Below, one piece after another: positions 1-64,000 of a stretch of 64,000 nucleotides of DNA. This DNA is from Botryococcus braunii. Lineage: Eukaryota; Chlorophyta; Trebouxiophyceae. Each line of letters opens with the position of its first letter. The stretch's first letter is position 1. Below the pieces are notes generated by a model. It was not told the DNA's origin. It ran no database searches and saw nothing but the letters and a program-made list of their open reading frames with translations. The stretch is from assembly GCA_002005505.1 (NCBI GenBank), contig KV908615.1, positions 122,899 through 186,898 on the forward strand. The letters run 5' to 3'. The position numbers were made by a program, and so were the translations under genes.

Positions 1-750
1 TCTTACCATATAGGCTGGAGACAAGTGCCCCAGCCTCTGATGCATCCCTGTGTATCACCTGAACATTGCATGCCTCCACAAACTTAGTTTCTGGATGGAA
101 AGAAACATGCTTGTCTGGTAGAGCTAAGTCCACCAGCCACTGATAAGGGAAAGCATGCTCAGCATTTCCCAAATGGTACCCATTGGAATCTGTAAGATAA
201 CACTCAATACCCATGATATTGACATTGATACCATCTAAATAAGCTTTGCCCACTGATAGAAGATACTTCTTACTAGAGGGAACATGCTTGACATTGTGTA
301 GGAACAAGGAACTGCCAGACTCGAGGAGCACTTGCATGGTGCCTTCACCTATAATTTCCTCTGACTTGCCATTTGCCACAATTAGTCGTTGTGGCACATC
401 AAACTTGACATAATTTATCATGTTGTCACTTGAAGGAGAAAGGTGATCAGTTGACCCTGAATCTATAAGCCAAGCAGGTAGAGAGGGTTGGGAGATTACA
501 GTATCCCTTTGTACACAATCAGTTTGTGCCCTCCTCTCCTGAGCTGGAAGCTTAGGACACGTTGTCTTGGTGTGTCCTGGATTCCTGCAGTACTGGCATA
601 TTAGTACAGGCCTTCTCTGCTGTTGAAACGCAGGTTGTCCTGTTCCTGACTTTTCACGGTTAGTATTATTAGGCACTTCTGCCTGGTGAGCACCTGAACC
701 AGCCCCACCCGAACCACCTTGCCTGCCTGCAGGCTGACCACCCCCACCTT
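1..750 (-). CDS. Cop1 nucleocapsid zinc knuckle and aspartic protease region (partial)
   Basis: Read on the minus strand, this frame stays open to the window edge. It encodes a CCHC zinc knuckle, CQYCRNPGHTKTTC (about 552-599), which binds RNA in the Gag particle. About 40 residues later comes the retroviral-type protease site LIDSGSTDHL, followed by the copia protease pattern VPSSKKYLLSVGKA. It is out of frame with the gag reading frame upstream and is joined to it by a one-base shift near 740-755 in a G-rich run. The shift may be a mutation or a sequencing error, because no standard slippery site is obvious. The rest of the polyprotein lies beyond the left edge. Confidence 0.8.
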
Positions 751-1856
751 TGATTCCTATGAGGTTTGGGGTTTGAGGTGTTTGGAGGATTATATGGCTT
801 CTTTGCTTGAAGATCCATATATGTTAACTCAAGAACATGCTGGAGTTGGTGCACATTTGGAAGGTTGTTGCACACAGACAGCTGTAAACGCCTATCTACC
901 TCATACTCCTTAGTGAGGCCTTCTATAATCATAGAGCACTGGCAAACCTCAGAACACTGCTCTCCTAGTGATTTGAGCTTGTTTGCAATTTTCCTACATC
1001 TTAGAACATAGTCAGATGGTTTTTCACATGGCTTCATGGTGAACAACCTTTGCTCCCTGTGGAGGCTCATTAGCCTAGCTGCTGCTCTAGCGTTAAACAC
1101 TTGCAGCAGCTTGTTCCACATATGGTAAGCACTTGTCAAGTCAGTAATCTGAACAGCATATTGCTCAGTACATGCTTGAGTGATAATGGTTTGAGCTTTG
1201 AAATCATCATAAGCTCCCTGATAATCATCATGAACACAGTAGTTGACATTCATTTCCCACAGCATAGCATACACTTGCTTTGTCCATGTCAACCAATTGG
1301 TACCATTCAACTTAACTAACTCAATCTTTGGAGTTAACTTCTGATGAGAAGAGAACGAAGGACCAGTGGTTGGATTTATGGTGGGCAGACCAGGAATACC
1401 AGCATTTGGAAATTGACCTTGCCCATCACTATGTGGTGGCCCCTGACTGAAAGGAGGACCACCCCAACCACCACTACCTGGTCCACCAGGACCGCCTGGA
1501 CCTCCAGGACCGCCTGGTCCTCCAGGACCACTAGGACCACCCCCACCAAATCCACCAGGAACATTCCCACCAGAGCCCGGATAAACAGGGTATTGCGGGT
1601 AGTTGCCTGAGACAGGTGGAGGATGCCAAATCGAGCTTGCTCCTCCAGGGGGACCCCCATTGTATGGTGGCCCACCTCCAGGAGGACCGCTGCCTGAGCT
1701 GTATGGGTAGCCACCACCAGGAGGGCCTCCAGCTGGAATTGCTGAAGCTGACGTTGACACTCCAAAGTTGGATGGCACCTGCACACTAGCTGGCTGAACC
1801 AAAGATGGGTTAGAAATCTGGCTCAGTGTTGAGGCAGGTAGTGAAATGGGGATCAT
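669..1856 (-). CDS. Cop1 Gag with Gly/Pro-rich N-terminus
   Basis: This 395-codon frame starts at an ATG that lies directly against the Gyp1 LTR. Residues from about 40 to 150 are a low-complexity Gly/Pro tract with collagen-like runs of PGG and GPP. A copia-type capsid domain (UBN2-like) follows, with LNGTNWLTWTKQVYAMLWEM and later LMSLHREQRLFTMKPCEKPS, a pattern typical of copia Gag. The last 25 residues are frame-shifted Trp/Arg-rich sequence; the true continuation, with the zinc knuckle, is in the next frame. Gag would form the cytoplasmic virus-like particle. The element is defective because the LTR is absent and the frame is broken. Confidence 0.8.
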   Translation of the reverse strand: MIPISLPASTLSQISNPSLVQPASVQVPSNFGVSTSASAIPAGGPPGGGYPYSSGSGPPGGGPPYNGGPPGGASSIWHPPPVSGNYPQYPVYPGSGGNVPGGFGGGGPSGPGGPGGPGGPGGPGGPGSGGWGGPPFSQGPPHSDGQGQFPNAGIPGLPTINPTTGPSFSSHQKLTPKIELVKLNGTNWLTWTKQVYAMLWEMNVNYCVHDDYQGAYDDFKAQTIITQACTEQYAVQITDLTSAYHMWNKLLQVFNARAAARLMSLHREQRLFTMKPCEKPSDYVLRCRKIANKLKSLGEQCSEVCQCSMIIEGLTKEYEVDRRLQLSVCNNLPNVHQLQHVLELTYMDLQAKKPYNPPNTSNPKPHRNQRWGWSACRQARWFGWGWFRCSPGRSA

Positions 1857-1857
1857 G

Positions 1858-2307
1858 TTTAACGAAGTGAGACGTGTAACTAAGATTTATAACAAGCTAA
1901 GCAAGGGTTTCAGGCAAGGGTGACACCGAAGGTAGAAATCGAAGTTCCAATCCGTTACAAGTTCGCAGCCCTCCTCACGCAGGTCGTCCGAGTCTCCAAA
2001 GAACAATATATAATGAACAATGTAGAGAATGCTAGATGTCTCACTCGTAGCAGCAAACCCAAAGACAATGATCGCCACCCGAGTTCCTATTCCACCTATG
2101 CGCGGATCCGGCTACGTCGTCCCTCTACGAAATGCTCTCACGAGCATAACGATATGGATGACGAGAGGAGACCCACTAGGATATTACAGTCATTTTCCTA
2201 CACACAAGGACAACGAGATCTACTCGTATCCCAAAGGGCACGAAGAAACATGAACTACGCGCACATCCTACATGAGACGCGTCGCGCTGACGCGGCACCT
2301 CACTACA
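1858..2307 (-). repeat. Gyp1 3' LTR
   Basis: This 450-bp LTR starts TGTAGTGAGG on the minus strand and ends in CGTTAAA rather than the usual CA. It matches the right LTR except for a handful of substitutions. Confidence 0.9.
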
Positions 2308-2989
2308 TACTCCCCCCCTTATTCCTGTGCGTCCCCGCGCAGAAGGCAGAGCGCAACAACAAACAGACAAGGCAAACAAAGGAACAGAAAGACCTTCCAA
2401 CATGCGGAGACTCAGACTTAGACCTACGGGCAACCCGCCTCCCGTGTTGCCAGACCCCAGCCGAATGCTGCGTATCGGGGTCCCCACCATAATGCAATAA
2501 GAACAAGGATCAGGCATGACTAACAGAACAAAAGACAAAACACTGAAAGAAAAACGAAAGTCCACATGATGAACAGCCAAAATGAGACACAAGGGCAGAG
2601 CTAAAAGTCCAGATGTCCAAAAGTCCAGAGTCCAAGGGGAGTCCAATTTCCACATATAGTCGAGTATTACGCCAGTATTGCACCATATTGATCAGGTATG
2701 GTAGTGAAGTGAAAAGGCCATACACCTAATGTGCACAAAAATCTATCCAGGTAAGGGACCCATGGTCAACCCTACCGGGTAAGGCAGCCTTACCCTAGCC
2801 TATCCAAAGTCCATATGGCCATACAGAGAGACCCCTCCAAGGAGGGCCAACCGGTCGACGGGACCCTAAGGGTGGACCCTAGGAGTCGTGCCCTTGGGAG
2901 GCAATGGCGGGAGCCCGTGACTCTCTCTGTATTCTTCCACTTTCTTGTGGCAACAACGCGTGACCTGTGCAAGTTATTTCCAGCTATCC
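2308..2989 (-). other. Gyp1 3' untranslated region with polypurine tract
   Basis: No convincing gene is present. On the minus strand the run GGGGGGGAGTA ends directly at the LTR and is the polypurine tract that primes plus-strand DNA. About 2600-2645 holds short degenerate tandem copies of AAGTCCA, also seen in Gyp4. The 3' end of this stretch resembles the Gyp4 tail. Confidence 0.7.
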
Positions 2990-5900
2990 TCATTTGGCTC
3001 GTTCGGATCGTCCAGAGTGCGGCCGCGTTCGCCAGTGAGTGGCTTGTGATCCACAATGCCACCACACCCGGGATCCACGATACATCCACACCCATGTCCT
3101 TAACAATTGTGCTAGAGTATAAGCATCAGCATTCATTGTTGTAGCAGCAAAATGAGCACACTTGTTAAGCCTATCCACGACAAATCAAATAGCATCATTT
3201 CCACTTGGGGTCTGTGGGAGGTTGGTAATAAAGTCCATAGACACACTTTGCCACTTCCTTGCTGGTATTTGTAAGGGATGAAGAAGACCAGCAGGCAAAG
3301 TATTCCGAGCCTTGACTCGTTGACAAGAGTCACAATGAGCAACATAGGCTTTGACATCCTCATACATTCCCGGCCAATACCATTCCCTTGTGACAAGCTC
3401 GTACATGCGAGTTACTCCAGGGTGACCAACATGAGGTGGATCATGTAAAGCTTCCAAAATTCCACGTCGTAGGTTCTCCACGATAAGTTCCCCATCTTTC
3501 CTTTCCTCAAACAATGCAGGAACATATTTCCGTCCATTCCTCTCCCAAAAGCCTCCCTTTAGACTAACCTTCCTTCTATTCGCACGCGCTGCCAACCACG
3601 GATCGTATGTGTAAGCCTTCTCAAGTTTTCCATGTAGGGATTCGTACCCATCGGTCTCACGGGTAAGCTCACTCGGGCTGGCCAACCAGATTTGCTCCAT
3701 CGTGCCGAGGGAGCTTGGGGTCTCGTGAGCGGGCCCCGGGAGCGTGACCTTGGGGACCTTGCGGACCCGAGCTGTGAGGGTACCCTCGACATCCCGGCTG
3801 GAGGGGGTGACGGAGTCCGGACTGGTGCGCCGACGCTTGCGCCGGAGGGCAGCCCCGGCCACAGCAGCCCCATTGTCCCTCCCCCCAGGTCCAGGGTGTT
3901 GAGTGAAGTGACACCTGGAGAGCGGATCCGCAATGTTGGTCTTGCCCGGTTCCCATACCCATTCAATCTTCACCTCCTGCAGGCGCTCGGCCCACCGAGC
4001 CCTCCGAGGACTAAGCCCCACTTGTTGACCCAAGAAGCTGTTGCACTTGTGATCCGTCACCACCGTTACTGGCTTACCTAACAAATAACATCTCCATTCC
4101 GTGAGAGCATACACTACAGCCAATAACTCCCGTTCCGTGGCACTGTAGTTCCTCTCGCTTGCTCCCAACTTTTTACTGAAATACGCACAAACCTTCCCAT
4201 CTTGAAACAGCACAGCTCCCACGCCGTAATCGCATGCATCGCACACTACCTTAAATGGCCGACGTACGTCCGGGAGTGTTAAGATAGGGGCACTTACCAA
4301 AGCTTCCTTTATGTAGTCAAATGCTTCCTGTTGTTCCTGTCCCCACTTCCAAGGTGCTTTTGCCCCAGAGAGAGCTGTCAATGGGGTTGCTAGGATACTG
4401 TAGTTCTGAATAAACTTTCGAAAGTAATTTGACAACCCAAGAAACCTCCTAACTTCCGTTACGTTTGTGGGCGTAGGCCACTCCTGCACCACCTTGACTT
4501 TATCCATATCCACTTCCAACCCATTTTCCCCAATGATGTGTCCCAAGTATTTCAATTGTTTCTCAAAGAAAGAGCATTTGACAAGTTTTGCCAGGAGTTG
4601 GTGTTCGCGTAGACGTGAAAACTCTGTCCAACTGCAGAAGGTGTTCCTCTTCCGTTTTGCTATAAATGAGCACATCATCCAAGTATACAACCACAAAGCA
4701 TTCCCTTATAAAGTCGTGAAAAACCTCATTCATAAACCGTTGAAATGTCGCGGGCGCGTTGGTCAAACCAAAGGGAAGTACAAGAAATTCGTACAAGCCA
4801 AAAGGGGTCCTGAAGGCAGTTTTAGGCACATCCTCCTTGCGAAGTCGCATTTGATGGTACCCAGACAACAAGTCCAAGCTCGAAAACTTCTTGGCTCCCT
4901 TAAGCCTATCCAACAGATCGTCAATTCTGGGGAGAGGGTACCTATCCGAGATGGTAATTTTATTCAGGGGACGGTAGTCTATTACCATACGCAAACTTCC
5001 ATCCTTCTTTCTAACAAACAAAACAGGTGATGCAAATGGTGAGCAACTTGGCCTGATCAATCCCAATTTTAACAACTCATCAATTGTTTTTTCGCATTCC
5101 GCAAGCTCACTTGGAGCAAGACGGTACGCGGGCCTATTGGGGGGCCGATGTCCTTCTTCCAAATCTATTGTGTGAAACACTTCCCGCTCCGGGGGTAACC
5201 CCGGGAGTTGTTTTGCAAACAAGTCATCATTTGCAAGTAACAAGTCTTTCAGGGCCTGTGGCTTGCCTTCCAACATGTCATTTATTTGACGAGTGAAAGT
5301 CATACCGGTACTACTGGGGGGTTTTGTGACGACGGGGGTGTCGTCCATAGATTTGTCGGTGTCCGCCAGGTCGGCCTCACTTGAGGCGTCCTCCCCGGTG
5401 ATGCCCACCAGTTCAGCCTGCTCATTCACAAGCACAGTATACAAACAAACCTTCCAAACATCTTGACCCTTCCATCCTTTTCCATTCCTATCCTTCCTTC
5501 CTTCCTTCCTCTCTTGTGCTTGTAAACCCCAAACAAGTTTTGGCCCCACTGGCAACGATGAATTTGCGTGTTTTAGGGTGATCCACTTCCCATTATGTCT
5601 AAATTGAGCGGCCTTCACACAAAAATCAATTGAGACTCCTCTTTCTTCCATCCAGTCCTGCCCCAAAATCATGTCTACCCCATCAATCATGGCAGGGCTT
5701 ACAATGAAGTTGGGACGGGAGGTTATACCAGGCTTGAGTGTAAACGACACATCTACCGTTCCTTTCGTATCGGACACACTTCCATCAGCAAGAGTCACGG
5801 ATATGCATGCGGGTTTGTATCGCACCCCTAGCCCTTGCAAAGTATCACTTTTAATAAACGAATGAGATGCCCCACTATCAAACAACACTGAAAGGATTTT

Positions 5901-6293
5901 CCCCTTAACATTCGCCGGAAAGGTCATAGCTAGCGGAGAGTCAGTAGTAACACTTCCCATGGTGAGTGTGGGTCTTGGGGGAACCACACAACATACAAAA
6001 GAGAATGGGTATACACTAGTTTGACCATTCATGTCCACCGCCTGTCCCTTCCTTCCTGAACACACTTCCACAATCCTTCCTTGCATACGGTGAGCATAGA
6101 GACTCTTACTTTTCCAAGTTTTCCTTCCCACAATGAAACAACAAGTGAGGGACGGGTTGCACCTTTGTTCCCATAAAAACTTGGAAATCTCAGATTCAGC
6201 CTTCCTAACATTTGGCACCACAAGGTTCACCCCTTCCTTTCCCAAATTGGAGGCCACAAGAGAGTGCAAAACATGCAAGCAAGTGGCATCCAT
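2990..6293 (-). pseudogene. Gyp1 Pol (protease, RT, RNase H, truncated integrase)
   Basis: The frame starts at the ATG at 6293, 11 nt after the gag stop. It carries a protease ([11 protein letters not shown]) and reverse transcriptase with [10 protein letters not shown] and the catalytic YLDD. A frameshift near 4620 moves the frame, and RNase H (CDACDYGVGAVLF) and the integrase zinc finger (HPGVTRMYE, CDSCQRVK) continue in the next frame to a stop at 3185. Compared with Gyp4, about 735 bp are missing after that point. The deletion joins integrase (MYRG) to sequence just before the chromodomain, removing the second Asp and the Glu of the DDE triad. The element cannot make a working integrase. 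Confidence 0.9.
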
Positions 6294-6304
6294 GGCTTCA
6301 GAAT

Positions 6305-7507
6305 TTACTTTTGAGGATTATGCCCCGGCCCTTTTCCCTTCCAATGTGCTCCCCGGCCACCACGGCCCTTCCACTGCCCACCTCGAGCTTGATTAGAGGG
6401 GAAAGGAGGAGGTGGGGGCAATTGACTGTCGCGCCTGCTCTTCCTTTGCAAGTAGTCCCGCTTGGCCTGACATTGCCATTGCTCGTGACCAAAGTTTTTG
6501 CAGAAATAACACTGGCGCTCGGAGGGGACGCTTGTCCGAGAATCTAACTTCCCACCAACGTTGTGTCCGACGGCTCCAAGCACAGGCCCCTGGGTGAATC
6601 CCGGAAAGTATGCCGGCGTGCTTGTTGGAGTCCTCTTCACAACGTTGAGAACCTTCCTTCCTTCCTGTCCCCTCAGCATCCCCCCTGATTTTAAGTTGCT
6701 TTCATATTGCACCACATAAGTGCACAATGAGTCGAGGCTTGTGAACCTGACACCAGTTTGAGGGTTAACTGTGCAAGCAACTCTAATAGGAGCATTCAGG
6801 CCTTTGAGGAACATATATATTTTATCATTTTCGCAGATGTCATATTCGGTTTCTACATCACTCAACAAGGAAATAAACCTTTCTATGTATCTTTCAACGC
6901 TTTCTTGCCCTTGATAAACATGGTCTAGTTTTTGCCGGGCAGCCATAACCAAATCTGTAGAGTCGTATCGATTTCCCATAAAAGTTTAAAGTCTTCCCAT
7001 GTTGGCTTTGTTTGACCTCCTTCCCTTTCCTTCCTTTTGAGGTATGTCCCCCACACCTTTGTAGGTCGCTCCTCCATACATTGCAGCGCGACTGCCACCC
7101 ACTTGTCCCTTGACACATTTGAAATGTTCACATATGATTCCACCTTACTAGCATAGAATTGGAAGCTTCCTCTTTTTCCTGTAAACATGGCTGGTGTAGG
7201 CACACGCACGACGTTAGTGGTGGATGACGTCCGCTTGGATGCTCGTTCTCCCTCCAAGGCCTCAATCCGCTTCAATAACCGTAGAATTAGGGATTTAGTC
7301 TTATTTTTCTTCAAGGGTGTCTTCAAAGGAGTGGGTTTGGGTTTCGTTTTGGGTGTGGTCGGTTTGGGCGATGGGGCCAATTGCAATTCCGGACTCGTCT
7401 TCCAAAAGATCATCGACTTCAATACCTTCCTTTTCCAAACCTTCCAAAATCTCTTTTTCTTTAACAGGGAGACCGGAGTACTTGCTTCCTTTCCGTTTAA
7501 CCGCCAT
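6305..7507 (-). pseudogene. Gyp1 Gag, broken by two frameshifts
   Basis: The likely start is the ATG at 7507 (MAVKRKGSKYSGLPVKEKE), which aligns with the Gyp4 start. Frameshifts near 7400 and 6970 split the gene into three frames. Together they give an acidic N-terminus, a Lys/Pro-rich linker, the capsid domain (VRVPTPAMFTGKRGSFQFYA), the CCHC knuckle CYFCKNFGHEQWQC and an Arg/Gly-rich tail ending NPQK. The capsid forms the particle, and the knuckle and RG tail bind RNA. Confidence 0.88.
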
Positions 7508-7574
7508 CATATTGCAATGGAACAATGCAATTACAACCTTCCCTACGTCTCCCTTCGGTTCGAGGCTCTAACCG

Positions 7575-7588
7575 CCTCGCCGATACCA
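7575..7588 (-). other. Gyp1 primer-binding site
   Basis: TGGTATCGGCGAGG on the minus strand lies one base inside the 5' LTR. All five gypsy elements here share TGGTATCGGCGA, complementary to a tRNA ending TCGCCGATACCA. The U72 implied by GATACCA suggests an initiator-type tRNA, but the tRNA itself is not identified. Confidence 0.8.
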
Positions 7589-7589
7589 A

Positions 7590-7882
7590 TTTAACGAAGT
7601 GAGACGTGTAACTAAGATTTATAACAAGCTAAGCAAGGGTTTCAGGCAAGGGTGACACCGAAGGTAGAAATCGAAGTTCCAATCCGTTACACGTTCGCAG
7701 CCCTCCTCACGCAGGTCGTCCGAGTCTCCAAAGAACAATATATAATGAACAATGTAGAGAATGCTAGATGTCTAACTCGTAGCAGCAAACCCAAAGACAA
7801 TGATCGCCACCCGAGTTCCTAGTCCACCTATGCGCGGATCCGGCTATGTCGTCCCTCTACGAGATGCTCTCGCGAGCATAAC
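7590..7882 (-). repeat. Gyp1 5' LTR, part 1 (interrupted by Gyp2)
   Basis: This is the first 293 bp (plus-strand order) of the right LTR. It stops at gcATAAC, the 5-bp target duplicated by the Gyp2 insertion. Confidence 0.9.
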
Positions 7883-8078
7883 CGTAACGGCAGGAAGCTG
7901 CCAGGTCCAATGCCAGGATTTCAGGCAGGAAGCTGCCGGGTCCTGAAATGAAGGCTCTGGAAAGTGGCACGCGTCTTGGCGTCGACGGAAGTCCCGGTGC
8001 TGACCGGCTTGTAACAGATTCCGCTGAATGCTCTAACCTGACTGGTGTCTCGTCTCTCTCTCTTCCTTTGCCACTATA
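7883..8078 (+). repeat. Gyp2 5' LTR
   Basis: This 196-bp LTR ends CCACTATA. It contains a small hairpin GGCAG-GAAG-CTGCC twice (7889-7902 and 7924-7937). The second copy is enclosed by an outer stem ATTTCAGG (7918-7925) and CCTGAAAT (7942-7949). Confidence 0.92.
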
Positions 8079-8081
8079 AGG

Positions 8082-8093
8082 TGGTATCGGCGA
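8082..8093 (+). other. Gyp2 primer-binding site
   Basis: TGGTATCGGCGA lies three bases after the LTR, the same 12-mer as in the other gypsy elements. Confidence 0.8.
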
Positions 8094-8130
8094 ATAAAGC
8101 AAGGTTTTGCTAATCTACTTGTTGGGTATA

Positions 8131-8373
8131 ATGTCGGCAGCTACTTTCACCACGTTGGTTACGCCGTATTGTGAGAAGTTGGGGGCGGCCAGCGATGTTG
8201 TCGAGCTTGATGCACTGGATCTCACGCTTGATAGTGACTACCCAAGGTTTCGTAAGAAGGATTTTGATGAACTGATGGCGAAGTGTAAGGTCGAGGTGGC
8301 GCGCGATAACTACGATGTCGGCGATCATACGGATCAGATAGTTCGATTGCCCAGTTTTATGTCGCTACTGTAA
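8131..8373 (+). CDS. Gyp2 upstream ORF, probable frame-shifted Gag N-terminus
   Basis: This 80-codon frame (MSAATFTTLVTPYCEKLGAA...) is the first ATG frame after the primer site. The gag-pol frame is open from 8310, so the two frames overlap by about 60 nt. Reading from this ORF into gag by a -1 step would give a Gag with a longer N-terminus, so this is probably the natural Gag start, separated by a frameshift or a one-base mutation. I recognise no domain in it. It could also be a separate small protein. Confidence 0.5.
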   Translation: MSAATFTTLVTPYCEKLGAASDVVELDALDLTLDSDYPRFRKKDFDELMAKCKVEVARDNYDVGDHTDQIVRLPSFMSLL

Positions 8374-8444
8374 AATTTCTAAAGATAGGTGCTCTTGCTG
8401 CTTTTCGTCCTGTCTGGGCTGCAAGTTATGCGCGAAAGGTTTTT

Positions 8445-11400
8445 ATGACGGAGGTTGCTCGTGATCCTGCGGTGTCGCACAAGCTTCCGTCTAATGCGTT
8501 AGGCAAGCCGCCGGTGTTCACGGGAAATAACACTAGGCACTGGGTTGCTATTGTTAAGAATTATGTTGAGGCACAGGGAATCAACGATGACCAGCAAAAG
8601 CTTCGCGTTGGCGTCTCATTTCTCTCTACAAGCATTCAGGGTCACTGGTCCTCGTATGTCGTAACCCATCCTTCCCCTACTTTCGAAGATTTTCAGCAAT
8701 TCCTGTTTGATTTTTATGACAAGAATGTAAGGGTGACGGAGGCCCGCCGCCACTGGCAGGGGGTTCGTCAAGGTTCGAATTCGAAGTCTGTTCAGGAGTA
8801 TGCCTTGGCGTTTAACTCCGCTCTTGCCGACCTGAATTCCATGCCTGGTGGGGAGGTCACTGAGAATGAGAAGGTTACGAATTTTCTGAATGGGTTGCGT
8901 GCATCGTTGCATTCTCAGTGTCGAATTAACCACAAAACTGGTCGTGCTTTCGATTCGTACATGGAGCTCTACCAGATCGCTCATGGGCTCGATGATACTG
9001 TCGCTGAAGGGTTTCGTTCGCGCGGTTCCGATATGTTTCCTTCGAATCACCATGCTTATCGTGGGTTTGGTCGTTTCGATCGTGGGTTTGGTCGTCCGCG
9101 CGGTGTGTTTAAGGCTCGTGGGTTTCGTGCTCGTGGTCGCGGTTTTGATCGCGGTGATCGCTCGCATCATCGCCATGTCCCCGGTTTTCATCATGGGTCT
9201 TTTCCATCCCAGTCCATGCCGCTCACTTGTTATGGGTGTGGCCTCCCTGGCCACAAACAGTCCGAGTGCCCTATGACTCCCGGGTTCTCGCAAGGATCTG
9301 CGCAGGTACCCCAAGCCCCAGCACATCACGCCGGTCCCCCAAATTCTGGTCGCGGCAATGCACCGAGTGGGCGTGGATCATCTCGTGGGCGTGGACGCTT
9401 TGGCTGGTATGAAGACTTATCTTTCTCAAAACTTGTGGCTGCTCATGTTTGTTTGGAATGGGGACCTGGAATTGAAATCCTTGTTTGTGAAGATACCCCC
9501 AAAGTGAACCTGCAAGATGGTCATGTGTATGCGTTCGTGCTTAAGCCCGAAAAAGCCCATGAAGTGCTCTCCGAGTATAATGCCCTGAAGAAGAATGCCC
9601 GTCAGATTGGCGCTTATTTTGTTTTGCCCAAACGAGTTGCTAAGGCAGTAAGTGTTGCCCCCCTTTTAAAAAGTAAAGAGAGAATTATGGAGGGGAGGCG
9701 CAACGAAAGTGTAGCTTTGAAAAGTGCGCATGGGGAAGAGAGAATTGTGGCCCCATGGTCTTTCGAAGTGTGGTATGACAAGAAGAGGCCCAGTATATCA
9801 ATGGTGAGAAAAGAACACCCCGAAGCGCAAATGGTCTTGCGCGGTATGGTTGCAGGGGCAACCGCTGATTGTGCAGTTGATACCGGGGGAGAACTCTCAT
9901 TCATCTCGGCAGAATTTCTGAAGCGAGTGAACATAACCCCGCAACAAGTGGATGAATTGGAAGTGGAAGTGGCCACGCGTGACATTGCGAAAGTGGTGCA
10001 ACAAGTGCAGTTGCGAACAGTTTTCAAGTCTTTGCCTTGTGTGCATACTTACTATGTGCTACCAAAATTGGCTGGTGACTGTGATGTCTTGTTGGGCATG
10101 GATTTCCTGAAGCGCTATAAGGCCAAGATTGATGTAGCGGAAGATACGTGTACATTTTGGAACAGAGGGCGAGGCGTGATTGTTAAGTCCATTTATGCTA
10201 CTGCTAAGAGCGCTAGAAAGAAGTCCACTGTCATCTCTGCGAGGCATTTGGCGCGCTGTATGAAGCAAGGCTGTCCAGTGTTTGTGGGCATGGTAAGCAA
10301 GAATGAAGGGCATGATAACGAGACACGCTCGGATGAGCAAGGGCATGAACATGTTGATAGGCAAGAGGGCAACGAAGCGCGTAACGAAGGGCATAGCGAT
10401 TATGATCATGATGTTAAAGAGTTCGAACCTGCTTTTGGGCCTACAAACAAGGCCGATGTCCCTTCTGATAAAAGTGGATTGAATCACCCCATTTGTCAAC
10501 ATCTTCGTGCTGAGTTCAGTGATGTCTTTTCTGAGAAATTAGAAGGCCTACCTCCTGACAGACATCTGTTCCACACTATCCCATTGTATAGTGAACATGT
10601 TCCTCCATCCCGACCTGGTTACCGTTTAGCTTTGCCCGAGTTGCAAGAAGCACAGAAACTGGTTGCTGAAGTTCTTGAGCAGGGATTGATTCAGCCAAGT
10701 TGCAGTCCGTTTAGCAGCCCTGTTCTGTTTGTGAAGAAAAAGGATGACACGTTGCGTATGGTTATCGACTATCGTGCGTTAAACCGCATTACTGTCCCTG
10801 ATCGTTATCCTCTCCCGCGGATTGATGAGTTGCTTGATAAACTGCAAGGTGCTGTGTGCTTTACAAGTCTTGATTTACTCTCTGGTTATCATCAAATTCG
10901 CTTGCAAGAGGAAGATGTTCCCAAAACTGCTTTCCGTGTTCCTTTTGGCCATTATGAGTTCAAAGTTCTACCCTTCGGTTTGACAAATGCCCCCGCTACT
11001 TTTCAACGTATGATGAATCGCGTATTCCATGACTTTGTGGCTGAAGGCTTTGTGGTAGTGTACCTTGATGATGTTTTGATCTTCTCTAAAACCGAGGAAG
11101 AGCATAAAGAGCATTTGCAAAACTTTTTCGAGCGCCTACGTGAAGAGAAATTGTTTGTGAAGCTAAAGAAGTGTTCTTTTTGTCAGCCTGAACTACGCTA
11201 TCTTGGCTTTATTGTGGGGAAGCATGGAATCAAGATGGATCCGGATAAAGTCGCAGCAGTGATGAAGTGGGTCGTACCGACGACGGCCACTGAGGTACGA
11301 CAGTTTTTGGGCCTCTGCAATTTTTCGCGGAAATTTGTGCAAGGGTATAGTCAACTTGCTGCCCCGTTGAATCACTTATTGCGAAAAGGTGTCCCTTGGC

Positions 11401-13727
11401 TGTGGACTGATGCATGTCAAAAAGCGTTTGATGGGTTGAAGTGGGCCATCACAAATGCCCCAGTGTTGGCAATCCCTGATCTCTCCCAGGATGCGCCTAA
11501 GTTTCGGGTCGTGTGTGATGCCTCAAAGAATGGTGTTGGTGCTGTGCTTGAGCAAAATGGACACCCATGTGCCTATATGAGCCGGAAATTTTCTGATGCT
11601 GAGAGAAATTATCATGTCACCGAGCAAGAGTTGGCTGCAGTGTGTATGGCATTGACTGATTGGCGATGTTATCTCCTTGGGAAACCCTTTGAAGTGGTCA
11701 CTGATCATGCAGCAAACACGTTTTTGCCGTCCCAATCAGTTTTGAGCCCTCGGCAAGCCAGGTGGTCGGAGTTGCTCCAGATGTACTCTATAGAGTGGAA
11801 GTATGAGCCCGGTCGTACTAATGTTGCGGACCCTTTGAGTAGGAATCCAGCGTTCGTCGTTAGTTCTTTGGTGCACACTCCTAGGGGCTCTGTTCAGCGT
11901 AGGGCCGCGATGGGGGGGCGCGGCATAGGTCATCGTATTAGGTGTGCTGTACTTACGCGCAAGGGGGTGCGTTCCACTGGAGGCAGTACGGCCCCGCCAT
12001 TAGGTGGGGTGGTCCCTGGAGCAGCAAGTGACTCGGGCGACGCGTGCCCGGATGGGTTCACCATGTGGTGCCCCGAGGGGGAAGACTGGTTGCACCGCAT
12101 ACGGACCGCGTATGAGAAGGATCATCTTCTAAGGGATGGGCGTAAAAGACAAAGAGCGAAGTTGGTCGCTAAAGATGGTTACTGGTTCCGTGGAAAAGCA
12201 ATGTATGTTCCCGAAATGGCAGATGGTAAAGATAAAGAGCTCAAAGAAGCCATTCTCAAAGAAAACCATGAAGTGCCACAGGCAGGCCATGTGGGCCGGA
12301 CTAAAATGTTGGAGAAAATACAACGGTATTTTTGGTGGCCGAAGCTGAGGGAAGGTGTTGAAGATTTTCTTCGCGTTTGCGATGCGTGCCAGCGCAACAA
12401 GGTGGATACCTCACTGCCAGCTGGTCTGCTGCAGCCTCTACCAATTCCTTCACGAATGTGGGAAAGCATCTCCATGGATTGTATTACTGACTTACCCAAA
12501 ACGGTAAACGGGAATGATGCTATCCTTGTGGTTGTGGACAGACTGTCTAAATATGCGCATTTCATCCCAACAACTGATCAGCTGTCTGCTGAAGGTCTTG
12601 CTGATGTGTTTGTGGATCGTGTGTTTAAGCTGCACGGTATGCCTAAAGAGGTGTTGACTGATCGCGGAACGGTGTTCACGAGTGCCTTCACTAAAGCGTT
12701 GTTTAAAATTTTGGGCACGAGGTCTGTCTTTTCAACGGCTTATCATCCACAGACTGATGGCCAAACTGAGCGTGTGAATCGCATTGTGGAAGACATGTTG
12801 CGGCATTATGTTAGTCCTACACAACATGATTGGGATGTGCATGTGCCAGCCGCACAATTCGCTTATAACAATGCTTATCAAGAATCCGTTCGCACAACTC
12901 CCTTCCGATTGGTGTATGGGGAGGATCCTATTGAGCCGTTTGCAGTGATTTCTGGGACCACTTTTCCGTCGGCTAAAAGATTTGCTATAAAGTTGCATGA
13001 TGATCTCGTGTTAGCGAAGCGCAACCTGATTGAGGCACAAGATAGGCAGCGCACTTATGCTAACCAGGGGCGCAGACATGTTGAGTATGAAGTTGGGCAA
13101 GAAGTACTCTTGTCCACTAAGAATATTCGTTGGAAGCATCCTGGCACCAAGAAGTTTTTGCCTCGTTTCATTGGGCCATTCAAGATTTTGGCTAGGATTG
13201 GCGCTGTTGCATATAGGCTGGAGTTGCCTGATGAGTACACCATTCACAATGTGTTTCATGTGTCGCTGTTGAAGCCATATCATAAGGGTGTCAATGTGGC
13301 TCCCTCACCTCCGCCAGATTGGATTGATGGTGATTGGGAATACGAGGTGGAGTGTATTTTGATGCATCGAGAGAAGAAGGCTGCGCACCATGCGCCGAAG
13401 AAAGAATACTTGGTAAAATGGAAAGGCTACGGGCCTGAGCGAAACTCATGGGAACCAGAAGCAGGATTAATAGAACATGCCCAAGAGGTTGTCCAGGAAT
13501 ACTGGGCTGGTCGCGCTCTCAATGAGAAGGTGGGAACAAGGACGCGCACGCAAGGTGTTGCGGCTGCAGGCAACGGTACTAAGAAGCGAAGTAATGCGCA
13601 TGCCTCAGCAACTACGAATACTGCGGCTAAGAAGAGGCGGAATTATACACGGAGAGGCGATCTTTTCCTTCACTTGTTTGTTGCGGGTCAGCATTGCTGC
13701 CCGCCGGGGGGAGGGAGAAGGGCTTAG
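8445..13727 (+). CDS. Gyp2 Gag-Pol polyprotein with chromodomain
   Basis: This is one uninterrupted 1760-codon frame. The capsid domain covers about residues 20-200. An Arg/Gly/Phe-rich stretch and the knuckle CYGCGLPGHKQSEC (about residue 262) follow. Then come about 130 residues I do not recognise and the protease site VDTGGELSFIS (about 475; DTG rather than DSG). Reverse transcriptase has [10 protein letters not shown] and YLDD (about 872). RNase H starts at CDASKNGVGAVL (about 1025). Integrase has its zinc finger (HVGRTKMLE, CDACQRNK) and the DDE region ([31 protein letters not shown]). The C-terminus is a chromodomain (YLVKWKGYGPERNSWEPE), which in chromoviruses directs insertion to marked chromatin. 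All catalytic motifs look intact. Confidence 0.95.
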   Translation: MTEVARDPAVSHKLPSNALGKPPVFTGNNTRHWVAIVKNYVEAQGINDDQQKLRVGVSFLSTSIQGHWSSYVVTHPSPTFEDFQQFLFDFYDKNVRVTEARRHWQGVRQGSNSKSVQEYALAFNSALADLNSMPGGEVTENEKVTNFLNGLRASLHSQCRINHKTGRAFDSYMELYQIAHGLDDTVAEGFRSRGSDMFPSNHHAYRGFGRFDRGFGRPRGVFKARGFRARGRGFDRGDRSHHRHVPGFHHGSFPSQSMPLTCYGCGLPGHKQSECPMTPGFSQGSAQVPQAPAHHAGPPNSGRGNAPSGRGSSRGRGRFGWYEDLSFSKLVAAHVCLEWGPGIEILVCEDTPKVNLQDGHVYAFVLKPEKAHEVLSEYNALKKNARQIGAYFVLPKRVAKAVSVAPLLKSKERIMEGRRNESVALKSAHGEERIVAPWSFEVWYDKKRPSISMVRKEHPEAQMVLRGMVAGATADCAVDTGGELSFISAEFLKRVNITPQQVDELEVEVATRDIAKVVQQVQLRTVFKSLPCVHTYYVLPKLAGDCDVLLGMDFLKRYKAKIDVAEDTCTFWNRGRGVIVKSIYATAKSARKKSTVISARHLARCMKQGCPVFVGMVSKNEGHDNETRSDEQGHEHVDRQEGNEARNEGHSDYDHDVKEFEPAFGPTNKADVPSDKSGLNHPICQHLRAEFSDVFSEKLEGLPPDRHLFHTIPLYSEHVPPSRPGYRLALPELQEAQKLVAEVLEQGLIQPSCSPFSSPVLFVKKKDDTLRMVIDYRALNRITVPDRYPLPRIDELLDKLQGAVCFTSLDLLSGYHQIRLQEEDVPKTAFRVPFGHYEFKVLPFGLTNAPATFQRMMNRVFHDFVAEGFVVVYLDDVLIFSKTEEEHKEHLQNFFERLREEKLFVKLKKCSFCQPELRYLGFIVGKHGIKMDPDKVAAVMKWVVPTTATEVRQFLGLCNFSRKFVQGYSQLAAPLNHLLRKGVPWLWTDACQKAFDGLKWAITNAPVLAIPDLSQDAPKFRVVCDASKNGVGAVLEQNGHPCAYMSRKFSDAERNYHVTEQELAAVCMALTDWRCYLLGKPFEVVTDHAANTFLPSQSVLSPRQARWSELLQMYSIEWKYEPGRTNVADPLSRNPAFVVSSLVHTPRGSVQRRAAMGGRGIGHRIRCAVLTRKGVRSTGGSTAPPLGGVVPGAASDSGDACPDGFTMWCPEGEDWLHRIRTAYEKDHLLRDGRKRQRAKLVAKDGYWFRGKAMYVPEMADGKDKELKEAILKENHEVPQAGHVGRTKMLEKIQRYFWWPKLREGVEDFLRVCDACQRNKVDTSLPAGLLQPLPIPSRMWESISMDCITDLPKTVNGNDAILVVVDRLSKYAHFIPTTDQLSAEGLADVFVDRVFKLHGMPKEVLTDRGTVFTSAFTKALFKILGTRSVFSTAYHPQTDGQTERVNRIVEDMLRHYVSPTQHDWDVHVPAAQFAYNNAYQESVRTTPFRLVYGEDPIEPFAVISGTTFPSAKRFAIKLHDDLVLAKRNLIEAQDRQRTYANQGRRHVEYEVGQEVLLSTKNIRWKHPGTKKFLPRFIGPFKILARIGAVAYRLELPDEYTIHNVFHVSLLKPYHKGVNVAPSPPPDWIDGDWEYEVECILMHREKKAAHHAPKKEYLVKWKGYGPERNSWEPEAGLIEHAQEVVQEYWAGRALNEKVGTRTRTQGVAAAGNGTKKRSNAHASATTNTAAKKRRNYTRRGDLFLHLFVAGQHCCPPGGGRRA

Positions 13728-14072
13728 TTGCTCCCCGCGTGTCACCCCGTTGTTATACAAGTGGGAAGTTCAGTACAGTGAGCTGTATAGCGCGCGCATG
13801 ATGTTAAGTGTAGATGATCGATCCACTTTGAAGCCCGCCATGACAATTTCAAGCAATGAATGATGATGAACAAAGCTCACTGACGTACCCTGGCGTACCT
13901 CACCATTGGAGGCTCAACAAATTTGTCGCCTAAGCTATGTGTGTAAAAAAATATTGTTGCTTGAGTGTAGACGGCATGTACACTGCTTGAAGAACTCTTA
14001 CCTTACAGAGTCTTGCTCGTGATGACTGTTCTGATGTGAGCGAGGACGCTCCCATGTAGGGGAGGGGGAAGT
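13728..14072 (+). other. Gyp2 3' untranslated region and polypurine tract
   Basis: No gene is seen. The purine run GTAGGGGAGGGGGAAGT (14056-14072) ends at the 3' LTR and is the plus-strand primer. Confidence 0.75.
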
Positions 14073-14270
14073 TGTAACGGCAGGAAGCTGCCAGGTCCAA
14101 TGCCAGGATTTCAGGCAGGAAGCTGCCGGGTCCTGAAATGAAGGCTCTGGAAAGTGGCACGCGTCTTGGCGTCGAAGGAAGTCCCGGTGCTGACCAGCTT
14201 GTAACAGATTCCGCTGAATGCTTTAACCTGACTGGTGTCTCGTCTCTCTCTCTCTTCCTTTGCCACTATA
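14073..14270 (+). repeat. Gyp2 3' LTR
   Basis: This 198-bp LTR starts TGTAACGGCAGG and ends CCACTATA, followed by the TSD ataac. Confidence 0.92.
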
Positions 14271-14275
14271 ATAAC

Positions 14276-14432
14276 GATATGGATGACAAGAGGAGACCCA
14301 CTAGGATATTACAGTCATTTTCCTACACACAAGGACAACGAGATCTACTCGTATCCCAAAGGGCACGAAGAAACATGAACTACACGCACATCCTACATGA
14401 GACGCGTCGCGCTGACGCGGCACCTCACTACA
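14276..14432 (-). repeat. Gyp1 5' LTR, part 2
   Basis: This is the remaining 157 bp of the Gyp1 right LTR after the Gyp2 target duplication, ending at ..CACTACA (TGTAGTG on the minus strand). With part 1 it totals 450 bp, equal to the left LTR. Confidence 0.9.
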
Positions 14433-14992
14433 CAGGCCCTGCACAATCTGTGTGGCCACGTGCCCATCCAGGAGATCATGTCCATTTCGTTTCAGGCAAC
14501 CTTTCAGATTGATCATCCTATTGACGTACTGTGAACAGTTTCACCTTGTTTCATGCCACGTGACATCTCTTTCAACCAGTCAGCATTAGCCTGAGGGTTG
14601 TAGCCTCCCACAAACTTCCTACAAATATGCACATACGCATCATATGCTGATGGTTTACTCGACAGCTCACCCAACCAGTCTTCAGGAACTGATTCATACA
14701 GTAACAACAATGCTGCAGCATTATGAGTAGTCCCAGGCATAGCTTCTTGAATGGCAGGCAAAGAGCCCTTTGCATCATTGCCTGCAGTAAAGGCATTGTC
14801 CCACACCACAAAGTTCTGACCTTTACGCTGCAGTTTTATATGGACTTTGACTAGTGTAGCAATGATCTTGGGGAGGGTGTCTCCTTCCCCCTTCGAAGTA
14901 CTGGGAGTGCATGGTTCCCTGGTAGGGGTTGATGTAGACTCCTCTCCTGCTGATTTGGATTCAGAGCTGGTGCTGGTACCCTTCTTCTTCAT
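14433..14992 (-). pseudogene. Cop2 Gag-Pol start (Gag fragment)
   Basis: The frame begins MKKKGTSTSSESKSAGEES, has the TREPCTPSTSKGEGD linker and then the capsid domain (VHIKLQRKGQNFVVWDNAFTAG, LLLLYESVPEDWLGEL). A one-base deletion near 14523 breaks the frame: the peptide becomes HSTSIG and stops, while the next frame continues RMINLKGCLKRNGHDLLDGH up to the Gyp1 junction. The ATG is 15 nt after the ORF1 stop. The family is the same as Cop4, Cop5, Cop6 and Cop8. Confidence 0.9.
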
Positions 14993-15007
14993 GCTGTTTG
15001 GTGCTGG

Positions 15008-15532
15008 TCAGTCGTCGCTCCTCTCTGACAGTCTGGAGTCTCCGTCCTCGTCCTCACTGTCGTCCTCTGTGACCCACTCGTCCACGTGGAACTCGCCCTC
15101 GCCGTAGAGAATTAGTCTGTCAATGTAGTCGTCTCCCAGGCTGCTCAAGGCTAACTCAATGGCTGCGTAGGCTGCTTTCTCTGTCCAATATGCTTCGTGT
15201 GATGGTCCTCCCGTTTGCTGTAGGCACCTCTCAAAGATTGCGCGTGTCAGATATCCCGGCTCTCCGTTGACGAACGAAACTTCCCACAGTGTAAATTTAT
15301 AGGCTGGATATATGGGAAAGCGATCTTGGAACCACTGAGGAGGCGTGAGTGCTCCCCGTCCGTGAGCTTCGTTGACGAAGTCCTTTACCAGAAATGCTTG
15401 TTCTTCAATCGTTCGTGGTCCTTTCTCTCCTCCTGCCTTTCTTCGCTCGTTATATGTTGGAGGAGGAGGTGGAGGAGGAGGTCGTCTACCTCCGCCCGTG
15501 CTCATGCGTCCGCTTTGCCTCTTTCGCGCCAT
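15008..15532 (-). CDS. Cop2 ORF1, uncharacterised pre-gag protein (174 aa)
   Basis: This is a homologue of the ORF1 of Cop4, Cop6 and Cop8. It has a basic N-terminus (MARKRQSGRMSTGG) and a polyproline run followed by TYNERRKAGG. The conserved core has AFLVKDFV, PPQWFQDRFPIYPAYK, a W-E-x-SF motif with EPG nearby, and RAIFERCLQQTGGP. The tail is acidic (EDDSEDEDGDSRLSERSDD). I recognise no known domain. The frame is intact although the downstream gag is broken. The only ATG triplets in it are codons 1 and 10. It could be a Gag accessory or RNA-binding protein, but that is a guess. Confidence 0.85.
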   Translation of the reverse strand: MARKRQSGRMSTGGGRRPPPPPPPPTYNERRKAGGEKGPRTIEEQAFLVKDFVNEAHGRGALTPPQWFQDRFPIYPAYKFTLWEVSFVNGEPGYLTRAIFERCLQQTGGPSHEAYWTEKAAYAAIELALSSLGDDYIDRLILYGEGEFHVDEWVTEDDSEDEDGDSRLSERSDD

Positions 15533-15584
15533 TGCAGATTACTTTGCTCGAGTCATACATTTTTACATGCCCCGCCCAAGAGTT

Positions 15585-15599
15585 GGTGGGCCCATAACC
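15585..15599 (-). other. Cop2 primer-binding site (half-tRNA type)
   Basis: GGTTATGGGCCCACC directly follows the LTR. It is complementary to the anticodon arm of initiator tRNA-Met, not to a tRNA 3' end, as known for Drosophila copia and yeast Ty5. Confidence 0.85.
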
Positions 15600-16000
15600 T
15601 GAAAACTTCTGAGCTTGGCGTTTCCTGTATGACCCGGCACGAGGGTGTTTAGTTCGGCGGCACTCTTGTTGTGTGTCGAGTAACAAGCAGTGGCGACTGT
15701 GTGTGAGGTGACTTGACTGGCAACAGTTAAGAGACAAACACCCGAAGTGCTTTTGTAGTCCCAATCAAGTGCCTCATCCCTTCGAGCCAGCGACATATAA
15801 CCTTTCTAGCAAACCGTGTCCAATTACCTCATTCTCCCTAATCTATGCGAAATTGGTCTAGATTGGTTCTGGCAGACTTCCTAGGTTCTGCCATCTCTTA
15901 CTCATTCTAATGAATGTTCCCGCTAGTGAATCCGAGCTGATCTGGCCACTATTACTCTTCTGAGGGAAAGGCACCAAAATGTTCTTTCACTATTATAACA
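15600..16000 (-). repeat. Cop2 5' LTR (short form)
   Basis: This 401-bp LTR starts TGTTATAATAGTG and ends GAAGTTTTCA. It has a single copy of the unit that is duplicated in Cop4, Cop5, Cop6 and Cop8. The unit is followed by CAG|GAAACGCC, matching the end of the second copy elsewhere. Confidence 0.9.
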
Positions 16001-17783
16001 TAATCGCATGGGTTACTCCCCTATCAGGAGGCAATTGAGAAGGCAATTCATCAGGAAAAACATCATGAAATTCCTTCAACAAATTGGCAACATTTGGATC
16101 ATCAAACTTAATTACATCATCTGCCCCAACCGCGGACAGGAGGTCAGGCTGCACCAAGAACCCAAGGGCTCCTTTTCGAATTGCCCTTCTTGCCTGCACC
16201 GCGTTAATTACTGCCACAGGAGGTGTGGAACACGTGTCTGGTGTAAGTACCACTGGGTCCCCATTAATTGTCAGAGTAATGGTACGAGCTGGATAGCTCA
16301 TCACCACGTCATGTTCTTGCATCCAGGGGTCACCCAAAATTACCTCTAAGCTCTCTAATGGAGCCACAATGCAAGGTACCACCACCGTCGTTGGAACGTG
16401 ACTAAACTGCAATGCACCTGAAGCAAATTCTGTACTGCTGGTCAGGCTGCCATCAGGAAGTTTAATCTGCCGTTCCCCCATCTCATGGGATTTGAGCCCC
16501 ATCTCTTGGACTATACGGCGCGATATAAAACATGATGTGGCACCTCCATCAAACAAACACTTCAGTTGCCGTTGCCGCCCTTTGAGCCCTGCCCGCACCA
16601 TCATTGTCAGACGCCCCACCTTGGGCTCTGACACGTCAGGGTCTAACCCTGAGCAAGCATACAACCTGGCAGGCTTCATGGCAGATTGCAACGGTTCCTC
16701 TGCAGTTGTCAACGGATCAAACGGTACACGTTTCCTCTTCCTGGGAGTAATGTGGGGACTTACCGATGACGAGGGCGATTTCTTTTTTGATGGACAATCT
16801 GGGCTATTGCTTTTGTGGCCAAACTTGCCACATGCCCAACACTGAGGAAGTGACTTCCTCTTATCTTTCCCCTCAATGGACGGCTTGAAGGGCAACTTCT
16901 TGACCCTTCCATTCTTCACGGGGTGATTGCGTGTGCGACTACCCCCATGATGGCCATCGTGGTGGCCCCTCTGGCCTGCACGTACCCCACTGGGCCCTTG
17001 ACCATTGTCCTTTGGGGCCTGCTTCACCTCATAATCAGGCAGAAGGCACAATGCATCAATGTAAGCCTGCAACGGCTTGTCAGGCTCCCCTGCAAATTTA
17101 AGGCGCATTTGGACCCCAATGTGGGTAGGCAGCCCCTTCAAAAATGCATGGATGTTCTCCCGATTGGGACGGTCCATCCCCAGCCTGGCCAAAATGGTAA
17201 CAAATTTCGAAACATATGTGGAAATGCTACCTTGCGTCGATGCAAGCGTCAGCTTATCCAACTGCTGTAAAAGGACCTCAGGATCCTCCATTCGTCCGTA
17301 ATGGGTCAACAGGAAATTTTCAAGCATCCCCCATGTAAGCACATCCCCACCCTTGATGGAATTATTCCATTGGACTAAGGCCGGACCAGCCAGGCTAGCT
17401 GCAGCCCGCCTTACCTGATCGTCTTCCTCAACCGCCGAGGTTGGAGACGAAAATCTCGTCTTGGCGTGGCTTAACCACTCCCTTGGAGACATATCACTGG
17501 AGAATCCCAAAAACTCCTTGATTTTCCCGACATTTGGCGAAAATGCCTTACCTCGAGGCCCTTCACGAGCCTCACGCTCGCGGCGGTCGGCTTCCCGAGC
17601 CTCCCTTTCGGCCTCTATGTGAGCCATCATGGTCTCATTTGTCCTGTTGCTTGATTGAACAACCTGGGCCATCAGGCCAACTACCTGCCCAAGCATGGCG
17701 TTTACGTCATGCCCAACGGGGTTCCCTGGCGGAACTTCCGGAGCCCCACCAAGCCCCCCAGCTTCGGCTCCGAAGTCCGCCAT
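16001..17783 (-). CDS. Gyp3 Gag-protease (Pol truncated)
   Basis: The ATG at 17783 begins MADFGAEAGGLGGAPEVPP. A charged helical stretch (AEREAREADRREREARE) and the gag capsid domain follow (FLGFSSDMSPREWLSHAK, LENFLLTHYGRMEDPE, HAFLKGLPTHIG). The knuckle CWACGKFGHKSNSPDC has CX2CX4HX6C spacing, two residues longer than usual. The protease has LFDGGATSCFIS, where DSG is normal, so the middle Ser/Thr next to the catalytic Asp is replaced by Gly. The frame then reads LKEFHDVFPDELPSQLPPDRG, the usual lead-in to RT, and ends two residues into the Cop2 LTR. No internal stops are seen, so decay is recent. Confidence 0.88.
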
Positions 17784-17862
17784 CGTCCCCCATCATATCA
17801 TCGCCCATCAGCCATTGTGACTTACAATTAAAGGATTAAACAACAATCGCACGAGCACCTAG

Positions 17863-17875
17863 CTCGCCGATACCA
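17863..17875 (-). other. Gyp3 primer-binding site
   Basis: TGGTATCGGCGAG is present on the minus strand, three bases inside the LTR. Confidence 0.78.
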
Positions 17876-17878
17876 AGC

Positions 17879-18225
17879 TGTAACACTAGCGGAAGTCAAT
17901 TAAACAATTAAGTAATCAATAGGCAATCGAAGTCACTCTCTTAATGATATTATTATAGGTTCGGCAAGGAATGTCCCTTCGCCTAGGGATTTCCCTTTAT
18001 ATAGCTCGGCCTCCAGCCTCGAGCCCTCCGGAAATCCCCTCGAGAGCTCCGCTATGCCTCGGGATTGTCAACCCCGAGGCACCAGAGCCTCGAGACCATC
18101 AGGACCCGCCTGGGGACCCACGCCCGGTTCGGACCACCGATGTACAGCCTTGGTTCTATCGGATTGTCCGGATCGCTGATCGATACGAGGCCTCGATCCT
18201 CGAGCCTATCTTCCCGATCGCTACA
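17879..18225 (-). repeat. Gyp3 5' LTR
   Basis: This 347-bp LTR reads TGTAGCGATCGG to GTGTTACA. It is rich in CTCGAG and related palindromes and holds a clean TATATAAA box on the minus strand near 17997-18004, the likely promoter. The right edge is inferred from where Cop3 coding sequence starts. Confidence 0.78.
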
Positions 18226-19257
18226 GAGTGGGTGAAAAAGGAGCTGTTGGGAAGCTTCAAGATTCATGACCTTGGTGAAGTCAAGGATTTCTTGGGCTGC
18301 CAGATCCTGAGAGATAGAGAGAATCGGTGACTATCACTGAGCTGTGGGCCTAAGATTGTTGCACTGTGTGAGAAGTTTGGGGTGAGTGCTGAGTCACGTA
18401 CAGTCGATACCCCCATGAGTAAGGACTTTGTGATGTCTGGGATGCCCCAGGTTACAGTGGGTGAGACCAGCTTTGGGTCTGGGACTCCACTGCCTCCCAG
18501 GCATAGATATTGTGAGCTTGTTGGGTCTCTGTTGTATATTGCTAATACAACTCGACCTGATATAGCTCAGGCTGTGGGCGTTCTTTCCCGTTACCGGAAC
18601 GCCCCCACCACTGCCCACATGAATGAGGGCTTGAGGGTATTGAGGTATCTTCAGTCTACTCGAGAGTGTGTGTTAGTGCTGGGAGGGAAAGGGCCTGTGT
18701 TAGGTCATGTTGATGCAGATTATGCTGGCGATATTGACAGCAGGCATTCTACCTCAGGGTATGTGCTATCAGTGTTCGGCAGTGCGGTGGTGTGGGGTAG
18801 TAAGAAGCAACATTCAGTTGCTACCTCCACTGTGGAGGCAGAATTCATGGCAACCAGTCTGGCTATTAAGGAGCTTAACTGGCTGCGTGGGTTCATGGAG
18901 GAAATCGGAACTCCTCCTTGGTCTGTGAAGCTATACTGTGACAATCAGGGGTGCATTGCTAACCTGAAAAACCCACTGTATAGCAAGTATACTAAGCACA
19001 TTGCCGTGTGCTTCCACTTTGCACGTGAAGCTATTGCAAAGGGGCAGGTTACACTCTGGTATGTGGAGTCTGCAAGGAACAAGGCAGACATGCTGACAAA
19101 GCCTCTCGCTCGCCCTGTCTTCCAGGTGCACAGGCAAGGGTTTGGACTTGTGAAGATGACATTGGTGACAGGGTGCTGTCAAGGGGAAGTGTTGAATGAA
19201 TTGGTCAATACTGTACTTAGTGACATCCCCTGTCACATGCCATCAACAGCGGAGTAA
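18226..19257 (+). pseudogene. Cop3 RT C-terminus and RNase H
   Basis: The frame opens at EWVKKELLGSFKIHDLGEVK, inside copia RT. An in-frame TGA follows at 18328 (Cop7 has Cys there). Same-frame sequence continues through the PDIAQAVGVLSRYR region into RNase H, with HVDADYAGD, VEAEFMA and CDNQGCIANLKNP carrying the acidic catalytic residues. One Glu codon before HVDADY is missing compared with Cop7. The natural stop after KMT has become TTG, so the frame runs about 30 codons into the LTR. Confidence 0.88.
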
Positions 19258-20057
19258 ACTATAGCCTTTATGAACGGTATAGATCATACTCGTACCTCAA
19301 TGACATAACACGTAACTTGTACGATATGCGATTTCAATAGACATTACGTATGGTAGTGCTTTAGGATCCCTGCAGTCCGAGCCATCCCTGGGCAGCCCAG
19401 GAACGGCTCGGTACTTGTCCGAAGCATGTTGGTATCCTTGACCAACCTCTACTGTTGGAGAGTGCTGTGTGCTGTTCCTGGAAACGTTGTAGCGTGGACG
19501 GTTTTTCCCACAGGCTACGAACTGACGCTGCCGTCGTGCCATCACTGCAGGTGTGTTTAGGATTCTCAAAGTCGTTCCAGATATGATTGTGCTCAAACAT
19601 TCAGACCAGTTAGATATTACTGCAGCGTGCATTGATGAGAGTGCATGACGAGAGCGCACTGAATGTTTGACCTCATTGCGACTTATGTTAAAGTCCACCG
19701 TTGTGGCGGTAAGATAGTTTCACTGTACAAACATCACAAAGAGACCTTGCTGAGTTACTGATGAACTATTATTGTATTCTGGTGACGTAAAGTAGACATC
19801 GCAAGGCCTCTTTGGTGCTGATCTCTGCTATCAGGCAAGGCGTAGTGTTACGTGGTCTTTAGCAAGAGTGAGAGCAGTTAACATCATATGTAAGACTTGT
19901 CCGAAGCATGTTGGTATCCTTGACCAACCTCTACTGTTGGAGAGTGCTGTGTGCTGTTCCTGGAAAAGTTGTAGCGTGGACGGTTTTTCCCACAGGCTAC
20001 GAACTGACGCTGCCGTCGTGCCATCACTACAGGTGACGCCAAAAGCAAAAATGCTTT
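19190..20057 (+). repeat. Cop3 3' LTR with internal duplication
   Basis: The LTR starts TGTTGAATGAATTGG. A 138-bp unit occurs twice, 19413-19550 (ends CTGCAG|GTGTGT) and 19895-20032 (ends CTACAG|GTGACG). The right edge, about AATGCTT, is approximate. Confidence 0.85.
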
Positions 20058-21419
20058 ACTCCACGACCCTCTCCTCCCCCCTCTCCCTTGTCTCCTTCCC
20101 CTCTTTCTGTTTTCTTCCCTTTAGCAAAAAAATCTGCCCGATCTATATATGTTTTACACCTGCAGCTCTTCGGCTGTCGACACGTGACTATTGGGGCACT
20201 GGGGGCCTGAGACTGATATATTCACTTTTCTCTTGAATTAGGTTGGGATGCGAGCAAGGTATGTGAGATGTGCAGGGGGAGAAAAACATCATGCAGCACA
20301 TCTGGTTCTGACATCTTAAAATGATGAGTTATGATCCAGACATATGCACAGTAAAAGGCAGCACTAGAAACATACGGTAAAAGTCGTAGGCAGATGCCGC
20401 GGATGGCGGAATCGGAAAACGTTTCCTGCAAGCTTCCTGAACAATTAAGACTATCGATTCCTTTGAATATTAAAAACAAGTTTTGGCGTGGCTGGGCAAG
20501 CTCTGGAAAATTGTACTTGGTTACATCGATGTCCGTGCTCCCCGGATGGCGGACCCGAAAAACGCGATCCCGCTGACTTACTTTACAAATACCAGATACA
20601 TTGCCTTAAGCTCTGTTATAAATATGTTATTCTTGATGGCCGAAGTCAGAATCCTTGAAGTGGGCACATCGATGTTCGTCGCTCGTCGTGGAAAACAGTT
20701 CCCATCGTATCCCTTAAATCACTCCTCGCAGCCCTCGAAACTTTTCAGAAGACCATGAAATATAAAAAAATTGTAATTAGCCGAGCCTCATTACGTTTGC
20801 TTAACTTTGGAAGTCCGTGTCGATGGTGTTTCGGAGTGCACGTCAGTGGGGCTCTCGCAGCAACAGAGCACATGTCAGATTCACATGAATCAGGTGGCCC
20901 TATGACGTGGTCTGAAAGCGCCCCTTCACGGCACAGCAGTACCAGCACATGACAGGTCACGTGGCGCAGATTCGGAATCTGGCAGCGCAGATTGCCCCCA
21001 CACGGGCTCTGCGGCGCTTCCACAGCGCGGCGTCACCCTGCAATACACCGCAATACAAAGCTGTACAAAGGCTGTACAAAAGCCTCCACTCAGGCTGCCA
21101 CGCCGCCTCTTCCCATCTTCCCTTGCTCGATTTGCGATTTGGAGGGCTTACGGACAGCTTTCGGACCTCGGAGCTACACCGCATCTCGGCGGAGCTGAAA
21201 CCTGTTTATTTCTCAAACCGTTGCCAACCGAAAAAAATGAAAAATTATTTGTCACCCCTACGAAATCGCGTAGATTCTTGCGCGGCCAGGGCGTTACCTC
21301 CGCGTCCCCATTATAAGCCTCCCCACCGGGCATCCAAGGCTGTCGGCCCCCGACACCGGAAAACCTGCCCCCTCTGGGGTGTATGTGTTACAGGGCCATA
21401 TATGGGCCATAGGCCTAGT
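20058..21419. other. Sequence outside any recognised element
   Basis: I find no LTR, retroelement coding sequence or recognisable gene. A pyrimidine-rich stretch lies at 20060-20130. Between about 20400 and 20690 two units of 143 bp look like a degenerate tandem repeat: GGATGGCGGA at 20401 and 20544, ACATCGATGT at 20523 and 20666. A third, weaker unit may follow. This may be flanking genomic DNA or an older element decayed beyond recognition. Confidence 0.5.
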
Positions 21420-22140
21420 GTTATATTTTAGAAGAGAGACATGTGCCTTTCCCTCAGGAGAGTAATAGTGGCCAGACCAGCTCTGATCAGGTGGCGGGAA
21501 CAATCCTAGAATGAGTAATAGGTGGCAGAACCTAGAAGTTCTGCCGGGACCAATCTAGACCAATTTCATTCGATTAGAGACAATGAGGTAATCAGACGCG
21601 GTTTGCTAGGAAGGATATATGTCGCTGGCATGAAAGGGCGAGTCACTTGATTGGGACTATAAAACCACTTCGGGTGTTTGTCTCTTGACTGTTGCCAGTC
21701 AAGTCGTCTCACACAGTCGTCACTGCTTGTTTCTCGACACACAACAAGAGTGCCGCCGGACTAAACACCCTCGTGCCGGGTCATACAGGTAAACTGATGT
21801 TGTAGCACTGAATCCACAAGAACAATGGATTAGGAAGAGGTCTAGATAATGTGTATTAAGAGACTGCTAATGTTTTAGCTCATCGGACACTGGTATACAG
21901 ACTATCGGTAGTTACGTAGATGGAGTAGTTTGAATTACTGAGTGATGAGAGAGGACAATAAGCATTGTGAGACTTGATTGGGACTATAAAAGCACTTCGG
22001 GTGTTTGTCTCTTAACTGTTGCCAGTCAAGTCGTCTCACACAGTCGTCACTGCTTGTTTCTCGACACACAACAAGAGTGCCGCCGGACTAAACACCCTCG
22101 TGCCGGGTCATACAGGATACGCCAAGCTCATAAGTTTACA
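21420..22140 (+). repeat. Cop4 5' LTR with internal duplication
   Basis: This 721-bp LTR reads TGTTATATTTTAG to AAGTTTACA. The repeat unit is at 21645-21788 (ends CATACAG|GTAAAC) and 21972-22115 (ends CATACAG|GATACG). Each unit starts near GACTATAAAA, a possible TATA box. The near-palindrome GGCAGAAC-N6-GTTCTGCC lies in the first third. Confidence 0.9.
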
Positions 22141-22158
22141 GGTTATGGGCCCACCAAC
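22141..22158 (+). other. Cop4 primer-binding site (half-tRNA type)
   Basis: GGTTATGGGCCCACCAAC directly follows the LTR and is complementary to the initiator tRNA-Met anticodon arm. Confidence 0.85.
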
Positions 22159-22227
22159 TCGTAAGCTGGGCAAGTAAGATGTATGACTCGATTGTCTTAA
22201 TCAGCTAGAACGAGGAAGACCGGAAGA

Positions 22228-22725
22228 ATGTCAACTGGCTATACAGGACCTGTGCGACGGCCCCCACCTCCACCACCTATGTATAACAAAAGAAGAAAGG
22301 CTGGTGGTGAAACAGGTTCAAGGACGGCTGAAGAACGAGCTTTCATCATAAAGGATTTTGTCAGCCGCGCATACGGACAGGGCAGTCTTACTCCTCCCCA
22401 GTGGTTCAAGCTGCGTTTCCCCACCTACCCAGCCTACAAAGTCACCGAGTGGGAGTGCTCATTCATTAGCGGAGATCCAGGCTTTGTCACACGATCACTG
22501 TTTGAACGATATTTACAGCAGATTAGGGGCCCCGACAAGGAGGAATTCTGGGCGGAGAGAGCAGCCTACTCAGCTGTGGAGTCTGCACTAGCATCATTGG
22601 ACGAGGATTTTCTTGACTCGCTTGTGGGCAGTCAGAAGGGATACAGCCTAGAAGATTGGCTTACGGAGTCAGACAGCGAGGACGAGGACGGAGACTCCAA
22701 GATATCAGAACGCAGTCACAGCTGA
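22228..22725 (+). CDS. Cop4 ORF1, uncharacterised pre-gag protein (165 aa)
   Basis: This is a homologue of the Cop2, Cop6 and Cop8 ORF1 proteins. The usual first ATG is lost (the codon aligned with it is not ATG), so the start is the second conserved Met (MSTGYTG). It has a polyproline run and the core EERAFIIKDFVSRAYG, PPQWFKLRFPTYPAYK, EWECSFISGDPGFVTR and LFERYLQQI. The acidic tail reads SDSEDEDGDSKISE. The only other ATG is at codon 18, and none occurs in any sense frame from 22282 to the gag ATG at 22742. The stop is 16 nt before that ATG. Function unknown. Confidence 0.85.
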   Translation: MSTGYTGPVRRPPPPPPMYNKRRKAGGETGSRTAEERAFIIKDFVSRAYGQGSLTPPQWFKLRFPTYPAYKVTEWECSFISGDPGFVTRSLFERYLQQIRGPDKEEFWAERAAYSAVESALASLDEDFLDSLVGSQKGYSLEDWLTESDSEDEDGDSKISERSHS

Positions 22726-22741
22726 TCAGCAACCGAACAGC

Positions 22742-22966
22742 ATGAAGAAGAAGGGCGCCAGCACCAGTGAAGAACAGAAGTCAGTTGATGAAGAATCTAC
22801 ATCGACTCCAACCCGGGAACCATGCACTCCCAGCACCTCAAAGGGAGAAGGAGACACCCTCCCCAAGGTTATTGCAACACAAGTCAAGGTTCACATTAAA
22901 CTGCAGCGCAAGGGTCAGAACTTTGTGGTGTGGAGCAATGCATTCACTGCTGCAAATGATGCAAAA
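22742..22966 (+). pseudogene. Cop4 Gag N-terminal fragment
   Basis: It reads MKKKGASTSEEQKSVDEE, then TREPCTPSTSKGEGD and the start of the capsid domain (VHIKLQRKGQNFVVWSNAF), ending NDAK where the Cop5 LTR begins. It is almost the same as the Cop2 start. The remaining gag-pol lies outside the window. Confidence 0.88.
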
Positions 22967-23676
22967 GTAATATATTCTGAGCTTGGCGTATCCTGCATGG
23001 TGGCGGCACGGAGGGTGTTAGACGATGTCCAGTGGACATTGTCCACTCTACTTGTGCGGTGTTAAGTAGGCAAGGACATATACATATCAAGGACTGGTTA
23101 GCAACTGATTAATAGACACCCGGAGTGCCACTGTAGTTCCAACCAAGTGATTACAATACCTCTCATCTCTCCTAACGAGGTGACGCAGTTTAAACAAGCA
23201 TAACCTGCTCTCACTCAGGTCGTGCTCAATACTTTGTCCGATGAGCTAAACTCAACTCCATATGTCCAATATGTTCTAACAATGTTCATCTGGATGATAG
23301 ACCCAGGAATACAATAAGAATTAATTCACCTGCATGGTGGCGGCACGGAGGGTGTTAGACGATGTCCACTCTACTTGTGCGGTGTTAAGTAGGCAAGGAC
23401 ATATACATATCAAGGACTGGTTAGCAACTGATTAATAGACACCCGGAGTGCCACTGTAGTTCCAACCAAGTGCCTTCCCTATCCGTGCTCGCACCATAAG
23501 CCTTCTTTCTGCAAACGTGTCTGTAACTTGCGTTATGAATGTCTCCGTTCAAATGCATGTATTGCCTGGCAGAACTCAGAGTTCTGCCCCTCCTTCATAT
23601 TAGGTATTGTCGTCATCTGGAGACTTACCATTATTTCTCCTCAGAGGGAAAGGCATAAATATTAATTAACATAACA
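22967..23676 (-). repeat. Cop5 3' LTR with internal duplication
   Basis: On the minus strand it starts TGTTATGTTAATT. The repeated unit lies at 23330-23472 (first in transcription; ends ATGCAG|GTGAAT) and 22993-23149 (second; ends ATGCAG|GATACG). The second copy has a 14-bp extra segment. The left edge is inferred from where Cop4 gag stops. A purine tract ACAAGGGGAAG lies just upstream of the LTR. Confidence 0.85.
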
Positions 23677-23694
23677 CTTCCCCTTGTCTTTTTC

Positions 23695-25111
23695 TCACAG
23701 GAACTTGGCAAGTCCCAGTGAGTCACGATCTCCCTGAAACACTTGTCTAACTAGTGGTTTGGTGAAAATGTCAGCCACATTTCTAGCAGATTGAATGTAC
23801 TTGAATTCAACCTGCCCCTTTGCAATAGCTTCACGGGCAAAGTGGCAGCTAATTGCAATATGCTTTGTGTGTTTAGAGTACACAGGATTCCTCAGGTGAT
23901 TAAATACTCCCTTGGTTGTCACAATGGATCTTCACTATCCACGGTAGCACTCCAATTTCCTCCAGGAAACCTCTCAGCCAATTTGCTTCCTTCACAACAG
24001 CACTTGCCGCCATGAATTCAGCCTCTACTGTTGAGGTGGCAACAGCAGATTGCTTTTTACTTCCCCACACCACACCTTCTGCTCCTCCAAACACAGTGAG
24101 GACAAAGCCAATGGTAGAGAAGCAGTGATCCTGATCACCACCATAGTCGGCATCTACATAGCCTTCTAGCTCTATCTCCTCTTCCCCCGAGAGTCAGAAC
24201 CAAATCTCGGGTTCCTTTCAGATACTTCAACACACGGATAGCTTCATTCCAATGTGCCGTGGTAGGAGATATGCGGTAACGAGACAATACACCTATAGCC
24301 TGAGCTATATCTGGACGTGTGGTGTTGGCTATATACAGAAGAGACCCAACTAACTCACAGTAACGGTGACCTGGAGGTAGTGGACTGCTAGCACCAATGC
24401 TGTCGCTCCTATCTCTCGGTGCAGGCCTTTGGGACATTACAAAATCTTTTGTCATGGGAGTATCCGGTCCCACTGACTCAAGATCCAAGCCAAATTTCTC
24501 CACAAGTGCATCAATCTTAGGGATGCAACTCAGGGTGATTAGGCCTTTATCTCTATCTCTCATCACTTGACATCCCAAGAAATCCTTCACTTCTCCAAGA
24601 TCGTGGATGGTGAACTCTTTCTTGAGATGTCCCTTCACTCTCTCCACTTCTGACATACCCTTGGATACTATCAGAAGATCATCTACATGTATCAGCACAT
24701 ATGATTTTCCTCCATCAGTAGAGCATCTCACATACACTCCAGCATCACTCTTGCAGACCTCATACCCCATGACTTCTAGCTTGTCATTCGGGGTTTTGTG
24801 CAAGGCACGTGGAGCTTGCTTCAGGCCATACAATGCCTTTCTCAACCGCCACACGATATTCTTATCACCATTCTCAAAGCCATGAGGTTGAGTTACATAT
24901 ACTTCCTCCTCAAGCTCACCATTCAGAAAGGCGGTCTTAACGTCCACCTGATGAATTTCAAAGCCCTCTCTTGCAGCAACAACCAGCAGTGCCCTCCTAG
25001 CTCCATAGCTACTAGTAGGAGCAAAAACCTCCATCACATCCACTCCAGGGATTTGTCTGCATCCCTGTGCAACTAATCTGGCTAATCTGGAATCTCACCA
25101 CATTACCATGA
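23695..25111 (-). pseudogene. Cop5 RT and RNase H
   Basis: This is the 3' part of pol after the Cop6 insertion. A small duplication near 25080 disrupts the frame after HGNVVRF. The frame from 25043 encodes VMEVFAPTSSYG, VDVKTAFLNGELEEEV and the RT catalytic VDD (LIHVDDLLIV). It shifts at the RNase H start (about 24150). The rest (VEAEFMAASA, CDNQGSI, then HLRNPVYSKHTKHIAIS) is split by another break near 23920 and ends GLAKFL. RT and RNase H motifs are recognisable but the protein cannot be made in one piece. Confidence 0.88.
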
Positions 25112-25116
25112 GCATC

Positions 25117-25842
25117 TGTTATAATAGTAAAAGAACAATTAGTGACTTTCCCTCAGAAGAGTAATAGTGGCCAGGCTTCTCTAAAGCAATCACTGTGAAC
25201 AATCTTAGAGGTTGAGTAGGGGATGGCAGAACTCTAGAGTTCTGCCATAATTGATCTGGACTGATTCCATTTCGGAGAAAGAAAGTAATGCAATCTGACG
25301 CGTTCTTGCGAGAAAGGATATAGGCAGCAGGCATGAAGGGCTCGGTACTTGTTTGGGACTGAAAGAGCACTCCGGGTGCTTATCTCTGATCAGTTGCCAC
25401 AAGTGTCAACACATAGTCGGGCTCTGCTTGCTCTCCTACACACAGCAAGAGACCCGACCGAGCTTAACACCCTTCGTGCCGGGACATACAGGTGAAGTGC
25501 TGCATCTTAGTAACTTGCATGAACAATTGATTAGGAAGAGGTCTAGATAAGCGTATTAGAATATTGCTAATGCTTGGCTCATCAAACAATGGTAATGCGA
25601 ATTATCTGTCGATGCGTAGAAGAGGTAGTTTGAATTCCTTGGCGTTGAGAGAGAGCAAGAAGCAATGTAATAACTTGTTTGGGACTGAAAGAGCACTCCG
25701 GGTGCTTATCTCTGATCAGTTGCCACAAGTGTCAACACATAGTCGGGCTCTGCTTGCTCTCCTACACACAGCAAGAGACCCGACCGAGCTTAACACCCTT
25801 CGTGCCGGGACATACAGGGAACATTACGCCCAGAATTGTACA
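25117..25842 (+). repeat. Cop6 5' LTR
   Basis: This 726-bp LTR reads TGTTATAATAG to TTGTACA. It holds the perfect palindrome GGCAGAAC-TCTAGA-GTTCTGCC (25225-25246) and the duplicated unit. Confidence 0.95.
25347..25817 (+). repeat. Cop6 LTR internal direct repeats and intron-like spacer
   Basis: A 145-bp unit occurs at 25347-25491 and 25673-25817. The first is followed by CAG|GTGAAG, a good splice donor. The second ends GACATACAG with TTAAC about 28 nt upstream as a possible branch point. GT to AG would span 25492-25817, 326 bp. The same arrangement recurs in the 3' LTR. Confidence 0.85.
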
Positions 25843-25860
25843 GGTTATGGGCCCACCAAC
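25843..25860 (+). other. Cop6 primer-binding site (half-tRNA type)
   Basis: GGTTATGGGCCCACCAAC directly follows the LTR and is complementary to the initiator tRNA-Met anticodon stem-loop. Confidence 0.87.
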
Positions 25861-25883
25861 TCTTGAGCTGGGCAACTGAGAGT

Positions 25884-25943
25884 ATGTTCCGAGCCTACGA
25901 TGGGACGAACGAAGCAGAGCGGAAGGATGTCGACTGGCGGTAA
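25884..25943 (+). CDS. Short upstream ORF overlapping the Cop6 ORF1 start
   Basis: This 19-codon frame MFRAYDGTNEAERKDVDWR begins 16 nt before the ORF1 ATG and overlaps it in another frame. Cop8 has the same peptide with one change (44705-44764). It may lower initiation at ORF1, but the shared peptide may only reflect the close relation of the two elements. Confidence 0.35.
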   Translation: MFRAYDGTNEAERKDVDWR

Positions 25944-26424
25944 AAGACCATTTGTACCCCCACCTCCTTCACCACCTACATACGATAGCCTGAGGCGAGC
26001 TGGAGGAGATACAGGACCGAGAACACCAGAAGAACGAGCATTCCTGGTGAAGGATTTTGTCAGCCGCGCGTACGGACTGGGTAAAGTCGAACAGCCTCAG
26101 TGGTTCAGACGACGTTTCTCTGCATACCCAGCCTACAAAGTAACTGCGTGGGAGTGTTCATTCATCAACGCGGATCCAGGCTTCGTCACGCGAGCATTAT
26201 TTGAACGGCATCTACAACAGATCGGAGGACCCAGCAAACCCGAATACTGGGAAGAAAGGGCAGCCTACACAGCAGTGGAGTGTGCTCTCGCCACTCTTGA
26301 CGAGGACTTCCTACTTTCCCTTTTGGGCAGCAGAAAAGGATTCAGCCCAGAGGAGTGGTGCACGGACCCAGATAACGGAGACGAAGACGGGGACTCGCAG
26401 CGTTCAGAACCTAACGAAGACTGA
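25900..26424 (+). CDS. Cop6 ORF1, uncharacterised pre-gag protein (174 aa)
   Basis: It lies between PBS and gag-pol. The N-terminus is basic (MGRTKQSGRMSTGGKR), then a proline-rich run and PPTYDSLRRAGGDTGPRTPEE. The core has AFLVKDFVSRAYG, QPQWFRRRFSAYPAYK, AWECSFINADPGFVTR, LFERHLQQIGGP, YWEERAAYTAVECALATL and DEDFLLSLLGSRKGFSPEEW. The tail is acidic and Ser-rich. No known domain is recognised; no signal peptide or membrane segment is evident. Only two ATGs occur in the ORF (codons 1 and 10), none in any frame for the next 511 nt to the gag-pol ATG, 16 nt past the stop. The ATG context (A at -3, G at +4) is strong, which favours reinitiation over leaky scanning for gag-pol. Confidence 0.9.
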   Translation: MGRTKQSGRMSTGGKRPFVPPPPSPPTYDSLRRAGGDTGPRTPEERAFLVKDFVSRAYGLGKVEQPQWFRRRFSAYPAYKVTAWECSFINADPGFVTRALFERHLQQIGGPSKPEYWEERAAYTAVECALATLDEDFLLSLLGSRKGFSPEEWCTDPDNGDEDGDSQRSEPNED

Positions 26425-26440
26425 GTGACATTCGAGCAAC

Positions 26441-29400
26441 ATGGCGAGGAAGAGATCTAAATCAAGGGAGCCATCAGAGGAGGAGCCCACAACAGAGGAG
26501 GTGTCTACATCGTCTCCCACACGACAGCCATGTACACCCAGTACATCAAAGGGTGAGGGAGATGTACTTCCTAAGGTCATAGCCACCCAAGTCAAGGTGC
26601 ATATTAAGCTGGATCGTCATGGCACAAATTTTGTGGTATGGGACAATGCCTTCACTGCGGCTAATAGTGCTAAGGGTTCTTTTCCTGCCATTCAGTCAGC
26701 CATGCCTGGGACTATCCATAATGCTGCTGCAATGCTTCTGCTGTATGAGTCAGTTCCAGAGGAATGGTTAGGGGAAGTGTCAAGTAAGCCGTCAGCATAT
26801 GATGCATATCTGTTCATTTGCAAGAAATTTGTTGGTGGTTACAACATTCAAGCCAATGCAGACTGGCTGAAGGAAATGCCAAGAGGGATGAAACGTGGAG
26901 AAACGATCTCTCAGTATGTGTCTAGAATGATAAATCTCAAAGGCTGCTTGAAACGCAACGGCCATGACCTCTTGGATGGTCATGTGGCCACTCAGATAGT
27001 GCAGGGACTGCCAGCAGCAGCTAATCCTCCCGGGCTGTTACCAACTGCAGTAGCTTACCCCCTGGATGAACTGGCAGCTCTCATTTCCACCACTGCAGAG
27101 GCTTCTGGCTACAACGATGATGGAGAACAGCCTGCTATGGTGATGAAAGCAATGCCTGCTCAACTAGAGACTGCTCCAGCCCCTTCCACTAGCGGGGCCA
27201 ATCCCTCCAGACAGCCAACAGACACAGAATCAAGGGGAGAAGTGAGGGGCACGTGCAACTACTGCCACAGGAAAGGCCATTTCTGGAGAGACTGCCGCAA
27301 ACGCCAAAGGGATGCAGAGACACAACGCAATGTGGTGGCAGCTGTACAGCAACTTGCAGCCATGTGGCCCCAAGGACAGTTTCCTGGTGCACCCCAGCCA
27401 CCTCCAAGCGTGCAGCATGCATTCCCAGGCACTGGAGCGTTCCCACTGCTGCACCCTCCTCCAGGCCCACCTTCTCCTCCCTCAGAAGGTATGCCATACG
27501 TGGTATCTTATAATGTGCTGGATGGCAGTAAACATCAACAGTCCAAACAGTCGTGGCTTGTGGACAGTGGAGCGTCTGTACATCTTGTGAACAACCTTTC
27601 CCTGCTGCATGCCCCTACAGTACATGACCACCCTATTCCACTGCTGCTTGCTACATCTGATGCCACTGGGGGTATTGTTGCTACTGGGTCAGTGTGTCTC
27701 ATGTCCTCTCAGCATATTCCAGTGTGGCTGCATCGTGTCCAGTGTGTTCCCTCAGCCACCACCAATGTTCTATCAGTATCTGCTGCTCTGCGTGATGGAA
27801 TCCGGTTCAGTACAGATAGACTGGGAGCATTCACTGCTGTCTCAGGACCGAGTGGTTGGCAGATGCCTGTGAAACCAGAGAATGGCCTCTATTATATTCA
27901 CAACTGCCTCCCAGTAGCACCAGTGAAGGTTCCTTATTCAGTGACAGCTGCCCTGAAGAAGAAATGCTTCAAAGGTCAAAGCCATGACTGTGCCAAACGT
28001 TTTCTGTGGCACAGCAGATTGGGACACCCAGGAGACCCATGGATGAACCGCCTGAGCAGTGAGCAACTGGTTACTGGTCTAGACACTTTAATGTCCCCTT
28101 GTGAAAAGTGTCCTAAGTACTGTGAAGCATGCATTGAGGGGAAGCATGCACGTCCCCCATTTGGTGAAAGCTCTAGACCTGCTGAGAAACCCCTTGACAG
28201 AATCCACATTGACACTGTGGGTCCCATATCACCAGCAGCCATTACTGGGGAACGCTTTTGGGTAACTGTAACTGATGAGGCATCTGGGTGGAAGGCAGTG
28301 CTGCCAGTGAAGTCAAAAGATGTAATTGGAGCTGTTGTCAGAGACCTAATTTTGTATTGGCAAACTGAGAAGGAAACTACAGTGAAGTGCATCCGCAGTG
28401 ACAGAGGCACAGAGTTCTTAAATGCCAAGTTCAAAGAATTCTGTGCATCCCAGGGCACTAAGCTGGAGACATCTGCCCCATATACCCCTCAGCAGAATGG
28501 AGTTGCTGAGAGAGCCAACAGAACCCTCAAGGAGCGCACCAGGACCCTCCTCAATTTTGCTGCAGCAAGCCCTGTTATGTGGAAGGAAGCCCTGGAGACA
28601 GCCTGCACCCTCCTAAATATGGGACCCAGCACAGGCAGGCCCCTATCTCCCTGCGAAATGTTCATGGGATATAAACCAGATGTATCCTTGCTGCGCACGT
28701 GGGGATGCCTTGCATTTGTGCACGTTCCTGATCAGCAGAGGGGGGCATTTGCACCAAAGGCTGTGGCTCGGATGTTCACTGGTTACTCTCCAGCATCAAA
28801 GGCATACCGTGTCTATATGGGAGGGGGGATATGGAGAGAGAGCAGAGATGTCCAATTTGTGGAACACATTCGAGGAGCTACTCGGGTGGGAATGGCAGTT
28901 CTCCCTGACCAGCCTCAGCAGTTCTCATACCCTGAAGACTTACCAGGGCCAATGCAAAGCAGCAACCCAGTGGTGTCATTGCCACAGCGCAGCACGCAGA
29001 ATCAGACTGTCAGCAGCCCATGCTCCAGCAGTAGACCTGACAGCTCCTTCCCAGTACCCTCTGACCAGGCTGCAACTGAGCCTGCTAGTCAGGGGAAGCT
29101 TTCCCAAGAGGAGGGCATTCTCAATGTGACTCCCGAATCAAGCACGGGAGAACAGCAGCCGGACTTGGATCAGTCCGGGGCTCTGGACGCAATTCAACGA
29201 CTGGCGCGAGGAAGTGCAGACGGTGGGCAACACCAACGGATCTTAGAGCGAGTACAGCAATCACTGCGTAACACTCATCCGGCTACTACCATTCCGCCTC
29301 CGGACGGACTGTCGCGGGCTCAACGCTACGAGCAACGAACTGCGGCTCGAGATATCCTGCTGGCACAGGATAAGGGAGAGAGCTGTGAGCGAGAGGGGAT

Positions 29401-31693
29401 GACTGAAGGTGACACAGAGTCACAGGGACCAGGGGAAGCGCAGGAATTGGGGCAGGACACCGAGAGACCTGTTTCACTTGTAAGAGATGAGAGGGGGGCT
29501 GTCTCTGATCAGACTGCAGATGGTCCAAGTGAGATGAGCTGTACGGGTGGGACCTGTTCAGTGCCTGAGAGACATGTTAGAGATGAGAATTCAATTTGTG
29601 ATGCCCAAGGACAATGTGGTGCCAGCCACGCAAGTGTGGGCCATGCATGGGAGTGTGCTGCTGGGCCTGCGCCCCAGCGCTCATGTCTAAGAGGGAGCAG
29701 ACAGAGAGAGAGAGAGACATGGTCACAGCCTCAAGACAGACCAAGAGCTCATGCAATGCAGAGTGGTTCAAATGCCTGTGAGAGTCCTGACGGGACTGCA
29801 GACCGTCAGCCATGTGAGAGTGTGTCTGAGGAGGTGAATCGGAAGCTCAGACAGTGTGAGAATTCTCCCAATTACAAGAGCTTTCCGAGAGGTACCTGTG
29901 CTTGGGAGGATGATGTTAGAGTGTCTGACAGCAAGCTTGAGAGGGCTAGCTGTGAGTCTAAGAGAGAGAAAGAGCAGAGGGGGAGGTGTGGATCTTTGCC
30001 CACAGTTCCCACATGCAGTGCGGCAACATTCAGCGAAAGAGTAGTGGGTGACAGTGAGTGTGAGAGTAAGCAAGATCAGGGGAAGCACACTGGGGTGAGA
30101 TTTGGGAAGATTAGTGTGCCTTCCAGTCTAAAGGAGGCCAAGCAGTCCCCACAGTGGGAATATTGGAAGGCTGCTATGCAGGAAGAGCAAAATTCATTAG
30201 ATGCTCATGAGGTGATGGAGTTTGTTCCGAGACCTCGTGGCCACAGAGTAATCCCAGTTCACTGGATTTTTTCAGTGAAAATGGATGCTCATGGTAATGT
30301 GCTGAGGTTCAAGGCTAGGCTAGTGGCTCAAGGGTGTAGGCAAATTCCAGGAGTGGATGTAATGGAGGTATTTGCTCCCACCAGCAGTTATGGGTCTAGG
30401 AGAGCTTTGCTGTCAGTGGCTGCACAAGAGGGTCTTGAAATCCACCAGGTGGATGTCAAGAATGCATTTTTAAATGGTGAATTAGAGGAGGAGGTCCATG
30501 TCACACAACCTCCTGGGTTTGAAAATGGGGATGGGAACACAGTGTGTCGCTTGAAGAAGGCACTGTATGGCCTGAAGCAAGCTCCAAGGGCATGGCATAA
30601 GACCCTCAATGAAAAGCTCCATACCATGGGGTATGAGGTGTGCAAGAGTGATGCTGGTGTGTATGTGAAATGTTCTGTGGATGGTGGAAAATCCTTTGTG
30701 CTGATTTATGTTGATGATCTATTGATAGTTTCCAAGGGCATGGGTGAGATTGAGAGAGTGAAAGGGTTGCTTAAGCAGGAGTTCACCATTCATGATCTAG
30801 GAGAGGTGAAAGATTTCCTGGGCTGCCAAGTGATGAGAGATAGAGAGAAAGGGTTGATTTCATTGAGCTGCATTCCCAAGATTGATGCACTCATTGAGAA
30901 ATTTGGGCTGGATCTGGAGGCTGTGGGGCCTGACACCCCTATGACTAAGGATTTTGTGGCCACACAGCAACCTGTGTCTAAGGACAACAGTGCCAGCATT
31001 GGAGCTGGGAGTCCCTTGCCACCAGGTCATAGAAATTGTGAACTGGTTGGGTCACTGTTGTACATTGCTAACACCACTAGGCCTGATATTTCCCAGGCTG
31101 TGGGAGTGCTCTCCAGGTATAGGATTACTCCCAGTACTGCTCACTGGAATGAAGCCATCAGAGTGTTGAAATATCTGAAGGCTACCCGGGATCTTGTTCT
31201 AGTACTTGGAGGGACTGACACAGAGCTGGAGGGCTTTGTTGATGCAGATTATGGTGGTGATCAGGATCATCGGTTTTCCACTATTGGTTACGTAATTCGT
31301 GTGTTCGGAGGGGCTGTAGTTTGGGGAAGCAAGAAGCAGTCTGCAGTGGCCACATCCACTGTAGAGGCTGAGTTTATGGCGGCAAGTGCAGCTGTCAAAG
31401 AGGCAAATTGGATGAAGGGATTCCTGGAAGAAATTGGTATTTCTCCTTGGATTGTGAAGATCCACTGTGATAATCAGGGATGCATCAATCATCTCAGAAA
31501 TCCAGTGTTCTCTAAGCATACCAAGCACATTGCAATCAGCTTTCACTTTGCTCGGGAAGCTATTGCATTGGGACAGGTGGATGTGAAATACGTTCCTTCT
31601 GCTAGGAATGTGGCAGATATATTTACCAAGCCTTTGACAAGGCAGGTATTTCAGGGCCATCGTGAGGCTCTAGGACTGGCCAAGTTTTTGTGA
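26441..31693 (+). CDS. Cop6 Gag-Pol polyprotein (copia order)
   Basis: This is an uninterrupted 1750-codon frame starting MARKRSKSREPSEEE. The capsid domain covers about residues 45-210. The knuckle CNYCHRKGHFWRDC is at about 272 and the protease site WLVDSGASVHLV at about 372. The pre-integrase zinc region LWHSRLGHPGDPW is near 520. Integrase has Asp in HIDTVGPIS, Asp in SDRGTEFLN and Glu in QQNGVAERANR (about 588-690). A Ser/Glu-rich, probably disordered linker of roughly 400 residues follows. RT starts near HWIFSVKMDAHGN (about 1273) with catalytic YVDD (about 1423). RNase H has FVDADYGGD, VEAEFMA and CDNQGC. The protein ends TRQVFQGHREALGLAKFL. No motif is broken, so it is probably functional. 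Confidence 0.96.
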   Translation: MARKRSKSREPSEEEPTTEEVSTSSPTRQPCTPSTSKGEGDVLPKVIATQVKVHIKLDRHGTNFVVWDNAFTAANSAKGSFPAIQSAMPGTIHNAAAMLLLYESVPEEWLGEVSSKPSAYDAYLFICKKFVGGYNIQANADWLKEMPRGMKRGETISQYVSRMINLKGCLKRNGHDLLDGHVATQIVQGLPAAANPPGLLPTAVAYPLDELAALISTTAEASGYNDDGEQPAMVMKAMPAQLETAPAPSTSGANPSRQPTDTESRGEVRGTCNYCHRKGHFWRDCRKRQRDAETQRNVVAAVQQLAAMWPQGQFPGAPQPPPSVQHAFPGTGAFPLLHPPPGPPSPPSEGMPYVVSYNVLDGSKHQQSKQSWLVDSGASVHLVNNLSLLHAPTVHDHPIPLLLATSDATGGIVATGSVCLMSSQHIPVWLHRVQCVPSATTNVLSVSAALRDGIRFSTDRLGAFTAVSGPSGWQMPVKPENGLYYIHNCLPVAPVKVPYSVTAALKKKCFKGQSHDCAKRFLWHSRLGHPGDPWMNRLSSEQLVTGLDTLMSPCEKCPKYCEACIEGKHARPPFGESSRPAEKPLDRIHIDTVGPISPAAITGERFWVTVTDEASGWKAVLPVKSKDVIGAVVRDLILYWQTEKETTVKCIRSDRGTEFLNAKFKEFCASQGTKLETSAPYTPQQNGVAERANRTLKERTRTLLNFAAASPVMWKEALETACTLLNMGPSTGRPLSPCEMFMGYKPDVSLLRTWGCLAFVHVPDQQRGAFAPKAVARMFTGYSPASKAYRVYMGGGIWRESRDVQFVEHIRGATRVGMAVLPDQPQQFSYPEDLPGPMQSSNPVVSLPQRSTQNQTVSSPCSSSRPDSSFPVPSDQAATEPASQGKLSQEEGILNVTPESSTGEQQPDLDQSGALDAIQRLARGSADGGQHQRILERVQQSLRNTHPATTIPPPDGLSRAQRYEQRTAARDILLAQDKGESCEREGMTEGDTESQGPGEAQELGQDTERPVSLVRDERGAVSDQTADGPSEMSCTGGTCSVPERHVRDENSICDAQGQCGASHASVGHAWECAAGPAPQRSCLRGSRQRERETWSQPQDRPRAHAMQSGSNACESPDGTADRQPCESVSEEVNRKLRQCENSPNYKSFPRGTCAWEDDVRVSDSKLERASCESKREKEQRGRCGSLPTVPTCSAATFSERVVGDSECESKQDQGKHTGVRFGKISVPSSLKEAKQSPQWEYWKAAMQEEQNSLDAHEVMEFVPRPRGHRVIPVHWIFSVKMDAHGNVLRFKARLVAQGCRQIPGVDVMEVFAPTSSYGSRRALLSVAAQEGLEIHQVDVKNAFLNGELEEEVHVTQPPGFENGDGNTVCRLKKALYGLKQAPRAWHKTLNEKLHTMGYEVCKSDAGVYVKCSVDGGKSFVLIYVDDLLIVSKGMGEIERVKGLLKQEFTIHDLGEVKDFLGCQVMRDREKGLISLSCIPKIDALIEKFGLDLEAVGPDTPMTKDFVATQQPVSKDNSASIGAGSPLPPGHRNCELVGSLLYIANTTRPDISQAVGVLSRYRITPSTAHWNEAIRVLKYLKATRDLVLVLGGTDTELEGFVDADYGGDQDHRFSTIGYVIRVFGGAVVWGSKKQSAVATSTVEAEFMAASAAVKEANWMKGFLEEIGISPWIVKIHCDNQGCINHLRNPVFSKHTKHIAISFHFAREAIALGQVDVKYVPSARNVADIFTKPLTRQVFQGHREALGLAKFL

Positions 31694-31695
31694 GG

Positions 31696-31711
31696 AAAAG
31701 TCAAGGGGAAG
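31696..31711 (+). other. Cop6 polypurine tract
   Basis: AAAAGTCAAGGGGAAG abuts the 3' LTR. The CAAGGGGAAG core is the same in Cop3, Cop5, Cop7 and Cop8. Confidence 0.85.
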
Positions 31712-32437
31712 TGTTATAATAGTAAAAGAACAATTAGTGACTTTCCCTCAGAAGAGTAATAGTGGCCAGGCTTCTCTAAAGCAATCACTGTGAACAATCT
31801 TAGAGGTTGAGTAGGGGATGGCAGAACTCTAGAGTTCTGCCATAATTGATCTGGACTGATTCCATTTCGGAGAAAGAAAGTAATGCAATCTGACGCGTTC
31901 TTGCGAGAAAGGATATAGGCAGCAGGCATGAAGGGCTCGGTACTTGTTTGGGACTGAAAGAGCACTCCGGGTGCTTATCTCTGATCAGTTGCCACAAGTG
32001 TCAACACATAGTCGGGCTCTGCTTGCTCTCCTACACACAGCAAGAGACCCGACCGAGCTTAACACCCTTCGTGCCGGGACATACAGGTGAAGTGCTGCAT
32101 CTTAGTAACTTGCATGAACAATTGATTAGGAAGAGGTCTAGATAAGCGTATTAGAATATTGCTAATGCTTGGCTCATCAAACAATGGTAATGCGAATTAT
32201 CTGTCGATGCGTAGAAGAGGTAGTTTGAATTCCTTGGCGTTGAGAGAGAGCAAGAAGCAATGTAATAACTTGTTTGGGACTGAAAGAGCACTCCGGGTGC
32301 TTATCTCTGATCAGTTGCCACAAGTGTCAACACATAGTCGGGCTCTGCTTGCTCTCCTACACACAGCAAGAGACCCGACCGAGCTTAACACCCTTCGTGC
32401 CGGGACATACAGGGAACATTACGCCCAGAATTGTACA
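31712..32437 (+). repeat. Cop6 3' LTR
   Basis: This is a 726-bp copy of the 5' LTR with no difference seen by eye. It carries the same internal duplication and palindrome. Confidence 0.95.
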
Positions 32438-32442
32438 GCATC

Positions 32443-35400
32443 CATCTTCACTGAAAATATCCAGTGAACTGGAATAACCTTATGTCCATGAGGCCTAGGC
32501 ACAAACTCCGTGACCTCATGAGTATCTAGTGAATTATGCTCCTCCTGCATAGCTGCCTTCCAGTATTCCCACTGGGGAGACATCTGTGCTTCTCTCAAAT
32601 TAGAGGGAACATGGATTTTCCCAAATCTGACACCAGTGTGTTTCTCCTCTGTATTGCCTAATTTCCTCTCACTCTGATTAGAACCCACTACTCTTCCACT
32701 GACACTCGCCGAGTTACACCTCACAGGCTCTCCATTGGGAGTAGAATTCTCTCTCATAGCTCGCTCTCGCTTTGACTCACACTTGGCTTTGCACAAGTTA
32801 CTCTGCTCATCCCTCACATCATCCTCCCACGCACAGGTACCTCTCGGACAGTCTTTATAATTGGGAATTCCTTCACCTTGTCCAGACTTCCGATTCGCCT
32901 CCTCAGTCACACTCTGACATGCCTGCAAGAGTTCAGACTCTTCAGGTCTCTCACAAGCAACATTGGGAGATCGCAGAGTGTCTGCATACTTCCCCTGTTT
33001 TAAATGATCCAGATGCCTCTCAGACCGACTGCATGTCACTGTTGGTAGTGACCTCACATCTCTGACATCATTCTCCCAGGCACAGGTACCTCTCAGTGAG
33101 CACTTGTAATTTGGTCTGTCTCCACAATGTCTGTGCTCCTAATTCACCTCCTCCTCTCGTCCCTTACAAGGAGTCATGGATGCAGACCCTGTCTCTCGCT
33201 CACAATCATGTCTGGCTGGTTCAGAGAAGGCATGTGATGCTTCCTCTGACCTGTGGCTGCCACCACAGTCCCGTCCAGGAATGCTCTGACTGGACGGGTT
33301 GCCAGTAAAACTCTGCATGGTCACATCTCTTACATTTCTCTCATTAACTGAACAGGGCCCACCCATACAGCTCAGCTCCCTGGGACCATTTGCAGCTTTG
33401 CATGCAGCTTCCCCCCTCACTACACTCACATGCAATTCATGTCCCTCATGAGAATCACTATCTAGCTGCACTTCCCCTGGTCCCTGTGACAGAGAGTCAC
33501 ATTCAGTCAACCCCTCTCGCTCTCTGCTCTCTCCCTTCTCCTGTGGCAACATGAGGTCTTTGGCGGCGGTACGTTGTTCGTGTCGTTGAGCTCGAGTCAG
33601 GCCATCTGATTGGCGACAGAAGCATTCAGAACTTGTTGGTCTGAGTACCTCCTGGGCTCGCTTCATCTGTGGCTGAAGGTGGGAGTCCCTTTGACCTCCT
33701 CTAGCTAGATCCTGTACTGCCTCCAGGGTTTGAGTCATCTCCACAGGGTCACATGGTCTTCTGGATTCAGGCTCGGGCTCAGCCCTCCTAGAGGGTTCCG
33801 TGACAGTCTGCGTGGGGAGGTTGCTCGAGGCTGGCAGGCACTCTGGCTCTCTGTCTGGGTCATCAGGGTCTGTCTCAAGGCTGGAGCTGGTTGTGCCAGG
33901 GGAGATGCCAGGAAAGATTGGGGGAGTATCACTTGCAGAGGGCTCAGGACATAGGAACTCAGGGGTCTGTGCTGGGGAAACGCTCATGCCAACCCGAGAT
34001 GCTCCCATGAGGTGCTCCACGAAAACCACATCTCTGCTCTCCTTCCAGATACCCCCTCCCACATAAATCCGATAGGCTTTGGAGGAGACTGAGTAACCAG
34101 TCAGCATCCCTGGCACTGTTTTGGGGGAAAACACAGAGCGCTGAACATCAGGAATGTGCACAAAGGCCAAGCAACCCCAGGTACGTAATGGGGTTACATT
34201 TGGTTTGTAGCCAAAAAATAGTTCGGAGGGCGTGCGGTCCCTCCCGGTACTGGGACCCATGTTCAGCAGGGTGCAGGCAGTTTCCAGGGCCTCCTTCCAC
34301 AAGGTTGGGCTTGCAGGTGCAAAAGCCAGAAGGGTCCTGGTACGTTCCTTGAGGGTGCGGTTGGCTCTTTCTGCTGCTCCATTCTGTTGTGGGGTGTAAG
34401 GAGCTCAGGTCTCCAATTTAGTCCCCTGGGATGCACAGAATTCTTTGAACGTGGCATTCAGAAATTCAGTTCCACGGTCACACCGGACACACTTCACTTT
34501 GGTTTTCTTCTGGGTCTGCCAATATAGTAGGAGATCCCGCACAGCAGCACTGATGGCATCTTTGGACTTCACAGGCAAAACTGCCTTCAATTGAGATGAC
34601 TCATCCAATGCAGTCACCCAATAACGTTCACCAGTTACTGCAGCAAGGGATATGGGACCCACAGTGTCTATATGTACTCTGTCAAGTGGTTCAACAGCAG
34701 GTCTACTGCTTACTCCAAATGGGGGCCGGGTAGTCTTTCCCTCGATACATGCTTCGCAGTACACTCGACAATTGGAGCAGGGGCATAGAGATGTATCAAG
34801 TCCTGAGACCAGGTCCTCATTAGTTAGGCGCAGCATCCATGTTTCACCTGGGTGTCCCATTCTGCTATGCCAGAGGTATCGTCTGGCACAATTGTGTGAG
34901 TTTTGGGTGGGAGTTTTGGACTTCACAGCAGCAGATATTCTTCTGTGGATAACACTGGGACTCAGAGGTACAACGTGATGAACGTAAAATAGCCCTTTCT
35001 CTGCACTGACCCGAGCCCTCCAACTGTTTGGACCACCGACTTCAGTGAACGCTCCAACATTATCTGTGTGAAAGGCTGCCCCATCCCGCAATGCTGCAGA
35101 TACTGACAGTATGTTGGTGGTTGCAGAAGGAACACACTGAACATGATGTATCCACAGGGGAACTCCCATACGACTGAGGATGCAGACAGAGCCAGAAGCT
35201 ACAATTCCTCCAGTGGCATCTGAAGTGGCCAGATGTAATGGGATAGGTTTGGCATGCACAGTTGGATTGTGTAGCAGGGTCACATCATTCACCAGGTGTA
35301 CAGATGCTCCACTGTCCACCAGCCAGGATTGCAGAGTCGAATTTCTGATAGGAATCTCGAGGATGTTGAGGAAAATTATGTATGGCATACCTCCCGATGG

Positions 35401-36435
35401 TGGAGGTGGGGGAGCTGGGGGTTGAAACCACGCCGGAAACGCATCCAGTCCAGGGTGAGCCAGTTGGGCCGCAGGAGGGTGTGGACCACCAATAGGAGGA
35501 GGTCCCTGTGGCCACATTCCCTGCAGTTGTTGGACTACTGCCACTACGTTCCGTTGGGTCTCCTCGTCCCGCTTCCTCTTTCTACAGTCCCTCCAGTAAT
35601 GTCCCCTCTTGTTGCAGTAGTTGCAGATGCCCTTTATCTCTGACTTGGCCTCAGAGACGGTTGGCCGGGCCTGCTGATGGGCTGCACTGGCAGCTAGTGG
35701 GGTACTGGTTCCACTGGGTCCTTGTCCAAGTGCCAAGACCCTGGGTTGGCGAGGAGCATATTCATCAAAACCCACAGCAGCTGCAGTGTTGCGCAGAAGA
35801 CCAGCCAGCTTCTCCGAGGGATGTGCTGCAGCTGTTGTTATCATTCCAGGCTCTTTAGCTGCATCTGGCAAGCCCTGCACGATCTGGGTTGCAACGTGTG
35901 CATCCAGTAAGGCATGGTTGTTCCTGTCAAGGCATGCCTTCAGGTTGATCATCCTGTTGACATATTGCGAAATTGTCTCATCATGTTTCATTCCCTGACT
36001 CATTTCTTGGAGCCAGTCTGCATTGGCATGTATATTATGTCCACCAATAAACTTTCTGCAGATGAACTCATATGCATCGTAAGCAGAGGGCAAAATAGAC
36101 AGAGGTCACAACCATTCCTCAGGAACTGACTCATAAATTAGCAACATTGCAGCTGCATCATGTGCTGTACCAGGCATGGCCTCCAGGATGGCAGGTAGAG
36201 ACCCTTTTGACTCGTTTGCTGCCAAAAATGCATTCTTCCAAACAAGAATATTTGTCCCCTGTTCCTTCAGTTTTATGTGTACCTTGACATTTGTTGGGAT
36301 AATCTTGGGCAGCTCATCTCCGCTGCCTCTTGAGGTGCTGGGGGTACAGGGTTCTCTGTTGGGCGTGGATGAGGCTGGTTCACTGCTTGACGTTGATGCT
36401 CCACTGGCTGATGATCCTTTCTTCTTGGAAGTCAT
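32443..36435 (-). pseudogene. Cop5 Gag, protease, integrase and RT start
   Basis: The frame starts MTSKKKGSSASGASTSSSE at 36435. Capsid sequence runs to EEWL, where an in-frame TGA (36106-36108) replaces the Gly codon of relatives. The same frame continues with the knuckle CNYCNKRGHYWRDC, protease LVDSGASVHLVND and integrase HIDTVGPIS and CDRGTEFLN. A second TGA follows GTKLET at 34405. Integrase QQNGVAERANR and the long linker follow, then a TAG at 33139. Reading continues to WIFSVKMD at the Cop6 junction. Three nonsense codons in one frame mark this as dead, but the frame is otherwise well kept. Confidence 0.9.
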
Positions 36436-36483
36436 AATTTGTTCAGTTGTCTGATGGTCCCAGTACTCGCAAGGTAACTGCAA

Positions 36484-36584
36484 GATCTTACTCTATGTCC
36501 CTCTCCACATCAGAGTCAGACTCTTACTCAGATTCTGAACGCAACTGCTCCTTTGAATTCTCCAAATCCTTGAGTAACCCTGAT
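36484..36584 (-). pseudogene. Cop5 ORF1 C-terminal remnant
   Basis: Upstream of gag, the minus strand encodes LLKDLENSKEQLRSESE, a stop, then ESDSDVERDIE in the same frame. This resembles the acidic ORF1 tails of Cop2 and Cop4 (SDSEDEDGDS). Gyp4 cuts it at 36584/36585. It indicates that Cop5 also carried ORF1. Confidence 0.55.
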
Positions 36585-36693
36585 TGAAACAAAGGGAGAC
36601 GTGTATGCAAGTTTAATAATAAGAGATACTAGGGTTTAAGGAAGGGGTGACACCGCGAGACAGTAAACGTGACGCCGATTCCTCTTACAATAC
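36585..36693 (-). repeat. Gyp4 3' LTR, part 1
   Basis: The first 109 bp of the left LTR (plus order) ends at AATAC, the target used by both Cop7 and Cop8. Confidence 0.92.
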
Positions 36694-37572
36694 TCAAGCA
36701 TTTCTGCTTGCGGCGTCACCTGCAGTGATGGCACGACGGCAGCGTCACTTCGTAGCCTGTGGGAAAAACCGTCCACGCTACAACGTTTCCAGGAACAGCA
36801 CACAGCACTCTCCAACAGTAGAGGTTGGTCAAGGATACCAACATGCTTCGGACAAGTCTTACAAATGATCTTAACTGCTCTCACTCTTGCTAAAGACCAC
36901 GTAACACTACGCCTTGCCTGATAGCAGAGTTCAGCACCAAAGAGGCCTTGCGATGTCTACTTTACGTCACTAGAATACAATAATAGTTCATCAGTAACTC
37001 AGCAAGGTCTCTTTGTGATGTTTGTACAGTGAAACTATCTTACCGCCACAACGGTGGACGTCAACATAAGTCTCAATGAGGTCAAACATTCAGTGCGCTC
37101 TCGTCATGCACTCTCATCAATGCACACAGCAGTAATATCTAACTGGTCTGAATGTTTGAGCACAATCATATCTGGAACGGCTTTGAGAATCCTAAACACA
37201 CCTGCAGTGATGGCACGACGGCAGCGTCACTTCGTAGCCTGTGGGAAAAACCGTCCACGCTACAACGTTTCCAGGAACAGCACACAGCACTCTCCAACAG
37301 TAGAGGTTGGTCAAGGATACCAACATGCTTCGGACAAGTACCGAGCCGTTCCTGGGCTGCCCAGGGATGGCTCGGACTGCAGGGATCCTAAAGTACTACC
37401 ATACGTAATGTCTATTGAGAACGCATATCGTACAAGTCACGTGTTATGTCATTGAGGTACGAGTATGATCTATACCGTTCATAAAGGGCTATAACGGCTA
37501 TAGTTTACACTGCTGTTGATGGCATGTGACAGGGGATGTCACTAAGTACAGTATTGACCAATTCATTCAACA
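36694..37572 (-). repeat. Cop7 3' LTR
   Basis: This 879-bp LTR contains the duplicated unit in the same arrangement as the 5' copy. Open frames seen in it occur identically in both LTRs and are not genes. The purine tract TCAAGGGGAAG lies next to it. Confidence 0.93.
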
Positions 37573-37597
37573 CTTCCCCTTGACAGCACCCTGTCAC

Positions 37598-40500
37598 CTA
37601 TGTCATCTTCACAAGTCCAAACCCTCGCCTGTGCATCTGGAAGGCAGGGCGAGCGAGAGGCTTTGTCAGCATGTCTGCCTTGTTCCTTGCAGACTCCACA
37701 TAGCAGAGTGTAACCTGCCCCTTTGCAATAGCTTCACGTGCAAAGTGGAAGCACACTGCAATGTGCTTAGTATACTTGCTATACAGTGGGTTTTTCAGGT
37801 TAGCAATGCACCCCTGATTGTCACAGTATAGCTTCACTGACCAAGGAGGAGTTCCGATTTCCTCCATGAACCCACGCAGCCAGTTAAGCTCCTTAATAGC
37901 CAGACTGGTTGCCATGAATTCTGCCTCCACAGTGGAGGTAGCAACTGAGTGTTGCTTCTTACTACCCCAGACCACAGCACTGCCAAACACTGATAGCACA
38001 TATCCCGAGGTAGAATGCCTGCTGTCAATATCGCCAGCATAATCTGCATCAACATGACCTTCTAACACAGGCCCTTTCCCTCCCAGCACTAAGACACACT
38101 CTCGAGTAGACTGAAGATACCTCAATACCCTCAAGCCCTCATTCATGTGGGCAGTGGTGGGAGCGTTCCGGTAACGGGACAGAACACCCACAGCCTGAGC
38201 TATATCAGGTCGAGTTGTATTAGCAATATACAACAGAGACCCAACAAGCTCACAATATCTATGCCCGGGAGGCAGTGGAGTCCCAGACCCAAAGCTGGTC
38301 TCACCCACTGTAACCTGCGGCATCCCAGACATCACAAAGTCTTTACTCATGGGAGTATCGACTGTACGTGACTCAGCACTCACCCCAAACTTCTCACACA
38401 GTGCATCAATCTTAGGCACGCAGCTCAGTGATAAGCACCGATTCTCTCTATCTCTCAGGATCTGGCAGCCCAAGAAGTCCTTGACTTCACCAAGGTCATG
38501 AATCTTGAAGCTTGCCAACAGCTCCTTTTTCACCCATTCTATCTCTTCCGCACCCATTGCCACAATCAAAAGATCATCAACATACACAAGCATGTATGAC
38601 AGCTCCCCATCCTCGTGTCTCTTTATGTAAACTCCCGCATCGCTCTTACACACTTCATATCCCATACTCAGCAGCTTCTCATTCAGGGTCTTGTGCCAAG
38701 CCCTGGGAGCCTGCTTCAGGCCATAAAGGGCCTTACGCAGTCTGCACACAATGTTGGGGTTGCCATTATCAAATCCAGGAGGCTGTGTCACATACACCTC
38801 CTCCTCTAATTCACCATTCAAAAAGGCGGTCTTTATATCCACCTGGTGAATTTCCATGTTCTTTGCTGCAGCAGTTGCTAGCAAAGTCCTCCTGGACCCA
38901 TAGCTACTGGTAGGTGCAAAGACCTCATCTACATCAACTCCAGGAATCTGTCTACAGCCCTGGGCTACAAGCCGAGCCTTAAATCTCAACACGTTCCCAT
39001 GTGCATCAGTCTTCACAGAGAAGATCCAATGCACAGGGATCACCTTGTGTCCCCTGGGTCTCTCAACGTACTCCATCACCTCGTGCGCATCAAGAGAATC
39101 TTGCTCCTCTTGCATTGCCTGGCGCCAGAATTCCCACTGAGGGGATCTTTGCGCCTCCCTGAGGTTTCCAGGGATTGGCACCTTGGACCACCTCACCCCA
39201 GGTATCTTACCCTTTACAGGATTCAGATTGTGATCATGCACAACATGGCTATCCTCTCTAGGCTCACACGCACGTGCTTCCACTACTCTTTCGCTCGAGG
39301 TTACTGCGTTACACACCTCTCTGACTCTCTCCCACTCTGGAGGTGTCTGCAGCTTTCTCTCCTTGGAGGATTCACATGCTGCTCCACTCAATCTGGGTCT
39401 TACATCACTCGTCATGTCCCAAACGCACTCATCACTCAAAGGCGCAGCATAATCTGGCACTGTGCGACACCCTGCAGTGGTGTCTCTCTCATCCACGCTT
39501 GTACTCTCACAACACACCTGTGACTCCCCAGTGTGTCCCTCACAAGCACGCAGAGCCTGGCCATCTGAAGACTCCCTTTGTCCATCAAGTGTCTGATTGG
39601 AAATCTCCAAACTGACCTCTCTTGCCTCACTCTCAGCGCTTACATGATCAGACATGCCCTCCAGCCTGGCCAAGTCCTGTCCATTAGGCTGAGCTTCCGT
39701 TGCTTCCCCTGGGCAAATGGCCTCTGACATTCTCCTATTCTCTCCATCACTCACATCTCCATCATGTTCCACAGTGACCTCAGCTGCAGTCTCACGTGCT
39801 GCTACTCTCTGATCATACCGTTGCTGCCGGGTCAGCCCGTCTTGCCCTCGGACACCCATGGCCCCAACTTCCATTCGAACACATTCTTGCACATTATTCA
39901 AACGTTGCATGTGTGACTTGGTCTCCTCGCCTCCTCGCGCCAGGTTCTCCATGTGTCCGAGTACGGACCAGCTGTGGCCGGACTGCGTATGGCTCAGCTC
40001 CGAGGAAGTGGGCTCCCCGTCCACGTTGACACTTGTAGTCTCAGAATTCTCACAGGGGTTGATTGCACATGGGGTAGTTGCACAGGGGGTGGTTGCACAG
40101 GGGGAGTCAGGTCCGGACTGCTGCACGTTGACCTCTCGGTTGCAGAGAGGCTCAGGATCATCTGAGTCCCAAAAAGACAACTGACCCAAGGACTGCTGGC
40201 CCTCCTGTTGTACAAAAGGCAAGGCAAAGGGCTGCTGGACTGCATTTGGACTCACAGGAGACATGGTGCTAAGCCCCACTCTGTCTGCGCCCCTTAAGTG
40301 CTCCAGAAAGGTAACATCTCTGCTTTCTTTCCAAATCCCGTTTCCCATATAAATTCTATATGCCTTTGACACACTGGAATACCCTGTGAAGAGACCAGGG
40401 GAGGTCTTAGACTCAAACACTCCCCTTTGGTGATCAGGTATGTGCACATGTGCTAGACAGCCAAAAGTCCTGAGCAGGGATACATCGGGCTTTACCCCAT

Positions 40501-42742
40501 GGAAGGCTTCATAAGGCGTCTTGTCACGTCCAGTCACAGGTCCCATATTGTACAGGATGCAGGCTGTCTCCACTGCTTCCTTCCAGAGTGACTGTTTGGC
40601 AGCTGCATGCAACATGAGTGTTCTGGCCTTCTCCTTGATTGTTCGGTTCATCCGTTCAGCAACGCCATTTTGCTGAGGCGTGTATGCTGCAGAGGTCTCA
40701 AATTTAATTCCCTCCTGCGTACAGAAACCCTTCAATGTACTGTTGAGGAATTCTGTCCCCCTGTCAGTACGAATGCACTTAACAGAGCGGTTCAACTGCC
40801 TCTGCCAAAAAATCAGGAGGTCTCTGACTGCACTGCTGATTGCATCCTTGGTTTTTACTGCCAGGGCTATGACGTAGTGCGTAGCCTCATCCACAATCGT
40901 GACAAAGAAGCGCTCCCCAGTAATAGCTGTAGGGGAGATGGGGCCAACTGTGTCCAAATGAATTCTCTCAAGGGGCTCAGTGGCTGCTCTGGAACTGGTT
41001 CCAAAAGGGGGACGACTGTGCTTTCCTTGAATGCACGCTTCACACGAAGAGTGACAGTTTGCGCAAGGGGAGAGAGATACAGGGATGCCCAGGACCAAAT
41101 CTTCAGACTGCAGTCGCCTCATATTAACCTCCCCTGGGTGCCCCAGTCTACTGTGCCACAGTGCTCTCAATCTGCAATCATGAGCGACTGGTGCTCTGGC
41201 TGTGTTAACAAACACAGAGACAGGGTTTCTGACTGGACTGACCTTCTGCAAGAAATACAGGCCATTTCTCTGTGCAACTGAACAAGACCAGTTTTGAGCG
41301 CCACGCATACCAGTGTAACTTCCCACACTGTCTGTCACAAAACTAGCCCCATCACGTATAGCAGCTGTCACTGAAATCAGATTAGCTGTAGCTGAAGGAA
41401 CACAATGCACATTGTGAAGCCACAGGGGTTGCTGTTCTGCACTGCTCAAGCACAGGGAACCAGTTGCAATTATCTGTCCCGTGGCATCTGACGTAGCCAT
41501 ATGCAAAGGAATGGGATTTCTGTGCAGGGTGGGGGAATGTAGCAGGGACAGATCATTGACTAGGTGGATGGTGGCTCCACTGTCCACCAGAAAACTTCTC
41601 GCTTCTGGCATGACGCGTGTTGGTGTTAAGACATTCAGAGAAATCATGGCAGACATACCAGAGGGTGGTGGATATCCCCCGGGGAAAAAGTTGTTGCCGT
41701 TCCCGCTGCCCTCCGGAGGTCGAGCCACTGCAGCCGACGCTTGATTTTGGAATTGCGGAAGCAGATTGGCCATTGCAGCCATGACTTGCTGCAGGTTCTG
41801 TTGCATCTTCTCGTCCGCCTCCTTCTTGAGGCAGTTCCTCTCAAAATGGCCTAGCTTGTTGCAGTAGCGGCAGCGCCTGTTGTCACGCCGGTCCCGTCCC
41901 TCCACCTTGGTCGATGAAGCTTGGCCCCCCTGGCCTCCAGCTTGGGTCTCCTGTGGGCTTGCAGTCCCTGGTGTGGTGGAGTAGGCTGGTGTGATGGCTG
42001 CCCTGGCCACAGGGGTGACTCTGGGGACCTGGTCGTTGAAGCCCAGTCCCTTGGCTGTGGTGGAGATGATCTCCCACAGTCCCTCCAGATCCTTCCCAGC
42101 AGATGAGGAGAACATCCCAGTCTCCTTCGCTTCCTCTGGCAGGCCCTTGATGATTGCCAGCTTGGCTTCTCTCTCCATGATGGAGTGCCCATTTCGCTTG
42201 AGTGCATGGAAGAGTGCCACCTTCCTGTTGTAGTAGTCCTCCAACGTTTCTGTCTCTCCCATGCTGGTGTGTAGGAGCTCCAGCCAGCGTGCTGTTACCT
42301 CCTGGTCTGCCCCTCCAGTAAAACGCTCTCGAACCCACTGGTAGGCATTGGCTGCCACTTGCATTGCAGCCAGCTTGGCACCCCACGCCTTGGGGACGCT
42401 CTCAATCAGCATTAGGAGCGCTGCTGCATTCTCCTCTGTGTCTGGCATTGGAGCTTCAATGGCTGCCTTGCACCTTTTGAGGCCACAGGCTGCCACATAT
42501 GCCAGATCCCAGAGTGGAAATTCCACTCCCTCTCTGTCCAGAGTCACTGGACATTTGACATTCGTGGTGACGACGCCACCGGTTTTCGTCATTGCGATGC
42601 ACATCTCTCCACTCTGCGCAGTGGAGTTTGCTGGCTGGCTGGGTGATGCACTGATGGAGGAGCCAGACCCAGCTGATCCAGACTCCGTTGCAGTGCGCTT
42701 ACTTCTCGTTTTCATGATCACTTGTCTGCTTCTAGTTTTCAT
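37598..42742 (-). CDS. Cop7 Gag-Pol polyprotein (copia order)
   Basis: The first ATG is 42742, and a second start-like repeat (IMKTRSKR) follows nine codons later. About 1714 residues are uninterrupted. The capsid domain (PLWDLAYVAACGLKRCK, LLMLIESVPKAWG) is diverged from that of Cop6. The knuckle is CRYCNKLGHFERNC, the protease LVDSGATIHLVND, the pre-integrase region LWHSRLGHPGEVN. Integrase has HLDTVGPIS, RTDRGTEFLN and QQNGVAERMNR. The linker contains a short PCATT repeat. RT has HWIFSVKTDAHGN and YVDDLLIV; RNase H has HVDADYAGD, VEAEFMA and CDNQGC. It ends GFGLVKMT. All catalytic motifs are present, so it is probably functional. Confidence 0.95.
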   Translation of the reverse strand: MKTRSRQVIMKTRSKRTATESGSAGSGSSISASPSQPANSTAQSGEMCIAMTKTGGVVTTNVKCPVTLDREGVEFPLWDLAYVAACGLKRCKAAIEAPMPDTEENAAALLMLIESVPKAWGAKLAAMQVAANAYQWVRERFTGGADQEVTARWLELLHTSMGETETLEDYYNRKVALFHALKRNGHSIMEREAKLAIIKGLPEEAKETGMFSSSAGKDLEGLWEIISTTAKGLGFNDQVPRVTPVARAAITPAYSTTPGTASPQETQAGGQGGQASSTKVEGRDRRDNRRCRYCNKLGHFERNCLKKEADEKMQQNLQQVMAAMANLLPQFQNQASAAVARPPEGSGNGNNFFPGGYPPPSGMSAMISLNVLTPTRVMPEARSFLVDSGATIHLVNDLSLLHSPTLHRNPIPLHMATSDATGQIIATGSLCLSSAEQQPLWLHNVHCVPSATANLISVTAAIRDGASFVTDSVGSYTGMRGAQNWSCSVAQRNGLYFLQKVSPVRNPVSVFVNTARAPVAHDCRLRALWHSRLGHPGEVNMRRLQSEDLVLGIPVSLSPCANCHSSCEACIQGKHSRPPFGTSSRAATEPLERIHLDTVGPISPTAITGERFFVTIVDEATHYVIALAVKTKDAISSAVRDLLIFWQRQLNRSVKCIRTDRGTEFLNSTLKGFCTQEGIKFETSAAYTPQQNGVAERMNRTIKEKARTLMLHAAAKQSLWKEAVETACILYNMGPVTGRDKTPYEAFHGVKPDVSLLRTFGCLAHVHIPDHQRGVFESKTSPGLFTGYSSVSKAYRIYMGNGIWKESRDVTFLEHLRGADRVGLSTMSPVSPNAVQQPFALPFVQQEGQQSLGQLSFWDSDDPEPLCNREVNVQQSGPDSPCATTPCATTPCAINPCENSETTSVNVDGEPTSSELSHTQSGHSWSVLGHMENLARGGEETKSHMQRLNNVQECVRMEVGAMGVRGQDGLTRQQRYDQRVAARETAAEVTVEHDGDVSDGENRRMSEAICPGEATEAQPNGQDLARLEGMSDHVSAESEAREVSLEISNQTLDGQRESSDGQALRACEGHTGESQVCCESTSVDERDTTAGCRTVPDYAAPLSDECVWDMTSDVRPRLSGAACESSKERKLQTPPEWERVREVCNAVTSSERVVEARACEPREDSHVVHDHNLNPVKGKIPGVRWSKVPIPGNLREAQRSPQWEFWRQAMQEEQDSLDAHEVMEYVERPRGHKVIPVHWIFSVKTDAHGNVLRFKARLVAQGCRQIPGVDVDEVFAPTSSYGSRRTLLATAAAKNMEIHQVDIKTAFLNGELEEEVYVTQPPGFDNGNPNIVCRLRKALYGLKQAPRAWHKTLNEKLLSMGYEVCKSDAGVYIKRHEDGELSYMLVYVDDLLIVAMGAEEIEWVKKELLASFKIHDLGEVKDFLGCQILRDRENRCLSLSCVPKIDALCEKFGVSAESRTVDTPMSKDFVMSGMPQVTVGETSFGSGTPLPPGHRYCELVGSLLYIANTTRPDIAQAVGVLSRYRNAPTTAHMNEGLRVLRYLQSTRECVLVLGGKGPVLEGHVDADYAGDIDSRHSTSGYVLSVFGSAVVWGSKKQHSVATSTVEAEFMATSLAIKELNWLRGFMEEIGTPPWSVKLYCDNQGCIANLKNPLYSKYTKHIAVCFHFAREAIAKGQVTLCYVESARNKADMLTKPLARPAFQMHRRGFGLVKMT

Positions 42743-43035
42743 GATCAAGCCAGTTCTTCACTCCAAGCCTTAAATGACTTCCCCTGGAAGCACTTCTTCC
42801 TAGCTCTGACACTGAGTTGATCAGTCCCAGAAGTACTTCTGCTTTCCCAGCCCAGTTGCTACTGTACAACAATTCCTTCCAGCACTACAGAAGGAATAAT
42901 TTTACGTGACTAGCTCGATATGTTTGAACGGCCAGACCTCACTCGTCAGTGAAGCTCGCAGTCTCGAAGCGGGGTCCGAAACCCCTTTTCTCCCTGGAAA
43001 TCTGTCGTGCGTCACTGCAAGCTCAGCTTGGAAAG
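42743..43035 (-). other. Cop7 5' leader
   Basis: About 290 nt of untranslated leader lie between PBS and gag. No ORF1 homologue is present and I saw no ATG on the sense strand upstream of the gag start. Confidence 0.6.
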
Positions 43036-43050
43036 CGTGGGCCCATAACC
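43036..43050 (-). other. Cop7 primer-binding site (half-tRNA type)
   Basis: GGTTATGGGCCCACG directly follows the 5' LTR. Fourteen bases match the complement of the initiator tRNA-Met anticodon arm. Confidence 0.83.
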
Positions 43051-43929
43051 TCAAGCATTTCTGCTTGCGGCGTCACCTGCAGTGATGGCACGACGGCAGC
43101 GTCACTTCGTAGCCTGTGGGAAAAACCGTCCACGCTACAACGTTTCCAGGAACAGCACACAGCACTCTCCAACAGTAGAGGTTGGTCAAGGATACCAACA
43201 TGCTTCGGACAAGTCTTACAAATGATCTTAACTGCTCTCACTCTTGCTAAAGACCACGTAACACTACGCCTTGCCTGATAGCAGAGTTCAGCACCAAAGA
43301 GGCCTTGCGATGTCTACTTTACGTCACTAGAATACAATAATAGTTCATCAGTAACTCAGCAAGGTCTCTTTGTGATGTTTGTACAGTGAAACTATCTTAC
43401 CGCCACAACGGTGGACGTCAACATAAGTCTCAATGAGGTCAAACATTCAGTGCGCTCTCGTCATGCACTCTCATCAATGCACACAGCAGTAATATCTAAC
43501 TGGTCTGAATGTTTGAGCACAATCATATCTGGAACGGCTTTGAGAATCCTAAACACACCTGCAGTGATGGCACGACGGCAGCGTCACTTCGTAGCCTGTG
43601 GGAAAAACCGTCCACGCTACAACGTTTCCAGGAACAGCACACAGCACTCTCCAACAGTAGAGGTTGGTCAAGGATACCAACATGCTTCGGACAAGTACCG
43701 AGCCGTTCCTGGGCTGCCCAGGGATGGCTCGGACTGCAGGGATCCTAAAGTACTACCATACGTAATGTCTATTGAGAACGCATATCGTACAAGTCACGTG
43801 TTATGTCATTGAGGTACGAGTATGATCTATACCGTTCATAAAGGGCTATAACGGCTATAGTTTACACTGCTGTTGATGGCATGTGACAGGGGATGTCACT
43901 AAGTACAGTATTGACCAATTCATTCAACA
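43051..43929 (-). repeat. Cop7 5' LTR with internal duplication
   Basis: In transcription order the first unit ends CACTGCAG|GTGTGT (junction 43559/43558) and the second ends CACTGCAG|GTGACG (43078). GT to AG spans 481 bp. The second unit has a run GTTTTTCCC and CTGAC, a good branch-point match, about 30 nt before the AG. Confidence 0.9.
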
Positions 43930-43934
43930 AATAC

Positions 43935-44662
43935 TGTTATAATAGTGACAGAACATTTTGGTGCCTTTCCCTCAGAAGAGTAATAGTGGCCAGATCATCG
44001 TCAATTACCAGAGAGAGCAGTTAGTAGAATGAGTAATCAGTGGCAGAACCCAGGAGTTCTGCCAGAACCAATCTAGACCAATTGCACGTTAATAAGAAAG
44101 GATTAGATAATCGGACACGGTTTGCTCGAAAGGCTATATGCTCCTGGCTCGAAGGATTGAGGCACTTGATTGGGACATCAAAAGCACTTCGGGTGTTTGC
44201 TACTTTACTGTTGCCAGTCAAGTCTCTTCACTCACAGACGACACTGCTTGTTTCTCTACGCACAACAAGAGTGTCGCCGGGCTTAACACCCTCGTGCCGG
44301 GACATGCAGGTAAACTGCTGTCAAGACATCATATGAACATGAACAATGGTTTAGGAAGGGTCTAGATAAGGTACAATAGAAAGGTGTAATTGCTTAGCTC
44401 ATCGGACATTGGTAATGCAGACTATCAGTAACGTTGTTGATAGGATAGTTCGAGTTGCCGAGTGACGAGAGAGAGCAATAAACATTGTAACACTTGATTG
44501 GGACATCAAAAGCACTTCGGGTGTTTGCTACTTTACTGTTGCCAGTCAAGTCTCTTCACTCACAGACGACACTGCTTGTTTCTCTACGCACAACAAGAGT
44601 GTCGCCGGGCTTAACACCCTCGTGCCGGGACATGCAGGGAACATTACGCCCAGAATTGTACA
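43935..44662 (+). repeat. Cop8 5' LTR with internal duplication
   Basis: This 728-bp LTR has units at 44163-44309 (ends CATGCAG|GTAAAC) and 44491-44637 (ends CATGCAG|GGAACA). The intron-like span is 44310-44637, 328 bp. The spacer carries TTAGCTCATCGGACA at 44394-44408. Confidence 0.94.
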
Positions 44663-44680
44663 GGTTATGGGCCCACCAAA
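44663..44680 (+). other. Cop8 primer-binding site (half-tRNA type)
   Basis: GGTTATGGGCCCACCAAA directly follows the LTR. Confidence 0.86.
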
Positions 44681-44720
44681 CTCTTGAGCTGGGCAACTGA
44701 AAGCATGTTCCGAGCCTACG

Positions 44721-45245
44721 ATGGGACGAACGAAGCAGAGCGGAAGGATGTCGACCGGCGGTAAAAGACCTTTTATTCCCCCACCTCCTTCACCACCGAC
44801 ATATGATAGCCTGAGGCGAGCTGGAGGAGATACGGGACCGAGAACACCAGAAGAACGAGCATTTATAGTGAAGGATTTTGTCAGCCGCGCGTACGGACTG
44901 GGCAAACTCGAACAGCCTCTGTGGTTCAGACGACGATTCTATGTTTACCCAGCATACAAAGTAACTGCGTGGGAGTGTTCATTCATCAACGCGGACCCAG
45001 GCTTCGTCACGCGAGCATTATTTGAACGACATCTACAACAGCTCGGAGGACCCAACAGACCCGAGTACTGGGAAGAAAGGGCAGCCTACACAGCAGTGGA
45101 GTGTGCTCTCGCTACTCTTGACGAGGACTTCCTACTTTCCCTTCTGGGCAGCAGAAAAGGATTCAGCCCAGAGGAGTGGTGCACGGACACAGACGACGGA
45201 GACGACGACAGGGACGCGCAGCTGTCAGAACCTAACGCAGACTGA
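44721..45245 (+). CDS. Cop8 ORF1, uncharacterised pre-gag protein (174 aa)
   Basis: It is a close homologue of Cop6 ORF1 with the same length, the same basic proline-rich N-terminus (MGRTKQSGRMSTGGKRPF), the same core (AFIVKDFVSRAYG, WFRRRFYVYPAYK, AWECSFINADPGFVTR, LFERHLQQLGGP) and an acidic tail (DTDDGDDDRDAQLSEPNAD). Differences from Cop6 are scattered and mostly conservative; no stop has arisen. Two extra out-of-frame ATGs occur (about 44803 and 44939). The stop is 11 nt before the gag-pol ATG. Function unknown. Confidence 0.9.
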   Translation: MGRTKQSGRMSTGGKRPFIPPPPSPPTYDSLRRAGGDTGPRTPEERAFIVKDFVSRAYGLGKLEQPLWFRRRFYVYPAYKVTAWECSFINADPGFVTRALFERHLQQLGGPNRPEYWEERAAYTAVECALATLDEDFLLSLLGSRKGFSPEEWCTDTDDGDDDRDAQLSEPNAD

Positions 45246-45256
45246 GGGACATCAGC

Positions 45257-48200
45257 ATGGCGAGAAAGAGATCCAAATCAAGGGAGCCATCCGAGGAGGA
45301 GCCCACAACAGAGGAAGCATCTACATCGTCTCCCACACGACAGCCGTGTACACCCAGCACATCAAAGGGCGAGGGAGATGTACTTCCCAAGGTCATTGCC
45401 ACCCAAGTCAAAGTGCATATTAAACTGGATCGTCATGGCACAAATTTTGTGGTATGGGACAATGCCTTCACTGCTGCCAATAGTGCCAAGGGTTCTTTTC
45501 CTGCCATTCAGTCAGCCATGCCTGGAACTATCCATAATGCAGCTGCAATGCTTCTGTTGTATGAGTCAGTTCCAGAGGAATGGTTAGGGGAAGTGTCAAG
45601 TAAGCCGTCAGCATATGATGCATATCTGTTTATTTGCAAGAAATTTGTTGGTGGTTACAACACTCAAGCCAACGCAGACTGGCTGAAGGAAATGTCAAAA
45701 GGGATGAGGCGTGGAGAAACAATCTCTCAGTATGTGTCCAGAATGATAAATCTCAAAAGCTGCTTGAAACGCAACGGACATGACCTCCTGGATGGTCATG
45801 TGGCCTCCCAGATCGTGCAGGGACTGCCAGCAGCAGCTAATCCTCCTGGTCTACTGCCCACTGCAGTAGCTTACCCCTTGGATGAACTGGCAGCTCTCAT
45901 TTCCACCACTGCAGAAGCTTCTGGCTACAACGATGATGGAGAACAGCCTGCCATGGTGATGCAAGCAATGCCTGCTCAACGAGAGACTGCTCCTGCCCCT
46001 TCCACTAGCGGGGCCAATCCCTCCAAACAGCCAGCAGACACGGAATCAAGGGGAGAAGTGAGAGGCACATGCAACTACTGCCACAGGAAAGGCCATTTCT
46101 GGAGAGACTGCCGCAAACGCCAAAGGGATGCAGAGACACAACGCAATGTGGTGGCAGCAGTACAGCAACTTGCTGCCATGTGGCCCCAAGGTCAGTTTCC
46201 TGGTGCGCCTCAACCGCCTCCAAGCGTGCAGCATGCATTCCCAGGCACTGGAGCGTTCCCACTGCTGCACCCTCCTCCAGGACCACCTTCTCCTCCCTCA
46301 GAAGGTATGCCATACGTGGTGTCTTATAATGTGCTGGATGGCAGTAAACACCAGCAGTCCAAACAGTCGTGGCTTGTGGACAGTGGAGCGTCTGTACATC
46401 TTGTGAACAACTTGTCCCTGCTGCATGCCCCTACAGTACATGACCACCCTATTCCACTGCTGCTTGCTACATCTGATGCCACTGGGGGTATTGTTGCTAC
46501 TGGGTCAGTGTGCCTCCTGTCCTCTCAGCGTATTCCAGTGTGGCTGCATCATGTCCAGTGTGTTCCCTCAGCTACCACCAATATTCTCTCAGTATCTGCT
46601 GCTCTGCGTGATGGAATCCGGTACAGTACAGATAGACTGGGAGCATTCACTGCTGTCTCAGGACCGAGTGGTTGGCAGATGCCTGTGAAACCAGAGAATG
46701 GTCTCTATTATATTCACAACTGCCTCCCAGTAGCACCAGTGAAGGTCCCTTATTCAGTGACAGCTGCCTTGAAGAAGAAATGCTCCAAAGGTCAAAGTCA
46801 TGACTGTGCCAAGCGTTTCCTGTGGCACAGCAGATTGGGACACCCAGGAGACCCCTGGATGAAACGCCTGAGCAGTGAGCAACTGGTTACTGGCTTAGAC
46901 ACCTCGATGTCCCCCTGTGAAAATTGTCCTAAGTACTGTGAAGCGTGCATTGAGGGGAAGCATGCACGTCCCCCATTTGGTGAAAGCTCTAGACCTGCTG
47001 AAAAACCCCTTGACAGAATCCACATTGACACTGTGGGTCCCATATCACCAGCAGCCATTACTGGGGAACGTTTTTGGGTAACTGTAACTGATGAGGCATC
47101 TGGGTGGAAGGCAGTGCTGCCAGTGAAGTCAAAAGATGTAATTGCAGCTGTTGTCAGAGACCTAATTCTGTATTGGCAAACTGAGAAGGAAACTACAGTG
47201 AAGTGCATCCGCAGTGACAGAGGGACAGAGTTCTTAAATGCCAAGTTCAAGGAATTTTGTGCATCCCAGGGCACTAAGCTGGAGACATCTGCCCCATATA
47301 CCCCTCAGCAGATTGGAGTTGCTGAGAGAGCCAACAGAACCCTCAAGGAGCGCACCAGGACCCTCCTCAATTTTGCTGCAGCAAGCCCTGTTATGTGGAA
47401 GGAAGCCCTGGAGACAGCCTGCACCCTCCTAAATATGGGACCCAGCACAGGCAGGCCCCTATCTCCCTGCGAAATGTTCATGGGATATAAGCCTGATGTA
47501 TCCCTGCTGCGCACATGGGGATGCCTTGCATTTGTGCACGTTCCTGACCAGCAGAGGGGGACCTTTGCACCAAAGGCTGTGGCTGGGATGTTCACTGGTT
47601 ACTCCCCAGTGTCAAAGGCATATCGTATCTATATGGGAGGGGGGATCTGGAGAGAGAGCAGAGATGTTCAATTTGTGGAACACATTCGGGGAGCTACTAG
47701 GGTGGGAATGGCTGTTCTCCCTGACCAGCCTCAGCAGTTTTCATACCCTGAAGACTTATCGGGGCAATTGCACAGCAGCAATCCAGTGGTGCCATTGTCA
47801 CAGCGCAGTATGCAGAACCAGACTGTCAGCAGCCCATGCTCCAGCAGTAGACCTGACAGCGCCTTCCCAGTACCCTCTGACCAGGCTGCAACTGAGCCTG
47901 ATAGTCAGGGGAAGCCTTCCCAGGAGGGGGGCATTCTCATTGTGTCTCCCGAAGCAAGCACGGGAGAGCAGCAGCCGGACCTGGATCAGTCCGGGGCTCT
48001 GGACGCCATCCAACGACTGGCGGGAGGAAGTGCAGACAGCGGACAACATCATCAGACTTTAGAGCGAATACAGCAGTCACTGCGTAACCCGCATCCGGCT
48101 ACTACCATCCTGCCTCCGGACGGACTGTCGCGGGCTCAACGCTATGAGCAACGAACTGCGGCTCGAGATATCCTGCTGGCACAGGATAAGGGAGAGGGCT

Positions 48201-50509
48201 GTGAGCGAGAGGGGAGGACTGAAGGTGACACAGAGTCACAGGGACCAGGGGAAGCACAGGAATTGGGGCAGGACACCGAGAGACCTGCTTTACTTGTAAG
48301 AGATGAGAGGGGGGCAGTCTCTGATCAGACTGCAGATGGTCCAAGTGAGCTGAGATGTATGGGTGGGACCTGCTCAGTACCTGAGAGTAATGTTAGCGAT
48401 GAGAACTCTATCAGTGATGCCCAAGGACAATGTGGTGCCAGCCACGCAAGCATGGGCCATGCATGGGAGTGTGCTGCTGGGCCTGCGCCCCAGCGCTCAT
48501 GTCTAGTGGGCAGCAGACAGAGAGAGAGAGAGACATGGGCACAGCAGCAAAATAGACCAAGTGCTCATGCAATGCAGAGTGGTTCACGTGTCTGTGAGAG
48601 TCCTGACGGGACTGCAAACCGTCAGCCATGTGAGAGTGTGTCTGAGGAGGTGAATCGGAAGCCAAGACAGTGTGAGAACTCCCCCAATTACAAGAGCTTT
48701 CCGAGAGGTACCTGTGTTTGGGAGGATGATGTGAGAGAGGCTGGCAGCAAGCTTGAGAGGGCAAGCTGTGAGTCTAAGAGAGAGAAAGAGCAGAGGGAGA
48801 GATCTGGATCTTTACCAACAGTTCCCACGTGCTGTGCGGCGACATTCAGCGAAAGAGTAGTGGATGAGAGTGAGAGTAAGAGTAAGCAAGAGCAGGGGAA
48901 GCATACTGGGGTGCGTTTTGGGAAGATCAGTGTGCCTTCAAGTCTCAAGGAGGCACAGCAGTCCCCACAGTGGGAGTACTGGAAGGCTGCAATGCAGGAG
49001 GAGCAAAACTCCTTAGATGCCCATGAGGTGATGGAGTTTGTTCCTAGACCTCGTGGGCACAAAGTTATCCCAGTTCACTGGATTTTTTCAGTGAAAATGG
49101 ATGCACACGGCAATGTGCTTAGATTCAAGGCCAGGCTGGTGGCTCAAGGGTGTAGGCAAAATCCAGGAGTGGATGTGATGGAGGTATTTGCTCCCACCAG
49201 CAGTTATGGGTCTAGAAGAGCTTTACTGTCAGTGGCTGCACAGGAGGGTCTTGAAATTCACCAGGTGGATGTCAAGACTGCTTTCTTAAATGGTGAATTA
49301 GAGGAGGAGGTCTATGTCACACAACCTCCTGGGTTTGAGAATGGGGATGGGAACACTGTGTGTCGCTTGAAGAAGGCATTGTATGGCCTGAAGCAAGCTC
49401 CAAGGGCATGGCATAAGACCCTTAATGAGAAGCTACATACCATGGGGTATGAGGTGTGCAAGAGTGATGCTGGGGTCTATGTGAAATGTTCTGTGGATGG
49501 AGGGAAATCCTTTGTGCTGATTTATGTTGATGATCTATTGATAGTTTCAAAGGGCATGAGTGAGATTGAGAGGGTGAAAGGGTTGCTGAAGCAGGAGTTC
49601 ACCATCCATGATCTTGGAGAGGTGAAAGATTTCTTGGGCTGTCAAGTAATGAGAGATAGAGAGAAAGGGTTGATTTCTTTGAGTTGCATCCCAAAGATTG
49701 ATGCCCTAGTTGAGAAATTTGGGCTGGATCTGGAGTCTGTGGGGCCTGACACCCCTATGACTAAGGATTTTGTGGCCACACAGCGACCTATGTCTAAGGA
49801 CAACAGTGCCAGCATTGGAGCTGGGAGTCCCTTACCTCCAGGTCACAGATATTGTGAACTGGTTGGGTCACTGTTGTACATTGCCAACACCACAAGGCCT
49901 GATATTTCCCAGGCTGTGGGAGTGCTTTCCAGGTACAGGATTACTCCCACCACTGCTCATTGGAATGAAGCCATCAGAGTGTTGAAATATCTGATGGCTA
50001 CCAGGGATCTTGTGTTAGTACTTGGAGGGAAGGACACAGAGCTGGAGGGCTTTGTGGATGCAGATTATGGTGGTGATCAGGATCACAGGTTCTCCACTAC
50101 TGGTTACGTAATTCGTGTGTTTGGAGGAGCAGTAGTTTGGGGAAGCAAAAAGCAGTCTGCAGTGGCCACATCCACTGTAGAGGCTGAGTTTATGGCGGCA
50201 AGTGCAGCTGTCAAAGAGGCAAATTGGATGAAGGGATTCCTGGAAGAAATTGGGATTTCTCCGTGGATTGTGAAGATCCACTGTGATAATCAGGGATGCA
50301 TCAATCATCTCAGAAATCCAGTGTTCTCTAAGCATACCAAGCACATCGCGATCAGCTTCCATTTTGCACGGGAAGCTATTGCATTGGGTCAGGTGGATGT
50401 GAAATACGTTCCTTCTGCAAGGAATGTAGCAGATATATTCACAAAGCCTTTGACAAGGCAGGTGTTTCAGGGACATCGTGATGCTCTGGGGTTGGCCAAG
50501 TTTTTGTGA
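45257..50509 (+). CDS. Cop8 Gag-Pol polyprotein (copia order)
   Basis: This 1750-codon frame is collinear with Cop6 and lacks stops. Capsid, knuckle CNYCHRKGHFWRDC, protease LVDSGASVHLV, integrase HIDTVGPIS and SDRGTEFLN, RT YVDD and RNase H FVDADYGGD are all present. One change stands out: the integrase motif normally QQNGVAER reads QQIGVAER (about 47309), replacing a strongly conserved Asn near the catalytic Glu. This could weaken integration, although the element itself was integrated; the change may have arisen during its last reverse transcription. It ends GHRDALGLAKFL. Confidence 0.95.
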   Translation: MARKRSKSREPSEEEPTTEEASTSSPTRQPCTPSTSKGEGDVLPKVIATQVKVHIKLDRHGTNFVVWDNAFTAANSAKGSFPAIQSAMPGTIHNAAAMLLLYESVPEEWLGEVSSKPSAYDAYLFICKKFVGGYNTQANADWLKEMSKGMRRGETISQYVSRMINLKSCLKRNGHDLLDGHVASQIVQGLPAAANPPGLLPTAVAYPLDELAALISTTAEASGYNDDGEQPAMVMQAMPAQRETAPAPSTSGANPSKQPADTESRGEVRGTCNYCHRKGHFWRDCRKRQRDAETQRNVVAAVQQLAAMWPQGQFPGAPQPPPSVQHAFPGTGAFPLLHPPPGPPSPPSEGMPYVVSYNVLDGSKHQQSKQSWLVDSGASVHLVNNLSLLHAPTVHDHPIPLLLATSDATGGIVATGSVCLLSSQRIPVWLHHVQCVPSATTNILSVSAALRDGIRYSTDRLGAFTAVSGPSGWQMPVKPENGLYYIHNCLPVAPVKVPYSVTAALKKKCSKGQSHDCAKRFLWHSRLGHPGDPWMKRLSSEQLVTGLDTSMSPCENCPKYCEACIEGKHARPPFGESSRPAEKPLDRIHIDTVGPISPAAITGERFWVTVTDEASGWKAVLPVKSKDVIAAVVRDLILYWQTEKETTVKCIRSDRGTEFLNAKFKEFCASQGTKLETSAPYTPQQIGVAERANRTLKERTRTLLNFAAASPVMWKEALETACTLLNMGPSTGRPLSPCEMFMGYKPDVSLLRTWGCLAFVHVPDQQRGTFAPKAVAGMFTGYSPVSKAYRIYMGGGIWRESRDVQFVEHIRGATRVGMAVLPDQPQQFSYPEDLSGQLHSSNPVVPLSQRSMQNQTVSSPCSSSRPDSAFPVPSDQAATEPDSQGKPSQEGGILIVSPEASTGEQQPDLDQSGALDAIQRLAGGSADSGQHHQTLERIQQSLRNPHPATTILPPDGLSRAQRYEQRTAARDILLAQDKGEGCEREGRTEGDTESQGPGEAQELGQDTERPALLVRDERGAVSDQTADGPSELRCMGGTCSVPESNVSDENSISDAQGQCGASHASMGHAWECAAGPAPQRSCLVGSRQRERETWAQQQNRPSAHAMQSGSRVCESPDGTANRQPCESVSEEVNRKPRQCENSPNYKSFPRGTCVWEDDVREAGSKLERASCESKREKEQRERSGSLPTVPTCCAATFSERVVDESESKSKQEQGKHTGVRFGKISVPSSLKEAQQSPQWEYWKAAMQEEQNSLDAHEVMEFVPRPRGHKVIPVHWIFSVKMDAHGNVLRFKARLVAQGCRQNPGVDVMEVFAPTSSYGSRRALLSVAAQEGLEIHQVDVKTAFLNGELEEEVYVTQPPGFENGDGNTVCRLKKALYGLKQAPRAWHKTLNEKLHTMGYEVCKSDAGVYVKCSVDGGKSFVLIYVDDLLIVSKGMSEIERVKGLLKQEFTIHDLGEVKDFLGCQVMRDREKGLISLSCIPKIDALVEKFGLDLESVGPDTPMTKDFVATQRPMSKDNSASIGAGSPLPPGHRYCELVGSLLYIANTTRPDISQAVGVLSRYRITPTTAHWNEAIRVLKYLMATRDLVLVLGGKDTELEGFVDADYGGDQDHRFSTTGYVIRVFGGAVVWGSKKQSAVATSTVEAEFMAASAAVKEANWMKGFLEEIGISPWIVKIHCDNQGCINHLRNPVFSKHTKHIAISFHFAREAIALGQVDVKYVPSARNVADIFTKPLTRQVFQGHRDALGLAKFL

Positions 50510-50511
50510 GG

Positions 50512-50527
50512 AAAAGGCAAGGGGAAG
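50512..50527 (+). other. Cop8 polypurine tract
   Basis: AAAAGGCAAGGGGAAG abuts the 3' LTR. Confidence 0.85.
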
Positions 50528-51255
50528 TGTTATAATAGTGACAGAACATTTTGGTGCCTTTCCCTCAGAAGAGTAATAGTGGCCAGATCATCGTCAATTA
50601 CCAGAGAGAGCAGTTAGTAGAATGAGTAATCAGTGGCAGAACCCAGGAGTTCTGCCAGAACCAATCTAGACCAATTGCACGTTAATAAGAAAGGATTAGA
50701 TAATCGGACACGGTTTGCTCGAAAGGCTATATGCTCCTGGCTCGAAGGATTGAGGCACTTGATTGGGACATCAAAAGCACTTCGGGTGTTTGCTACTTTA
50801 CTGTTGCCAGTCAAGTCTCTTCACTCACAGACGACACTGCTTGTTTCTCTACGCACAACAAGAGTGTCGCCGGGCTTAACACCCTCGTGCCGGGACATGC
50901 AGGTAAACTGCTGTCAAGACATCATATGAACATGAACAATGGTTTAGGAAGGGTCTAGATAAGGTACAATAGAAAGGTGTAATTGCTTAGCTCATCGGAC
51001 ATTGGTAATGCAGACTATCAGTAACGTTGTTGATAGGATAGTTCGAGTTGCCGAGTGACGAGAGAGAGCAATAAACATTGTAACACTTGATTGGGACATC
51101 AAAAGCACTTCGGGTGTTTGCTACTTTACTGTTGCCAGTCAAGTCTCTTCACTCACAGACGACACTGCTTGTTTCTCTACGCACAACAAGAGTGTCGCCG
51201 GGCTTAACACCCTCGTGCCGGGACATGCAGGGAACATTACGCCCAGAATTGTACA
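50528..51255 (+). repeat. Cop8 3' LTR
   Basis: This is a 728-bp copy of the 5' LTR, followed by TSD aatac and then the rest of the Gyp4 LTR. Confidence 0.94.
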
Positions 51256-51260
51256 AATAC

Positions 51261-51640
51261 GCAGCTCCTCCTCACGCAAGCGATTCCGAGTCTCCAATAA
51301 ACAATATGGCCAACGCCAATACAATATAATACGCAACAGATATATCCAGGCCCCAAAGATAAGTGTGTCTCTCGAAGTGTGAGTCCAACATGTGGTGAAC
51401 CCGGCTACATCGCCCTTCTATGTGATGCTCTCGCGAGCACCACGAGAAGGATGACGAGAGGGCATCCTTTTGGACATTTCATGAACATCCTATATTGTGA
51501 AGCTTCTCGTAGTACGACGTGCGTGAAGACACATGCGCACACATGCAGGCGTGCACGTAATTCGAAAGACCTGCACATAATTCGAAAGGCGAGCCGCATG
51601 AGGTACGCAGACGCGGCACCGCACGCGTCACCTCACTACA
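51261..51640 (-). repeat. Gyp4 3' LTR, part 2
   Basis: This is the remaining 380 bp of the Gyp4 left LTR, ending CTCACTACA. Differences from the right LTR are seen near 51280, 51390 and 51488. Confidence 0.92.
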
Positions 51641-51647
51641 TACTCCC

Positions 51648-51817
51648 TGTAACGTACTTCCGGATACGTCCACCCGTCGGATACGGGTCTCACGTGGTCT
51701 TCGACCACGAGGGTGCATACGACTCGGTATGCACCTGTGTGAGGTCATTCTCACACGAGCCTTTGTCTTAGATCTTGCATCTAGCCTTTGTCTTCGTGAA
51801 TTTCCTAGATCATTACA
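51648..51817 (+). repeat. Gyp5 5' LTR with serial hairpins
   Basis: TGTAACGTAC to GATCATTACA, 170 bp. It contains five consecutive stem-loops: ACCCGT/ACGGGT (51672-51688), CGTGGTC/GACCACG (51693-51709), GGTGCATAC/GTATGCACC (51712-51735), GTGTGAG/CTCACAC (51737-51756) and TAGAT/ATCTA (51769-51783). The last is bracketed by direct repeats of GCCTTTGTCTT. Confidence 0.93.
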
Positions 51818-51824
51818 TTTGTTT

Positions 51825-51836
51825 TGGTATCGGCGA
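51825..51836 (+). other. Gyp5 primer-binding site
   Basis: TGGTATCGGCGA lies seven bases after the LTR, an unusually long gap. Confidence 0.78.
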
Positions 51837-51870
51837 AAACCTATTCTCTGTACTTTGTCCGTGCTCCACT

Positions 51871-53349
51871 ATGGCCGAGCTCGTTTTGCCTCGCGAGTCT
51901 ACAATTGAATTCATCTTGACGAACGAGCCATCTTTCACGAAATCGGAATATGTGCCTACATCAACTCTCGCGACTGTACCAGATTTTCTTCGGAAAGAAT
52001 TCCGTGTACCTGTGGTTGCGGGGACGAGTTCGTCTACGGCTTTTTGGTTGTGCGTGCAGGAATACGAAACCTATGATGATCTTTCTGTTGTCATATCTGA
52101 TGTACAGGCAAAACTCTCAGAGGCCACTGCCTCTCTCCGTCAGCGCCACGCCTCCTGGCTGGCTGCTCACGCGAGCTCCTACATGGTCGCACCCACGGCC
52201 TTTGGCGCAAACACAGCGTTTGCCGCCCATCAAATTGCCATAAGGGACCTCCAGTCCGCAACGAACACTTATTGGGATTATAAGTTTCTGTTGCGTGACT
52301 TGGAGGGGCCAATTCCCTCCTACGCAGGGGACCTCACGGTGGCGCTTGAAACCCATCGTGAAGAAACCAATGCCCGGCTTACGGTAGTCGAGGGCGACGT
52401 CCGATCCATGAAGGACACCCTCTCAGAGCTCCGCGACTTGTTGCTCAAGGGTACGCCTCCGCTTACCCCGACTACCGAGCTTCCTCTCAATCCGGAATTC
52501 CCTCTCGATTACGACCAAATCAATCGGAGTTCCTTCCCTTCCAAGCCTATTCGTGTTCCACCACCCAAATTCGATGGGTCCAAGGAAGGTACCAAGGTCA
52601 CCACCTGGTTTGAGCAATTTGACGACTATGCCTCTCTCATGCACATTGCACCGGGTGACTTAGTCGCAAATGCTTCACTTTGCTTGTCGGGACGTGCAGC
52701 CGAGCAATGGGCCTTAATGAAAAAGTCTCTCACTCAGCGGGGACGTGATCCTAGGGACTTTTCCACCTTCAAAACTGAAATGCTTGCTCAGTTTGTGGAG
52801 GGTAAGGTCGAACACACTGTTCGAGTTCGTCTCGCACGCTTACGACACATTCACTCTGTTGCTTCCTATCATGCAGCTTTCAGAGCAATCATGGTAGAGG
52901 CAGTTCAACACCCCATCTCGGGGCCAGAGGCTTGCTCAGCTTTTCGCAATGGTCTCAAGCCAGCTGTCTACCAGTTGGTCATGAGGGATGCCATGGCCAA
53001 GGATGAGTTCGAGCACCTTGACGTGGTGGTCAAGGCTGCCAAGGAAGCTGAGGATCTTCTCACTGTCCTTGCAGGGGGCTCTCACACTGACCACCGCAAG
53101 GAGGGTGGTTCACGTGCGGACAAGCGTCGCGCGCCACCCTTGGCCACCAAGCCTGCCAAGAAGCCTGCCCTCAACCTGCCTCCCAAGGCACTCGCTGAGG
53201 AGGTGGCCAAGTGGGCCAAGAAGGGCCTCGCTAAAGCCCTCTTCCACAGGCGCAACTCTGACGGGCGCTGCATCAATTGCGGCGTCCACGAGCACGACAC
53301 CGCGTCTTGCCCGCATCCTAACGTTGTCTTGCCACCTGCTAAACGCTGA
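51871..53349 (+). CDS. Gyp5 Gag
   Basis: The start MAELVLPRESTIEF is the first ATG after the primer site; the frame is open further upstream into the LTR but without need. A long N-terminal helical region precedes the retrotransposon gag capsid domain (TWFEQFDDYASLMHIAPG, RAAEQWALMKKS, about residues 240-400). A Lys/Ala-rich linker and the knuckle CINCGVHEHDTASC follow (about 467). The frame ends at TGA (53347-53349) shortly after the knuckle. The next frame-matched sequence is open into protease, so this may be a natural Gag terminus with readthrough, or a nonsense mutation. Confidence 0.88.
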   Translation: MAELVLPRESTIEFILTNEPSFTKSEYVPTSTLATVPDFLRKEFRVPVVAGTSSSTAFWLCVQEYETYDDLSVVISDVQAKLSEATASLRQRHASWLAAHASSYMVAPTAFGANTAFAAHQIAIRDLQSATNTYWDYKFLLRDLEGPIPSYAGDLTVALETHREETNARLTVVEGDVRSMKDTLSELRDLLLKGTPPLTPTTELPLNPEFPLDYDQINRSSFPSKPIRVPPPKFDGSKEGTKVTTWFEQFDDYASLMHIAPGDLVANASLCLSGRAAEQWALMKKSLTQRGRDPRDFSTFKTEMLAQFVEGKVEHTVRVRLARLRHIHSVASYHAAFRAIMVEAVQHPISGPEACSAFRNGLKPAVYQLVMRDAMAKDEFEHLDVVVKAAKEAEDLLTVLAGGSHTDHRKEGGSRADKRRAPPLATKPAKKPALNLPPKALAEEVAKWAKKGLAKALFHRRNSDGRCINCGVHEHDTASCPHPNVVLPPAKR

Positions 53350-55040
53350 AGGTCTGGGCCTTCAGTCTCTCCTGCACCTTCTGCAGATGTAGCTGGAATA
53401 AGTCCGGTTCCTCCTACGCCCAATTCACACTCAGATGAATTGCCTGCACCACCACTTCTAGCTGCCCATGCTTTTCATCCAGACCCTGCTGTACAAGACC
53501 TCACCATGGTCTTTGCTGGGCAGGTGTTGGACCAGCATGGCCACATCCTCTTCGACTCCGGAGCGGCGTGTAACGTCATCAGCTCCGCCTTCGTGAAGAA
53601 GCATGCATTGGAAGTGTCCCCACGGGGAAACGTGCACCCACAGCTACAACTAGCCAATGGGACGCGCGTCAACCATATGGGCCAAGTCACAGTGTCCGTT
53701 ACCGTCCAGGGTCAACGTTTCACAAGGGTTCCTTGTGTTGTGTTAGACTTAGCTATGGATTGGACTCTTATCTTGGGCAACCCGTGGTTACGTCGTTGTC
53801 GTGCTCAGTTGGACTTCGATGAGCTGACCATCAGAGGTTACACGAACAAAGCAAAGCCATTTGTTTTACGGTGTGCACCTTTGGACAAGCCTTGCCCTGG
53901 CAGCTGGTGTCAGGATACTAAGGTGTTGGTCATCTCTGCAGTGAAGGCTAAACGCTTAGTCCGTTCAGGATGTAAGTCTTTCCTTTCCACTGTAACCAAA
54001 GTCGACGAGTCTGCCATGTCTGGACCATCCCTGGTCGATGATATACTCAAGGGGTATGCTGATGTCTTTCCGGACGAGGTACCTGGGTTAACCCCAGACC
54101 GTCCTGGAATCTCTCACACAATCCCTCTGATTGACCCACATGGCAAACCTCCTTCTTGACCACTCTACCGTCTCTCTCGCGCTGAATTCCTTGAAGCCGA
54201 GAGACAGACCAAACTGCTTTTGGAAAAGGGATCCATAGAGCCCTCCACGTCACCATATGGAGCACCTATCCTCTTTGTCCAAAAGAAAGACGGGAGCTTG
54301 CGCATGGTCATCGACTATCGCGCACTTAACAAACTCACTGTCAAGAACAAGTACCCTATGCCACGCATAGATGATACTCTTGACCAACTCCAAGGCTCCA
54401 CTGTCTTCACCAGTCTGGATCTCACCTCTGGGTACCACCAGATCCGGATCACTGAGGAGGATGTTCCGAAAACTGCTTTCAGGACTCCTATGGGCTTGTA
54501 TCAATGGAAAGTCTTACCCTTCGGTCTCACCAATGCACCAGCCACTTTCCAAACTGCTATGAATACAATCTTCCGCCCATACCTCCACAAGTTTGTCTTG
54601 GTTTACTTGGATGACATCCTCATCTATAGTAAAACCCCTGAGGAGCATCGTGCACACCTGCAAAAGGTTCTGGACCTTTTGCGAGAGCATCAGCTCTATG
54701 CCAATCTCAAGAAATGCTCCTTCGCCCAGCCCGAAGTCACGTACTTGGGTCATGTGGTGTCTGCGGATGGAATCAAAGTGGATCCCCGTAAGACAGCTGC
54801 CGTAGCTGATTTTCCTACTCCTAGGAATCTCAGTCACCTACGGTCCTTCCTGGGCTTAGCCACCTACTTCCGCAAGTTCATTCGTAACTTTGCGATGCTG
54901 GCTTCCCCTCTCCACCGCCTTTCTCGTAAAGGTGTGGCTTGGGTCTGGTCTCCTGCTTGCGCTGCTGCTTTCCAAGCAATCAAGCAGGCCTTGACCACTG
55001 CTCCCTGCCTAGCTTTCCCTGATTTCTCTCAACCATTTGA
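53350..55040 (+). pseudogene. Gyp5 protease and reverse transcriptase
   Basis: It continues in the Gag frame after the TGA. The protease site is LFDSGAACNVIS. A second in-frame TGA lies at 54157-54159 in [21 protein letters not shown], where Arg (CGA) would be expected. RT follows with [35 protein letters not shown] and catalytic YLDD, then the connection domain ([20 protein letters not shown]). The frame is lost at about 55040, where RNase H should begin. All domains are recognisable; only two stops and one shift prevent a full polyprotein. Confidence 0.88.
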
Positions 55041-56969
55041 ATGCACACTGATGCCTCCCTTCATGGGCTCGGGGCCGTGCTCTATCAAAATGGTCGTCCA
55101 GTGGCCTTCGAAAGCCGAGGTCTTACACCTGCGGAAATCAACTATGCCACTGGGGAACAAGAGCTCCTGGCTGTGGTGCACGCCCTCACTGTCTGGCGCT
55201 GCTACCTTGAAGGTGCTCCTGAGTTCCGGGTCGTCACAGACCACAAAGCCATCACCTACTTGGACTCGCTTCCTACCCTTAGCCGACGTCAAACACGTTG
55301 GGCTGAGTTCCTTTCCAGGTTCCACTTCCGTTGGGATCACGTTGCTGGCAAGTCCAATGTGGTAGCTGATGCCCTCAGTCGTCACCCTGCCCTCGGCAGT
55401 GATTACACTCCACCGTGTGGCTTTGTCAATGCCATTGTGGCATCTGGGGTCTTAGCACCCCCTGACTCTCCCTGTCTACCGAGTCCATCCCTATCTGCCG
55501 TCCTCCGTTCCGGTGTGACTTCAGGGGGGGGAGAGCCCACGAGCCTGTCATGGAAAGACAAGTTCGTGCAAGGTTATTCTATGGACCCATGGTTCCAGGA
55601 TGCTGACAACTTGAAGGGTCTCCTCTCACACGAGGGTCTCTTCCTACACGACGGCAAAGTTGCCGTACCCGATGCATTTGGGTTGCGAACCCTTCTCCTT
55701 AAGGAAATGCATGACAGCCCATACGCTGGACACCAAGGTGTTCGGAAGACCCTGAAGCTCATAACCCGCCATTACTGGTGGCCTTCTATGACTCAGGAAG
55801 TGGAGAGATATGTCACCACATGCCATCTGTGCCAAAAGAACAAAGCCAGGAACCTCAAACCAGCTGGTCTCCTGCAACCTCTGGGCTTACCCTTGGCTCC
55901 TTGGCATACAGTCACGATGGACTTCATCACGCAACTACCGTCCACAGAGCGCGGCCACGATGCCATCTTCGTCATCGTGGACAAACTCTCCAAGATGGTC
56001 CATCTGGTGCCAACCACGTCGCGAGCGACAGCGGAGCAAACGGCACGCCTGTACGTTGACAACGTATGGAAGTTGCATGGGGTCCCCCAAGTGATAGTGT
56101 CTGACAGAGATCCACTCTTCACCAGCCACTTCACCAAGGCTTTGTGCGAGATACTCGGTACCAAACAGGCCATGTCCACTGCCTACCACCCTCAAACGGA
56201 TGGTCAGACAGAAAGGACCAACCAGGTACTGGAAGACATGCTACGCATGTACGTGTCGTCCAGCCAAACTGACTGGGACACCAAGTTGTCCTGCGCCGAG
56301 TTTGCTATCAACAACGCAGACCATGAAAGCACAGGAACTACTCCATTCATGCTCAACTACGGGCATCATCCATACCTCCCAGCCACGCTCCTACCCAACC
56401 TACGGGTTCCGAGCGCAGCCGGCTTCGTTCAGCGCATGCAGCGTTTGATCAATGAAGCTCGGATGGTACACCGAGTAGCCACCAACCGACAGGCACAGGC
56501 AGCCAACACAAAACGTAGGGATCTCCAGTTCTCACCGGGGGATTGGGTCCTTCTGTCCTCCAAGGACCTACGTTTTAAGCAAGGCACTCCAAAACTCCTC
56601 CCTCGCTGGGTAGGTCCATTCCAAGTCCACAAGCGCATTGGCAAACAAGCTTATGAGCTAGTTCTGCCTGCACGCTGGAGAATACATGATTTCTTTCATG
56701 TATCCAAGTTGGAACCCTACCGTAGGGATGGATCAGTTCAACCACCGCCTCCAGCGGAACTTCTCCTTGGAGAAGAGGAATACGAGGTGGACTCCATCGT
56801 AGCCCACCGTCGTGTCAATTCTCGAAATCCCGCCAAGTACGAGTACCTCGTCCAGTGGACAGGTCACTCTCCGGAACACAATACTTGGGAACCACAAGGG
56901 AATTTGACCAATGCTCCTGAAGTGCTCAAGAGGTACTGGGACACAGTCGGTCGCAACGCACCGACATAG
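55041..56969 (+). CDS. Gyp5 RNase H, integrase and chromodomain
   Basis: This 642-codon frame opens at [17 protein letters not shown], the RNase H start, with [13 protein letters not shown] and [11 protein letters not shown]. Integrase follows: zinc finger HQGVRKTLK and CHLCQKNK, then [30 protein letters not shown] and [13 protein letters not shown] for the DDE triad. The GPF-type C-terminal module ([16 protein letters not shown]) precedes a chromodomain ([29 protein letters not shown]). It is out of frame with RT by one indel near 55040. Confidence 0.9.
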
Positions 56970-57361
56970 GAGGTTCATCAGCGGCCTTGAGCCCCCGCGC
57001 CTGCGGGAGGGTCGTGGCTATTTAGCCGCATACTCGAGTGCACCGAGTATCCTTCCGACTTGCAGGTCAAGTGCTAGCCTTCCTACGCCCACTCCCTCGG
57101 GTCCCAGCATAAGCTGTGTCTTACTGCTGTAGTGACTTAGCTCTTCGAATCAGTGGCGTTTGGCCTGTGGCCGGCGTTACCCCGTTCACTGCGGGCTTAT
57201 TACTTAGTACACCCAAGGCAAGTTCGAACCCAAGTCCTCGGGCCTGGTGTCTTCGGGTCGTCGCTCATCAGCTCACCATCTTGTGGATGTGTTACAGTGA
57301 GCCTTCCACACTCACCCTTTGTTAGCCTCCCAGGAGCTCGGCTAGCTAAGAGGGGGAGAAA
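56970..57361 (+). other. Gyp5 3' untranslated region and polypurine tract
   Basis: I see no gene in these 392 bp. AGAGGGGGAGAAA (57349-57361) is the polypurine tract. Confidence 0.7.
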
Positions 57362-57531
57362 TGTAACGTACTTCCGGATACGTCCACCCGTCGGATACGG
57401 GTCTCACGTGGTCTTCGACCACGAGGGTGCATACGACTCGGTATGCACCTGTGTGAGGTCATTCTCACACGAGCCTTTGTCTTAGATCTTGCATCTAGCC
57501 TTTGTCTTCGTGAATTTCCTAGATCATTACA
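57362..57531 (+). repeat. Gyp5 3' LTR
   Basis: 170 bp, identical by eye to the 5' LTR, including all hairpins. Confidence 0.94.
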
Positions 57532-57536
57532 CTCCC

Positions 57537-58053
57537 CCCCCTAATCCTGTGCGTCCCCGCGCAGAAGGCAGAGCGCAACAAAACAACAAAAGACCTTCCA
57601 ACATGCGGAGACTCAGAACACTACCTACGGGCAACCCGCCTCCCGTGTTGCCAGACCCCAGCCGATCGCTGCGTATCGGGGTCCCCACCATATAGAAATA
57701 AGAATAAGTATCATTCATGACAAACATGACAAAAGACGAAACGGAGGAAACAGCTAAGTCCACGTAGAGCCAAAAGTCCAGAAGTTCATAAGTCGAGAAG
57801 TCCACAAGTCCATAAGGCAAAGTTCAAGTGAGGTTCAAACCAAGTTCGAGTCCAAAGTTCCAGAGTCCAAAGTTCCGTGTCCAGTGGCAATGAAGTGAAG
57901 CGGCCATGTCGAGCCTAATGTGCACAATGATCTATCCAGGTAAGGGACCCATGGTCCACCCTACCGGGTAAGGCAGCCTTACCCTAGCCTATCCACAGTC
58001 CATATGACCATACAGAGAGACCCCTCCAAGGAGGGCCAACCGGTCGACGGGGC
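57537..58053 (-). other. Gyp4 3' untranslated region
   Basis: It holds the rest of the interrupted polypurine tract (C-run at the left) and degenerate AAGTCCA-type short repeats (about 57755-57890). It parallels 2308-2989 in Gyp1. No gene is seen. Confidence 0.65.
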
Positions 58054-59700
58054 CTAAGGGCGAATCCGAGGGATTGTGCCCCTGGGAGGCAATGGAGGCA
58101 ACCCGTGACTCCCTCTGTACTGCTCCACTTGCTGCCGGCAGCGCGTAAAATTCGTGAGTGGTTCCCACGTATCGTCGTCGGGCGTGTAACCTTTCCATCG
58201 CACAAGGTATTGCATATGCGGGGTTCCATCCGGGTCGTAGAGAGTGCGGCCGCGGTCGTCCATGAGTGGCTTGTGGTCCACAATGCCACCAATCTCGTAT
58301 TCGATATGGTCGTTGACGAGGTGCGGGGGCGGCGGCGGCGGACGCACACGTGCGACATCAGCGGTACGGTAGGGGGTGAGGAAGTTGACATTCACGGTCG
58401 GATGATACCGGTCGTAGCCGTCTGGAAACTCCAAGCGGTACGCGTTGGGGCCAGGCGAGCTAAGGACCTTGAAGGGTCCCACACGCCGAGGCGCAAACTT
58501 CTGTGGAAGTTTCCTGTGAACTGCAAAGAAGTCCCGATCCACAAGCACGTAGTCACCCGGCGCAAACGACACATCGCTGCGACGCCTATTTGCATAGGCA
58601 GTTTGCCGGTCCTGGGCTGCAGCCAAAAACTTTTGTGCCCGTCGGATGTCCAAACCCATCTTCCTCACAAACTCATCCGCACTCCCAACTCCAGTTTTTC
58701 CCAAGTGCCCATTTGCAAACGGGACGTTCGGATCTTGACCATATGTAAGCCTGAAGGGTGTTGTGTTGATAGAAGTTTGCCAAGAGTTATTGTACGCAAA
58801 TTCGGCTTCGGGCAAATAACTATCCCAATCCCTTCCATGATCTGCAACATAATGTTTCAGATAGTCTCCCAAAATGCGGTTTGTCCTTTCAGTTTGCCCA
58901 TCTGTTTGAGGATGGGAGGCAGTTGAAAGGGCAGGCCGACATCCCGTAAGTTCATGTAACGCCTTCATAAACTTACTCACAAAGCTGGGGTCCCGATCAG
59001 AAACAATTTCCTCCGGATATCCATGATACATCCATACCCGTGTCCTTAGCAATTGTGCCACCGTATAAGCATCCGCATTCATGGTTGTAGCTGCAAAATG
59101 AGCACACTTGCTAAGCCTATCCACGACAACCCAAATAGCATCATTTCCATTGGGAGTCTTTGGCAAATTAGTAATGAAATCCATGGACAAACTTTGCCAC
59201 TTCCTGACTGGTATTTGTAAAGGGTGAAGAAGACCAGCAGGCAAAATATTCCGAGCCTTGACCCGCTGGCAAGAGTCACAATGAGCAACATAGGCTTTGA
59301 CATCCTCATACATTCCAGGCCAATACCATTCCCTTGTGAGAAGCTCATACATGCGAGTTACTCCAGGGTGGCCAACATGAGGCGGGTCATGCAATGCTTC
59401 CAAAATTCCACGTCGCAGATTCTCAACAACAAGTTCCCCATTCTTCCTTTCCTCAAACAATGCAGGAACATACTTCCGTCCATTCCTTTCCCAAAAGCCT
59501 CCCTTAAGACTAACCTTCCGACGATTCGCGCGCACTGCCAACCAAGGATCATCTGTGTAAGCCTTCCCAAGTTTTCCAAGTAAGGTTTCGTACCCATCGG
59601 TATCGGGGGTGAGCTCACTTGGGCTGGCCAACCCAATTTGCTCCATCGTGCAGAGGGGTCTTGGACCTCCTGAGCGGGCTCCGTGACTTTTCGAACCTTG
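58054..59700 (-). CDS. Gyp4 integrase and chromodomain
   Basis: It is read from about 59646 (TMEQIGLASPSELTPDTDGY) in a frame one base off from the upstream pol. The integrase zinc finger has HPGVTRMYE and CDSCQRVK. The DDE triad is in SMDFITNLPK, VSDRDPSFVSKF and [13 protein letters not shown]. The C-terminal part has KFAPRRVGPFKVL, and a chromodomain follows (EYEIGGIVDHK, YLVRWKGYTPDDDTWEPL). In Gyp1 the same junction is in frame, so the break here is a one-base indel between about 59650 and 59720. Otherwise it is intact. Confidence 0.9.
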   Translation of the reverse strand, partial: QGSKSHGARSGGPRPLCTMEQIGLASPSELTPDTDGYETLLGKLGKAYTDDPWLAVRANRRKVSLKGGFWERNGRKYVPALFEERKNGELVVENLRRGILEALHDPPHVGHPGVTRMYELLTREWYWPGMYEDVKAYVAHCDSCQRVKARNILPAGLLHPLQIPVRKWQSLSMDFITNLPKTPNGNDAIWVVVDRLSKCAHFAATTMNADAYTVAQLLRTRVWMYHGYPEEIVSDRDPSFVSKFMKALHELTGCRPALSTASHPQTDGQTERTNRILGDYLKHYVADHGRDWDSYLPEAEFAYNNSWQTSINTTPFRLTYGQDPNVPFANGHLGKTGVGSADEFVRKMGLDIRRAQKFLAAAQDRQTAYANRRRSDVSFAPGDYVLVDRDFFAVHRKLPQKFAPRRVGPFKVLSSPGPNAYRLEFPDGYDRYHPTVNVNFLTPYRTADVARVRPPPPPPHLVNDHIEYEIGGIVDHKPLMDDRGRTLYDPDGTPHMQYLVRWKGYTPDDDTWEPLTNFTRCRQQVEQYRGSHGLPPLPPRGTIPRIRP

Positions 59701-62219
59701 CGGGACCGAGCTGCATCCAATCTGGAGGGGGTGAGGCAGTCCGGAGAGGGGCGCGTACGCTTGCGCCGGAGGGCAACCCCGGCCACTACTCCATTGTCCC
59801 TCCCCCCAGATCCAGGGTGACCATGTTGAGTGAAACACCTGGAGAGCGGGTCCGCAATGTTGGTCTTTCCCGGTTCCCATACCCATTCAATCTCAAACTC
59901 CTGCAGGCGCTCGGCCCACCGAGCCCTCCGAGGACTAAGCCCAACCTGTTGACCCAAGAAGGTATTACACTTGTGATCCGTTACCACTGTCACTGGTTTC
60001 CCCAAAAGATAACATCTCCATTCCGTGAGAGCATACACCACAGCCAATAATTCCCGTTCCGTGGCACTGTAGTTCCTCTCGCTTGCTCCCAACTTCTTGC
60101 TAAAATAAGCACAAACCTTCCCATCTTGAAACAACACAGCTCCCACGCCGTAATCGCATGCGTCGCACACCACCTTGAATGGCCGACGTACATCCGGGAG
60201 TGTCAGGATAGGGGCTCTTACCAATGCTTCCTTGATTTTGGTGAATGCTTCCTGTTGCTCCTGTCCCCACTTCCAAGGTGCCTTTGCTCCAGAAAGAGCG
60301 GTCAATGGGGTTGCTAGGATACTATAGTTTTGGATGAATTTGCGAAAATAGTTAGACAACCCCAAAAACCTTCTAACTTCCGTTACGTTTGTGGGTGAAG
60401 GCCACTCTTGCACCACCTTGACTTTATCCATATCCACTTCCAATCCATTTGCACCAATAATGCGTCCCAAGTACTTCAATTGGTTCTCAAAGAAAGAACA
60501 TTTAACAAGTTTTGCCAAGAGTTGATGTTCACGCAGACGGGTGAAAACTCTCTCCAAGTGCCCCAAGTGTTCATCTTCCGTTTTGCTGTAAATGAGCACA
60601 TCATCTAAATACACCACCACAAATCCTTCCCTTATAAAGTCATGAAAGACTTCATTCATCAACCTCTGAAATGTGGCGGGGGCATTTGTCAGACCAAAGG
60701 GGAGAACAAGAAATTCGTACAAACCAAAAGGGGTCCGAAAGGCAGTCTTTGGCACATCCTCCTTCCGAAGCCTGACCTGATGGTATCCAGACAGTAAGTC
60801 CAAGCTTGAAAACACTTTTGCTCCCTTAAGTTTATCTAACAGGTCATCAATTCTGGGTAGAGGGTATCTATCAGAGATGGTGATTTTGTTGAGGGGACGG
60901 TAATCTATAACCATCCGTAAACTTCCATCCTTCTTCCTAACGAACAAAACAGGTGAAGCAAAAGGGGAGCAACTTGGCCTGATCAATCCCAATTTCAACA
61001 TCTCATCCACTGTTTTCTCGCACTCCGCAAGCTCACTTGGAGCTAGCCGGTACGCGGGCCTATTGGGAGGCCGATGTCCTTCCTCCAAATTTATTGTGTG
61101 AAATACTTCCCTTTCCGGAGGTATCCCCGGGAGTTGCTTGGCAAACAAATCCTCATTAGCACGTAACAACTCCTTCAATGCCTGCGGTTTTCCTTCCAAC
61201 ATATCATTTATTTGTTGAGTGAAAGTCATACCGGTACCACTGGTGGGTTTTGTGACGACGGGCGTGTCGTCCACAGATTGGTCGGTATCCGCCAGGTCGA
61301 CCCCACTTGAGGCGTCCTCCCCGGTGATGTCCACCAACTCAGCCTGGTCATTCACAAGCACAGTATACAAGCAAACTTTCCATACATCTTGCCCCTTCCA
61401 TCCCCTTCCATTCCTGTCCTTCCTTCCCTCCTTCCTTTCTTTTGCTTGAAGACCCCAAACAAGTTTTGGCCCAACCGGCAAGGGTGAATCTGCTCGTGTT
61501 AAGGTAACCCACTTCCCATGATGTCTAAAGTGAGCAGCTTTCACACGAAAATCAATGGAGGCTCCCCTTGCTTCCATCCAATCCTGCCCCAAAATCATGT
61601 CTACCCCATCAATCATGGCAGGGCTTACAATGAAGTTATGACGGGAGCTTACACCGGGCTTAAGCGTAAATGACACATCGACCGTTCCTTTCGTATCAGA
61701 CACACTTCCATCCACAAGAGTCACTGAGATACTCGAGGGTTTATAGCGCACCCCAAGTCCTTGCAAAGTATCACTTTTAATAAAGGAATGAGACGCCCCA
61801 CTGTCAAACAACACTGAAAGGATTTTCCCCTTAACATTCGCAGGAAAGGTCATAGCGAGCGGAGAGTCAGTAGTAACACTTCCCATGGTGAGTGTGGGTC
61901 TTGGGGGAACCACACAACATATAAAAGAGAATGGGTATACACTAGTTTGACCATTCATGTCTACCGCCTGTCCCTTCCTTCCTGAACACACTTCCACAAT
62001 CCTTCCTTGCATACGGTGAGCATAGAGACTCTTACTTTTCCAAGCTTTCCTTCCCACAATGAAACAACAAGTGAGGGACGGGTTGCACCTTTGTTCCCCT
62101 AAAAACTTGGAGATCTCAGATTCAGCCTTCCTAACATTTGGCACCACAAGGTTCACCCATTCCTTTCCCAATTTGGAGGCCACAAGAGAGTGCAATTCAT
62201 GCAAGCAAGTGGCATCCAT
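59358..62219 (-). CDS. Gyp4 Pol: protease, RT, RNase H
   Basis: The ATG at 62219 (MDATCLHELHS) follows the gag stop by 11 nt in the -1 frame. The first 130 residues are unrecognised, with several Cys. Protease has [11 protein letters not shown] (139-141 is DSG). A Lys/Arg/Gly run ([11 protein letters not shown]) follows. RT has [20 protein letters not shown] and YLDD at 537-540. RNase H has CDACDYGVGAVLF and VTDHKCNTFL. After about residue 850 the frame is shifted and the last 100 residues are not the real protein; the true continuation is the integrase frame. Near identity to Gyp1 pol supports the start. Confidence 0.92.
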   Translation of the reverse strand: MDATCLHELHSLVASKLGKEWVNLVVPNVRKAESEISKFLGEQRCNPSLTCCFIVGRKAWKSKSLYAHRMQGRIVEVCSGRKGQAVDMNGQTSVYPFSFICCVVPPRPTLTMGSVTTDSPLAMTFPANVKGKILSVLFDSGASHSFIKSDTLQGLGVRYKPSSISVTLVDGSVSDTKGTVDVSFTLKPGVSSRHNFIVSPAMIDGVDMILGQDWMEARGASIDFRVKAAHFRHHGKWVTLTRADSPLPVGPKLVWGLQAKERKEGRKDRNGRGWKGQDVWKVCLYTVLVNDQAELVDITGEDASSGVDLADTDQSVDDTPVVTKPTSGTGMTFTQQINDMLEGKPQALKELLRANEDLFAKQLPGIPPEREVFHTINLEEGHRPPNRPAYRLAPSELAECEKTVDEMLKLGLIRPSCSPFASPVLFVRKKDGSLRMVIDYRPLNKITISDRYPLPRIDDLLDKLKGAKVFSSLDLLSGYHQVRLRKEDVPKTAFRTPFGLYEFLVLPFGLTNAPATFQRLMNEVFHDFIREGFVVVYLDDVLIYSKTEDEHLGHLERVFTRLREHQLLAKLVKCSFFENQLKYLGRIIGANGLEVDMDKVKVVQEWPSPTNVTEVRRFLGLSNYFRKFIQNYSILATPLTALSGAKAPWKWGQEQQEAFTKIKEALVRAPILTLPDVRRPFKVVCDACDYGVGAVLFQDGKVCAYFSKKLGASERNYSATERELLAVVYALTEWRCYLLGKPVTVVTDHKCNTFLGQQVGLSPRRARWAERLQEFEIEWVWEPGKTNIADPLSRCFTQHGHPGSGGRDNGVVAGVALRRKRTRPSPDCLTPSRLDAARSRKVRKVTEPAQEVQDPSARWSKLGWPAQVSSPPIPMGTKPYLENLGRLTQMILGWQCARIVGRLVLREAFGKGMDGSMFLHCLRKGRMGNLLLRICDVEFWKHCMTRLMLATLE

Positions 62220-62230
62220 GGCTTCAGAAT

Positions 62231-63430
62231 TTACTTTTGAGGATTATGCCCCGGCCCTTTTCCCTTCCAATGTCCTCCCCGGCCACCACGGCCCTTCCAC
62301 TGCCCACCTCGAGCTTGATTAGAGGGAAAAGGAGGAGGTGGGGGCAATTGACTGTCGCGCCTGCTCTTCCTTTGCAAGTAGTCCCGCTTGGCCTGACATT
62401 GCCATTGCTCGTGACCAAAGTTTTTGCAGAAGTAACACTGGCGCTCGGAGGGGACGCTACTCCGAGAATCTAACTTCCCACCAACGCTGTGGCCGACGGC
62501 TCCAAGCACAGGCCCCTGGGTGAATCCCGGAAAGTGTGCCGGCGTGCTTAAGGGAGTCCTCTTCACAGCGTTGAGAACCTTCCTTCCTTCCTGTCCCCTC
62601 AGCATCCCCCCTGACTTTAAGTTACTTTCATATTGCACCACATAAGTGCACAATACGTCGAGGTCTGAGAATCTAACACCAGTTTGTGGGTTTATCGTGC
62701 AAGCAACTCTAATATGAGCATTCAAGCCTTTGAGAAACATGTATATTTTATCATTTTCGCATATCTCATACTCAGTTTCAACGTCACTCAAGAGCGTTAT
62801 GAACCTTTCGATATATTTTTCAACACTTTCATGGCCTTGATAGACATGATCAAGCTTTTGGCGTGCGGCCATAACAAGGTCGGTTGAGTCATAGCGGTTC
62901 CCCATAAAAGTCTTGAACTCCTCCCAAGTTGCTTCCATTTGATCCCCTTCCCGTTCCTTCCTTTTTAAGTGAGTTCCCCACACCTTTGTAGGTCGCTCCT
63001 CCATGCACTGGAGTGCGACTGCCACCCACTTGTCACGTGCCACATTCGAGATGTCAGCATAAGATTCTACTTTGCTAGCAAAGAACTGGAAACTCCCCCG
63101 TTTGCCCGTGAACATTGCGGGTGTAGGCACACGCACTACGTGATTTGAGGATGCCGTCCGCTTGGAAGCTCGTTGACCCTCCAAGGCCTCGATCCTTTTG
63201 AGTAGCTTAGCAATCAAAATTTGGGTTCTGTCTTTCTTCAAGGGTTTCTTCATTGGTGCAAGCTTGGTTTTCCGTTTGGGTGTGGGTTTAGGCGGTGGAG
63301 CTGGTTCCGTTTCAAACTCCTCTTGCATGAGATCGTCCACTTCGACACCCTCCTTTTCAAGCCCTTCCAACAATTCCTTTTCCAACAAAGGGATACCAGC
63401 GTACTTGCTTCCTTTCCTGACGGACGCCAT
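62231..63430 (-). CDS. Gyp4 Gag
   Basis: The start is the ATG at 63430 (MASVRKGSKYAGIPLLEKE), matching the Gyp1 start. The N-terminus is acidic, then a Lys/Pro-rich linker (PPPKPTPKRKTKLAPMKKP) and the capsid domain (VPTPAMFTGKRGSFQFFA, TFMGNRYDSTDLVMAARQKL). The knuckle CYFCKNFGHEQWQC and an RG-rich tail (GGQWKGRGGRGGHWKGKG) follow. It stops CAA AAG TAA, and the pol frame overlaps only about a dozen bases, so Pol needs a -1 shift here or reinitiation at the downstream ATG. The frame is intact. Confidence 0.93.
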   Translation of the reverse strand: MASVRKGSKYAGIPLLEKELLEGLEKEGVEVDDLMQEEFETEPAPPPKPTPKRKTKLAPMKKPLKKDRTQILIAKLLKRIEALEGQRASKRTASSNHVVRVPTPAMFTGKRGSFQFFASKVESYADISNVARDKWVAVALQCMEERPTKVWGTHLKRKEREGDQMEATWEEFKTFMGNRYDSTDLVMAARQKLDHVYQGHESVEKYIERFITLLSDVETEYEICENDKIYMFLKGLNAHIRVACTINPQTGVRFSDLDVLCTYVVQYESNLKSGGMLRGQEGRKVLNAVKRTPLSTPAHFPGFTQGPVLGAVGHSVGGKLDSRSSVPSERQCYFCKNFGHEQWQCQAKRDYLQRKSRRDSQLPPPPPFPSNQARGGQWKGRGGRGGHWKGKGPGHNPQK

Positions 63431-63494
63431 ACTCGCAAGGGACAATCCGATGGCAACCTTCCTTACGTCTCCCTTCGAACCGAGGCTCTAACCG

Positions 63495-63508
63495 CCTCGC
63501 CGATACCA
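63495..63508 (-). other. Gyp4 primer-binding site
   Basis: TGGTATCGGCGAGG lies one base inside the 5' LTR on the minus strand. Confidence 0.8.
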
Positions 63509-63509
63509 A

Positions 63510-63998
63510 TGAAACAAAGGGAGACGTGTATGCAAGTTTAATAATAAGAGATACTAGGGTTTAAGGAAGGGGTGACACCGCGAGACAGTAAACGTGACGC
63601 CGATTCCTCTTACAATACGCAGCTCCTCCTCACGCAGGCGATTCCGAGTCTCCAATAAACAATATGGCCAACGCCAATACAATATAATACGCAACAGATA
63701 TATCCAGGCCCCAAAGATAAGTGTGTCTCTCGAAGTGTGAGTCCAACTTGTGGTGAACCCGGCTACATCGCCCTTCTATGTGATGCTCTCGCGAGCACCA
63801 CGAGAAGGATGACGAGAGGGCATCCTTTTGGACATTTCATGAACATCATATATTGTGAAGCTTCTCGTAGTACGACGTGCGTGAAGACACATGCGCACAC
63901 ATGCAGGCGTGCACGTAATTCGAAAGACCTGCACATAATTCGAAAGGCGAGCCGCATGAGGTACGCAGACGCGGCACCGCACGCGTCACCTCACTACA
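63510..63998 (-). repeat. Gyp4 5' LTR
   Basis: This 489-bp LTR reads TGTAGTGAGGTGACG to CCCTTTGTTTCA. It retains AATAC at 63614-63618, the uninterrupted version of the target hit by Cop7 and Cop8 in the other LTR. The last two bases of the window (ct) fit the start of TSD ctgat. Confidence 0.93.
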
Positions 63999-64000
63999 CT

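Follow-up and report, generated by a model that had tools for sequence, protein, structure and literature searches.

The extra open reading frame (ORF1) that precedes gag-pol in a family of Botryococcus braunii retrotransposons has an N-terminus that is well supported as a mimic of the histone H3 tail (residues 1–14), and in the clade found in the window (clade A) the position of H3 Lys9 is nearly fixed as methionine. The explanation that we favour as a whole, at a probability of roughly 45%, is that this pre-gag frame encodes a histone-mimicking accessory protein that would act against H3K9 silencing and would be made from a two-cistron RNA. The window, a stretch of 64,000 nucleotides (contig C318:122899-186898) within a 176-Mb genome, holds several copia elements whose features are collected in Table 1.

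Cop6 is a complete copia element, in which the LTR is followed directly by the primer binding site (PBS), then by ORF1 (174 codons from the first in-frame ATG, 165 from the second) and then by gag-pol. The Pfam domains in its gag-pol are RVT_2 (residues 1257-1501, E 2.6e-64), gag_pre-integrs and rve, the last (residues 582-683) scoring 31.3 bits, just under the cut-off of 32.6 bits. By RVT_2, an integrase lying before the reverse transcriptase, LTRs and 5-bp target duplications, the ORF1-bearing elements are Ty1/copia LTR retrotransposons. The PBS is presumably the complement of the initiator tRNA-Met anticodon arm, and resembles the half-tRNA priming arrangement known for Drosophila copia. 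The initial annotation had placed a frame of 165–174 codons between PBS and gag-pol in Cop2, Cop4, Cop6 and Cop8, and it is indeed open in all four; in Cop8 gag-pol is open as well, in Cop4 gag starts at 22742 but is interrupted by 3 in-frame stops within 495 nt, and in Cop2, as had been claimed, ORF1 is intact despite a broken gag (2 in-frame stops within its first 495 nt). The remnant described in Cop5 is also real, but it belongs to clade B and not to the clade of the window, matching residues 136-166 of the clade B protein P0009 at 90%. Cop7 is a more distant copia whose gag is 33% identical to that of Cop6; the PBS motif is present, but its leader, about 300 nt long, gave no ORF1 match. 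Separately, the LTRs of Cop6 (25347-25492 and 25673-25818) and Cop8 (44156-44313 and 44484-44641) contain internal direct repeats of 146–158 nt that are 100% or 97% identical, with a spacing of 326–328 nt.

Table 1. Features of the ORF1-bearing copia elements, in coordinates of the window.
Feature	Position	Strand	Description
Cop6 target duplication	25112-25116 and 32438-32442		GCATC, 5-bp
Cop6 5' LTR	25117..25842	+	726 nt
Cop6 PBS	25843..25858	+	GGTTATGGGCCCACCA; contains ATG at 25847
PBS motif TTATGGGCCCA	22143, 25845, 44665	+	
PBS motif TTATGGGCCCA	15587, 43038	-	
Cop6 uORF from PBS ATG	25847..25879	+	10 codons
Cop6 overlapping uORF	25884..25943	+	19 codons, other frame; spans both ORF1 start codons and ends past them
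Cop6 ORF1	25900..26424	+	174 codons + TGA; H3-like tail, Pro-rich linker, helical core, acidic Ser-rich tail
Cop6 H3 tail mimic	25900..25950	+	MGRTKQSGRMSTGGKRP; Met at H3 Lys9 position, codon 25927-25929
Cop6 ATG-free stretch	25930..26440	+	511 nt, no sense ATG in any frame, up to gag-pol ATG
Cop6 gag-pol	26441..31693	+	One open frame, 1750 codons, Ty1/copia type
Cop6 3' LTR	31712-32437	+	Identical to 5' LTR
Cop8 LTRs	43935-44662 and 50528-51255		Identical; target duplication AATAC
Cop8 overlapping uORF	44705-44764	+	
Cop8 ORF1	44721..45245	+	gag-pol from 45257
Cop2 overlapping uORF	15486-15560	-	
Cop2 ORF1	15008..15532	-	Tail MARKRQSGRMSTGGGRR; downstream gag broken
Cop4 ORF1	22201..22725	+	First ATG lost, frame SARTRKTGRMSTG; first in-frame ATG 22228
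Cop5 ORF1 remnant	36491..36583	-	31 codons, clade B (Lys9-type)

Though the initial annotation recognised no family for ORF1, and so missed the H3 tail, the likeness is visible directly in the N-terminus, which reads GRTKQSGRMSTGGK in Cop6 and GRTKQTGRMSTGGK in a sister copy. Clade A tails include GRTKQSGRMSTGGKRP (Cop6 and Cop8), GRTKQTGRMSTGGKRP (L029), ARKRQSGRMSTGG (Cop2), ARTRKTGRMSTG (L088), GRTRQSGRMSTG (L081), ARTRQSGRMRSG (L086) and ARTRQSGRIRAG (L087). The Cop6 tail is identical to H3 residues 1-13 at 9 of 13 positions, and none of 200,000 permutations was as good. For ten hand-chosen clade A tails the permutation p by score ranges from 0/200,000 (Cop6, L053) to about 0.001 (L086, L087), and by identity reaches 0.004, with L084, L086 and L087 attaining only 0.003–0.004. 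When 1190 distinct Met-started 13-mers from ORFs of more than 60 codons were ranked, the best was an H3-like host ORF (score 59) and the next 15 were all ORF1 tails (50 to 29), the best unrelated sequence scoring 15; the tails score 29–46 against H3 1-13 and at most 5 against H4, H2A and two other parts of H3. A similar picture comes from the PDB, where the sole sequence match of Cop6 ORF1 (E up to 10) is an H3 peptide aligned residue 1 on residue 1 (E 0.63), and where the 20-residue tail of L029 has an H3 peptide as its best match (E 0.0013), the best 60 of its 129 matches all being H3 or H3-derived peptides. It is very probable that the mimicry extends to function.

ORF1 is not itself a histone H3 protein, the likeness being confined to the tail. 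The Pfam histone fold (PF00125) was not found in the four window ORF1s at E up to 1, where Cop2 gave two weak non-histone rows, or in P0009, P0008, P0011 and P0014 at E up to 0.1. A point against the favoured explanation is that all 14 clade A representatives have Gly in place of H3 Ala7. A whole-ORF1 profile had no match in the PDB, and the core of the better predicted model (P0009; pLDDT 78.8, about 90 in the core, seven helices) matched no known fold among solved structures. Residues 1-15 of that model are of low confidence, as expected for a flexible tail. Elsewhere in the genome, a host ORF with a partial histone match (L072, G000:C224:264756-267932) is perhaps a variant or centromeric H3.

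The protein database lists ORF1 relatives under Botryococcus braunii locus names (Botrbrau1), and tail-pattern matches put the number of copies in the genome at well over 200. We searched the genome with three window ORF1s and scored the best 150 of 802, 793 and 793 candidates; in two of these searches 10 and 21 of the best 150 matches contain an internal stop. The clade A set started from 72 items (60 + 8 loci and the 4 window elements, some of them identical places), with ORF1 located in 71 (all but L061); L046, L050 and L051, where the tail was not found, and L048 and L049, which have a premature stop, were left out, and 30 non-redundant copies were kept after removing those more than 98.5% alike. 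The second Met through the stop spans 495 nt in 27 of these 30. Fourteen hand-chosen representatives served for dN/dS and 14 for the shuffles described below, the two sets differing in one member (L042 in the former, Cop4 in the latter). Pooled over pairs by the Nei-Gojobori method, dN/dS is 0.18 (0.20 in tail residues 2-13, 0.41 in the Pro linker, 0.16 in the core and 0.18 in the acidic tail), which favours a selected protein, and the residue at Arg8 is Arg in 14/14 though written with five different codons. Coding selection on ORF1 is thus well supported. Its location upstream of gag-pol would suit a mere spacer or regulatory uORF without protein function, but given dN/dS of 0.18 in clade A and 0.13 in clade B we find such a role hardly credible. 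Two ORF1 matches lie inside very long open frames (G000:C556:62498-62959, 2655 codons; G000:C565:64999-65376, 1821 codons) and are possibly fused in frame with gag-pol.

Two alignment searches brought in relatives that are 35-60% alike. Among them is clade B, with at least 150 matches in the same genome at 52% identity or more to P0009, where ORF1 likewise precedes gag in a copia element that shares this PBS. Its N-termini have the form MA(K/R)..KQTARKTT, so that H3 residues 4-9 are exact, with Lys9, in 7 of 8 rows, L089 having Gly for Arg8. Seven of ten loci were used, leaving out L094 (no start ATG), L096 (short) and L098 (frame broken). Across these seven sequences the KQTARKTT codons have pN 0.037, pS 0.70 and dN/dS 0.02, compared with 0.18 in the rest of the N-terminus and 0.14 in the rest of the protein, and no other evidence speaks as strongly as this constraint for selection on the H3 residues themselves. 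Shortened clade B ORF1s of 90 codons also occur (L096, G000:C29:750060-750460, and similar), with a full KQTARKTT tail and, among the matches listed, at least 28 rows, all at 89% identity over residues 1-81; they are perhaps non-autonomous derivatives that keep the H3-like tail.

Further relatives come from metagenomes: P0011 GRKRQTARKSTSSKR has Lys9, P0014 HRQTARRSPRGG and P0015 (RRRQTARRNPR) have Arg9, and P0007/P0008 read SRTQTAQRRT. Of 20,000 permutations, 4 equalled the H3 likeness of P0011, 7 that of P0015, 164 that of P0014, which is only weakly significant, and 2818 that of P0008, which alone is not significant. In a tree made from the core only (without P0005 and P0006), the Met9 rows and the Ile9 row form one clade (support 99/99, stem 0.72), whose nearest outside neighbours are P0007/P0008 and P0014/P0015 (Arg9) and then clade B (Lys9); the placement of P0011 is unsure since it lies on a long branch. 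The tree, rooted for drawing only, offers a suggestion that position 9 went from Lys to Arg to Met.

Thirteen of the 14 clade A representatives have Met at position 9, and one (L087, with an open ORF1) has Ile; Ile9 is also found in the two stop-bearing copies, L048 and L049. In the genome, the tail pattern with ATG as codon 9 has 244 matches (0 in the reversed control), against 268 with any codon there (reversed control 22, about 22 expected by chance); the pattern overlooks lineages with other spellings of Arg2 or Gln5, L088 for example. In the reported work on EZHIP, inhibition is obtained with Met or Ile at the site and not with Lys or Arg, and a preference of PRC2 for Arg at -1 is described (PMC6513997); Arg before Met or Ile at the target lysine occurs in clade A only, not in clades B to E. 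For H3K9 itself, H3K9M is described as dominantly blocking H3K9 methylation in fission yeast, and in the structure of the H3K9M peptide in the G9a active site residues 3-12 are ordered (PMC5030085). L029 (TKQTGRMSTG) matches 9 of these 10 residues and Cop6 8. Candidate targets in the host are 11 SET-domain matches; one SET exon (C16:812110-812334) has SUVH6 as its best PDB match (E 1.5e-10) with KMT2B close (E 3.6e-10), a Pre-SET search gave no match, nor did its controls, and SRA matches are fragments, so that an H3K9 methyltransferase of the host is only weakly indicated. That clade A ORF1 inhibits such an enzyme is a tentative proposal, somewhat short of an even chance. Inhibition cannot be what the family as a whole does, since clades B to E carry Lys or Arg or have the motif shifted.

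The most widely shared part of the tail is H3 residues 5-8 (QTAR or QSGR) and not Met9, clade B and P0011 have Lys9, P0014 and P0015 have Arg9, and it is in the Lys9 clade that constraint on the motif is greatest. All of this would fit a mimic serving as ligand or decoy for H3 readers (chromodomain, PHD, SRA/RING) or for histone import, which recruits host factors or steers integration, and in which Met9 or Arg9 only prevents methylation; decoy and integration roles suit the same anatomy. We regard this as a serious possibility, though one with the odds clearly against it, as a mere block to methylation would permit other residues at position 9, whereas clade A has almost only Met, with Ile in L087, L048 and L049, the two residues through which EZHIP inhibits. 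The chief doubt over Met9 is that it could be retained as a second start codon, which would explain a Met without mimicry at that site: M1 is lost in Cop4 and L083, where M9 becomes the first in-frame ATG, and only 2 of 30 non-redundant copies (Cop4, L085) have a further in-frame ATG after it. Together with the basic character of ORF1 N-termini, this could make the tail an ordinary basic nuclear or nucleic-acid-binding segment resembling H3 by chance. Such an account is improbable in view of the permutation, look-elsewhere and PDB tests, the codon-level constraint on KQTARKTT, the open Ile9 copy L087, and the H3 likeness that is retained without Met in the Lys9 and Arg9 clades.

Beyond the second Met, ORF1 is very poor in ATG. 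A recount bears out the statement in the initial annotation that no sense ATG occurs in any frame for 511 nt in Cop6, 510 in Cop2 and 460 in Cop4, and that the gag-pol ATG follows the ORF1 stop after 11-16 nt (15 in Cop2, 16 in Cop4 and Cop6, 11 in Cop8); Cop8 retains two out-of-frame ATGs that it had not listed. Its expectation of 7-8 ATGs at random holds by base composition (about 7) but falls to 3.4–4.5 in the four window ORF1s by synonymous-codon shuffles, and CAT, the antisense of ATG, occurs 7, 7, 8 and 7 times in the same stretches of Cop2, Cop4, Cop6 and Cop8. Depletion goes beyond the shuffles in two clades: the 14 clade A representatives have 15 ATGs against a shuffle mean of 47.6 and minimum of 33, and clade B has 7 against 28.4 expected (CAT 50), with 0 of 1000 shuffles as low in either case, a control that leaves uncounted the near-absence of Met from the ORF1 protein. 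Nineteen of the 30 clade A copies have no ATG in any frame after the second Met (in L087, after its Ile codon) and the other 11 have 1 or 2, while each copy holds 3 to 12 CATs. The next ATG is visible in 29 clade A copies, where it lies 11-16 nt past the ORF1 stop. The first 495 nt of gag are undepleted (81 ATG and 68 CAT in 6 measurable elements), and depletion confined to ORF1 and present in two clades makes it quite unlikely that gag-pol is expressed from a spliced RNA lacking ORF1, with some other cause for the scarcity of ATG. Relative to ORF1, gag is found in each of the three frames, an argument against readthrough or frameshift, though not against splicing.

Upstream of ORF1 the two clades differ in layout. 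As the PBS motif holds an ATG, every copy with a located PBS begins with an extra ATG, which mostly opens a uORF of 5-13 codons and in a few copies (e.g. L040) a longer one running into ORF1. In addition, 24 of 26 non-redundant clade A copies with a located PBS (the exceptions being Cop4 and L084) have a short uORF that overlaps the start of ORF1 and ends inside it, starting 16 or 28 nt upstream in a frame other than that of ORF1 and ending 17-62 nt past the second Met; it is found also in lineages only 53–60% alike in protein to Cop6. With a strong start context defined as a purine at -3 and G at +4 (PMC5902531), the ORF1 ATG of clade A is strong (24/25 and 25/25). Clade B has T at -3 in 7/7 copies, in none of which was an overlapping uORF seen. 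There the next ATG after the ORF1 stop lies at 26-53 nt in five copies and at 1 nt in L097 (another at 13 nt); it is out of view in L090, and is shown to open gag only for the copy of L095. Both layouts, an overlapping uORF with a strong start and a weak start without it, may let ribosomes pass ORF1. The initial annotation had proposed a two-cistron RNA with gag-pol reached by reinitiation or scanning, and neither of the outcomes it gave as refuting, dN/dS near 1 across copies or ATG depletion matched by synonymous-shuffled controls, was obtained; selection on the protein and on an ATG-poor leader speaks for this, but scanning alone would be insufficient in clade A, where strong context and overlapping uORF favour bypass and reinitiation, and translation of two cistrons in this way is probable.

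The nearest known parallels to this anatomy are viral. In the cases reviewed, the upstream ORFs of RTBV and badnaviruses, which use leaky scanning, are cleared of internal AUGs, and in KSHV ORF35/36 and HIV-1 rev/env a short uORF overlaps the first ORF, with scanning resumed and reinitiation at the second (PMC5902531). ORF1 differs from these in lying in an LTR retrotransposon and in having two clade layouts.

Taken together, ORF1 would serve a family of copia-type LTR retrotransposons as an accessory protein. Its N-terminus, predicted to be flexible, mimics H3 residues 1-14, and a proline-rich linker connects this part to a conserved core of helices and an acidic tail; the clade A Met is placed as in the H3K9M peptide that traps H3K9 methyltransferases. 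If expressed, ORF1 would most likely enter the nucleus and most likely occupy Su(var)3-9/SUVH-type enzymes there, probably weakening silencing of the element as an anti-silencing factor. ORF1 and gag-pol would share one RNA, on which ribosomes that leak past ORF1, or that translate the overlapping uORF, would encounter hardly any ATG, or none, before that of gag-pol, at which they would initiate. In its boldest form, which we hold plausible yet somewhat less probable than its opposite, this is a retrotransposon-encoded oncohistone, in which position 9 of the mimic would have changed from a methylatable Lys to Arg and then to Met, the resulting H3K9M form poisoning the host H3K9 methyltransferase, and the two-cistron RNA would have been tuned by ATG clearance and the uORF.

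Extra ORFs upstream of gag-pol are found in elements of the Ty3/gypsy group, namely Retrosat2, RIRE3, RIRE8 and Ogre (its ORF1), unlike the elements here, which are Ty1/copia by RVT_2. The pre-gag ORF0 of Retrosat2, RIRE3 and RIRE8 is reported to evolve faster than its own gag-pol (PMC3485330). ORF1, in contrast, is strongly constrained (dN/dS 0.18).

Viruses and host proteins are known to mimic histones, and K-to-M inhibition has been described in tumours and for EZHIP. To our knowledge there is no earlier K-to-M histone mimic on a mobile element, and ORF1 would be the first. The closest likeness is to EZHIP (CXorf67), the mammalian H3K27M-like PRC2 inhibitor, described as a non-histone protein in which Met or Ile, preceded by Arg, takes the place of the methylated lysine within a short, conserved peptide resembling H3, but as a host gene that mimics K27 with a peptide near its C-terminus (PMC6513997); ORF1 resembles the H3 tail around K9, at its extreme N-terminus, is retrotransposon-borne, and is a putative inhibitor. 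The H3K9M oncohistone peptide studied with G9a/Clr4 (PMC5030085) is similarly close, ORF1 differing by Gly7 for Ala7 and in not being a histone. As a putative anti-silencing protein, ORF1 would be comparable to VANC of Arabidopsis VANDAL transposons, a mobile-element protein that counters transcriptional silencing and is described as sequence-specific (PMC5735166), and to the geminivirus TrAP, a viral protein that also acts against such silencing and inhibits the H3K9 methyltransferase KYP (PMC4606454). Histone mimicry does not figure in the abstracts on VANC (PMC5735166) or TrAP (PMC4606454).

If the favoured explanation is true, a mobile element has independently evolved an H3K9M-like tail, bringing the K-to-M trick into the arms race with silencing, and would supply natural, selected inhibitor peptides for SET enzymes, with the Lys9, Arg9 and Met9 clades as a ready-made comparison. 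It would also suggest a function for an orphan pre-gag ORF, and two different sequence layouts by which ribosomes may be brought beyond it.
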